Assembly (NCBI RefSeq): GCF_024055725.1
Contig: NZ_JAMXMX010000041.1
Location: 1-37,486, forward strand
Length of the DNA: 37,486 nucleotides
Direction: 5' to 3'
Source: Actinoallomurus spadix
GTDB lineage: Bacteria > Actinomycetota > Actinomycetes > Streptosporangiales > Streptosporangiaceae
Notes under the pieces: model-generated
What the model was told of the DNA's origin: nothing
The model's database searches: none
The model's input: the letters and a program-made list of their open reading frames with translations, nothing else
Translations under genes and position numbers: made by a program
Shown: positions 1 to 37,486 of the stretch, in pieces
Numbering within the stretch: position 1 is the first letter of the stretch
Layout: each line of letters opens with the position of its first letter

Positions 1-54
1 ATGACCGAACATGCTGCTCACGGCAGTCTCGCCATCAGGCGCAGAACCGATCAT
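1..54 (-). CDS. 5' end of an unidentified protein, cut by the window start
   Basis: An ATG (complement of 52-54) opens a frame that runs off the left edge of the window. The first 18 residues read MIGSAPDGETAVSSMFGH. It is preceded on the minus strand by GAGGGGAGCAC, a strong Shine-Dalgarno at good spacing, and this is the main reason for the call. The fragment is too short to assign to a family. It lies downstream of the DUF397 gene on the same strand, separated by a hairpin, so it may have its own promoter. Existence is moderately supported; function is unknown. Confidence 0.4.
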   Translation of the reverse strand, partial: MIGSAPDGETAVSSMFGH

Positions 55-131
55 GTGCTCCCCTCAGGACACCGGAATCCGCCCAGTGTCCCACCGGAGG
101 CATCGATTGCAAAGTGGGCAGGTCCATGTGG

Positions 132-157
132 CACACGTCCTCTCAGAGGAGCGTGTG
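132..157 (-). terminator. Hairpin after the DUF397 gene
   Basis: CACACG-TCCTC (132-142) pairs with GAGGA-CGTGTG (146-157) across a TCA loop, giving 11 base pairs with one bulged G at 151. It lies 23 nt beyond the DUF397 stop codon and upstream of the next minus-strand start, so it is a plausible terminator. There is no clear U-tract, as is common in actinobacteria. Confidence 0.45.
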
Positions 158-179
158 ACGCCGTGGGACCACCGTTGCG

Positions 180-416
180 TTAGGAGACCATGTGGTCGAA
201 CTCCCCGTCCTTGGCTCCCCTGATGAAGGCGTCGATCTCGGCGCGGGTGTACAGCAGCGCCGGCCCGTCGGGGAAGCGCGAGTTCCGTACCGCGATGGCG
301 CCGTCCGGCAGCTCCGCCAGCTCGACGCAGTTGCCGCTCGGGTTGCTGGCACGGCTCTTGAGCCAGCTGACCTCGCGCAGCAGCGACGCCGACATTCCGT
401 TGTAGGCCTGATACAT
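180..416 (-). CDS. DUF397 domain-containing protein
   Basis: A 78-residue protein with the typical short DUF397 pattern: WLKSRASNPSGNCVELAEL (residues about 18-36), then AVRNSRFPDGPALLYTRAE and a C-terminal AFIRGAKDGEFD. The N-x-x-CVEVA-like motif and the RDS/RNSR-P-x-G-P-x-L-x-x-t/s core identify the family. DUF397 proteins are abundant in filamentous actinomycetes and are usually encoded beside an XRE regulator and an ATP-binding regulatory protein. They are thought to act in small regulatory modules. The ATG at 416 is chosen because GGAGGGGCGAGG precedes it; the longer frame upstream has no homologous character. An ATPase is divergently encoded across 417-622, but no XRE partner is visible in this window. 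Confidence 0.85.
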   Translation of the reverse strand: MYQAYNGMSASLLREVSWLKSRASNPSGNCVELAELPDGAIAVRNSRFPDGPALLYTRAEIDAFIRGAKDGEFDHMVS

Positions 417-493
417 CCTCGCCCCTCCTGGCCGCTGTCGAGAATGCCCGGTCGCGCCTGATGGCGCCGGCCGGGCGCCGCTCCCCCTCCATC

Positions 494-546
494 TTGCACA
501 CTCAAATGCACGTGCATCTGAGTGTGCAAGCGTGCTTGCATATGCA
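494..546. promoter_or_regulatory. Cluster of three overlapping palindromes between DUF397 and ATPase genes
   Basis: The halves TTGCACACTCAAATGCAC (494-511) and 512-529 are reverse complements at 17 of 18 positions, forming a 36-bp palindrome centred on TGCACGTGCA. Overlapping its right end are TGCAAGC-GT-GCTTGCA (525-540) and TGCATATGCA (537-546). Such stacked symmetry in the gap between two divergent genes is most simply an operator for a dimeric regulator controlling both. A hairpin role in RNA is also possible. The regulator is not identified. Confidence 0.6.
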
Positions 547-622
547 CGACTTGAGGAGCAAGATAGCGGAAGCGGCGCACCGGGCGCCTCGCGACGAACA
601 CGACTTCCCCCAGGGTTCGCCA

Positions 623-1126
623 ATGACCAAGTCTCCGCTCCGCGAGACCACCGGTATCCCCCTCGCGCACCGAGGTTGGGATGACTGGCTGACGCGTCTC
701 GACAACCCCCCGCATCAGGTTCCCGAGCGCCCATGGGTGGCCGCCCGGAACCTGCCCGCGGAGGCCGAGTCGCCGAAGATCGCCCGGCACGTCACGAAGA
801 CGACCCTGGCGGAGTGGAGCCTGGCGCGGTTCTACGACGACGCGTCCGTGGTCGTGTCGGAACTCGTGACCAACGCGATCCGTCACGGCCTGCGCTGCGG
901 AGCCGACGCCGAGGAGGCCCTCCGGCTCGTCCTCGTCCGCTACCGCTGCCACCTGGTGTGCATGGTCACCGACCCGGCGGACCGGGCCCCGGCGATGCGG
1001 GAGCCCGACTTCGTCGCCGAGACCGGGCGAGGCCTGCACATCATCGACGCCATCAGCAGGGCCTGGGGCTGGACTCCCCTGCTGGGCGGCGGCAAGGCCG
1101 TCTGGGCCGCGTTCTCCATCGTCTGA
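623..1126 (+). CDS. ATP-binding regulatory protein (HATPase_c, RsbW/SpoIIAB-like)
   Basis: 167 residues from the ATG at 623. The GHKL ATPase N-box is seen at about residues 79-89 (SELVTNAIRHG), followed by a degenerate D-box region (VTDPADRAPAMRE) and the glycine motif ETGRGLHIIDAIS near residue 133, with AWGW after it. This is the pattern of the actinomycete anti-sigma/serine-kinase-like ATPases often paired with DUF397 and XRE genes. Upstream in-frame starts at 461 and 542 would run through the palindrome cluster and are considered less likely, but the ribosome binding site at 623 is weak, so the start is uncertain. It probably acts by binding a protein partner, which is not identifiable here. 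Confidence 0.8.
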   Translation: MTKSPLRETTGIPLAHRGWDDWLTRLDNPPHQVPERPWVAARNLPAEAESPKIARHVTKTTLAEWSLARFYDDASVVVSELVTNAIRHGLRCGADAEEALRLVLVRYRCHLVCMVTDPADRAPAMREPDFVAETGRGLHIIDAISRAWGWTPLLGGGKAVWAAFSIV

Positions 1127-1166
1127 ACCGAGGCGCTCCCTCGACCACGGCCGGCGCTGCTACAAG

Positions 1167-1196
1167 GACCATTCCTTCTACGACCGTTCCTTCCAC
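1167..1196. repeat. 15-bp imperfect tandem repeat
   Basis: GACCATTCCTTCTAC (1167-1181) is followed directly by GACCGTTCCTTCCAC (1182-1196), 13 of 15 identical, and a third partial GACC copy begins at 1197. It lies between the convergent ATPase and DUF2332 genes. No function is evident. Confidence 0.5.
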
Positions 1197-1225
1197 GACC
1201 AGTCCGCCGTCTCAACAGTCCACTG

Positions 1226-2254
1226 TCACCGGTCCGCCGGATCGGTGATCCACTCGGCGTGGCCGTCGGCGACGGCCACGAGCCGTTCGGGGCCGTCGCC
1301 GTGCCGCAGGCGCAGCGCGAAGGCGACCGGACCGAGATCCGGCGCCGCCTCCAGGGACAGATGGAACAGCCGGTGCGTCCGCCCCACGGCCTTGATCGCG
1401 TCGTCGAACCGGGGACGCCGGTCCGCCGCGACGTGCAGGCGGGTCGCGGCGTGGAACACGACCACCGGCGTGTCGCCGGGAACCTCCGCGACGAGCCGCG
1501 GAAGCACCTCCACGGCGTCGCCGGTGACGGTCCTCGGCGGATCGGCGGCGACGACGCGCAGCGCCGCGTCCTGCAGGTCGGCCTGGGCGCGGTTCTCCGG
1601 CCAGATCAGCGCACGCAGCCAGAGCCGCTCGTCCGGGTCGGTGACATCGACGGGATGCAGGTCGACGCCCACCCGGTCGGCGATGACCGGCAGCGGGCCC
1701 AGGTCCGGTGCCTGCGCCGCCCCCTGCCACCGGGTACGGATCTCGACCGGTGAGGCGGGACTCCCCCACGTCCGGCCGCCGAGGTCGTAGCGGTACTCGT
1801 CGAACCGCAGCAGCAGACCCGCGCTGCACCCCACCTCGATCAGCGTGACGGGCTCGTCGGTCAGGCGGGCGACGAGGGCGAGGCCGAGCCGGAGGACCGT
1901 CGCCCGCTTCACGACATTCGTCTGCACGAGGCGGTCGTGCATCAGCGCGACGAGGTCCGCTCGCCGGGTGAGGCAGAAGTCGGTGAACGCAGGGCCGGGA
2001 TCGCCTTGCGGCTCCCGCGCCGCTCCGGCCGTGCGGTACCAGGCCGCCAGTTCGTGTGACGGATCGCGGAGCAGCAGATAGTGCACTGCGGCGAACAGCA
2101 GATTGGAGGGGAGCTGGCCAGGACGGGCCTCCGCCGCGATCGCCAGCAGCCGCTCGTCCGCCGCGACCACCGCGCCGAGGCGGCCGTAAAGCGGCGACGT
2201 GGCGAACATGGACGGGGACGCCTCGAAGAGCCGGGCCAGATCATCGTCGTGCAT
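1226..2254 (-). CDS. DUF2332 domain-containing protein
   Basis: 342 residues from the ATG at 2254 (MHDDDLARLFEASPSM). The N-terminal helical region (LYGRLGAVVAADERLLAIAAEA, then FAAVHYLLLRDPSHELAAWY) and the central LIEVGCSAGLLLRFD segment at about residues 138-152 are characteristic of DUF2332. The EVGCSAG stretch resembles the glycine-rich motif I of Rossmann-fold methyltransferases, so an S-adenosylmethionine-dependent or nucleotide-binding activity is possible but unproven. A GTG at 2293 would add 13 residues; neither start has a well-placed ribosome binding site. The gene is divergent from the SARP-like regulator and convergent with the ATPase. Confidence 0.85.
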   Translation of the reverse strand: MHDDDLARLFEASPSMFATSPLYGRLGAVVAADERLLAIAAEARPGQLPSNLLFAAVHYLLLRDPSHELAAWYRTAGAAREPQGDPGPAFTDFCLTRRADLVALMHDRLVQTNVVKRATVLRLGLALVARLTDEPVTLIEVGCSAGLLLRFDEYRYDLGGRTWGSPASPVEIRTRWQGAAQAPDLGPLPVIADRVGVDLHPVDVTDPDERLWLRALIWPENRAQADLQDAALRVVAADPPRTVTGDAVEVLPRLVAEVPGDTPVVVFHAATRLHVAADRRPRFDDAIKAVGRTHRLFHLSLEAAPDLGPVAFALRLRHGDGPERLVAVADGHAEWITDPADR

Positions 2255-2349
2255 ACGGGGATGCTGGCCATCCTCGCCGATACCGGTCAACACTGATTTT
2301 GATCACTATGGCGCGCGCCGTCGGCCTGATGATCCGCGACAATCGGGGC

Positions 2350-5300
2350 ATGCGATTCCGCGTCCTCGGCCCGATGGAGATCCGCGCCTCCGATGGATCC
2401 CCCGTCTCGGTCGGAGGGCCGCGCGTACGCTCTCTGCTGGCCCTGCTCCTCCTCAACGCGGGCCGCGTGGTGACCGCCGAGCGCCTGATCGACGGCCTGT
2501 ACGGCGCGCGGCCCCCGGCAGGCGCGGCGAACGCCCTGCAATCCCAGGTGTCCCGGCTGCGGCGCGGTCTCGGCACCGCCGACGGGTCACGGGACCTGGT
2601 CGAGTTCCACCCTGCCGGGTACCGTCTCGCGGTCGACCCCGGCCAGGTCGACGCCCTCTGCTTCGAACGGCTGACCCGGGAGGGCCGGCGCGCCCTGGCC
2701 GCGGGTGATCCGAGCCGTGCCGCCGTGCTCCTGCGCGAGGGCCTCGACCTGTGGCGCGGGCCGGCGCTGGCCGACGTGTCCGCCGCGCCGTTCGCCGAGA
2801 CGCAGGCCGCCCGGCTCGAGGACCTGCGGCTCGAGGCCTTCGAGGACCACGCCGAGGCTCGGCTCGCCCTGGGCGGCCACCGCGACCTGGTGATCGGGCT
2901 CCGGGACCTGGTCGCCGCCCATCCGCTGCGGGAACGCCTGCGCGGTCTGCTCATGCGCGCCCTGTACGGCGCCGGCCGGCAGGCCGAGGCGCTCTCGGTG
3001 TTCGAGGACGCGCGGCGCACGCTCGCCGATCAGCTCGGTGCCGACCCCTCACCCGAGCTCGTCCAGGTGCACCTCGCCATTCTCCGGGCCGATCCGTCCC
3101 TGACGGCCACTCCGCCCCGGAAACGGCCACCGGCCCCGGCCGTCCACGTTGAGCCAGGATCTTCTGAAGAACCGCCGGCCTTCGAACAACCGGCGTCCCG
3201 CGCGGACTCCGCTCCCCACAGATCACCGACCGCCGATGAAGGGCCCGCCGCCGGCGAAAGGGCCGCCGCCCACGGAGGGCCCGCAGCCCACGGTGGGCTG
3301 ACCGCCCAGCTCACCAGCTTCGTCGGGCGTCAGGACGAACTGGCCCGGATCGGCGGGCTGCTGGCGGCCGAGCGTCTCGTCACCCTCGTCGGTCCGGGTG
3401 GGACCGGCAAGACCCGCCTGGCGGTCGAGGCGGGCGGTCGGGCACGGGGCGAGGTCCGGTTCGTCGACCTCGCCGCGGTCGAACGCCGCCCGGAGGACGG
3501 CACGGGCCCGGACGGCGCGGTGGCCCAGGCGGTCATCGACGCCCTGGGTGTCCGTGAGGCCGGTCTGATGGCCGTTCCCGTCGGCGCGCAGTCCGACCCG
3601 GTGGCGCGGCTCGTCGAGGCTCTCATCGACCGCGACCTCCTGCTGATCCTGGACAACTGCGAGCATGTGATCGGCGAGGCGGCCACGCTCGTGCACCGGC
3701 TGCTCGGCGCCTGTCCCGGCCTGCGGGTGCTGGCGACCAGCAGGGAGGCCCTCGGCATCACCGGCGAGGCGATGTGCCCCCTGCCTCCGCTCGCCGCGCC
3801 GGCGCCCGACGTGAGTCCGGCGGACGCGCTCGCCTATCCGGCCGTGCGGCTGTTCGCCGACCGGGCGGCCGCCGTACGACCCGGTCTGGCACTCGACGCC
3901 GCCACCGTCGCCGCGATAGCGCGCGTCTGTGACGTGCTCGACGGGCTGCCGCTCGCGATCGAGCTGGCCGCCGCCCGGCTGCGCACGCTGACCGTCGAGG
4001 AGGTCGCGGCCCGCCTCGGAGCCGCCGGCACCGGAGCAGCCGAGACCGGAGACGCCGGATTCGGACGAGCCGGGGCCGGAGGAGCCGCGCTTGGAGGAGC
4101 CGGATCGAGAGCGGCCGGGGGCGGCGCCGGCTCCGGGGCGCCGGGCGATCTCACCGCGCCGTACGACCGGTTCCGGCTGCTGTCACGGGGCGACCGGACC
4201 AAGGCTCCCCGCCACCGCACCCTGCGGGCCGTCGTTCAGTGGAGCTGGGACCTGCTCGGCGCGGACGAACGCCTGGTCGCCCGGCGGCTGACCGTGTTCG
4301 CGGGCGGTGCCACGCCGGAGGGCGTGGCGCGGGTCTGCGGCCTCGCCGAGGACGAGGCCGAGGACCTGCTCACCGACCTCGCCGACAAGTCCTTCGTCGA
4401 GAGCGACGGCGGGCGGTACCGCATGCTCGACACGATCCGTGAGTTCTGCGCCGAGCGGTTGGCCGAGGCCGGCGAGGCCGAACGCGTACGCGCGGCGCAC
4501 GCCGCGTACTTCCTCGAGCTGGCGGAGACGGCCGAACCCCACCTGCGCCGGGCCGAGCAGCTGGAGTGGCTGGCCCGTCTGAACGCCGAGCGCGGCAACC
4601 TGCTGGCGGCCCTTCGGCTGCTGGTGCACGCCGACCACGCCCGAGGGCTGCGGATGCTGGCGGCGATGTCGGCGTACTGGTGGCTGCGCGGGCTGCGCAG
4701 TGAGGGCGCCTCGGTGGCCACCGAACTGCTCGCCCTGGTCGGCGACGCACCGCCGGCCGGATCGGCGGAGGAGTACGCCCTGTGCGTCATGCTCGCGTTG
4801 CACGGCGGGGGCGACGATCCGGCCCTGGAGGACTACCGGCGCCGGATCGACTCGATCATGGCGGACCTCGGCTCGGACCGGCCGGCGCTGCGGCCGATGT
4901 CGACCCTCCTGTGGGCGATCAACGCCGGGCCGTCCACGGCCAACCTCGACCTTCAGGAGGCGCGCATGGGCCGGGACCCGTGGTCCCGGGCCCTTCGCCA
5001 CTTCGGCTACGGGTACCGCCATCTCCTCGCCGGTGACCTCGCCGGGGCCGAGAACGAGTTCGCGCGGGGAGAGGCGGGTTTCCGCGCGTTCGGTGATCGC
5101 TGGGGACTGTCGGCGATGCTGGGGGAACGCGCGCGCCTCGCCGTGTGGCGCGGTGACTGGGACACGGCCCGTGCGCTGCTCGACGAGGCGTACGAGCATG
5201 TCCGGCGGCTCGACTCCGCCGAGGACATGGCGGACTGCTCGCAGTTGCGCGGCGAGATGCTGATCCGGCTCGGTGACCTCGACGGCGCGGAAGAATGCTA

Positions 5301-5847
5301 CGAGCGGGCCCATGTCCTCGCCCGCCGGTCGGGTGGCGTGGAGAAGGTCGCGGAGACGCTCATCGGCCTGGGAGAGGTCGCCCGGCTGCGCGGCGACCTG
5401 GCGGAGGCGCGTCGCCGGTTCGAGACCGCGCTCAGCCGGTGCTCGGCGGAGGCGTTCATCGTCCGCCACTCCCGGGCGATGGCGCTGATCGGGATCGGCC
5501 GGGTCGCTGAGGCGGCAGGTGACGTGGCCGAGGCCGAGGCGTGGTGCCGTCGGGCGGTCGCCACCGGCCTCCCCGAGAGGGACTCCCGGATCCTGTCCCA
5601 TGCCGCGGAGGCCCTGGCCGGGCCGCTGACGCTGCGCGGTGAGGGCGAGCCTGCCGCCCTCCTCCTCGGGGCCGGGGCCGCGCTGCGCGGTCTGTCCCTG
5701 GCAGGTGATCCCGACGTCGCCCGGGTCGCGGCCCGGGGGCGGGAGCTCATCGGCGCGGAGGCGTTCGGCGCCGCCCGGGACCGCGGCGCTGCGATGTCAC
5801 CGGACGAGATCGTCGCGCTGCTCGCCGCCATGACCGGCGACGCCTGA
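2350..5847 (+). CDS. SARP/AfsR-family transcriptional regulator (OmpR-type DNA-binding, BTAD, NB-ARC, TPR)
   Basis: A 1165-residue protein in the AfsR-like architecture. MRFRVLGPMEIRAS opens an OmpR-type winged-helix domain (about 1-95), followed by the bacterial transcriptional activation domain (about 95-250, ending in the SVFEDARRTLADQLGADPSPEL signature). After a Pro/Ala-rich linker comes an NTPase domain with P-loop GPGGTGKTR near residue 347 and Walker B LLLILDNCEH near 431. The C-terminal half is helical and TPR-like, with ERAHVLARRSGGVEKVAETLIGLGEVARLRGDLAEA repeats. Members bind direct repeats near promoters and often govern secondary metabolism; no biosynthetic cluster is visible here. 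A Gly/Ala-rich insertion lies at about residues 557-597. The ATG at 2350 is chosen because it starts the conserved domain. The longer frame overlaps the divergent DUF2332 gene. Confidence 0.9.
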   Translation: MRFRVLGPMEIRASDGSPVSVGGPRVRSLLALLLLNAGRVVTAERLIDGLYGARPPAGAANALQSQVSRLRRGLGTADGSRDLVEFHPAGYRLAVDPGQVDALCFERLTREGRRALAAGDPSRAAVLLREGLDLWRGPALADVSAAPFAETQAARLEDLRLEAFEDHAEARLALGGHRDLVIGLRDLVAAHPLRERLRGLLMRALYGAGRQAEALSVFEDARRTLADQLGADPSPELVQVHLAILRADPSLTATPPRKRPPAPAVHVEPGSSEEPPAFEQPASRADSAPHRSPTADEGPAAGERAAAHGGPAAHGGLTAQLTSFVGRQDELARIGGLLAAERLVTLVGPGGTGKTRLAVEAGGRARGEVRFVDLAAVERRPEDGTGPDGAVAQAVIDALGVREAGLMAVPVGAQSDPVARLVEALIDRDLLLILDNCEHVIGEAATLVHRLLGACPGLRVLATSREALGITGEAMCPLPPLAAPAPDVSPADALAYPAVRLFADRAAAVRPGLALDAATVAAIARVCDVLDGLPLAIELAAARLRTLTVEEVAARLGAAGTGAAETGDAGFGRAGAGGAALGGAGSRAAGGGAGSGAPGDLTAPYDRFRLLSRGDRTKAPRHRTLRAVVQWSWDLLGADERLVARRLTVFAGGATPEGVARVCGLAEDEAEDLLTDLADKSFVESDGGRYRMLDTIREFCAERLAEAGEAERVRAAHAAYFLELAETAEPHLRRAEQLEWLARLNAERGNLLAALRLLVHADHARGLRMLAAMSAYWWLRGLRSEGASVATELLALVGDAPPAGSAEEYALCVMLALHGGGDDPALEDYRRRIDSIMADLGSDRPALRPMSTLLWAINAGPSTANLDLQEARMGRDPWSRALRHFGYGYRHLLAGDLAGAENEFARGEAGFRAFGDRWGLSAMLGERARLAVWRGDWDTARALLDEAYEHVRRLDSAEDMADCSQLRGEMLIRLGDLDGAEECYERAHVLARRSGGVEKVAETLIGLGEVARLRGDLAEARRRFETALSRCSAEAFIVRHSRAMALIGIGRVAEAAGDVAEAEAWCRRAVATGLPERDSRILSHAAEALAGPLTLRGEGEPAALLLGAGAALRGLSLAGDPDVARVAARGRELIGAEAFGAARDRGAAMSPDEIVALLAAMTGDA

Positions 5848-5940
5848 GCGCCTCGCGCGGGTGGGCGGCATCTCAGCGCGTCCGCGACCGGTGGGGGGCG
5901 CCTGAGCGTCTCGCGCGGCGGGCCGCGCCGCGAAAACGAC

Positions 5941-5974
5941 GAAGACCTGGTCACCCTAGGGTGACCAGGTCTTC
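5941..5974 (-). terminator. Perfect 34-bp palindrome, terminator of tRNA-Glu (possibly bidirectional)
   Basis: GAAGACCTGGTCACCCT (5941-5957) and its exact reverse complement (5958-5974) form a perfect palindrome 8 nt past the 3' end of the tRNA. On the minus strand it is followed by GTCGTTTTC, a short T-run. It also lies downstream of the SARP-like gene on the plus strand and could terminate both. Confidence 0.75.
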
Positions 5975-5982
5975 AACCTGCG

Positions 5983-6055
5983 TAGTCCCGACCGGATTTG
6001 AACCGGCGTTACCGCCTTGAGAGGGCGGCGTCCTAGGCCACTAGACGACGGGACC
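5983..6055 (-). tRNA. tRNA-Glu(CUC)
   Basis: A 73-nt cloverleaf. The acceptor GGTCCCG pairs with CGGGACT (first pair G-U), with discriminator A. The anticodon stem CCGCC/GGCGG encloses the loop CTCTCAA, giving anticodon CUC. The T-arm contains GGTTCAAATCC. CCA is not encoded. It decodes GAG, the dominant Glu codon in this GC-rich DNA. The likely cognate synthetase, gltX, lies in the same window at 24.4-25.8 kb. Confidence 0.95.
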
Positions 6056-6095
6056 TCGTGTTTCGCTCACTCGGTCTCCCGAGCGGGCGACGCCC

Positions 6096-6125
6096 AGCTT
6101 AGCGGACGTTCTCCCCTTGTACGAA
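6096..6125 (-). promoter_or_regulatory. Candidate promoter of tRNA-Glu
   Basis: On the minus strand TTCGTA (6125-6120) is separated by 18 nt from TAAGCT (6101-6096), about 40 nt upstream of the tRNA 5' end. The sequence GTCCGCTA just at the -10 element recurs at the same place upstream of tRNA-Gln(CUG), which supports the call. Confidence 0.4.
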
Positions 6126-6286
6126 CCGAGTTTCGGTGAACCCGGGCCCTACATGAGAAGCGGGCCGCTTTCGGTGTGACCCGAAGGACCCTGTCGCTTG
6201 GCCGGTCCGGAGCGGTCCGTTCCCGCCTGGCGACGTCCCTAACTCTACCGGGTGATCACATCGACGCCAAACCAGACGGACCGGCA

Positions 6287-7846
6287 TCAGCCTCCGGCGC
6301 CGATGAACAGGTCCACGTCGCGCATCAGCTCGCTGAAGACGACCGGCGGCACCTCCTCCAGCACCGCCGCACGCCACCCGTCCTCCGTGCGCCGCTCGAA
6401 CCTGACCTGCCCGGTGATGGCGAGGTCCTCCTGCCGCGCGGGGTCGGCGTACTCCAGGAACAGGCGCCCTCGCCAGCCGCGGCCGGCGATCACGCGCGTC
6501 GCCACCCCTTCGTGCCCGCCGTCCCAGGGGCCGAGCATGGCGGGCTCCCAGCCGCGGGCCTTCATGAGCGCGTAGACCTGCCGGAAGCGCACGCCGCGCC
6601 CGGCGAACCGGCCGGAGTACGAGCGTGTCTTCCGCTCGGCCGGACCGAGCGGGTAGATCTCCCGGAACACCTGAGGGAACGGCTGCCGGATCCGCCGCTC
6701 GGTCAGGTGGCCGCGCCAGGCGCGGATCTCCTCGGGCACGGCGCGGGCCGGGTGCCACAGCCGGATCGGCGCGTCCTCGTCCGCCACGGCCCACGGCTCA
6801 CCGGCGGCGTCGATGAAGCGCCGCCCGCCCTCGACCGGCAGACCGGAGCGCCACTGCCCGGGAGCGACCTCGACCTCCCAGAGCAGGCGTTCGGTGAGGG
6901 GACGGCCGATCGGGTGCTCTGCCTGCTCCGCGCGCCACCGGCCGTACGGCTGCCCGGCCTCGGCGAGCAGCGTGGCCTCCAGGGCACGGGTGAGCGTGGT
7001 GAGGTGGGCGCGGGTCCTCTTGAGAAGCGCGCGCAGCTCCGTCAGGCGTTCGGGCCGGTCGCGCCGGATCGCGGCGGGCATGCCGCGCAGCTCCCGCCCA
7101 TCCTGACGGTGCCAGGTCAGCATCACGTCGTCACCGACCGTGATCCGCGCCTCGTACTCGCCGAACGGGGCGCGGTGCACGCCGTCCGGCCCGAACCCGA
7201 GGTCGGGCAGCCGGAACGCGACCTCGGGGCGTTCGCTCAGCGCGGCGTCGATCCGTTTCAGGGCGCGGTCGAGCTGCTTGGGCACTCCGGCGTGGCGGAC
7301 GACGCCACGGACGGCACGCAGCGCGGCGGCCGCCTCGGGCGTGGGGAACTCCTGCGCCGACCGGGCCAGCTCGAAGAGCAGCGCCTGCGAGGGGAGCGTA
7401 CGGGCCGGGGTGGGCGCGACCGCGATCGCCGGCAGGAGCCGCTCCAGCAGCTCCGGCAGCCACGGCTCGTCACGGAGGAGGGCGACCCGGCAGGCCCGGC
7501 CGAGCACCGCGATCTCCTCGGCCGTGAACGCCTTGTCGGCGGCGTAGCGGATGTCTCCCGCCTGGATCGCGGCGGCCCGGGCGGCCGCGGCCTCCAACGC
7601 CGTCCGCGCGAACCCGGCGTACGCCGAGTCCGCGAGCCGTTCCCAGTGGTCGGGAGCCGGGCGGGAGTCATGGCTCTGCTCCCGGATCAGGTCCAGCGCC
7701 CGACGGGTGGTGCGGCCGAGCCGCCCGGCCAGCGCCTCTTCCGCCGGGACGATCCGGAGGGTCGGGGCCGGCCTGTCACCTTCGGATTCCGGAGCGTGAC
7801 CTTCCAGGGGAGCGGAGAGGACGGACCTGAGCGTTCGCGGCGACAT
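6287..7846 (-). CDS. DUF4132 domain-containing protein
   Basis: 519 residues starting at the ATG complement of 7844-7846. The C-terminal half carries the DUF4132 pattern: LTELRALLKRTRAHLTTLTR followed by RLLWEVEVAPGQW, WHPARAVPEEIRAWRGHL, PFPQVFREIYPLGPAER and a final FLEYADPARQEDLAITGQVRF. The upstream ~250 residues are helical and repeat-like (ALLRDEPWLPELLERLLPAIA), as in related proteins where HEAT-like or WGR regions precede DUF4132. Many family members are longer, near 1000 residues, so this is a short form. The molecular role is unknown. The next gene, on the plus strand, diverges from it across about 200 nt. Confidence 0.85.
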   Translation of the reverse strand: MSPRTLRSVLSAPLEGHAPESEGDRPAPTLRIVPAEEALAGRLGRTTRRALDLIREQSHDSRPAPDHWERLADSAYAGFARTALEAAAARAAAIQAGDIRYAADKAFTAEEIAVLGRACRVALLRDEPWLPELLERLLPAIAVAPTPARTLPSQALLFELARSAQEFPTPEAAAALRAVRGVVRHAGVPKQLDRALKRIDAALSERPEVAFRLPDLGFGPDGVHRAPFGEYEARITVGDDVMLTWHRQDGRELRGMPAAIRRDRPERLTELRALLKRTRAHLTTLTRALEATLLAEAGQPYGRWRAEQAEHPIGRPLTERLLWEVEVAPGQWRSGLPVEGGRRFIDAAGEPWAVADEDAPIRLWHPARAVPEEIRAWRGHLTERRIRQPFPQVFREIYPLGPAERKTRSYSGRFAGRGVRFRQVYALMKARGWEPAMLGPWDGGHEGVATRVIAGRGWRGRLFLEYADPARQEDLAITGQVRFERRTEDGWRAAVLEEVPPVVFSELMRDVDLFIGAGG

Positions 7847-8049
7847 GGGCCGATCTTGGCATCCGGCAACGACAGAATCGCGCGCTCCCGGCCTGGTTCG
7901 AGCGGCCCGGCCGCGTACTTCCGGAAGCGCCAGGAACGGCTGGCCGAACGGCGACTCGGCATTGACCGACGGAAACTCTCCGGGTCAGGCGGGCGTCTCC
8001 CCTATGTCCCCGCAGAACGCGGGGCGACCACCATGGGGAGGTGGATCGC

Positions 8050-8505
8050 ATGACCGAACCGGCATGGCCGGTCCTACGGCAGGGCGGCACGGGACCGAAC
8101 GTCACGGCGCTGCAGTACCTGCTGCGCGGCGCCCGTGACCAGTGGCGCACGCTCGCGGCCGACGGGGTGTTCGGACCGGCCACGGACAGCGTCGTCCGCG
8201 GCTTCCAGAGCGTCGCGGGGCTGCCCGTGGACGGGGTCGTCGGCCCGGCGACCTGGCAGAGGCTGACCGACGGAACCACGATCGGCGCCACCGTGCGCGA
8301 GGGCTCCCAGGGCGAGTACGTCAAGGCGGCCCAGACGGAGCTGCTCAAGCACGGTGACCTGAAGACCGCCGCTCAGGTCGACGGAATCTTCGGCCCGGAC
8401 ACCGACACCGCCACGCGACGCTTCCAGGAGCGGGTGGGGCTGATGGTCGACGGGATCGTGGGCCCGGCGACCTGGAGACAGCTCATCTCCCGTCCCGGGA
8501 GCTGA
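8050..8505 (+). CDS. Peptidoglycan-binding domain protein, two tandem PG_binding_1 repeats
   Basis: 151 residues built almost entirely of two PG_binding_1 repeats. The first (about 8-72) reads LRQGGTGPNVTALQYLLR through DGVFGPATDSVVRGFQ to DGVVGPATWQRL. The second (about 80-147) reads VREGSQGEYVKAAQTELL through DGIFGPDTDTATRRFQ to DGIVGPATWRQL. Domains of this kind bind peptidoglycan and usually target hydrolases to the wall. Here there is no catalytic domain and no signal peptide or membrane segment, so export or cytoplasmic use is unresolved. The ATG at 8050 is chosen because GGGGAGG sits 8 nt upstream; the GTG at 8041 would overlap that site. Confidence 0.88.
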   Translation: MTEPAWPVLRQGGTGPNVTALQYLLRGARDQWRTLAADGVFGPATDSVVRGFQSVAGLPVDGVVGPATWQRLTDGTTIGATVREGSQGEYVKAAQTELLKHGDLKTAAQVDGIFGPDTDTATRRFQERVGLMVDGIVGPATWRQLISRPGS

Positions 8506-8535
8506 CCACGCGGCCCGGCGGACACCGGGCACAGG

Positions 8536-8566
8536 ACGGCCGCACGACCGCTGGTCGTGTGGCCGT
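8536..8566 (+). terminator. Terminator after the peptidoglycan-binding gene
   Basis: ACGGCCGCACGACC (8536-8549) pairs over 14 positions (one G-U) with GGTCGTGTGGCCGT (8553-8566) around a GCT loop. It sits between the convergent PG-binding and TetR genes and may serve both. Confidence 0.7.
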
Positions 8567-8624
8567 TCGCGTGCGCCGCACCCACCGGGGCCCGCGTTCC
8601 GGTCCGGGGCGGTCGGGGGGACCG

Positions 8625-9224
8625 TCAGCTCGACGGGGGGCGGAGGACGCCGGCGATGACCGTGGTCACCACCTTCTCGACGGCTTCGGGCTCCGGGGGG
8701 GCGCCCTTCCGGTCCGCGAAGAGCAGGTGCCCGGCACCGATCAGGGTGGGCGCGAGCACGTCGACCTCGGCGTCGGCGGCGATGCGGCCGAGATCACGCT
8801 CCGCGGCGAGATAGGCGACGATCATGGTCACGGCCTCCGTCAGGATCGGGACGCCGACCGGCCAGGTCTCACGCAGCCGGGCACGCAGCTCGTCGCGGAA
8901 GGTGACGAGGGCAACGATGGCCACGGCGACCGACCCGAACAGCTCGGTGAGCGTCTCGGCGAGGTTGCCGACGACCGTGCCGTTCCCGGCGAAGTCGCGC
9001 AGGGTGGCGGCCTGAGCGTCCATCCGGCCGGCCCGGTCGAGAACGAGTTCGGCGAGGAACGCGTCGAAGTCGGCGAAGTGCCGGTGGAGCACCCCCTTGG
9101 CGCAGCCCGCCTCGGTGGTGACCGCCCGGCTGGTCAGCGCGCTCGGCCCGTCTCGCAGCAGGATGCGCTCGGCGGCGCCGAACAGCTGCTCGCGAACGTC
9201 GCGGAGGGCCACTCCTGTCGGCAC
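8625..9224 (-). CDS. TetR family transcriptional regulator
   Basis: 199 residues from a GTG at 9224 (VPTGVALRDVREQLFGAAERILLRDGPSALT). The N-terminal helix-turn-helix is typical: LTSRAVTTEAGCAKGVLHRHFADFDAFLAELV at about residues 30-61. The rest is the helical ligand/dimer domain. The frame continues upstream to 9287, but that stretch is made of the operator palindromes (9259-9295), so a start downstream of them is preferred; AGAGAGG lies about 10 nt before the GTG. The regulator is divergent from a class I methyltransferase and most likely represses itself and that gene. The ligand is not predictable. Confidence 0.88.
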   Translation of the reverse strand: MPTGVALRDVREQLFGAAERILLRDGPSALTSRAVTTEAGCAKGVLHRHFADFDAFLAELVLDRAGRMDAQAATLRDFAGNGTVVGNLAETLTELFGSVAVAIVALVTFRDELRARLRETWPVGVPILTEAVTMIVAYLAAERDLGRIAADAEVDVLAPTLIGAGHLLFADRKGAPPEPEAVEKVVTTVIAGVLRPPSS

Positions 9225-9258
9225 CGCACATCCCGCCTCTCTCTGCCACGGTTGACGA

Positions 9259-9295
9259 GTGGGCATGTGCCCACTCATAGTGGGCACATGCCCAC
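9259..9295. promoter_or_regulatory. Paired palindromic operator between TetR and methyltransferase genes
   Basis: GTGGGCATGTGCCCAC (9259-9274) and GTGGGCACATGCCCAC (9280-9295) are exact reverse complements of each other, separated by TCATA, and each is itself a near-palindrome. Two adjacent 16-bp sites suit binding by two TetR dimers. The second site contains the methyltransferase ATG (9288), so binding would block both transcription and start-site access. Confidence 0.75.
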
Positions 9296-10118
9296 ACTAC
9301 CTTCGGAGCGGACGCCTCCTGAGCGCCGCCGCCCCCATGAGGCCCGAGAGTACGCAGAGTCGTTCGGCGTGGACACCGAACGCTACGACCGGACCCGTCC
9401 CCGCTATCCCGACGCCCTGGTGGAGCGGATCGTGACCGCCGCTCCCGGACGCGACGTTCTCGACGTCGGCTGCGGCACCGGCATCGCGGCCCGGCAGTTC
9501 CAGGCCGCCGGGTGCACGGTCCTGGGCGTCGAGCCCGACCCGCGGATGGCCGAGTTCGCGCGGCGCGGCGGGATGGAGGTCGAGGTCGCGGCGCTGGAGA
9601 CGTGGGACCCCGCCGGGCGGCTGTTCGACGCGGTCGTCGCCGGGACCGCCTGGCACTGGATCGACCCGGTCGCGGGAGCGGCGAAGGCGGCTCAGGCGCT
9701 GCGCCCCGGCGGGCTGCTCGCCGCCTTCTGGCACACGCCCGACCTCCCGGCCGAGGTGGCCGAGGCCTTCGCCACGGTGTACGCGCGGGTCGCCCCCGAC
9801 TCGCCATTCGACCTGCGGGCGGCGCGATCGGCCTCGGCCGCCTACCAGACGATCATCGGCAGGGTCGCCGACGGGATCCGCGAGGCGGGCGGGTTCGGTG
9901 AGGTGGAGCAGTGGCGATTCGACTGGGAGCGCACCTACACCCGTGATGAGTGGCTGGACCAGTTGCCCACCCAAGGCCCGCTGACCCGGCTGGCGCCGGA
10001 CAAGGTGGCGGAGGTGCTGGCCGGCGTCGGCGCCGCCATCGACGCGCTCGGCGGCGCCTTCACGATGCCGTACACCACCATGGCGATCGTCGCGAAGCGA
10101 ACCGACGACACCCCCTGA
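9288..10118 (+). CDS. Class I SAM-dependent methyltransferase
   Basis: 276 residues. The motif I segment RDVLDVGCGTGIAARQF (about 55-71) with GVEPDPRMAEFAR after it identifies the Rossmann-fold methyltransferase class. RYDRTRPRYPDALVERIV and FDAVVAGTAWHWIDP are typical of the Methyltransf_11/UbiE-like group. The substrate cannot be read from sequence. The ATG at 9288 sits inside the second operator half with no clear ribosome binding site, so the transcript may be leaderless or nearly so. The longer frame upstream is antisense to the TetR gene. The divergent TetR gene is its probable regulator. Confidence 0.85.
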   Translation: MPTLPSERTPPERRRPHEAREYAESFGVDTERYDRTRPRYPDALVERIVTAAPGRDVLDVGCGTGIAARQFQAAGCTVLGVEPDPRMAEFARRGGMEVEVAALETWDPAGRLFDAVVAGTAWHWIDPVAGAAKAAQALRPGGLLAAFWHTPDLPAEVAEAFATVYARVAPDSPFDLRAARSASAAYQTIIGRVADGIREAGGFGEVEQWRFDWERTYTRDEWLDQLPTQGPLTRLAPDKVAEVLAGVGAAIDALGGAFTMPYTTMAIVAKRTDDTP

Positions 10119-10464
10119 GCCGGCCCTAGCCCGTCCGCCCTGAACCGTTCCGACGTCGCTGAAATTCTGCTCGATATCTACGCAAGTTGCCTAGTCGGGC
10201 GGGACTGTTCGTAGGCTGATTGCCTAAGTCCATGACTGGAAACATCCGTACAGTGGAGGAGATCACGGAAAGCAGATGGTGTGCGAAGGTGTGGACATGC
10301 ACTCGTCCCGGCGCGGGTCGCGCGACATCGACCACATCGGTTCAACCGGTCTGATCTCCATCTGTGGTCTTCCCCTGCAGTGCTCATGCGCTGCGACTCG
10401 CTCCAGTCGTAGTGCCGACCGCTCGGCGACCTGAAAGTAATGCTCGATTCCAAGGAGAACTCTC
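10119..10464. other. Intergenic region upstream of the small secreted protein, with 33-bp-spaced direct repeats
   Basis: 346 nt without a convincing gene and less GC-rich than the surroundings, especially 10160-10290. TTGCCTAGTC (10187-10196) recurs as TTGCCTAAGTC (10220-10230), start to start 33 bp, about three helical turns. A 52-codon plus-strand frame (10276-10434) has no well-spaced ribosome binding site and no recognisable product. Confidence 0.4.
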
Positions 10465-10812
10465 ATGGCGACTCGTATCAAGGCGCTGCTGGGCCTGACC
10501 GCGGCGGGGCTGGCCGCGTCTACTCTGGTCGCTCCGGCGGCGCACGCGAGTAGCAATTATTTCCAATTCTGCAACAATCACGGAAATATCCCCAGCCCGG
10601 TCTCCGAGTATGTGGCGTTCCCGTACCGCGGATGGATCGAGTCGCCGGTCATTACGTCGGGCGTGTCGCCGGCCAAGTGCTGGGTCATGCCGGTCAGCGG
10701 TATCGCCAACGATGAGGCTGTGGGCTACCGGTTGGTCAACGGCCAGTGGCTGGCCGTCGCCACGATTTACTTCAACGACGACGCTCCGGACCCGACCACG
10801 TTCGAGTTCTGA
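10465..10812 (+). CDS. Small secreted protein of unknown family
   Basis: 115 residues with a clear Sec signal peptide: MATRIKALLGLTAAG, a hydrophobic core AAGLAASTLVAPAA, and a probable cleavage after AHA (about residue 28). The mature part is about 87 residues, contains two cysteines (in FQFCNNHG and AKCWVMPV) that could form one disulfide, and is rich in aromatic residues and short beta-like segments (GYRLVNGQWLAVATIYF). The ribosome binding site AAGGAGAA is well placed before the ATG. No family was recognised. It is followed by a convergent terminator and a minus-strand acyltransferase. Confidence 0.8.
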   Translation: MATRIKALLGLTAAGLAASTLVAPAAHASSNYFQFCNNHGNIPSPVSEYVAFPYRGWIESPVITSGVSPAKCWVMPVSGIANDEAVGYRLVNGQWLAVATIYFNDDAPDPTTFEF

Positions 10813-10825
10813 CGTCTCCTGCCGT

Positions 10826-10865
10826 GGCCATGGCCCGTCTCGCGATCGCGGACCGGGCCATGGCC
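10826..10865. terminator. Bidirectional terminator between convergent genes
   Basis: GGCCATGGCCCG (10826-10837) and CGGGCCATGGCC (10854-10865) are perfect 12-bp arms around a 16-nt loop that itself holds CGCGATCGCG. It lies between the secreted-protein stop and the end of the acyltransferase gene. Confidence 0.7.
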
Positions 10866-10867
10866 CG

Positions 10868-11848
10868 TCATACGGCGGAGCGCGGGCGGTTGTCCGCGAT
10901 CCAGGTGTCGATCGTCTCCCACCAGTCGAACAGCCACTGCTCCCGGCCGTCCTGGGGGATCTCCTCGCGCGGCACCCGCCACCACCGCGCGCGCAGCGGC
11001 CGGTCGAGCGGGATCGTCCGCCAGATGTCCCCGACGGTCAGAAGGTCGTCGACCCCCGTGTGGGCGACGAAGACGACGTCGGCGTCCGGCGCGGCGTCGA
11101 TCGCCGCGAGCGAGCCGGCCGGACGCGGCGGTAGGACGTTGGCCATGTTCCGAGCGCGTTCGGCCGCGTCCCGGCGGCCCTGCCGGCGCAGCCGGCGGAT
11201 CGCGCGCACACGGCGCCGCGGCGTGAAGTTCCCGCCCTCGGGGAAGATCAGCAGCGCGTCCTCGGGGCCGGCCCCGGCCGCCAGGCGGCCGATCTCGTCG
11301 ACGACGCCCTCGCGCGGCGCGGAGCCGTCCGGCACGAACGCGTTGGGCAACCGGTTGAGCAGCACGTCGGCCGAGGGATCGAGCTGCAGGGCGGCCTTCA
11401 TGACGATGCGGGGCCGCCGCGCGTACACGTTGAGCAGGTAGTGCACGATCAGCAGGGAGTCCCCCGGCCCGCCGTGCCGGCTGAGCACGATCACCGGCCG
11501 GCCGGGAGCCACGCCCAGCGGCTCCTGGATCTCGACCACGAGCCCCAGCATCCGGGCCGCGACGGCGTGAACGCGCGTGAGGAACCACCCGCACAGCGCG
11601 TAGTGCCGCGCCCGTTTGGTCTCGGGGGATCCGCCGGCCACCCACAGGCCCAGGCACGCCGTGAGCACGACGCACTCGAGGGCGAGCCAGCAGACCGCGA
11701 TGACCACGATCCGCAGGAACCGGTGGCGGTGGCGCGCGGCCACGGCGCCGATGAGGAGCAGTAGCGGCGAGGCCGCCACCGCCGCGATCGCGACCGCGAA
11801 CAGCATAGGGGTCAGGACCAGGCGCCTGACGAGCCGCGGGGGGAGCAC
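10868..11848 (-). CDS. 1-acyl-glycerophosphate acyltransferase-like membrane protein (PlsC family)
   Basis: 326 residues. Two to three N-terminal membrane segments (about 10-38 and 45-72) precede an acyltransferase domain with the catalytic H-x4-D motif in SRHGGPGDS (H125, D130) and the FPEGGNFTPRRR block at about 202-213, which corresponds to the EGT-R motif. The family transfers acyl groups to lysophospholipids at the inner membrane face. RHGGPGD instead of NHxxxxD and EGG instead of EGT mark a divergent member, so the acceptor is uncertain. The start lies 6 nt after the stop of the patatin gene, so the two are surely co-transcribed, suggesting coupled deacylation and reacylation. Confidence 0.85.
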   Translation of the reverse strand: MLPPRLVRRLVLTPMLFAVAIAAVAASPLLLLIGAVAARHRHRFLRIVVIAVCWLALECVVLTACLGLWVAGGSPETKRARHYALCGWFLTRVHAVAARMLGLVVEIQEPLGVAPGRPVIVLSRHGGPGDSLLIVHYLLNVYARRPRIVMKAALQLDPSADVLLNRLPNAFVPDGSAPREGVVDEIGRLAAGAGPEDALLIFPEGGNFTPRRRVRAIRRLRRQGRRDAAERARNMANVLPPRPAGSLAAIDAAPDADVVFVAHTGVDDLLTVGDIWRTIPLDRPLRARWWRVPREEIPQDGREQWLFDWWETIDTWIADNRPRSAV

Positions 11849-11854
11849 CGGAGG

Positions 11855-12706
11855 TCAGCGACCCGACGGTTTCGGCAGGTCCGGCAGCTCGGACAGGTAC
11901 GCGCGGCTGGCCGCGTACGCCCGCTCGATGTTCACCTCGACCCGTGAGGCGTCGCGGTAGCGGAGCTGGGACAGGCCCGCGCTCTGGCCGTTCGACCCGG
12001 TGGGCAGGACGTGGACCGTGACGTCGCCGGGCAGTTCGGCCATCTCCTCGGCGAACCGGTGCCGCCGGGCGATCTCAAAGGCCACCAGCCCGACCTGCCA
12101 GGGTCTGGTCGGCGCGGTGAGCGGCTTCTCGACGCGGCCGACCTGCAGGACGTACACCGTCCGCGCCCCTTCCCGCAGCGCGCGGCCGACGGGGATGCTG
12201 TGGACCAGGCCGCCGTCGTAGAAGTGCTCGTCGCCGATGCGGACCGGCGGGAGGACGCCGGGGACGGCGCAGGACGCCAGCACCGCCGGGACGAGCGGGC
12301 CGCGGGTGAACCACCGCGCCTCGGCGCGTTCGATGTTGGCGGCGACGCAGTGGAACGGCACGGCCAGGTCCTCGATCCGGTCAGCGGGAATCAGCGCGTT
12401 CAGCGCGGTCGCCAGCAGCTCGGTCGAGTGCAGGTGCGTGCCGGACCGGATCAGCGTGGACACGCGGCTGAGGAACGAGCCGGCGAACACCGAGCCCGCC
12501 CCCTCGCGCTGCCACGCCTCGGCGAGCAGGTCGGCGGCGTTCTCCGGGTCCGCCGCCACGAACGCCCCGTTGAAGGCACCGACCGAGGTCCCGACGATCA
12601 GGTCCGGCCGGATGCCCGCCTCCGTGAGCGCTCGCAGCATCCCGACCTCATGGGCGCCCAGCAGCCCGCCGCCACCCAGGACGAACGCGGTCTTGGCATC
12701 ATTCAC
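11855..12706 (-). CDS. Patatin-like phospholipase family protein
   Basis: 283 residues from a GTG at 12706. The oxyanion-hole glycine run FVLGGGGLLGAHEVGML is at about residues 8-24, the nucleophile elbow GTSVG holds Ser41, and the catalytic dyad Asp is D164 in FYDGGL. All catalytic residues are therefore present. Patatin-like enzymes hydrolyse acyl chains from phospholipids or neutral lipids. No signal peptide is seen, so the enzyme is probably cytoplasmic or membrane-associated. The GTG is chosen over the longer frame (to 12790) because GGGAGA precedes it and the extra N-terminus is not family-like. It is the first gene of an operon with the acyltransferase and is divergent from the ABC-transporter operon. 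Confidence 0.9.
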   Translation of the reverse strand: MNDAKTAFVLGGGGLLGAHEVGMLRALTEAGIRPDLIVGTSVGAFNGAFVAADPENAADLLAEAWQREGAGSVFAGSFLSRVSTLIRSGTHLHSTELLATALNALIPADRIEDLAVPFHCVAANIERAEARWFTRGPLVPAVLASCAVPGVLPPVRIGDEHFYDGGLVHSIPVGRALREGARTVYVLQVGRVEKPLTAPTRPWQVGLVAFEIARRHRFAEEMAELPGDVTVHVLPTGSNGQSAGLSQLRYRDASRVEVNIERAYAASRAYLSELPDLPKPSGR

Positions 12707-13118
12707 AGCGTCTCCCGTCGAAAGGCCACGGTCAGCGTCGAAAGACGACGGCGAGCCCCTCTTACCCCGATCGAGGCCATTGACGACCATCGGCGGCAGG
12801 CGGGCATGCCGCCGCCGGCCGATCTCGCCGGCCGACCAGCGCCCCCGCCCCCGTACGGCCGACCGACGCTCCGCCCCCGTAGGGCCGACCAGTGCGGTGC
12901 CCCCGACTCCCTACGGCCGGCCGGCACCGGCGGCCCCGTTTCGACGAGTGTGACCGGACGACCGCCAGGTTGCACCGTATCGACGGGTTTGCCGGGATTT
13001 GCCAAACGTTTCATTGCCCGTCCTCCCCTGGCCAACCGCGATCCTTAGCGTCCTCTTGCCGAAGATCAAGCCGAGGGAGACGCTCCTTTTGCTGAAGATC
13101 ATGCGGAAGGAGAGCGCT
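12707..13118. other. Divergent intergenic region between lipase and ABC operons
   Basis: 412 nt with no supported gene. It holds imperfect 26-bp-spaced repeats of CGCCCCCGTACGGCCGACC (starts at 12846 and 12872), a related CCCTACGGCCGGCC further on, and the arms GTTTG/CAAAC around TTTGCC copies near 12987-13007. Promoters for both directions should lie here but none could be fixed with confidence. Confidence 0.4.
13051..13118 (+). repeat. Imperfect tandem duplication of the ABC operon leader (about 33-34 bp units)
   Basis: Unit 1 (13051-13083) begins TCCTCTTGCCGAAGATCA; unit 2 (13084-13118) begins TCCTTTTGCTGAAGATCA. The units agree at about 27 of 33 positions. Unit 2 ends in GGAAGGAGAGCGCT, which provides the ribosome binding site of the ATPase gene; unit 1 carries the corresponding GAGGGAGACGCT. 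Confidence 0.6.
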
Positions 13119-14081
13119 ATGCACGAGAGCCCCGCAGTTCGGGGTCGCGGGCTCAGGAAGTCCTTCGGGGACGTCGTCGCACTCGACGGCGTCGACCTCG
13201 ACGTGACGGCCGGGCAGGTCCACGGCCTCGTCGGCCCGAACGGCGCGGGCAAGACGACGCTCCTCGGCCTGCTGCTGGGCCTGGCGGTCGCGGACGGCGG
13301 TGAGCTCGAGATCCTGGGCACGCCGGTCGGCCGGACGCTCGCCGTCCCCGACGGCGTCGCGGGCTTCGTGGACGGGCCCGGGCTCTACCCGTCCCTCACC
13401 GCGCGGCAGAACCTGTCGGCCCTGGCGGCCCTGCGCGGGTACGACGCCGGCCGGGCCGCCGCCGTCGACGACGCCCTCGAGCAGGTCGGGCTCACCGACG
13501 TCGCCGACGACCGCATCCGGGGCTTCTCGCTCGGCATGCGCCAGCGACTCGGGCTGGCCGCCGCGCTGCTCACCCGGCCGCGGCTGCTCGTCCTCGACGA
13601 GCCGGCCAACGGCCTCGACCCCGCCGGCAAACACCACGTGCACCGCGTCATCACCGGGCTGGCCGCGGACGGGACCGCGGTGGTCCTCTCCAGCCACCGG
13701 ATGGACGACCTCGCCGTCCTGTGCTCCGAGGTCACCGTCCTGGCCACCGGGCGGGTCGTCTTCTCCGGGCCGGTGAGCAAGCTCGCCGCCGAGAGCGGCG
13801 AACTCGACTACCGGCTGCTCACCTCCGACACGGCGGCCGCCCGCCGGGTGGCGCTGGACACGCCGGGGCTCCGCGTCCCGCCCGGCCCCGCCCGGGACCG
13901 GCGGCCGGACGCGGACGTGCTCGTCGTCCGCGGGGCCGTGCCCGCCATCGAGGACCTGGTGGTGCGGCTCGTACGGGCCGAGGTGGCCGTACGCGAGCTG
14001 GCGCCCGTGGTGGCGCCGCTCGAGGCCGCGTTCCTGGCCCTGACCGGTACCGGACCCACCGAGGAGGAGGACGGATCATGA
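13119..14081 (+). CDS. ABC transporter ATP-binding protein
   Basis: 320 residues. Walker A GPNGAGKTT is at about 39-47, the signature FSLGMRQRL at 136-144, Walker B LLVLDEP at 156-162, followed by the D-loop NGLDP and the H-loop histidine at about 193 (LSSHRMDDL). The DrrA/CcmA-like subfamily of exporters and antibiotic or lipid transporters fits best. The ATG at 13119 has GGAAGGAG at ideal spacing; upstream in-frame starts would translate the repeated leader. The stop overlaps the permease start in ATGA. It powers the membrane protein encoded next. Confidence 0.93.
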   Translation: MHESPAVRGRGLRKSFGDVVALDGVDLDVTAGQVHGLVGPNGAGKTTLLGLLLGLAVADGGELEILGTPVGRTLAVPDGVAGFVDGPGLYPSLTARQNLSALAALRGYDAGRAAAVDDALEQVGLTDVADDRIRGFSLGMRQRLGLAAALLTRPRLLVLDEPANGLDPAGKHHVHRVITGLAADGTAVVLSSHRMDDLAVLCSEVTVLATGRVVFSGPVSKLAAESGELDYRLLTSDTAAARRVALDTPGLRVPPGPARDRRPDADVLVVRGAVPAIEDLVVRLVRAEVAVRELAPVVAPLEAAFLALTGTGPTEEEDGS

Positions 14082-15433
14082 CGGAGACCATCACGCCCCC
14101 TCCGGTCGAGGCGCGGCCGGCGCCGGTGCTGCGCGGCTACCGGTTCGAGCTGGTCAAGCTGCTCTCCCAGTGGCGGATCCGCGTACTGCTGCTCGCCTGC
14201 TGGCTCGCCCCGGCCGGCTTCGTGGCGGCGGTGAGCCTGCAGAGCGCGCTGCCCGCCGACACGGTCTTCGGCCGCTGGATGCACGCGACCGGCTGGGCGG
14301 GGTCGCTGGTCGTGCTGGACTTCTCGCGCAGCTGGGCGCTTCCGCTGCTGACGGCGCTGGTCGCCGGCGACGTCTTCGCGGCCGAGGACCGGCTGGGCAC
14401 CTGGCGTCACCTCCTCGTGGCCGTCCGCTCGCCGAGGCGGATCTTCGTCACCAAGGCCCTCGCCGGCCTCACCGTGCTCCTGCTGCTGGTGGCGGGCCTG
14501 GCCGGATCGAGCATCGCGGGTGGCCTGGCCGCGGTCGGCGACCGGCCGCTCGTCGGCCTGGACGGCCATCTCCTCGCCCCAGGGGACGCGGCCGGCACGG
14601 TGCTGCTCGCGTGGGCCTGCGTGCTGGCGCCGACACTGGCGTTCGCCGCGATCGGCCTGCTCGGTTCGGTGGCCCTGGGCCGTTCCACGATGGGACTGCT
14701 GCTGCCTGCGCTCCTGGCCTTCACGCTGCAGCTCGCGCAGCTGCTTCCGCTGCCGGTCGCCGTACGGCTGGCGCTGCCGAGCCACGCCTTCCTCGCCTGG
14801 CGGGGGCTCTTCACCGGCCCGGCGCAGACCGGCCCCCTCCTCATCGGCCTCGTGGTGAGCCTGACGTGGGCGGTCGTCGCGACCGCGTCGGCGTACCACC
14901 TGTTCCTGCGCCGCGACTTCACCGACCTGACGTACGAGGGGTCGGGCCGGCGCCTCCTCGTGGCGGGCGCGCTGCCGCTCACCGCCCTGGTCGTCCTCAC
15001 CTTCGCGGTCGTCACCGGGACGACCTCGGCCGGAGGCTCCGGGATCGAACGGACCAAGGTCGAGGGCTCGCTCGCCACGGCGTACGCCCATCTCTACCGG
15101 ATGCAGACGCGGGAGCTCCATCGTCCCGACGTCACCGAGGCCCAGCTGCGGGCCACCGCCGCCTGCGACAAGGGCGGCTCCCGGGTCTCCGATGAGGGAC
15201 CCGGCAACGACTGGCGGTGCGTCGTGTCCTGGCATCTGCCCGGCGCGACCGCGGTGGGCACCGCCATCTACCAGCTCGACGTCACCGCGGATGGGCGGTA
15301 CGTCGCCGACGGAGACGGGCCGAAGGAGGTGAACGGCTTCTTCCAGGTGCGCACCCCGACCGGGGACGCGCCTAACCCCTTGTGGCAGTTCGACGGGAAC
15401 GTCGACCTGCTGTCACGCGTTTCGAAGGACTGA
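14078..15433 (+). CDS. ABC transporter permease with C-terminal extracytoplasmic domain
   Basis: 451 residues. About six hydrophobic segments lie between residues 35 and 315 (for example RIRVLLLACWLAPAGFVAAV, LTVLLLLVAGLAGSSIAGG, LTALVVLTFAVVTGTT), as in ABC2-type permeases. After the last one comes a tail of about 130 residues (roughly 320-451) that should face outside. It contains Cys363 and Cys381, which could form a disulfide, and a beta-rich stretch AIYQLDVTADGRYVADGDG. The start overlaps the ATPase stop, and the next gene begins 3 nt after the stop, so all three are one coupled operon. The substrate is unknown; the secreted phosphoesterase suggests envelope lipid or phosphate chemistry. 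Confidence 0.87.
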   Translation: MTETITPPPVEARPAPVLRGYRFELVKLLSQWRIRVLLLACWLAPAGFVAAVSLQSALPADTVFGRWMHATGWAGSLVVLDFSRSWALPLLTALVAGDVFAAEDRLGTWRHLLVAVRSPRRIFVTKALAGLTVLLLLVAGLAGSSIAGGLAAVGDRPLVGLDGHLLAPGDAAGTVLLAWACVLAPTLAFAAIGLLGSVALGRSTMGLLLPALLAFTLQLAQLLPLPVAVRLALPSHAFLAWRGLFTGPAQTGPLLIGLVVSLTWAVVATASAYHLFLRRDFTDLTYEGSGRRLLVAGALPLTALVVLTFAVVTGTTSAGGSGIERTKVEGSLATAYAHLYRMQTRELHRPDVTEAQLRATAACDKGGSRVSDEGPGNDWRCVVSWHLPGATAVGTAIYQLDVTADGRYVADGDGPKEVNGFFQVRTPTGDAPNPLWQFDGNVDLLSRVSKD

Positions 15434-15436
15434 TTC

Positions 15437-18220
15437 ATGCACGTCACCCGCCAGCGCGTCACGAAGGCCCCGCTTGGGCTCTTCGGCCGACGCACCGGCC
15501 GCCGCCTCCGTGTGGTGGCGGCCGGAACCGCGGCTCTCGCCTTCGTCGGCGGGAGCATCGCGTACGCCTCCACCGACATCTTCGGCGGCAACCACGTCGG
15601 CTCCTCCACCGACGCGGGTCTGCAGCTCGCCAGCGACCAGGTCCTCAACCCGATCGGCGACCGCCTGCTCGTCGACAACGGCAAGCTGCTCGCCTCGTCG
15701 GTCAGCCCGGACGGCCGGTTCCTCGCCGCCCTCACCAACGACCGGTCGATCGCGCTGACCATCGTCGACCTGAAGAACTACAAGGTGCTGCAGCAGGCCG
15801 GCACCGCCTCGACCGCCGGGCTGCGCATCTCCAGCAACAGCGTCGGGCAGGAGGGGCCGGCCTACTCCCCCGACGGCACGACCCTCTGGCTGCCCCAGCT
15901 CGACGGTTTCAGCCGCTTCCCGGTGAACGCCGACGGCACCCTGGCCAAGCCGACGACCATCAAGATCGCCGCGCAGGGCTCCAAGCACGCGATACCGGCC
16001 CAGGCGGTCTTCTCCGCAGACGGCAAGACCGTGTACGCCGCCGTCAACGGTCAGAACCGCGTCGTGGCGATGGACGCCGCGACTGGAACGATCCAGCAGA
16101 ACTGGAACGTGGGCATCGCCCCGCGCGGCCTGGCGCTGGTCGGCAACAAGCTCTACGTCAGCAACGAGGGCGGCCGCCAGGCCAAGCCCGGCGACACGAC
16201 GATCAACTCCTACGGCACCGACGTGCCCGCCGACCCGAAGACGGCGGCGACGACCACCGGCACCGTCAGCGTGATCGACGTCGCCGACCCGGCCGCCTCG
16301 GTCGCCTCCATCGACGTCGGCCTGCACCCCACCGCGATGCACGCCGCCCGCGGCGCGCTCTTCGTCACCGACACGTTCGGCGACCAGGTCTCCGTCATCG
16401 ACACGGCCAAGGACAAGGTCGTCCAGACGATCGCGACCCAGCCGTGGCCTGAGGCCAAGGTCGGGTACGCCCCGGACGGCGTGACCCTGACCAAGGACGG
16501 TCACCTGCTGGTCACCCTCGGCCGGGCCAACGCGGTCGCCGTCTACCACTACACCAGCCCGCAGGAGCCGGTCAGCTACGTCGGCCTCCTCCCGACGGAC
16601 TACTACCCGGAGGACGTGACCACCGTCGGAGACGACGTGATCGTCACGAACACCCGCGGCATCGGTGAACGCGGCCCGACGCGCACCATCGACAAGGGCC
16701 CCGGCACCACACCGGCCACGGGCCACAACACCCACGACTCGACCGGCTCGCTGCTCCGGTTCAAGCTGCCGGCCGACCGGGCGATCACCAAGACCACGGC
16801 CACGGTCTTCGCGCAGAACGGCTGGACCAAGCACAACGTCCGGGAGAGCCAGGGCAAGTCCCGCAAGGCCGTGCCCGTCCCCAAGCGCCTCGGTGACCCG
16901 TCGACCATCAAGCACGTCTTCCTGCTGGTCAAGGAGAACCGCTCGTACGACCAGGTGTTCGGTGACGACTCGCGCGGCAACGGCGACCCGACGCTGGCGC
17001 AGTTCGGCCAGAAGGTCACGCCGAACCAGCACGCCCTCGCCCGTCAGTTCGGCCTGTACGACAACACCTACGACATCGGCACCAACTCCGCCGAAGGCCA
17101 CAACTGGCTGATGCAGGCCGATGACCCGGAGTACACCGAGTCCACCGCCGGCGAGTACGAGCGCAGCTACGACACCGAGGACGACGCGCTCGGCCACCAG
17201 CGCTCCGGCTTCATCTGGACCGGCGCGCAGGACGCCGGCAAGACCGTGCGCAACTTCGGGGAGTTCAACCAGTTCGAGACCGTCCCGGCCGGCGCGACGT
17301 GGCAGAGCTTCTACTGCGACGCGAGGAACATGGCCGCGACCGGGCAGGACACCACCCTGAAGACGGACACCGAGTCGCCGATCCCGTCGCTCAACGCCGT
17401 CACCGTGCACGACTACCCGAAGTTCGACGAGAACATCCCGGACCTCTACCGGTACGAGATCTGGAAGCGCGACTTCGAGAAGAACGGCCCGGCCAACCTC
17501 AACATGTTCTGGCTCTCCAGCGACCACACCGGTGGAGCGCCGAGCCCGATCTCCCAGGTCGCCGACAACGACCTCGCCGTCGGCAAGATCGTCGACACCA
17601 TCTCGCACAGCAAGTACTGGAAGGACTCCGCGATCTTCGTGATCGAGGACGACACCCAGAACGGCGTCGACCACGTCGACGGCGCGCACGGCCCCGTGCA
17701 GATCATCAGCCCCTGGGCCCAGCACGGCACCGTGGACAGCCGCTACTACACGCAGATCACCGTGATCCGCACCATCGAGCAGATCCTCGGGATCCACCCG
17801 ATGAACCAGAAGGACAGCGCCGCCACCCCGATGGACACGGCCTTCACCGCCAAGCCCGACTACGAGCCCTTCACGGCGCAGCCCAACCAGGTCTCCCTCA
17901 CCGACGGCCTGGCAACCCCGCCCACCTGCGGTAACGACGTCCCGGCCGGAATGAGCGCCGCCGCGGCGGCCCGCGCCCGCACGGTGGCGTCCACGGTCCC
18001 GGCCGGCATGCGGCACACCGCCGAGCTCTGGACCGCCTGGCAGCAGAAGCAGCAGCTGACCGGTCCGCACGCCATCCCCGACATCGCCAACCCCCGGCTC
18101 ATGAGCCACCTCACCTGGTACAAGGTGCACAACTGGAGCACCCCGTACCCGGGCGAGGACAAGATCTACACCCCCGACCAGGTCCCCGGCGGCTACCTGC
18201 CGGGCCCGGACTCCAACTGA
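15437..18220 (+). CDS. Secreted YncE-like beta-propeller / phosphoesterase (alkaline phosphatase superfamily)
   Basis: 927 residues. An Arg-rich N-terminus followed by VVAAGTAALAFVGGSIAYAS is a signal peptide or anchor. Residues about 60-430 form a YVTN/YncE-type propeller, with blades such as TVYAAVNGQNRVVAMDAATG and SVIDVADPAASVASIDVGLHP. Residues about 490-800 are a PF04185-type phosphoesterase: HVFLLVKENRSYDQVFG near 500, EGHNWLMQADDPEY near 553, SSDHTGG, and IEDDTQNGVDHVDGAHGP near 735-752. The family includes phospholipase C and acid phosphatases. AAGGACTGATTC precedes the ATG, which begins 3 nt after the permease stop, indicating translational coupling. It probably hydrolyses phosphoesters outside the cell; the substrate is unknown. 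Confidence 0.9.
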   Translation: MHVTRQRVTKAPLGLFGRRTGRRLRVVAAGTAALAFVGGSIAYASTDIFGGNHVGSSTDAGLQLASDQVLNPIGDRLLVDNGKLLASSVSPDGRFLAALTNDRSIALTIVDLKNYKVLQQAGTASTAGLRISSNSVGQEGPAYSPDGTTLWLPQLDGFSRFPVNADGTLAKPTTIKIAAQGSKHAIPAQAVFSADGKTVYAAVNGQNRVVAMDAATGTIQQNWNVGIAPRGLALVGNKLYVSNEGGRQAKPGDTTINSYGTDVPADPKTAATTTGTVSVIDVADPAASVASIDVGLHPTAMHAARGALFVTDTFGDQVSVIDTAKDKVVQTIATQPWPEAKVGYAPDGVTLTKDGHLLVTLGRANAVAVYHYTSPQEPVSYVGLLPTDYYPEDVTTVGDDVIVTNTRGIGERGPTRTIDKGPGTTPATGHNTHDSTGSLLRFKLPADRAITKTTATVFAQNGWTKHNVRESQGKSRKAVPVPKRLGDPSTIKHVFLLVKENRSYDQVFGDDSRGNGDPTLAQFGQKVTPNQHALARQFGLYDNTYDIGTNSAEGHNWLMQADDPEYTESTAGEYERSYDTEDDALGHQRSGFIWTGAQDAGKTVRNFGEFNQFETVPAGATWQSFYCDARNMAATGQDTTLKTDTESPIPSLNAVTVHDYPKFDENIPDLYRYEIWKRDFEKNGPANLNMFWLSSDHTGGAPSPISQVADNDLAVGKIVDTISHSKYWKDSAIFVIEDDTQNGVDHVDGAHGPVQIISPWAQHGTVDSRYYTQITVIRTIEQILGIHPMNQKDSAATPMDTAFTAKPDYEPFTAQPNQVSLTDGLATPPTCGNDVPAGMSAAAAARARTVASTVPAGMRHTAELWTAWQQKQQLTGPHAIPDIANPRLMSHLTWYKVHNWSTPYPGEDKIYTPDQVPGGYLPGPDSN

Positions 18221-18241
18221 CCCCGACCGAACCTCTCGCGC

Positions 18242-18272
18242 GACGGCCCGCCGGCACCCCCGGCGGGCCGTC
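18242..18272 (+). terminator. Terminator of the ABC-phosphoesterase operon
   Basis: GACGGCCCGCCGG (18242-18254) pairs perfectly with CCGGCGGGCCGTC (18260-18272) around CACCC, 22 nt after the phosphoesterase stop. No U-tract, as usual for very GC-rich genomes. Confidence 0.8.
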
Positions 18273-18365
18273 CGCCGTCCCGCCTGTTCGCAGCCGGGGC
18301 CAGTGGTCCGTTGCCCGCAGCTACTTTTCACGGGGTCGCACCGACCACGCTCAAATCGGGAGTGG

Positions 18366-19532
18366 TCACCCGAGTGCCTGGCGGAGTTCCTCGACGTCCA
18401 CACCTATGGCGGACAGGAGCGAGTGGCACGGGTCGTCAGGGTCCGCCAGGACCGCGGCCAGCAGGTGCGTCGTACCGGTGGACGGGCTCTTGCGCTCATG
18501 GGCGAGCAGGCGTGCGCGGGTCAACGCCTTCCCGGCACCGTTGTCCAGGGCGAGTGAATCCGCCTGCGGCCCGTCGCCCGTCCGGATCAGGTCGGCGACC
18601 GCGTCGTCCGCCCGAATCAGGTCGGCGACCGCGTCGAACATGGCGGATGCTGTTGCTCCTCGCGTACGCAGCAGTTCAGCACCCGTGTTGACCTGGGCCA
18701 CCCCGTCGCGGAACCGGTGGCCGGCGGTGGTGACCTGGTCGTCCACGACGAGCATGGCGAGGAGCAGATGCGCGGTCGTCACGCGGGAATGTCCGAGCCG
18801 GATGGCCTGGCGCTCGGCTTCCATGCGCACCGTGGGCACGACAGGCGTCCCGAAGCCACCGCTGGTGAGTCGCCTGACGATGCGGCCTCCCCACCCTCTC
18901 CCCGCGGGTTTGTCGAGCACGCCCAGGTTGCGCAGCCCGTCGACGCTGCGCATGTTCGGTGCGCCGTCCTGGCGCGCGCTCGGATGCACGGCGAGCCTGG
19001 CGATGAGTTCGTCCCGATCCAGCCGCCGTTCGAGCAGTGCCTCACTTGCCCGGTTACCGGGATCGTGCAGCAGTCCCATGAGCATGTGGGTCTCGTTCGC
19101 CCAGCTGACGCCGAATTCGTGAGCGCACATGAGCATCTGACCGAGCGCGGCGGCCAGCGCTTCGCTCGGCACCATGGGCTGGTCCTCCGGCGACGCCGAC
19201 TCGTCACGCGGCTTCGCCGTCCGGCGAGCCACCCACGCGGCCTCGTGCAACAGTGCCGTGACCGCGGGCGCGGCCGGCGGGTCATTCCTGCCATCGTCCC
19301 CGCTCAGCCAGAGCCAGACCCTGTCGTCCTTGGCCGAGATGACCGCCCTCAGCCCGCCGTTGCTGCGAGACAACAGTTCCGCTGCCGCGGATTCGCCCTT
19401 GAGGAGCGCGAAGAGCAGATGCTGGGTACCCACGGTCCGGCCGGTCTCGGCGGCCTTCTCATACGCCCGGGCCAGCGACTCCACGACCTCGCGGGAGGCG
19501 TCGGTGGTATCGGTTCTCAATGCGTTCATCAT
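18366..19532 (-). CDS. Clp N-terminal-domain protein without an ATPase module
   Basis: 388 residues. Several Clp_N half-repeats are visible: LARAYEKAAETGRTVGTQHLLFALL (about 20-44), LMCAHEFGVSWANETHMLMGLLHDPGNRASEALLERR, RQAIRLGHSRVTTAHLLLAMLVVDD, and the C-terminal ARLLAHERKSPSTGTTHLLAAVLADPDDPCHSLLSAIGVD. These repeats bind substrates or adaptors in ClpA/ClpC. Here no Walker motifs follow, so the protein cannot unfold proteins itself and may be an adaptor or decoy. A 10-residue unit DAVADLIR-AD/TG is duplicated in tandem. The ATG at 19532 follows GGGG; a start at 19553 is less likely. It is divergent from a two-component system. Confidence 0.8.
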   Translation of the reverse strand: MMNALRTDTTDASREVVESLARAYEKAAETGRTVGTQHLLFALLKGESAAAELLSRSNGGLRAVISAKDDRVWLWLSGDDGRNDPPAAPAVTALLHEAAWVARRTAKPRDESASPEDQPMVPSEALAAALGQMLMCAHEFGVSWANETHMLMGLLHDPGNRASEALLERRLDRDELIARLAVHPSARQDGAPNMRSVDGLRNLGVLDKPAGRGWGGRIVRRLTSGGFGTPVVPTVRMEAERQAIRLGHSRVTTAHLLLAMLVVDDQVTTAGHRFRDGVAQVNTGAELLRTRGATASAMFDAVADLIRADDAVADLIRTGDGPQADSLALDNGAGKALTRARLLAHERKSPSTGTTHLLAAVLADPDDPCHSLLSAIGVDVEELRQALG

Positions 19533-19610
19533 GCGGTCCCCTTCGTTGATCACTACGATGAAGCCTAGGAACGCACCTTGTGCCGGGACATCTGCCGATC
19601 ATCCGGACTC

Positions 19611-19646
19611 CATGGCCGATCGGCCATGATGAGCGAGCCGATCGGC
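19611..19646. promoter_or_regulatory. Two GCCGATCGGC palindromes 22 bp apart between Clp-N and kinase genes
   Basis: CATGGCCGATCGGCCATG (19611-19628) is a perfect 18-bp palindrome whose core GCCGATCGGC (19615-19624) recurs exactly at 19637-19646. The 22-bp spacing, about two helical turns, puts both on one DNA face. The location in the divergent gap suggests an operator for both genes. The nearby response regulator is one candidate binder; this is inference. Confidence 0.55.
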
Positions 19647-19658
19647 GTTCAAGGAGCC

Positions 19659-19742
19659 ATGTGCACGGCCGAAAGTGAGGTGTCCGCAGATTTCCCCCCT
19701 GGTCGAACGGGCTCGCTCCGTCCGCACGGCCGTCGCCCGTGA
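19659..19742 (+). CDS. Possible short upstream ORF overlapping the kinase start
   Basis: ATG at 19659 has AAGGAG at ideal spacing, the best ribosome binding site in the region, but opens a 27-residue frame that ends at the TGA of 19740-19742, inside the kinase gene in another frame. It begins MCTAESEVSADFPPG. It could be a real leader peptide coupled to kinase translation, or it could mark the true kinase start if the sequence has a frameshift here. Weak support. Confidence 0.25.
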   Translation: MCTAESEVSADFPPGRTGSLRPHGRRP

Positions 19743-21099
19743 GGCGGAACAGGCGCGGGCCGCCGTCCGCTCTGCGGCGCCTCATGTGGTGGTCGGCGAA
19801 CTGGCGATGTTCCTGATGACGCTCGCCATCGGATTCTTGCCGCTCTGGATGTCACCGCCGTCGCCGCGCCACGTGATCGCCACCGCTGCGAGCGCGTTCT
19901 GGGCGGCACTGCTGGTTCCCGCCCGCAAACGCTGGCCGGCCGGAACTCTGCTGGCCACGGTGCCGGTGATCGCCGGCACCGATATCGGGGCGTTGGCGGT
20001 CCTGCCCGTCATCGCGTACTCGACGGCACGGCGCATCAGTCCCGCCCGGCGCCGGTGGTCGATGGTGCTGGCGGCCGTGGGTGCCGGCCTTCCCCTCAGC
20101 GTGGTGGTGGAGACGACCGCCTCGTACGGACTCGGCGAGACGCTCGCCGATTACGCGCTGAGCGCCGTACTTCTCCTCCTCCTACCGGCGTGGGCCGGGA
20201 GCCTGATGGGACGACGCCGTCCGCTGGTCCGATTGCTGCGGGAGCGCAACGAGTACCTGGAGCGGGCGCAGGTGCTCACCGGGGAAAAGGCGCGCATGAA
20301 GGAACGCGCACGCATCGCCGCCGAAATGCACGACATGCTCGGACACCGGCTCACCCTGATATCGCTGCACGCCGGAGCCTTGGAAATCACCGTCGCCCAA
20401 GAGGCCCCCCAGGTGAGCGGCCAGGCGGAGCTTCTGCGCACCACGGCGGGGACGGCGATTGCGGAACTGCGCGAGATCCTCCAGGTTCTCCGTGACCCCA
20501 TGGAGGGTCCTTCCGAAATCGCCGGCGAACGCAGCGGAACCCGCACCGATATCGCCGATCTCGTGACCGAGTCCCGACGGGCCGGTATCGACGTCGACCT
20601 GGCGTGGTCCGGCGGGGACCTCAGCGACGCGGACCCGCGGACGCGCCACGCCGTTCACCGCGTCGTCCGCGAAGGCCTGACCAATGTCCACAAGCACGCC
20701 CGGACAGCACGGACCAGGGTCGAAGTCACCAACGACGCCGGCCGTGTCCGCGTACGCGTGATCAACGGCCCGGTACCGGGCACGCCCCAACGGCTCCCGG
20801 GCACCCGCCAGGGACTGGTCGGCCTGGACGAACGGATCGCTCTGCTCCACGGCGCCTTCACCGCCGGTCCCACGCCCGAGGGCGGATTCCTGGTCACAGC
20901 CGACCTCCCTCTCCGCCCGCCCGTCCCCCTGCCCCCCGACCCTGCGATGCCGCGCGAGGTACCCGAACGGCCCAGGCCGCTCGATGACGAGGTGCTCACG
21001 CTGCCCCGAGCCCTGGGTGCCGGATGCCTCGGGTTGCTGGTACTCGTTCCGGTCGCTGTCGGCACGGCCACGATGATCATCATGCGAGCCCTACAATGA
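19675..21099 (+). CDS. Two-component sensor histidine kinase (NarL-type, HisKA_3)
   Basis: 474 residues from a GTG. Membrane segments lie at about 45-150 (LAMFLMTLAIGFLPLWM, ALSAVLLLLLPAWAGSLMG). A coiled linker VLTGEKARMKERARIAAEMHDMLGHRL contains phospho-acceptor His219 of the HisKA_3 type. The HATPase_c N-box REGLTNVHKHA lies near 332 and the glycine box RQGLVGLDERIALLHGAF after it. A C-terminal hydrophobic tail (ALGAGCLGLLVLVPVAVGTATMIIM) is an extra membrane anchor. The stop overlaps the response regulator start in ATGA. The GTG at 19675 lacks a good ribosome binding site, so the start is uncertain. The signal sensed is unknown. Confidence 0.88.
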   Translation: MRCPQISPLVERARSVRTAVAREAEQARAAVRSAAPHVVVGELAMFLMTLAIGFLPLWMSPPSPRHVIATAASAFWAALLVPARKRWPAGTLLATVPVIAGTDIGALAVLPVIAYSTARRISPARRRWSMVLAAVGAGLPLSVVVETTASYGLGETLADYALSAVLLLLLPAWAGSLMGRRRPLVRLLRERNEYLERAQVLTGEKARMKERARIAAEMHDMLGHRLTLISLHAGALEITVAQEAPQVSGQAELLRTTAGTAIAELREILQVLRDPMEGPSEIAGERSGTRTDIADLVTESRRAGIDVDLAWSGGDLSDADPRTRHAVHRVVREGLTNVHKHARTARTRVEVTNDAGRVRVRVINGPVPGTPQRLPGTRQGLVGLDERIALLHGAFTAGPTPEGGFLVTADLPLRPPVPLPPDPAMPREVPERPRPLDDEVLTLPRALGAGCLGLLVLVPVAVGTATMIIMRALQ

Positions 21100-21761
21100 C
21101 GCGGGTGATCCGGACCCTGATCGCCGATGACGAAACGCTCATGCGAGCCGGTATCCGCCTCATCCTGGATAACGCCGACGACATCGAGGTCGTGGCCGAG
21201 GTAGCCGACGGCCCCTCCGCCGTCCAAGCCTGCCGGGAACACGAGATCGACGTCGCCCTGCTGGACGTCCACATGCCCGGCGGCGACGGCCTCGCGGCCA
21301 TTCCGGGGATCGCCCGCGAATCCCCCAAGACCAACATCGCCATGCTCACCGCCTTCGGCGACGACCACAACGTCGCCCAGGCCCTCCGAGCCGGCGCCGT
21401 AGGTTTCCTGCTCAAGGACACCGGCCCCACCGAGCTGATCCGAGCCGTACGCGTGGCCGCCACCGGCGAGTCGATCTTGGCCCCTCAGATCACCCGCCGG
21501 CTGATCGAACGCCACCTGCTTTCCGACTCCAAGGACGCCGAACCGGCCAAACGCCGAATCGAGCAGCTCACCGACACCGAACGCGACGTACTCCGCCTGG
21601 TCACCGCCGGCCTGTCGAACGCGGAGATCGCCCAGCAACTCCACATGAGCACAGGCACTGTAAAGGCTCACATCAGCCGCATACTCGCCAAGGTCGGCTG
21701 CGCCAACCGAGTCCAAGCCGCCATTCTGGCCCATGACGCCGGTCTACCAGCGGGCCCATGA
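21096..21761 (+). CDS. NarL/FixJ-family response regulator
   Basis: 221 residues. The receiver domain (1-120) has acidic residues D11 and D12, phospho-acceptor D57 in LLDVHMPGGDG, T85 and K107, all conserved. The LuxR-type helix-turn-helix occupies about 150-215 (ERDVLRLVTAGLSNAEIAQQLHMSTGTVKAHISRILAKVG). It is translationally coupled to the histidine kinase by an ATGA overlap, so it is that kinase's partner. A likely target is its own divergent promoter region with the Clp-N gene, where paired palindromes lie. Intact by every visible criterion. Confidence 0.93.
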   Translation: MTRVIRTLIADDETLMRAGIRLILDNADDIEVVAEVADGPSAVQACREHEIDVALLDVHMPGGDGLAAIPGIARESPKTNIAMLTAFGDDHNVAQALRAGAVGFLLKDTGPTELIRAVRVAATGESILAPQITRRLIERHLLSDSKDAEPAKRRIEQLTDTERDVLRLVTAGLSNAEIAQQLHMSTGTVKAHISRILAKVGCANRVQAAILAHDAGLPAGP

Positions 21762-21822
21762 GCCGACACGGTTCCGCCCACCCTCGGCCGCCGTACCAGA
21801 GGAGAGCCAGAACTCACAGGTG

Positions 21823-21844
21823 ATATGTCGGCCCGCCGACATAT
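21823..21844 (+). terminator. Hairpin after the two-component operon
   Basis: ATATGTCGG (21823-21831) pairs perfectly with CCGACATAT (21836-21844) around CCCG, 61 nt past the response regulator stop. It could be a terminator, or an operator given its unusual AT-containing arms. Confidence 0.5.
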
Positions 21845-21887
21845 GGTCGCCGATAACCGGGGAGCTCTACGGGCTCCAGAGAACACG

Positions 21888-21918
21888 AGGGGCGGGGTCT
21901 CCGTGAGACTCCCGCCCT
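21888..21918 (-). terminator. Hairpin downstream of tRNA-Gln
   Basis: The arms 21888-21901 and 21905-21918 pair over 13 positions (AGGG, CGGG and GTCTC blocks) with one bulge on each side. The hairpin lies 13 nt beyond the tRNA 3' end on the minus strand, the expected place for its terminator. Confidence 0.55.
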
Positions 21919-21931
21919 GCTCAGGTACTTG

Positions 21932-22003
21932 CTGGGGTACCAGGACTCGAACCTAGACTAACTGAACCAGAATCAGTCGTGCTGCCGATTACACCATACC
22001 CCA
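21932..22003 (-). tRNA. tRNA-Gln(CUG)
   Basis: A 72-nt cloverleaf. TGGGGTA pairs with TACCCCA in the acceptor stem, discriminator G. The anticodon stem ACTGA/TCAGT encloses TTCTGGT, giving anticodon CUG. The T-loop has GGTTCGAGTCC. CCA is not encoded. It decodes CAG, the main Gln codon here. In actinobacteria lacking GlnRS this tRNA is first charged with Glu by GltX and then amidated by GatCAB. Confidence 0.95.
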
Positions 22004-22040
22004 CTGGCCTGCGGATCTTCCGATCTCCAGCGCCTCAGGA

Positions 22041-22070
22041 AGTCTAGCGGACCTTCGCGGTGCTCGCGAA
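22041..22070 (-). promoter_or_regulatory. Candidate promoter of tRNA-Gln
   Basis: On the minus strand TTCGCG (22070-22065), an 18-nt spacer and TAGACT (22046-22041) lie 37 nt upstream of the tRNA 5' end. The spacer end and -10 element read GTCCGCTAGACT, closely matching GTCCGCTAAGCT upstream of tRNA-Glu, also with an 18-nt spacer. Confidence 0.45.
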
Positions 22071-22155
22071 CGCGATCCGGCGCCGGCGAGTGATCTCGGC
22101 GGGGGCGGAATATCCGCTATGTTCCGGCGTGCCCCGGCACGGATAGTCTCCGCTC

Positions 22156-23298
22156 GTGGATCGAACGGGCGGGTTGACGCGCGACACCGCGACCTGGGTG
22201 CTGTACGCCGTGCTGAGCTGCATGAGCTACCTGCTCAACGGCATGGGGGCGGTGCTGGCGCCGCTGCAGGACGACCTCGGGGTGAACCGGGCGCAGGTGG
22301 CCTTCTACCCCACGCTGTTCGCGGCGGGGCTCCTCCTGATCGGACTGGTGGGCGGTCCGCTGGTCGGCCGCGTCGGCCGGGTCATGACGCTCCGTCTCTC
22401 GGTCACCTGCATGATCGCGGGCGGGCTGCTGCTGGCCACGCCGGTGCGGTCCCTGACCCTGGTGGGCGCACTGCTCCTCGGGGTCGGCGGGGCGCTGCTC
22501 GTCCAGCTGGTCCCCGCGCTGCTGGGCGCGCTGCACCCGCATGCTCCGGCGGCCGCGGTCGGCGAGGCGAACGGGCTGGCGAGTGCCGTGTCGGTGCTGG
22601 CGCCGCTGGCGGTGGCCGGGGCGCTCGCCGCCGGTCTCGGCTGGCGGGCCGGCTATCTGGTGGCTCCGCTGGTGCTCATGGCGATCGTCGCGCTGCTCTC
22701 CTGGAACGTACCAATGCCGGACGCCGCCGACGTTCCCGACGACGCGCCAGCGGGCTCCAGAACGGCGTTGGTCGGTCCGTGGATCGAGGTGCTGCTCGCG
22801 GTCAGCGTCGAGTTCTGCATGGTCTTCTGGGCGGCCTCCGCGGTCGGTGACTGGCATCACGCGTCGTCGGGCCTGGCCCCCGCGGTCGCGGCGCTGTTCC
22901 TGGTCGGCATGGCCACCGGCCGGTCCCTCGCCGTTCCAGTCACCCGGCGCGTACACGGTCACCGGGCGCTGCTGCTGGGCTGCACGGCCGTCGCCGCGGC
23001 AGGGTTCGCGCTGTTCTGGGCCGCTCCGACGCTGCCCCTGGCGGGTGTCGGGCTGGCCGTGGCCGGGCTGGGCGTCGCGCTGCTCTACCCGACCACGGTG
23101 AGCCGTACGGTCGCCGCCTGGCCGCACGCTCCGGACAAGGCGGCGGCGCGGGCGGCGATGGCGTCCGGGCTGGCGATCGGCGGCGCCCCCTTCCTCCTCG
23201 CGCGGCTGTCCGACACGGTGAGCCTGCGCACGGCGTACTTGATCGTCCCGGTGCTGCTGGCCGCCCTGGTGGCCCGCACGCTGACGTCCCGCAGGTGA
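22156..23298 (+). CDS. MFS transporter
   Basis: 380 residues, almost entirely hydrophobic with about 11-12 membrane segments. The MFS loop motif between segments 2 and 3 reads GGPLVGRVGRVMTLRLSV (G-x-L-x-D-R-x-G-R-like, degenerate). The second half repeats the fold (VGMATGRSLAVPVTRRVHGHRALLLGC). The substrate is not predictable. The GTG at 22156 has no visible ribosome binding site, but GATAGT lies about 8-14 nt upstream and could be a -10 element of a leaderless transcript. It is divergent from tRNA-Gln and convergent with the VOC genes. Confidence 0.85.
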   Translation: MDRTGGLTRDTATWVLYAVLSCMSYLLNGMGAVLAPLQDDLGVNRAQVAFYPTLFAAGLLLIGLVGGPLVGRVGRVMTLRLSVTCMIAGGLLLATPVRSLTLVGALLLGVGGALLVQLVPALLGALHPHAPAAAVGEANGLASAVSVLAPLAVAGALAAGLGWRAGYLVAPLVLMAIVALLSWNVPMPDAADVPDDAPAGSRTALVGPWIEVLLAVSVEFCMVFWAASAVGDWHHASSGLAPAVAALFLVGMATGRSLAVPVTRRVHGHRALLLGCTAVAAAGFALFWAAPTLPLAGVGLAVAGLGVALLYPTTVSRTVAAWPHAPDKAAARAAMASGLAIGGAPFLLARLSDTVSLRTAYLIVPVLLAALVARTLTSRR

Positions 23299-23327
23299 CC
23301 GCATGGTCCGCCGCCGAGGGTTCTGGT

Positions 23328-23346
23328 GATCGTGACGACCACGATC
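23328..23346. terminator. Hairpin between convergent MFS and VOC genes
   Basis: GATCGTG (23328-23334) and CACGATC (23340-23346) pair perfectly around ACGAC, 30 nt past the MFS stop. A short stem, but correctly placed for a terminator of the MFS gene. Confidence 0.45.
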
Positions 23347-23416
23347 CTCGGCGCTGAGGTGTGGCCGGCGCCGCCGCCGAGGACGCCGGCGGCCGTCCCC
23401 GGCGAAACGGCGACCC

Positions 23417-23800
23417 TCAGGCGCCGGGCAGGTAGAGGCAGAACGGGTGGCCGGCCGGGTCGAGGCAGACGCGCACGTGGTCCTGCGGCTGGTACTCCGC
23501 GAGAACGGCGCCCTGGGCGAGCGCGTGCGCGACCGCGGCGCCCAGGTCGTCGACCGCGATGTCCAGGTGGGCCATCATCCGCTGGTGGCCCGGCTCGCCG
23601 GGCCACGCCGGGCGTACATAATCCTCATCGGTCTGGAAGGACAGACCGGCCCCACCGTCGGGCGCGGCCAGCACGACCCACTCGGGTTCGTCCTCCACGG
23701 CCGCCCAGCCGAGCAGCCGCCGGTAGAAGCCGGCGAGCTCCCGCGCGTCGGTCGAGTCCAGGACGACTCCGGTCAGCTTCAGCCGTGGCCTGTCGCTCAT
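23417..23800 (-). CDS. VOC family protein (glyoxalase/bleomycin resistance fold), copy 1
   Basis: 127 residues. LKLTGVVLDSTDARELAGFYRRLLGW opens the first beta-alpha-beta-beta-beta unit; AHLDIAVDDLGAAVAHALAQGA and VCLDPAGHPFCLYL form the second. This is the vicinal oxygen chelate fold, found in glyoxalases, dioxygenases and drug-binding resistance proteins. The ATG at 23800 follows GAGGAGTGCG, a strong ribosome binding site. It is a close paralog of the next gene upstream, with identical length and matching ends (MSDRP...LPGA). Metal ligands cannot be assigned with confidence. The specific substrate is unknown. Confidence 0.88.
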   Translation of the reverse strand: MSDRPRLKLTGVVLDSTDARELAGFYRRLLGWAAVEDEPEWVVLAAPDGGAGLSFQTDEDYVRPAWPGEPGHQRMMAHLDIAVDDLGAAVAHALAQGAVLAEYQPQDHVRVCLDPAGHPFCLYLPGA

Positions 23801-23879
23801 CGCACTCCTCGTACGGGCCGCCGGTCGGCCCAGGGGGACATGATCATGGTTGGACGTGTCCGCGTCGAACGCGTACGGG

Positions 23880-24263
23880 TCAGGCGCCGGGCAGGGCCAG
23901 GCAGAACGGGTGTCCGGCGGGGTCGCGGCAGACCAGGGCGCGCTCCTGGGGCTGGTGCTCCGCGAGGACCGCGCCCTGCTCGATCGCATAGGCGACCGCG
24001 GCGTTCAGGTCGTGGACCCGGATGTCCAGGTGGGCCATCATCCGCTGGTGGTCCGGTTCGGCGGGCCAGGTCGGCGGGACGTACTCCTTGGCCGTCTGGA
24101 AGGACACGCTCGGCCCGCCGCCGGGCGGTTCCAGTTTCACCCAGGCAGGATCGTCGTGGACGGTCTCCCAGCCCAGCAGCCGCCGGTAGAAGCCGGCGAG
24201 CTCCCGCGCGTCGGGCGCGTCCAGGACGAAGCCGATCAGGGACAGCTCGGGCCGGTCGCTCAT
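23880..24263 (-). CDS. VOC family protein, copy 2
   Basis: 127 residues, the same length as copy 1 and alignable without gaps: MSDRPELSLIGFVLDAPDARELAGFYRRLLGW, QRMMAHLDIRVHDLNAAVAYAIEQGAVLAEHQPQ, CRDPAGHPFCLALPGA. About two thirds of residues match copy 1, so this is an older tandem duplication. GAGGGAGCGCC before the ATG is the ribosome binding site. The two copies are separated by 79 nt and lie on the same strand downstream of gltX, from which a hairpin separates them. Confidence 0.88.
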   Translation of the reverse strand: MSDRPELSLIGFVLDAPDARELAGFYRRLLGWETVHDDPAWVKLEPPGGGPSVSFQTAKEYVPPTWPAEPDHQRMMAHLDIRVHDLNAAVAYAIEQGAVLAEHQPQERALVCRDPAGHPFCLALPGA

Positions 24264-24280
24264 GGCGCTCCCTCGGGCGT

Positions 24281-24302
24281 GGACGGTCGTGGTGGACCGT
24301 CC
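24281..24302 (-). terminator. Hairpin between gltX and the VOC pair
   Basis: GGACGGTC (24281-24288) and GACCGTCC (24295-24302) pair perfectly around GTGGTG. On the minus strand it is downstream of gltX and just upstream of VOC copy 2, so it may end the FAH-gltX transcript. Confidence 0.5.
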
Positions 24303-24407
24303 ATGCCCGGTCGGGAGCCCGTCATGCCGCCTCGGGCGGGGCGCCGGTCCCCACCGTGCGCCGGTGGAGACCCTCGGCTACTCCGCCGCGATCCGACGCA
24401 GACCCGG

Positions 24408-25841
24408 TTACTCCGCCGTGAGGCGGTCGAGGGCCGCGCGCACGCGAGTGAGGGTGCGGTCCCGGCCGATGATCTGCAGCGACTCGAACAGCGGCAGGCC
24501 GACCGTACGGCCGGTCACGGCGACGCGGATCGGGGCCTGGGCCTTGCCGAGCTTCAGGCCGTGGCGGGCGCCGATCTCCTCGGCCCGCGCCTTGAGCTCC
24601 TCGGCCGTCCACTCCGCGTCCTGGAACGCCTCCAGCGCGCCCCGGAGGATGTCCGCGGCGGGCTCCTTCATCGCCTTCTTCCACGATGCCTCGTCGATCA
24701 CCGGCTCGTCGAGGAACGCGAAGTCGACCATGGCCGTGATCTCCGACAGCACCGCGACACGCGTCTGGGCGAGCGGCGCGAGCCGGGCGAAGACCTCCGG
24801 GTCGTACCGTTCGGGCGACCACGGGGCGTACGGCTCGCGGAGCCAGGGGGCGCACCGCTCGACGAAGTCCTCGACGGGCAGCGCCCGGATGTACTCGCCG
24901 TTGAACGCGCGCAGCTTCTTGACGTCGAAGAAGGCCGGTGAGGGGTTGACGTCCTCGAGCCGGAACTCCTCCTCGATCACGCTCCACGGGACGATCTCGC
25001 GGTCGCCGGACGGCGCCCAGCCCAGCAGCATGAGGTAGTTGCGCATGGCCTCGGCGAGGAAGCCCTCGGCCTGGTAGTCCTCCAGCGCGACCTTGTCGCG
25101 GCGCTTGGAGAGCTTCTGCCGCTTCTCGTTCACGACGACCGGCACGTGCGCCCAGACCGGCGGCTGCGCGCCGAGCGCCTCCCACAGCAGCTGCTGCTTC
25201 GGCGTGTTGGACAGGTGCTCCTCGGCACGGATGACGTGCGTGATGCCCTGGATCTTGTCGTCGACGACGTTGGCGAGCATGAACAGGACCGAGCCGTCGC
25301 CGCGGGCGATGACGAAGTCCTCGATGTTGGCGTTCTCGAACGTCGGCTTTCCGCGGATCAGGTCGACGACGGTGGTCACGCCCTCGTCCGGGGTGCGGAA
25401 GCGCAGCGCCCGCCCGGGGCCCGCCTCCAGGCCGCGGTCGCGGCAGTGGCCGTCGTAGCCGCGGTAGGAGTCGCCGGTCCGCGCGATCACGTCGTCGCGC
25501 GTGCAGTCGCAGAAGTACGCGCGGCCGTCCGCGCGCAGGCGCTCGACGGCCTGGCGGTGCTCGTCGGCGTTGCCCGACTGGAAGTACGGCCCTTCGTACT
25601 CGTCCTCGTCGATGCCCAGCCAGGCGAGGGCGCGGATGATCCCCTCGATCCACTCCGGGCGGTTGCGGGAGGCGTCGGTGTCCTCGATGCGCAGCACGAG
25701 CGTGCCGCCGTGCTGGCGGGCGAACACCCAGTTGTGCAGCGCGGAACGCGCTCCCCCGACGTGGAACATGCCGGTCGGTGACGGCGCGAACCGGACTCTG
25801 ACGGTGCCGGAGGTGTGCTCCGGGGAAGAAGGGTCAGTCAC
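24408..25841 (-). CDS. gltX: Glutamyl-tRNA synthetase
   Basis: 477 residues from a GTG at 25841. The class I signature is present: [23 protein letters not shown] with the HIGH equivalent HVGG at about 27-30, [23 protein letters not shown], and the KMSKS equivalent KLSKR at about 243-247. It ligates glutamate to tRNA. Actinobacteria generally lack GlnRS, so GltX is expected to charge both tRNA-Glu and tRNA-Gln, with GatCAB amidating the latter. The start overlaps the stop of the fumarylacetoacetate-hydrolase-family gene by 8 nt, so translation is probably coupled. The longer open frame to 25952 lies inside that gene. Confidence 0.95.
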
Positions 25842-26598
25842 GGGACACCACTGTATTGCTGAGCGTGCCGATGTTCTCGATCGCCACGGAGACCTCGTCG
25901 CCGACCTCCAGGGGCCCGACGCCCTCCGGGGTGCCGGTGAGGATGACGTCACCGGGCAGGAGCGTCATGACCTTGCTGACGTACTCGATCAGCTCGGGGA
26001 CGCCGTGCAGGAGTTCCTTGGTACGGGACGACTGCCGCGTCTCGCCGTTCACCGCGGTGGTGATGGCCAGGTCCGACGGGTCGAGCTCCGTCTCGATCCA
26101 CGGGCCGAGCGGGCAGAACGTGTCGAAGCCCTTCGCCCGCGTGTACTGGCCGTCGCGCCGCTGCAGGTCGCGCGCCGTGACGTCGTTGGCGCAGGTGTAG
26201 CCGAGGATGACGTCCGTGGCCCGCGACGCCGGGACGTCGCGGCAGAGCCGGCCGATGACGACGGCGAGCTCGCCCTCGTAGTCGACCCGTTCGGACAGGC
26301 TCGGGTAGGCGATCGTCTCGCGGTGACCGATCACAGCGGTGGACGGCTTCATGAAGATGACCGGCTCGGCGGGCGGCTCGCCGCCCATCTCACGGGCGTG
26401 CTCGGCGTAGTTCTTGCCGATCGCGACGACCTTGCTCGGCAGGATCGGCGCCGTCAGCCGCACGTCCGCCAGGGGCTGGCGTTCTCCGGTGAGCTGGATC
26501 TCACCGAACGGGTGGGCGGCGATGGTGGCGATGGTCTCGTCGTCCTCGACCACGCCGAAGGACAGGCCGCCGTCTTTGGTGAACCTCGCGATACGCAC
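25834..26598 (-). CDS. Fumarylacetoacetate hydrolase family protein
   Basis: 254 residues. The family core is clear: [37 protein letters not shown], then [11 protein letters not shown] with metal-binding glutamates, [26 protein letters not shown] and [22 protein letters not shown]. Such proteins are metal-dependent hydrolases or decarboxylases of beta-keto or acylpyruvate substrates (FAHD1/HpcE-like). The short length and absence of an SH3 N-domain fit the acylpyruvase/oxaloacetate-decarboxylase-like group; the exact substrate is not readable. Its 3' end overlaps gltX, an arrangement common in actinobacteria. Confidence 0.92.
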
Positions 26599-26678
26599 GA
26601 TACGAGGCTATCGACACCGTGACAGTGCGACCGCCCCCGGCCTCGGTCTGACCGGGCCCGGTCGCCGGGATCGGCGGC

Positions 26679-27521
26679 TCAGCCTGCGACGAACGCGCAC
26701 GGCGCGCCGTTGAGACGGCAGCCGGTCGGCATGGACGGCGCGCCGGAACCCCCGAACCGCACCTGCAGGGACGCTCCGGGCGCGATCGGCGGGGACGTCG
26801 CCGTTCCGGTGAGGATCGTCTCCGTTCCGCGCCGCTGCAGCACGGCGTCCCAGGTGTTGCGGATCTCGGCGCCCGGATACGTGAAGGACAGCGTCCAGGA
26901 TCGCATCGGCCGGCTCTCGTGGTTGGTGATCGTGGCGGTGGCCTCGAAGTAACCGGCGTCGCGCTCGACGGTGCGGTACGGGACCTGCGCGACCGGGGCG
27001 GGTGCGCTGTGGGTCGGGGAGGGCGCGCACGGCCCGTGCCCGCAGGGTGCGGGGGCGGTGGACGGCGCCGGGCCGCCGCTCGACGAGCCCAACACGGCCA
27101 CCAGGACACCGATCGCGACCAGCAGCACGCCCGCGCCGGCGACGGCGACGATGGCGAGCCTCCGTGAGACCCCGCCTCCGGTTCCGCGCGGTTTCGCCGG
27201 TGGCCTCGGTGCTCCCGGCGGGAAGGGGACGCCCCGCTCCCCCGGCGCGCCGTACGCTCGCGGCGCCGGCCCCTCCACCGTCGCGGGCGCGCCGTACGGG
27301 TCCGGCGGCGGGACCGGGAGGCCCGCCTCGACGGTCACCGGAACGTCGTGCCGGACGGGAACGCTCTCCTGGACGGTCGCCGGCGGAGTGGGCGGCGGCT
27401 CGGGCGGCGGGACGACCGGCCGCAACTGCACGTCGGTCGCCGGTACGGGCCGCGCGGGGCGCGGGATCTCGTCGGTCGTCCGCAGGTGCGGGAGAACCTC
27501 CCCACCGTCCCGTTCGCCCAC
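26679..27521 (-). CDS. Membrane-anchored protein with Pro-rich cytoplasmic region and CBM2-like C-terminal domain
   Basis: 280 residues from a GTG at 27521. The N-terminal ~115 residues are Pro-rich and probably cytoplasmic. A single membrane segment follows (RRLAIVAVAGAGVLLVAIGVLVAVLG, about 120-146), then a Ser/Pro linker with two close cysteines, and a C-terminal ~90-residue beta domain resembling the cellulose-binding domain CBM2: YFEATATITNHESRPMRSWTLSF, IRNTWDA, GTATSPPIAPGASLQVRFGGSG. The GTG is preferred because GAGGGAGAGGGAGGTG precedes it. An ATG at 27584 would add 21 residues with poorer GC bias and sits 4 nt after a strong hairpin. No catalytic domain is present. Confidence 0.78.
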   Translation of the reverse strand: MGERDGGEVLPHLRTTDEIPRPARPVPATDVQLRPVVPPPEPPPTPPATVQESVPVRHDVPVTVEAGLPVPPPDPYGAPATVEGPAPRAYGAPGERGVPFPPGAPRPPAKPRGTGGGVSRRLAIVAVAGAGVLLVAIGVLVAVLGSSSGGPAPSTAPAPCGHGPCAPSPTHSAPAPVAQVPYRTVERDAGYFEATATITNHESRPMRSWTLSFTYPGAEIRNTWDAVLQRRGTETILTGTATSPPIAPGASLQVRFGGSGAPSMPTGCRLNGAPCAFVAG

Positions 27522-27588
27522 CGTCGTGGCACCTCCCTCTCCCTCAAGGATTTCGACGATCGGCGGGCCGGGTTGGTTCGCCATGTGC

Positions 27589-27626
27589 GCGAGCGCCCGC
27601 ACGATCGGTTTCGTGCGGGCGCTCGC
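27589..27626 (-). terminator. Perfect 16-bp hairpin upstream of the CBM2-like gene
   Basis: GCGAGCGCCCGCACGA (27589-27604) and TCGTGCGGGCGCTCGC (27611-27626) pair perfectly around TCGGTT. On the minus strand it begins 11 nt past the stop of the 65-aa gene and ends 4 nt before the alternative ATG of the CBM2-like gene. It is best read as a terminator or an attenuating structure. Confidence 0.65.
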
Positions 27627-27637
27627 CGAGTGAAGGG

Positions 27638-27835
27638 TTACGGGGACTCGATCGGCCGGCCGAGGGCCCGGCAGGCGGCGAGCCGCTGCTGCCGCTCCAG
27701 CATCGCCGTGATCGACCGGACGGCCTCGGGCCGCCGGCGGCCGACGTCCGCCAGCCAGTCGCCGGCCTCGGCGATCAGCCGCAGCTCGGCGTCGCGGTCG
27801 TACCGCAGCGAGTTCGTACGTCGCTTGGGAACCAT
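27638..27835 (-). CDS. Small hypothetical protein (65 aa)
   Basis: 65 residues starting MVPKRRTNSLRYDRDAELRLIAEAG, basic at the N-terminus and helical throughout, with REAV-like segments (RRRPEAVRSITAMLERQQRLAACRALGRPIESP). There is no signal peptide and no cysteine pair. The ATG at 27835 is preceded by GAGAGG. Four codons upstream, an ATG at 27847 overlaps a TGA in ATGA form, an alternative start that would couple it to a tiny upstream frame. Family and function unrecognised. Codon bias is normal, so a real gene is likely. Confidence 0.55.
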   Translation of the reverse strand: MVPKRRTNSLRYDRDAELRLIAEAGDWLADVGRRRPEAVRSITAMLERQQRLAACRALGRPIESP

Positions 27836-27843
27836 GCGACCTC

Positions 27844-27906
27844 TCATTCGCCGGTGATCTCGTCAAGGAACATGAAGGCGCCGACGAAGGCGACTCCGCC
27901 CGCCAC
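27844..27906 (-). CDS. Possible 20-residue peptide upstream of the 65-aa gene
   Basis: A GTG at 27906 opens a frame reading VAGGVAFVGAFMFLDEITGE that stops at 27844. The stop overlaps the ATG at 27847 of the next frame. The same frame stays open for about 40 more codons upstream (to a TAG near 28026) but without a usual start codon. The peptide is hydrophobic with an acidic end. There is no ribosome binding site before the GTG. Weak evidence. Confidence 0.22.
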   Translation of the reverse strand: MAGGVAFVGAFMFLDEITGE

Positions 27907-28377
27907 CGGCCGGCCATGCGATTGCCGGCGTCCTCCCGTTCCGGCAGGGGCCCGTCGCTTTTCTCGCGGCGACGACGACCTCGGCCGTACGGGGAGAGTG
28001 TGGCGCTTGATGACCTTCGTCCGCTACCGATTTTCCAACCTCGGGTGACTTTCCGGTGTCCCGAAGGCCTCTTCTTCCCAGCGGTGGCGCCAGCGCAACG
28101 CTCTCACCTGCGGAGATCCACGTCAAACGAAATTAGATTCCGAACGGTCGCCGCACTGGAGACGACCGTCACTTGCGATCATGATATTGATCTACAAAGC
28201 GGTTGCATCACGACATACCACTGGAATGTGCAGGCTATTCGCGTGTTCATTTGCACGTGCACGAGCACGTTCCTGATTCGTGCCGCATGCGCCGCCGAAC
28301 CACCCCGCGAACGACACGCCGCGGCCTTCAGGACGCCCCGGCGTGGAGTGGCGCGCGCGGCGAGAGAGGATTCCCCC
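27907..28377. promoter_or_regulatory. Intergenic region upstream of the ABM monooxygenase with inverted repeats
   Basis: About 470 nt with no firm gene, relatively AT-rich from 28125 to 28290. GATCA-TGATAT-TGATC (28177-28192) is an inverted repeat, and TGCACGTGCA (28252-28261) repeats the core of the palindrome at 494-529, flanked here by CGTG/CACG. These are candidate regulator sites for the downstream gene; no promoter hexamers could be fixed. Confidence 0.4.
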
Positions 28378-28734
28378 ATGAGCGTCGTGAAGATCAACGT
28401 GCTGACCGTACCCGAGGCGATGCGGGAGGAGCTGGAGCGCCGGTTCGCCGACCGCGCCGGTCTCGTCGAGAACGCCGAGGGTTTCGAGGGCTTCGAGCTG
28501 CTCCGCCCGGTCGGGGGAACCGACCGCTACTTCGTCTACACACGCTGGCGCAGCGAGGAGGACTTCCAGCGCTGGGCCGAGAGCCGGGCGTTCGCGGAGG
28601 GACACGCCCAGGCCACGGCGGAACGCGGAGAGGGACACGGGCACGGCCACGGACATGGGCACGGCGGCACGGCGGCGACCGGAGCCGAGCTCTGGGCGTT
28701 CGAGGTCGTCGAGCGGGTCACGCCGAAGGAGTGA
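28378..28734 (+). CDS. ABM-domain monooxygenase (HmoA/IsdG-like), His-rich insertion
   Basis: 118 residues. SVVKINVLTVPEAMREELERRFADRAGLVENAEGFEGFELLRP and YFVYTRWRSEEDFQRWAES form a ferredoxin-like antibiotic-biosynthesis-monooxygenase fold. The NAEGFEGFELL stretch and WRSEEDFQRWxxS are typical of the heme-degrading MhuD/IsdG/HmoA-like group. An unusual loop EGHGHGHGHGHGG (about 88-100) of alternating His-Gly could bind metal ions. GAGAGAGGATTCCCCC precedes the ATG at 28378. It would act as a cofactor-poor oxygenase in the cytoplasm, possibly on heme; that substrate is inferred from family resemblance only. Convergent with cimA. Confidence 0.82.
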   Translation: MSVVKINVLTVPEAMREELERRFADRAGLVENAEGFEGFELLRPVGGTDRYFVYTRWRSEEDFQRWAESRAFAEGHAQATAERGEGHGHGHGHGHGGTAATGAELWAFEVVERVTPKE

Positions 28735-28741
28735 CCCGCTC
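28711..28741. terminator. Terminator overlapping the ABM gene stop codon
   Basis: GAGCGGGTCAC (28711-28721) pairs perfectly with GTGACCCGCTC (28731-28741) around a 9-nt loop. The TGA (28732-28734) lies in the right arm. cimA ends only 10 nt further on the other strand, so the hairpin may serve both genes. Confidence 0.65.
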
Positions 28742-28750
28742 GGCCGCGCC

Positions 28751-30322
28751 TCAGGAGACGCCGTATCCGGCGCGGAGGAGGCAGTAGGTCACCGACTCCG
28801 CGAGGGCCTCCCACGAGGCGGCGATGACGTTGTCCTCGACACCGACCGTGCCCCACTCACCGGAGGCGTCACTGGACTCGATGAGGACCCGGGTACGCGC
28901 GTCGGTGCCGTGCGCGCCCTCCAGGATCCGCACCTTGTAGTCGACGAGCTCCAGAGCCGACAGCTCCGGATAGATCCGCTCCAGGGCCAGCCGCAGGGCG
29001 CGGTCCAGGGCGTTGACCGGCCCGTTGCCCTCACCGGTCGCGATGATGCGCTCACCCTTGGCGTGCAGCTTGACCGTCGCCTCGCTGACCATCACACCGT
29101 CGGGCCTGCGCTCGACGATCGTCCGCCAGGACTCCACCTCGAAGTAACGCGTGCGCTCGCCGTCGAGCTCCTCGCGCAGCAGGAGCTCGAACGACGCGTC
29201 CGCCGCCTCGAAGGTGTAACCGGCCGACTCGAGCTCCTTGACCCGCTCCACGACCTGCCGCGCCTTGTCGCCGGACAGTTCGTATCCCAGCTCACGGCCC
29301 TTGAGCTCGACCGACGCCCGGCCCGCCATGCTGGAGATCAGCATGCGCATGTCGTTGCCGACCAGCTCCGGGTCGATGTGCTGGTAGAGCATCGGGTCGA
29401 CCTTCACCGCCGAAGCGTGCAGGCCCGCCTTGTGGGCGAACGCCGACATGCCGACGTACGGCTGCTGAGAACCGGGCGCGATGTTGGTCACCTCGGAGAC
29501 GGCGTGCGCGATCCGCGTCATCTCCCGCAGCTCGACGCCGAGGTCGTAGCCGCGCTTGAGCTGGAGGTTGCCGACGACCGTGAAGAGGTTCGCGTTGCCG
29601 CTGCGCTCGCCGTACCCGTTGGCGCAGCCCTGCACGTGCGTCACCCCGGCGCGTACGGCCGCGAGGGTGTTGGCCACCGCGCAGCCGGTGTCGTCGTGGC
29701 AGTGGATGCCGAGCCGCGCGCCTTCGGCCGCGACCTCGGCGACGACGTCGGCCAGCTCGTCGGGGAGCATCCCGCCGTTGGTGTCGCACAGGGCGATGAC
29801 GTCCGCGCCCGCCTCCGCGGCGGTGCGCACGACCTCCAGGGCGTAGGCGGGGTTCGACCGGTAGCCGTCGAAGAAGTGCTCGGCGTCGAGGAAGACCCTC
29901 TGGCCCTCCGCACGCAGGTGGGAGACGGTGTCGCGGATCATCGCGAGGTTCTCCTCCAGCGTCGTGCGGAGGGCCAGCTCGACGTGCCGGTCGTGACTCT
30001 TGGCGACAAGAGTCACGACCGGCGCGCCGGACTCGCGCAGCGCGGCCACCAGAGGGTCGTCGGCGGCCTTCGCACCGGCCCGGCGGGTCGCGCCGAACGC
30101 GGCGAGCTGCGCGTGCTTGAGATCGAGCTCGGTCCGGGCTCGCCGGAAGAACTCGGTGTCCTTGGGATTGGCCCCGGGCCAGCCGCCCTCGATGAACCCG
30201 ACTCCCAGCTCGTCGAGGCGGCGAGCGATGATCAGCTTGTCCGCCACGGTGAGGTTGAGGCCCTCCTGCTGGGCCCCGTCGCGCAACGTCGTGTCGTAGA
30301 CGTGGAAGCCGTCGTCCCGCAT
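28751..30322 (-). CDS. cimA: (R)-citramalate synthase
   Basis: 523 residues. YDTTLRDGAQQEGLNLTVADKL (about 9-30), the HMGL-like barrel with FIEGGWPGANPKD, HCHDDTGCAVAN metal-binding histidines, GCANGYGERSGNANL, and the C-terminal LeuA-dimer/regulatory domain (about 395-523) identify the citramalate synthase branch rather than isopropylmalate synthase. The GGWPGANPKD motif is diagnostic. It condenses pyruvate and acetyl-CoA to citramalate, the threonine-independent route to isoleucine. AAGGGGATCGACCC is the ribosome binding site. An attenuator leader lies upstream. leuB and ilvE in the same window act later in the pathway. Confidence 0.93.
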   Translation of the reverse strand: MRDDGFHVYDTTLRDGAQQEGLNLTVADKLIIARRLDELGVGFIEGGWPGANPKDTEFFRRARTELDLKHAQLAAFGATRRAGAKAADDPLVAALRESGAPVVTLVAKSHDRHVELALRTTLEENLAMIRDTVSHLRAEGQRVFLDAEHFFDGYRSNPAYALEVVRTAAEAGADVIALCDTNGGMLPDELADVVAEVAAEGARLGIHCHDDTGCAVANTLAAVRAGVTHVQGCANGYGERSGNANLFTVVGNLQLKRGYDLGVELREMTRIAHAVSEVTNIAPGSQQPYVGMSAFAHKAGLHASAVKVDPMLYQHIDPELVGNDMRMLISSMAGRASVELKGRELGYELSGDKARQVVERVKELESAGYTFEAADASFELLLREELDGERTRYFEVESWRTIVERRPDGVMVSEATVKLHAKGERIIATGEGNGPVNALDRALRLALERIYPELSALELVDYKVRILEGAHGTDARTRVLIESSDASGEWGTVGVEDNVIAASWEALAESVTYCLLRAGYGVS

Positions 30323-30364
30323 GGGTCGATCCCCTTGGTAGTCCCGGAATGTTGCCGGCGCCGC

Positions 30365-30397
30365 AAAACAAAATGACCCCTCACGGGACGTGAGAGG
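30365..30397 (-). terminator. Intrinsic terminator of the cimA leader (attenuator)
   Basis: On the minus strand CCTCTCACG (30397-30389), loop TCC, CGTGAGGGG (30385-30377) form a 9-bp stem (one G-U), followed by TCATTTTGTTTTG, a T-rich tract. It lies between the leader peptide stop and cimA, 55 nt before the cimA start, i.e. transcription would stop before cimA. Confidence 0.8.
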
Positions 30398-30421
30398 TCT
30401 GCGCGCCGGCGGAGTGCTCGT

Positions 30422-30466
30422 TCAGGTGCCGGCGCGCCAGCCGATAATGACCAGGCTGTTGCGCAT
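30422..30466 (-). CDS. cimA leader peptide, branched-chain amino acid attenuation
   Basis: A 14-codon frame MRNSLVIIGWRAGT with CTG GTC ATT ATC in a row, i.e. Leu-Val-Ile-Ile, the regulatory codons expected for a branched-chain amino acid attenuator. Its 3' part GCGCGCCGGC (complement of 30428-30437) can pair with 30401-30410, and an intrinsic terminator follows at 30365-30397. Ribosome stalling at codons 5-8 when charged Leu/Val/Ile tRNAs are scarce would disturb the first stem and so the fate of the terminator. A simple antiterminator helix was not found by eye. No strong ribosome binding site is seen, so the leader may be near-leaderless. Confidence 0.78.
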   Translation of the reverse strand: MRNSLVIIGWRAGT

Positions 30467-30678
30467 GATGGCACCGAGTGTGCCACACCCCCGCCGCGAC
30501 GGACACATCGGTCTCGCCATCCGAGACAGAACCCGCCCACCAGCGGTTTCACGATACCCGAGAGCGCGAATCGAACTGACTATCGCCGATTCTCCTGCGC
30601 GCGGTCATCACCATCGACTACCTTCCGTGACTTGCCATGCACTTTACGTTCTGGACGACGGGAGAGGATGATGGGACC

Positions 30679-31263
30679 ATGTCCATCGTGCTGGAGAAGC
30701 CGATCGACCTGGGGACCGACGACCGCACCGACATCGAGCGCCGTTACGACGAGCTCAGCGAGCGCTGGCCGGACCGCAAGGTCGAGGTCATCGACGGCCG
30801 GATCGTGGTGAGAGAGGTGCCCACCACTGATCACGCCGACATCATCTTCCGTCTCCTGCTCCAGCTCATGCCCTTCGTCACCGAGCGTGGCTGGAAGATC
30901 TGGCAGGACGTCGCGCTCTTTCTCGGCCCCCAGGTGGACCGGTACCGGCCGGATCTGCTGGTCGTGCCGCAGGATCCACCCCGGTGGGGCGACGATCACG
31001 TCTTCGGCAACGCCACGCATCTCGTCGTGGAGGTCGTCTCCAAGAGCAGCGTCCGCGACGACCACGAGGTGAAGCCGCGGACCTGCGCGCGCTGGGGCGT
31101 GCCGCTCTACCTGGTGATCGACGGGTTCGGCGGGAAGGCCCGGCTGCTCAGCCATCCTGGCCAGGACGGGTACGCGCAGGAGATCGACGTCAAGCTCGGG
31201 GAGCCGCTCCCCCTGCCGGAGCCCTGGGACCTGACCCTGGACACCGGCCGCCTGGCGGGCTGA
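30679..31263 (+). CDS. Uma2 family (PD-(D/E)XK fold) endonuclease-like protein
   Basis: 194 residues from the ATG at 30679. The family pattern is clear: YDELSERWPDRKVEVIDGRIVVRE with the early Glu, HADIIFRLLLQLMP, DVALFLGPQVDRYRPDLLVVP with the catalytic Asp, and HLVVEVVSKSSVRDDHEVKPRTCARWGVPLYLVID with E-x-x-S and the lysine. These are the residues of a PD-(D/E)XK nuclease-like core. Uma2 proteins are very numerous in actinobacteria and cyanobacteria and their biological role is uncertain. The longer frame from 30637 is rejected because the ATG at 30679 begins the family. It is divergent from cimA. Confidence 0.88.
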   Translation: MSIVLEKPIDLGTDDRTDIERRYDELSERWPDRKVEVIDGRIVVREVPTTDHADIIFRLLLQLMPFVTERGWKIWQDVALFLGPQVDRYRPDLLVVPQDPPRWGDDHVFGNATHLVVEVVSKSSVRDDHEVKPRTCARWGVPLYLVIDGFGGKARLLSHPGQDGYAQEIDVKLGEPLPLPEPWDLTLDTGRLAG

Positions 31264-31323
31264 CCTCGTCCCGCTTCCGCAGGTCGGCATCGCCTCGTAC
31301 GCTCCGAGTCCAGCGCGGACGAA

Positions 31324-31344
31324 GCGGTCTCGGATTCCGAGACC
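31324..31344. promoter_or_regulatory. Perfect 21-bp palindrome before the cold-shock-like gene
   Basis: CGGTCTCGGA (31324-31333), T, TCCGAGACCG (31335-31344): perfect 10-bp arms around one base. It is 60 nt past the Uma2 stop and about 107 nt before the next start, so it could be an operator, or part of Uma2 termination. No T-run follows. Confidence 0.4.
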
Positions 31345-31451
31345 GGACAACGCGTTCACAAAGGATCTTGATCGGCCGCACGTGGCCAGGACGTCGAGCT
31401 TGCGATCATAGAACGGTCAGGATTCCTCTGGCCGCTCTTCGAGGGGAACAG

Positions 31452-31724
31452 ATGAGCACGGGGCAACGACGGCCTGCACGGGGGCATGTCGTCTCTTGGG
31501 ACGACGAATCGGGTTGGGGGGTGCTCGCCTCGCCGGAGGTGCCCGGCGAGGTGTGGGCGCACTTCTCGTCCATCCGCCTGGCCGACCCGGGCGGCTTCCG
31601 CGCGCTGAGTCCCCGGGATTCCGTCCTGTTCACCTGGGAGGAAGCCGAGCAGGACGGCTACCTCTTCCGGGCGGTCGAGATCCACCCGGACCCAGGTCGC
31701 CGGCGGAGCGCACGGAAGAGATGA
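31452..31724 (+). CDS. Cold-shock-domain-like protein
   Basis: 90 residues. GHVVSWDDESGWGVLASPEVPGEVWAHFSSIRLADPGGFRALSPRDSVLFTWEEAEQDGYLFRAVEI follows the cold shock domain plan: the RNP1-like SGWGVLASPE and the RNP2-like EVWAHFSSI, then the GFRALSPRDSVLFTWEE strand. It differs from canonical CspA (KGFGFI, VFVHFS) in both motifs, so nucleic acid binding is likely but divergent. A basic tail GRRRSARKR may add RNA contacts. GAGGGGAACAG precedes the ATG at 31452. The upstream part of the longer frame is antisense-like and rejected. Convergent with ilvE. Confidence 0.8.
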   Translation: MSTGQRRPARGHVVSWDDESGWGVLASPEVPGEVWAHFSSIRLADPGGFRALSPRDSVLFTWEEAEQDGYLFRAVEIHPDPGRRRSARKR

Positions 31725-31739
31725 GCGTCGGCCACCGGC

Positions 31740-31777
31740 ATGAGGGTGCGTCTCCCCCGGGGAAGACGCACCCTCAT
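31740..31777. terminator. Bidirectional terminator between the cold-shock-like gene and ilvE
   Basis: ATGAGGGTGCGTCT (31740-31753) and AGACGCACCCTCAT (31764-31777) are perfect 14-bp arms around a 10-nt loop of C and G runs. It lies between two convergent genes, 16 nt from the first stop and 12 nt from the second. Confidence 0.85.
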
Positions 31778-31788
31778 CGTGTCCGGTG

Positions 31789-32886
31789 TCAGGCGAGCTT
31801 GTAGATCCAGCCGTACGGGTCGGGGCGGTCGCCGTACTGGATGCCGACGAGCTCCTCACGGAGCCGCATGGTGACCGGGCCCGGCTCGCCGGAGCCGACG
31901 AGCCACTCGTCCCTGGCGCTCTTGACCCGGCCGACCGGGGTGATCACGGCGGCGGTGCCGCAGGCGAACACCTCGGTCAGCTCCCCGGAGGCGTTGCCCT
32001 CGCGCCACTGGTCGGTGGAGATACGGCCCTCGGCGGCGGGGATCCCGAGGTCGGGGGCGAGCTTGAGCAGCGAGTCCCGGGTGATGCCGGGGAGCAGCGT
32101 GCCGGTGAGCGAAGGCGTCACGACGCGGGCGTCCGCGCCGGAACCGTACACGAAGAACAGGTTCATGCCGCCCATCTCCTCGACCCAGCGGTGCTCGTTG
32201 GCGTCGAGCCACACGACCTGGTCGCAGCCCTCCTGGACGGCCTGGGCCTGGGCGACGAACGCGGCGGCGTAGTTGCCGCCGCACTTGGCGGCGCCGGTGC
32301 CCCCGGGGGCGGCCCGGGTGTACTCCTCCGACAGCCACACCGAGACCGGCTTGATCCCGCCGGTGAAGTAGGCGGCCGAGGGCGAGGCGATGACGATGAA
32401 CAGGTACGACGACGACGGGCTGTTCACGCCGAGGCCGCGCTGCGTCGCGATGATGAAGGGACGCAGGTAGAGGCTGTGGCCCTCCTGGGCCGGGACCCAG
32501 TCGCGGTCGGTGTCGACGAGGAGCTCGAGGGACCGGACGAAGGTCTCCTCGGGGATGGGCGGCATCGCCATCCGCTCGCAGGAGGCGTTGAAGCGGGCGG
32601 CGTTGGCCTGCGGGCGGAAGGCGGCGATCGATCCGTCGGCCCGGCGGTAGGCCTTCAGGCCCTCGAACAGCTCCTGGGCGTAGTGGAACACCGCGGTCGC
32701 CGGGTCAAGGCTCAGCGGCGCGTACGGCTCGAGGCGCGCGTCGTGCCAGCCGTGTTCCGTGTCCCACCGGATCGTGATCATGTGATCCGTGAAGACCTGG
32801 CCGAAGCCGGGCTTCTCCAGGAGGCGTTCGCGCTCGTCCGCCGACACGCGGTGGTCGGAGAGCCGGATGTCGAAGTCGATGCTCAT
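31789..32886 (-). CDS. ilvE: Branched-chain amino acid aminotransferase
   Basis: 365 residues from the ATG at 32886. FHYAQELFEGLKAYRRADGSIAAFRP, RMAMPPIPEETFVRSLELLVDTDRDWVP, LYLRPFIIAT and the PLP lysine region AAPGGTGAAKCGGNYAAAFVAQAQAVQEGCDQVVWLDA identify the class IV aminotransferase of the IlvE type; the lysine is in GAAKCGGNY. It performs the last step of Ile, Leu and Val synthesis with glutamate as donor. Length matches the actinobacterial enzyme. GAGAGGACCTCAG precedes the start. A hairpin terminator separates it from the upstream leuB, so it has its own promoter; TTGAAC about 80 nt upstream (near 32950) is a weak -35 candidate. Confidence 0.95.
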   Translation of the reverse strand: MSIDFDIRLSDHRVSADERERLLEKPGFGQVFTDHMITIRWDTEHGWHDARLEPYAPLSLDPATAVFHYAQELFEGLKAYRRADGSIAAFRPQANAARFNASCERMAMPPIPEETFVRSLELLVDTDRDWVPAQEGHSLYLRPFIIATQRGLGVNSPSSSYLFIVIASPSAAYFTGGIKPVSVWLSEEYTRAAPGGTGAAKCGGNYAAAFVAQAQAVQEGCDQVVWLDANEHRWVEEMGGMNLFFVYGSGADARVVTPSLTGTLLPGITRDSLLKLAPDLGIPAAEGRISTDQWREGNASGELTEVFACGTAAVITPVGRVKSARDEWLVGSGEPGPVTMRLREELVGIQYGDRPDPYGWIYKLA

Positions 32887-32976
32887 CTGAGGTCCTCTCG
32901 CGGTACGGCCTCGTCGCCGCTCCGTACCCATTGTCGCCTTTTGTCGCGTTCAAGTCTCCTTACCGCACGGCAGCCC

Positions 32977-33004
32977 AAAACGGGCGCGCCGTGGGGCGCG
33001 CCCG
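32977..33004 (-). terminator. Terminator of leuB
   Basis: CGGGCGCGCC (32981-32990) and GGCGCGCCCG (32995-33004) are perfect arms around GTGG. On the minus strand TTTTGGGC follows, so there is a T-run. It lies 29 nt past the leuB stop. Confidence 0.85.
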
Positions 33005-33033
33005 GAGGGTTTCCTTGATGGGAGAGGCGCGCC

Positions 33034-34080
33034 CTAGCCGGCTACTCGCTCGGCGATGTCGTCGCCCGCCTCGCGGGTCGAACGCGCGGCCCAGGCGCCC
33101 TGGCGCTCGATGAGGTCGTCGGCGACGGCCTGCTCGACCTTGCGGGCCTCGTCGGCCAGGCCGAGGTGGTCCAGGAGCAGCGCGACGGAGAGGATCGTGG
33201 CGGTCGGGTCGGCCTTGCCCTGCCCGGCGATGTCGGGAGCACTGCCGTGCACGGGCTCGAACATGCTCGGCGCCGCGCCGGTGGGATTGATGTTGCCGCT
33301 GGCCGCCAGCCCGATGCCACCGGCCACCGCCGCGCCCAGGTCGGTGATGATGTCGCCGAACAGGTTGTCGGTGACGATCACGTCGAAGCGCTCCGGCTGG
33401 CTGACGAAGAACATCGTGGCCGCGTCGACATGGGAGTAGTCGACCTCGATGTCGGGGTATTCGGCGGCCACGGCGTCGACCGTACGCGACCAGAGGTCGC
33501 CCGCATAGGTCAGGACGTTGTTCTTGTGGACGAGGGTGAGCTTCTTGCGCGGGCGGCGGGCCGCCTGCTCGAACGCGTAGCGCACGACGCGCTCGACGCC
33601 GAACGCGGTGTTGAGGCTCTCCTGCGTCGCGACCTCCTGCGGCGTGCCCTTGCGCAGGACGCCGCCGGCCCCGGCGTACGGGCCCTCGGTGCCCTCCCGG
33701 ACGACCAGCATGTCGATGTCCTCGGGCCGGGTGTCGGCGAGGGGCGTCTCGACGCCCGGGTAGAGCCGGACCGGCCGCAGGTTGACGAAGTGGTCGAGCT
33801 CGAACCGCAGGCGGAGCAGCAGGCCGCGCTCCAGCACGCCGCTCGGCACGCTTGGGTCCCCGACGGCCCCCAGCAGGATCGCGTCGTGCTGCCGGATCTC
33901 CGCCAGCACGGAGTCGGGCAGCGTCTCGCCGGTCCGGTGCCACCGGGCCGCGCCCAGGTCGTACGGCGTCTGCTCGATCTTCATGCCGAGCGCGTCGAGG
34001 ACCTTCAGTCCCTCGGCGACGACCTCGGGGCCGATGCCGTCGCCCGCAACGACGGCCAGCCGGATGCTACGGGAAGCCAT
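33034..34080 (-). CDS. leuB: 3-isopropylmalate dehydrogenase
   Basis: 348 residues. [71 protein letters not shown], the [29 protein letters not shown] stretch and [25 protein letters not shown] are signature blocks of the isocitrate/isopropylmalate dehydrogenase family, LeuB branch. It oxidises 3-isopropylmalate with NAD and, in organisms with cimA, also erythro-3-methylmalate to 2-oxobutanoate. This links it to cimA at 28.7-30.3 kb. The start follows a CTAAGG ribosome binding site. A palindrome (34106-34115) and repeated TCGTCTCA lie just upstream. Confidence 0.95.
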
Positions 34081-34097
34081 GCACGTACCTTAGCGGT

Positions 34098-34129
34098 TCG
34101 TCTCATCTCATGAGAACTCGTCTCACACT
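34098..34129 (-). promoter_or_regulatory. Candidate leuB promoter/operator
   Basis: TCGTCTCA occurs at 34098-34105 and again at 34118-34125, 20 bp apart, flanking the palindrome TCTCATGAGA (34106-34115). On the minus strand TAGTGT (34129-34124) is a plausible -10 element placing transcription start within this block. A regulator bound here would overlap the start site; which one is unknown. Confidence 0.45.
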
Positions 34130-35361
34130 ATGGGCGATTCGTGACCGGCCCGGGGGACGTCGGCCGCGCCGGCGATGGCCCGGTCGAACACCAGTGTGCG
34201 GGCGGTCGCCAGCCCGGTCGCCAGCGCGCCCAGCACGACGGCGTCGTCGCCCAGGGGTGACACCTCGACGCGCGGCGAACCCAGCGGCGTCATCGTCTCC
34301 AGCCGGTCGCGGACCTCACCGAGGAAGACGTCGGCGCCGTGCCCGCCGATCCCGCCGCCGAGGACGATGAGCTCGGGGTCGAGCAGCGCGATCACACCGG
34401 CCAGCGCGTGGGCGACGTGGTCGGCCTCCCGCGCCACCGTGCGCACCGCGACGGGATCACCGTCCCGCGCCGCGTCGAAGACCCGCTTCGCGGTGATCTC
34501 GCCGGTCATGCCCATCCGCCGCGCCGTGGCGACCACCGCCGGCGCCGAGGCGACCGACTCCAGCATTCCGTGCCGCCGGGAGTCCGCGGCGCGGGCGAGC
34601 GGATCGGTCTCCCCCATCGGCAGGAAGGCGATCTCCCCGGCGGCGCCGCGCGAACCGCGGTACAGCCGGCCATCGACGATGATCCCCATGCCGATGCCGG
34701 TGCCGATCGAGACGTAGACGAAGTGCCGCAGGCCGGCACCGAGGCCGTAGCCCTGCTCGCCGAGGGCGGCCAGCGCGATGTCGTTCTCGATCCCGAACGG
34801 CGCGGGCAGCCGCTCGGCGAGCTTGGCGGTGACGCCCGGTTCGTTCCAGCCGGGGATGTTCGGCGCGAGGTCCAGGCGTTCGTTCTCCGCGTCGTGGACG
34901 CCGGGCGTGCCGAGGACGATGTGGGTGATCTGCCCGCCGGCCGCCGCCGCGAGGTTGTCGACGATCTCTCCGAGTTGGTCGATGAGCGCGCCGGCGTCGC
35001 CGGCGTCCGCGGGGACGTCCTCCCGCACGGTGATCTCGCCGCCGAGGTCGGCGAGGGCGGCGCGCACCCACTGCCGGCCGACGTCGAGGCCGATCACCCA
35101 GCCGGCCTCGGGGCGGATCTCGTACAGGAGCGCGGCGCGCCCCGCGTTGCCGGTCCGGTGCCCGACCGGGCGGACGAGTCCGGCCCGCTCCAGGTCGGCG
35201 AGGGCCAGGGAGATCGTCGGCTTGGACAGCCCGGTCGCCTCCGCCAGCTGTGGCCGGGAGACCGGGCCGAGCAGGCGGATCCGCTCGTACACGGCCCGCT
35301 CGTTCATGATGCGCAACACGCTCGTGGTGTTGGCCGTCTCCCCGCCGCCGGGCACCGTCAT
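34123..35361 (-). CDS. ROK family transcriptional regulator
   Basis: 412 residues. An N-terminal winged helix-turn-helix (about 15-70: VYERIRLLGPVSRPQLAEATGLSKPTISLALADLERAGLV) is joined to a ROK domain with DVGRQWVRAALADLGG (phosphate motif 1), GTPGVHDAENERLDLAPNIPGW, IENDIALAALGE and VSIGTGIGMGIIVDG. The ROK zinc site (H-x-CxCGxxGCxE) is absent: the corresponding region reads RRHGMLESVAS with no cysteines. Sugar sensing may thus be altered. It is divergent from an APC permease whose partner is a ROK kinase, and likely represses that operon. The ribosome binding site CGGGAGGG lies very close to the ATG. Confidence 0.9.
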   Translation of the reverse strand: MTVPGGGETANTTSVLRIMNERAVYERIRLLGPVSRPQLAEATGLSKPTISLALADLERAGLVRPVGHRTGNAGRAALLYEIRPEAGWVIGLDVGRQWVRAALADLGGEITVREDVPADAGDAGALIDQLGEIVDNLAAAAGGQITHIVLGTPGVHDAENERLDLAPNIPGWNEPGVTAKLAERLPAPFGIENDIALAALGEQGYGLGAGLRHFVYVSIGTGIGMGIIVDGRLYRGSRGAAGEIAFLPMGETDPLARAADSRRHGMLESVASAPAVVATARRMGMTGEITAKRVFDAARDGDPVAVRTVAREADHVAHALAGVIALLDPELIVLGGGIGGHGADVFLGEVRDRLETMTPLGSPRVEVSPLGDDAVVLGALATGLATARTLVFDRAIAGAADVPRAGHESPIV

Positions 35362-35414
35362 CCCCTCCCGTGGGTCGCTGACGGAAGTGTCCCATGTCCC
35401 CCGGGGCTTGCTTT

Positions 35415-35433
35415 GTTAGGGAGCCTCTCTTAC
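35415..35433. promoter_or_regulatory. Candidate ROK-regulator operator
   Basis: GTTAGGGAG (35415-35423), C, CTCTCTTAC (35425-35433) is an imperfect palindrome (7 of 9 positions) in the gap between the ROK regulator and the permease. The GTTAG...CTTAC form resembles the TTAG/CTAA-type operators reported for ROK/NagC regulators, fitting autoregulation. Confidence 0.5.
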
Positions 35434-35497
35434 ATTCTCTGCAACGTCGCTCACCAGCGAGAAGGCGGTAACGCGCCACGAAAGGGAGTGGGGAGTC

Positions 35498-36901
35498 ATG
35501 TCGTCTCCCACGGCGCCGGGGTTCGAACGACGCCTCGGACTGTTCCAGGCCACCACCGTGAACATGACCCAGATGTGCGGCATCGGGCCGTTCGTCACCA
35601 TCCCCGCCATGGTCAGCGCGCTGCAGGGCCCGCAGGCGATGTTCGGCTGGCTGATCGGCGCGATCATCGTGGTCGCCGACGGTCTCGTGTGGGCGGAACT
35701 CGGCGCGGCGATGCCCGGCGCCGGCGGGACGTACCTCTACCTGCGGGAGGCGTTCCAGTACCGCACCGGCCGCCTGATGCCCTTCCTGTTCGTCTGGTCG
35801 GCGGTGCTGTTCATCCCGTTGATCATGTCGACCGGGGCGATCGGCCTCGTGCAGTACGCCGGCTACCTCTGGCCCGCCCTCGTCCACGGCAACGGGCTGT
35901 CCGGGCTCGGGCACGTCTTCGCGATCGGCGTCGTCGTCCTCGTGGTGCTGGCGCTCTACCGCCGCATCGGCGACGTCGGCAAGCTCACCTCGATCTTCTT
36001 CGTCGTCATGCTGATCACGGTCCTCGGCGTGATCGTCGCGGCGTTCACCCACTTCCACGGCAGCGTGGCCTTCGGCTTCCCGGACGGCGCGGGCTCGAAG
36101 TTCTTCAGCGGACTGGGCGCCGGCCTCGTCATCGCGGTCTACGACTACCTCGGTTACAACACCAGCGCCTACCTCGGCGCGGAGGTGCGCGACCCGGGCC
36201 GCGTCATCCCCCGCTCGATCGTCTACGCGATCCTCGGCATCATGGCGCTGTACTTCCTGCTCCAGGTCGGCGTGCTCGGCGTCGTCCCGTGGCAGCAGGC
36301 AAAGGAGTCCAGCTCCGTCGCCTCACTGGTGCTCGAACGCGCCTGGGGCAAGGGCGTCGCCCAGGTCTTCACGGTCGGCATCATCATCACGGCGTTCGCG
36401 TCCGTCTTCGCCGGGCTGCTCGGCGGCTCGCGGGTGCCCTACAACGCGGCGCGCGACAAGGTGTTCCTCCCGTGGTTCGGGCGGCTGCACCCGCGCCTGC
36501 ACTTCCCCACCGCCGGCCTGTACGCGATGGGCCTCATCACGGCGATCGGCTCGCTGTTCACCCTCACCGACGTGATCAGCATGCTCACCACGGCGTTCGT
36601 GCTCGTGCAGTCGATCGCGCAGGTCGTCGCCCTCACCGTGCTGCGCAGGCGCCAGCCGAACCTGCCCCGCCCCTACAAGATGTGGCTCTACCCGCTGCCG
36701 AGCATCGTCGCGCTGGCCGGGTGGGTCTACATCTACCAGGCCGCCGGGGCCAAGCCGATCCTGCTGTCCCTCGCCTGGCTGGCCCTGGGCGTCATCGCCT
36801 ACCTGCTCTGGGCCCGCGCCGAGAAGACCTGGCCGTTCGGCCCCAGGGAGATCCGCGAGTCCTTCATCGAGCCCGCCGAACCCCAGGGGCAGGCCGCATG
36901 A
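35498..36901 (+). CDS. APC family amino acid permease
   Basis: 467 residues with about 12 membrane segments. The first segment (GLFQATTVNMTQMCGIGPFVTIPAMV) contains the G-I-G-x-F-like motif of the amino acid-polyamine-organocation superfamily; AELGAAMPGAGGTYLYLREAF and LGYNTSAYLGAEVRDPGRVIPRSI are further family blocks. It is a proton-coupled importer or exchanger. The substrate is probably an amino acid or amine, and the adjacent ROK genes suggest a sugar- or amino-sugar-linked compound; that is inference. GGGGAGTC precedes the ATG. The stop overlaps the next start in ATGA, so the pair is translationally coupled. Confidence 0.92.
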   Translation: MSSPTAPGFERRLGLFQATTVNMTQMCGIGPFVTIPAMVSALQGPQAMFGWLIGAIIVVADGLVWAELGAAMPGAGGTYLYLREAFQYRTGRLMPFLFVWSAVLFIPLIMSTGAIGLVQYAGYLWPALVHGNGLSGLGHVFAIGVVVLVVLALYRRIGDVGKLTSIFFVVMLITVLGVIVAAFTHFHGSVAFGFPDGAGSKFFSGLGAGLVIAVYDYLGYNTSAYLGAEVRDPGRVIPRSIVYAILGIMALYFLLQVGVLGVVPWQQAKESSSVASLVLERAWGKGVAQVFTVGIIITAFASVFAGLLGGSRVPYNAARDKVFLPWFGRLHPRLHFPTAGLYAMGLITAIGSLFTLTDVISMLTTAFVLVQSIAQVVALTVLRRRQPNLPRPYKMWLYPLPSIVALAGWVYIYQAAGAKPILLSLAWLALGVIAYLLWARAEKTWPFGPREIRESFIEPAEPQGQAA

Positions 36902-37486
36902 CGACGGGCACCACGTCGGTCGGCGAGTTCGTGCTCGGGATCGACTTCGGGGGGACCAAGGTGGCGCTCGCGACGGCGAGCTCCACCGGGGAACGGCTGC
37001 GCGGCACGCGCCTGCCCACCCGCGCCGCGGACGGCGCGGAGAAGGTGGTGCGCCGGGTCCTGGACGCGGCCCACGGCCTCATCGACGAGACGCCCGGCCG
37101 CCTCGTCGCGGCCGGCGTGTCGACGTTCGGGGTGATCCGGGAGGGCCGGGCGCGCCTCGCGCCGAACGTACCGGGCTGGGAGGACCTGCCGCTGCCCGCC
37201 CTGCTCCAGGACGGCCTCGGCGTACCCGCCGTGCGCGTCGACAACGACGTCAACGCGGCGGCCGCCGCGGAACTGCGCTGGGGACGGCTCCAGGGCGCCG
37301 GCGTGGGCCTCTACGTGAACTTCGGCACCGGGACCGGCGCGGCGCTGGTGGTCGGCGGCCGGGTGGTGCCCGGCACGCACGGCGCCGCCGGTGAGATCGG
37401 CTACCTGCTGCGCGACCCGGCCGAGCCCGGGTACGCGGCCGGGCACGCGCCGCTGGAGGAGTACACCTCCGGCAGCGGGCTGGCCG
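36898..37486 (+). CDS. ROK family sugar kinase-like protein, cut by the window end
   Basis: Starts at the ATG overlapping the permease stop and remains open at the window edge (about 196 residues seen). VLGIDFGGTKVALATA is phosphate motif 1, AAGVSTFGVIREGRARLAPNVPGW the ROK core, VDNDVNAAAAAELRWG holds the catalytic Asp, and VNFGTGTGAALVVGGRVVPGTHGAAGEIGYLL the following block. ROK members of this kind phosphorylate glucose, N-acetylglucosamine or mannose-type sugars. The GEIGH histidine is Tyr here and no CxCG cysteines appear before the cut, so the zinc site is apparently missing. With the divergent ROK repressor and the permease, it forms an uptake/phosphorylation unit. Confidence 0.85.
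   Translation, partial: MTTGTTSVGEFVLGIDFGGTKVALATASSTGERLRGTRLPTRAADGAEKVVRRVLDAAHGLIDETPGRLVAAGVSTFGVIREGRARLAPNVPGWEDLPLPALLQDGLGVPAVRVDNDVNAAAAAELRWGRLQGAGVGLYVNFGTGTGAALVVGGRVVPGTHGAAGEIGYLLRDPAEPGYAAGHAPLEEYTSGSGLA

Follow-up and report, generated by a model that had tools for sequence, protein, structure and literature searches.

A probable leader-peptide attenuator upstream of the citramalate synthase gene of Actinoallomurus spadix and its relatives, with no co-adapted antiterminator found

Citramalate synthase opens a threonine-independent route to isoleucine. In Actinoallomurus spadix its gene, cimA, is preceded by a short reading frame rich in branched-chain codons and by two hairpins, which raises the question of whether this arrangement controls cimA by transcription attenuation and, if it does, how a translating ribosome would operate the switch. 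The window is the whole stretch of DNA that was analysed (37,486 nucleotides, contig NZ_JAMXMX010000041.1), and its relevant features are collected in Table 1. An earlier note had described here a 14-codon frame containing CTG GTC ATT ATC, a 10-bp stem and a U-tailed terminator before cimA, and all of its coordinates were reproduced.

Table 1. Features of the cimA leader region in the A. spadix window
Feature	Position	Strand	Basis
Leader peptide frame MRNSLVIIGWRAGT, followed by stop	30422..30466	-	Sequence reading; branched-chain run in frame in parsed relatives
Control codons CTG GTC ATT ATC (Leu-Val-Ile-Ile)	30443..30454	-	Sequence and codon counts
Hairpin P1, 10 bp (arms 30437-30428/30410-30401)	30401..30437	-	Fold, covariation, arm co-adaptation
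Terminator hairpin P2, 11 bp (arms 30399-30389/30385-30375)	30375..30399	-	Terminator scan, fold, covariation
U-rich tail ATTTTGTTTT	30365..30374	-	Terminator scan
cimA, citramalate synthase	28751..30322	-	TIGR00977, 646.3 bits (cut-off 450)
CACACT, candidate -10 box for a leader transcript that would be nearly leaderless	30477..30482	-	Inferred, by-eye pattern
Inverted repeat resembling an operator (TGTCTC..GAGAC..GATGTG), ahead of the leader promoter	30502..30528	-	Pattern search

The 14-codon frame runs on the minus strand from ATG at 30466 to a TGA ending at 30422, so that its stop codon lies inside the P1 loop. P1 starts 8 nt downstream of the A of ATC, the last control codon, a single base separates P1 from P2, and 42 nt lie between the end of the U-tail and the cimA ATG (30322). 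The ATT of the control run is a rare codon, as the window's cimA, ilvE and leuB together contain ATC 50 times and ATT not once; ilvE and leuB lie on the same strand, upstream of cimA at some distance.

The leader region has a predicted folding energy of -56.3 kcal/mol versus -42.9 +/- 3.6 kcal/mol for shuffled sequences, none of 200 shuffles being equal. A terminator scan of the window returned 3 sites versus 0.1 in shuffles, one of them P2 and another a sub-stem of P2, and P2 would terminate transcription. Covariation was evaluated in 41 cimA leaders that had been chosen because they could be parsed. Standard pairs made up 99.0% of the 730 pair cells, and changes on both sides were found in 10 of 18 pairs and in 57 cells, values that in each case no shuffle out of 500 attained; the count of extra pair types, a weaker covariation measure, was as high in 14 of 500. 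When the partners were shifted by 1-3 columns the paired cells fell to 39-55%. Both-side changes affect 4 of the 9 counted pairs of P1, the other 5 being invariant, and 6 of the 9 counted pairs of P2. The covariation check that the earlier note had proposed is therefore positive for both hairpins. At the gathering score Rfam 15 has no family for the element and two tRNAs are the sole matches in the window, while below threshold the leader region gives four chance-level matches; a riboswitch or other known RNA family was rejected for want of an above-threshold match.

Upstream of the leader ATG, the sequence TGTGGCA-ACT was recognized by eye in most of the Streptosporangiaceae loci inspected, and a sigma-70 promoter scan found no promoter-like site. 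Of 55 cimA loci from Streptosporangiaceae, 44 have, by a loose pattern, a repeat like that at 30502-30528, and the exact pattern, with up to 3 mismatches, has a single match in the A. spadix genome; it is possible that the repeat is the site for a cimA-specific repressor or activator. NdgR was considered as its regulator and rejected, because the S. coelicolor motif, as given in the accessible part of the publication (PMC4340878), is unlike the repeat. The divergent neighbour of the leader encodes a Uma2-family protein (30679-31263, plus strand; PF05685, 6.1e-19), and further on the region 31452-31724 of the same strand has a weak likeness to a cold-shock domain, below the cut-off.

The element is well conserved before cimA. 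CimA is present in 285 of the 297 genomes of the family (E <= 1e-150), and upstream regions were taken from 30 family loci, from the best 80 of 582 named loci and from 20 more family loci. The hairpin-terminator pair with an overlapping branched-chain frame was parsed in 30 of the 30 and in 20 of the 20 family loci. Among the best 80 of the 582 named loci, it was found before cimA in Acrocarpospora, Planotetraspora, Nonomuraea, Pedococcus, Cellulosimicrobium, Isoptericola, Cellulomonas, Demequina, Kutzneria, Amycolatopsis (where one leader, L067, was assigned by eye and not by the parser), Lentzea, Pseudonocardia, Motilibacter and Nocardioides. In uncultured freshwater-type actinobacterial contigs (L040-L050) cimA mostly lacks the element and lies closely behind another coding region, and cimA of Streptomyces lavendofoliae (L066) also has none. 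In three acidimicrobial MAGs (L086, L098 and L100) the cimA leaders end in the Ile runs GIIIC, SIGIT and SIIIIT. They have a stem located at the stop codon and, after a gap of 4 nt, the stem of a terminator, but the sequences of these stems are unrelated.

A covariance model built on the 41 cimA leaders (R1) and the CimA protein were both run on the same 138 genomes of the class. R1 gave 143 matches in 95 of these genomes (E <= 0.01) and CimA matched 111 of them, and 79 of the 111 CimA matches have an R1 match 15-221 nt upstream on the same strand, which bears out the earlier expectation that leader and terminator would be kept before cimA orthologs. The element also precedes two further cimA fragments, which sit on other contigs than the CimA match. 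On the other hand, the element is missing at 30 of the 111 CimA matches, with the 2 split contigs allowed for, and none was seen by eye in the 16 upstream regions inspected, which counts against its being an attenuator of cimA.

The same model also recognizes leaders of other genes. Downstream of the 64 R1 matches away from CimA (E <= 0.01) are ilvB in 37 cases, leuS in 11, ilvA in 7 and leuA in 2, the rest being the 2 cimA fragments and 5 matches without such a gene. These genes were identified by seed proteins, one seed per kind being checked against profiles: leuS and ilvB scored above the cut-off, the ilvA seed had threonine ammonia-lyase as its best profile, below the cut-off, and the leuA seed, a 300-residue piece, had 2-isopropylmalate synthase, also below it. 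Four R1 matches at the same threshold (L270, at 6.6e-5, L277, L282 and L283) have no branched-chain gene and were dismissed as false positives, and the match L220, with a leader ending in RIII, precedes a small protein without family match. In a sample of the phylum R1 matched 34 of 149 genomes (E <= 0.1); outside the class its matches lie mainly upstream of ilvB, with one leuB (L150) and one leuA (L162), and among the 30 listed loci L141, L149, L154, L157, L159 and L160 are without seed genes. In L149 a frame ending in SALAVRRGFVAIA lies before a gene that, judged by eye, resembles isocitrate lyase, and is either a chance match or an unrelated leader. The genome of A. spadix itself contains a second branched-chain leader, MNRNLILVLGRRAS, with the two-hairpin layout, before ilvB on contig 8; the cimA-derived R1 missed it even at E <= 10.

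The control codons match the target gene. In the non-redundant leaders the control runs before cimA (24 leaders) contain 57 Ile, 10 Leu and 8 Val codons and those before ilvA 5 Ile and 1 Val, whereas the leuS runs contain 13 Leu and 1 Ile and the ilvB runs are mixed, with 21 Ile, 40 Leu and 40 Val. The earlier proposal that the cimA leader responds to all three branched-chain amino acids is thus in keeping with the Leu-Val-Ile-Ile run of the window, but across cimA leaders the runs are mainly of Ile. Rare codons are concentrated in these runs: ATT accounts for 33 of the 57 Ile control codons before cimA versus 16 of 828 in 60 cimA genes, and occupies the second-last control position in 19 of the 24 non-redundant cimA leaders, and GTA accounts for 23 of the 40 Val control codons before ilvB versus 42 of the 2928 Val codons of the 60 cimA genes. 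A plain terminator insulating cimA, beside which the leader peptide would be incidental, is in our opinion very improbable. Termination is indeed the function of P2 best supported by the sequence, but such a terminator would not account for codons that vary with the controlled gene, for rare codons clustered in the run or for the distance kept between codons and P1.

The element also changes place among the genes of the pathway. Family f60 has 11 genomes with CimA, and in none of the 11 does the element precede cimA; 7 have it before ilvA, and at these ilvA loci (L227, L228, L229, L248, L249, L272 and L273) the leaders are of the type LM.IT followed by the stop, with cimA lacking the element. 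These genes are the two entry points into isoleucine synthesis, and it is between them that the element moves.

By its parts and relations this is probably a cimA member of the actinobacterial ilvB-type attenuators. A short frame with branched-chain codons overlaps the hairpin region, there are two adjacent covarying stems of which the second is a terminator with a U-tract, and R1 leads to 37 ilvB leaders in the 138 genomes (E <= 0.01). Attenuators of such layout are already known from the accessible parts of the literature, for ilvB (PMC1262725, PMC8079986, PMC10272879) and for leuS (PMC1262725), and include ilvL of S. coelicolor and S. lividans (MRTRILVLGKRVG) and the LVVI uORF of M. tuberculosis ilvB1 (PMC1262725, PMC8079986, PMC13236596). 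They share with the cimA element a leader with a branched-chain run, a P1-like stem and a U-tract terminator, and are often leaderless; they differ in that here the target is cimA and the control codons are mainly Ile. LVVI leaders with the same two hairpins were found by folding in L308-L310. In Corynebacterium, the ilvB-II motif likewise has a uORF overlapping P1, a P2 terminator and branched-chain codons, according to the accessible part of PMC10272879.

We consider it probable that the element, whose parts, conservation, covariation, gene-wise codon specificity and geometry are shown here, is a ribosome-mediated transcription attenuator of cimA. The transcript would start near 30466 and be translated at once. 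With plentiful charged Ile, Val and Leu tRNA, the ribosome would reach the stop codon and hold the 5' arm of P1 open, P2 would form, and transcription would end before cimA. A shortage of charged tRNA, chiefly of Ile-tRNA, would make the ribosome stall on Leu-Val-Ile-Ile and the polymerase read into cimA, and the rare ATT in the run would make stalling sensitive. That stalling leads to readthrough of cimA is suggested by analogy with the M. tuberculosis ilvB1 leader, for which the published text states that changing LVVI to AAAA abolishes induction and leaves a low, unresponsive expression (PMC13236596); in addition, a C. ulcerans ilvB-II reporter is described as responding to rich and minimal medium (PMC10272879). 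However, in the same literature, as far as accessible, the S. coelicolor ilvB leader is reported to be unaffected by codon changes (PMC1262725) and a one-codon mutant in C. ulcerans to be without effect (PMC10272879), and these results speak against attenuation.

The layout had been assigned earlier to class I attenuation. The conserved leader peptide and the terminator agree with this assignment, and a ribosome stalled on the control codons would reach strand 1, but a co-adapted antiterminator was not found. The enterobacterial trpL, hisL, leuL, ilvL and thrL are alike in placing their control codons within strand 1 or immediately ahead of it and in having a U-tract terminator; they rely on a 2:3 antiterminator, whereas no conserved one was found in the cimA element. 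For ilvB1, the accessible part of the publication gives a model of mutually exclusive terminator and antiterminator drawn from predicted folds (PMC13236596).

Antiterminators were searched for by swapping, in which the pairing energy of a region with its partner from the same leader is compared with that obtained with partners from other leaders. The test used 64 non-redundant leaders, differing by more than 15%, and the statistics leave out 8 of 189 leaders that were unparsed and three that were misparsed (L146, L151 and L274). The arms of P1 (z -21.7) and those of P2 (z -14.8) are strongly co-adapted. No co-adaptation was found in the 64 leaders between the P1 3' arm and the P2 left arm (z -0.4), between the P1 loop plus 3' arm and the P2 right arm (z +1.3), or between the P1 5' arm and either P2 arm (z +0.3 to +0.4). 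The pairing of the P2 right shoulder with the P1 loop, proposed in the accessible part of PMC10272879 for Corynebacterium ilvB-II, is likewise not co-adapted here (P1 loop and P2 right arm, z +0.6). None of the 17 region pairs fell below z -1.5 in the full set of 64, and an antiterminator from any of them was rejected. In subsets, the codon region of cimA with the P2 right arm (z -2.0) and the P1 loop plus 3' arm of ilvB with the U-tail (z -2.1) had probabilities of about 0.02, as expected among 51 tests. The earlier doubt about a classic antiterminator helix therefore holds for the 64 leaders, in the sense that co-adapted cross-pairing between P1 and P2 is absent; this absence concerns a conserved antiterminator only, since the window does contain a weak candidate. 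Antiterminators of invariant sequence would go undetected by swapping, which was applied with no classical attenuators as positive controls.

A class I switch with a weak antiterminator we regard as possible, though doubtful. In such a switch the stalled ribosome would hold the P1 5' arm and the freed P1 3' arm would pair with the end of the P2 left arm and its loop, delaying P2. The window does offer an alternative hairpin of this kind (GGCG..CGUC, -4.5 kcal/mol), four non-redundant leuS leaders offer one of -4.4 to -7.5 kcal/mol, and Streptomyces leuS attenuators, which also consist of leader and terminator, are reported with antiterminators in the accessible part of PMC1262725. Moreover, masking the P1 5' arm raises the median probability that the P2 left arm is paired while its right arm is still to be made; in cimA leaders it goes from 0.05 to 0.45, within the range given by the same measure in E. 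coli (thrL 0.39, leuL 0.46, ilvL 0.50, hisL 0.66 and trpL 0.71). However, under this masking the terminator itself still forms at a median probability of 0.94. In joint folds swapped pairs are stronger than own ones (z +3.1 and +4.1, 64 leaders), and this includes the very pairing of the P1 3' arm with the P2 left arm plus loop (z +3.1 in all, +2.4 in cimA leaders). Pairing of the P2 left arm with upstream RNA alone also averages 0.27 in cimA leaders, versus 0.39-0.75 in the five E. coli leaders, with no excess over a shuffled upstream part (0.26), although this shuffle test is weak, since the E. coli leaders are not clearly above their own shuffles (thrL 115/200, leuL 21/200, trpL 25/200) and ilvL was misparsed.

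The geometry of ribosome, P1 and P2 is strictly kept. In a redundant set of 111 cimA leaders, 86 have a last control codon that begins 8 nt upstream of P1 (SD 1.2), and the stop codon of the same 111 leaders lies anywhere from -3 to +16 relative to P1 (SD 6.6). The gap between P1 and P2 is 0 in 135 of 178 leaders, -1 in 15 and +1 in 18, that is, between -1 and +1 in 168 of 178, with a first parser that admitted only gaps from -1 to 4; gaps in E. coli leaders, 2 to 13 nt by minimum-energy folds, are too crude for comparison. If the ribosome is taken to extend 12 nt past the base that opens its A site, one standing at the stop codon would mask 90% or more of the P1 5' arm in 174 of 178 leaders, in 61 of the 64 non-redundant ones and in 24 of 24 non-redundant cimA leaders, whether the stop is at the foot or in the loop of P1, the frame search having admitted stops only from 14 nt before P1 onward. 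For a ribosome whose A site holds the last, second-last or third-last control codon, the median overlap with the 10 nt of this arm would be 5, 2 and 0 nt, respectively.

P1 is the sole conserved part whose state depends on the position of the ribosome. The simplest scheme that fits is that P1 is present at the stall and absent at the stop, and that readthrough accompanies P1. Stalling may then defeat P2 because P1, standing against the P2 base, prevents it from closing. As P1 and P2 have strongly co-adapted arms with nothing co-adapted between them, the gap is mostly 0 and the ribosome at the stop covers the P1 5' arm nearly always, we tentatively put forward that P1 could be an antiterminator without base-pair exchange, which, flush against the base of P2, would block its closing in the RNA exit channel of the polymerase. 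A ribosome at the stop would remove P1 and permit termination, and a ribosome stalled at the control codons would let P1 form, with readthrough as the outcome. The steric step draws on general knowledge of the polymerase. However, the predicted fold has P1 and P2 together, a ribosome stalled at the last codon would still cover half of P1, and the three acidimicrobial MAG leaders have their 4-nt gap. If P1 does act by lying flush against P2, loss of leader translation would raise cimA expression, unlike in the classical scheme.

P1 might instead be a pause hairpin that holds the polymerase and the leading ribosome to the same pace, so that coupling between them, and no exchange of RNA structures, would be the switch. 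The conservation of P1, the fact that its sole pairing partner is itself, and its completion when the polymerase is at the end of the P2 left arm would all suit this role, and its spacing to the polymerase would resemble that of known pause hairpins. We judge it improbable, since pausing alone leaves unexplained why P2 should fail when the ribosome stalls.

Whatever the switch, the sequence evidence makes it very likely that the element lets the cell raise cimA expression when branched-chain amino acids are scarce, and this is likely to be an RNA-level end-product control of cimA across actinobacterial orders. The earlier remark that leader control of cimA is much less described agrees with full-text searches of open-licence PubMed Central: judged by titles and abstract beginnings, the papers listed include no actinobacterial cimA attenuator and nothing on the topic of ilvA leader attenuation. 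Thus, although attenuators of the general kind are known, the targets cimA and ilvA, the swap of codons between the two and the missing co-adapted antiterminator appear to be new. It is an old puzzle, in the accessible part of PMC1262725, that actinobacterial leaders miss some components of classical attenuators; with no conserved antiterminator found and the geometry of ribosome, P1 and P2 strictly kept, this puzzle becomes simply testable.

The size of the P1 loop may vary: in family f3 (L136-L138 and L254-L268) the loops are about 40-50 nt long and hold extra hairpins, with the foot of P1 and the whole of P2 unchanged.
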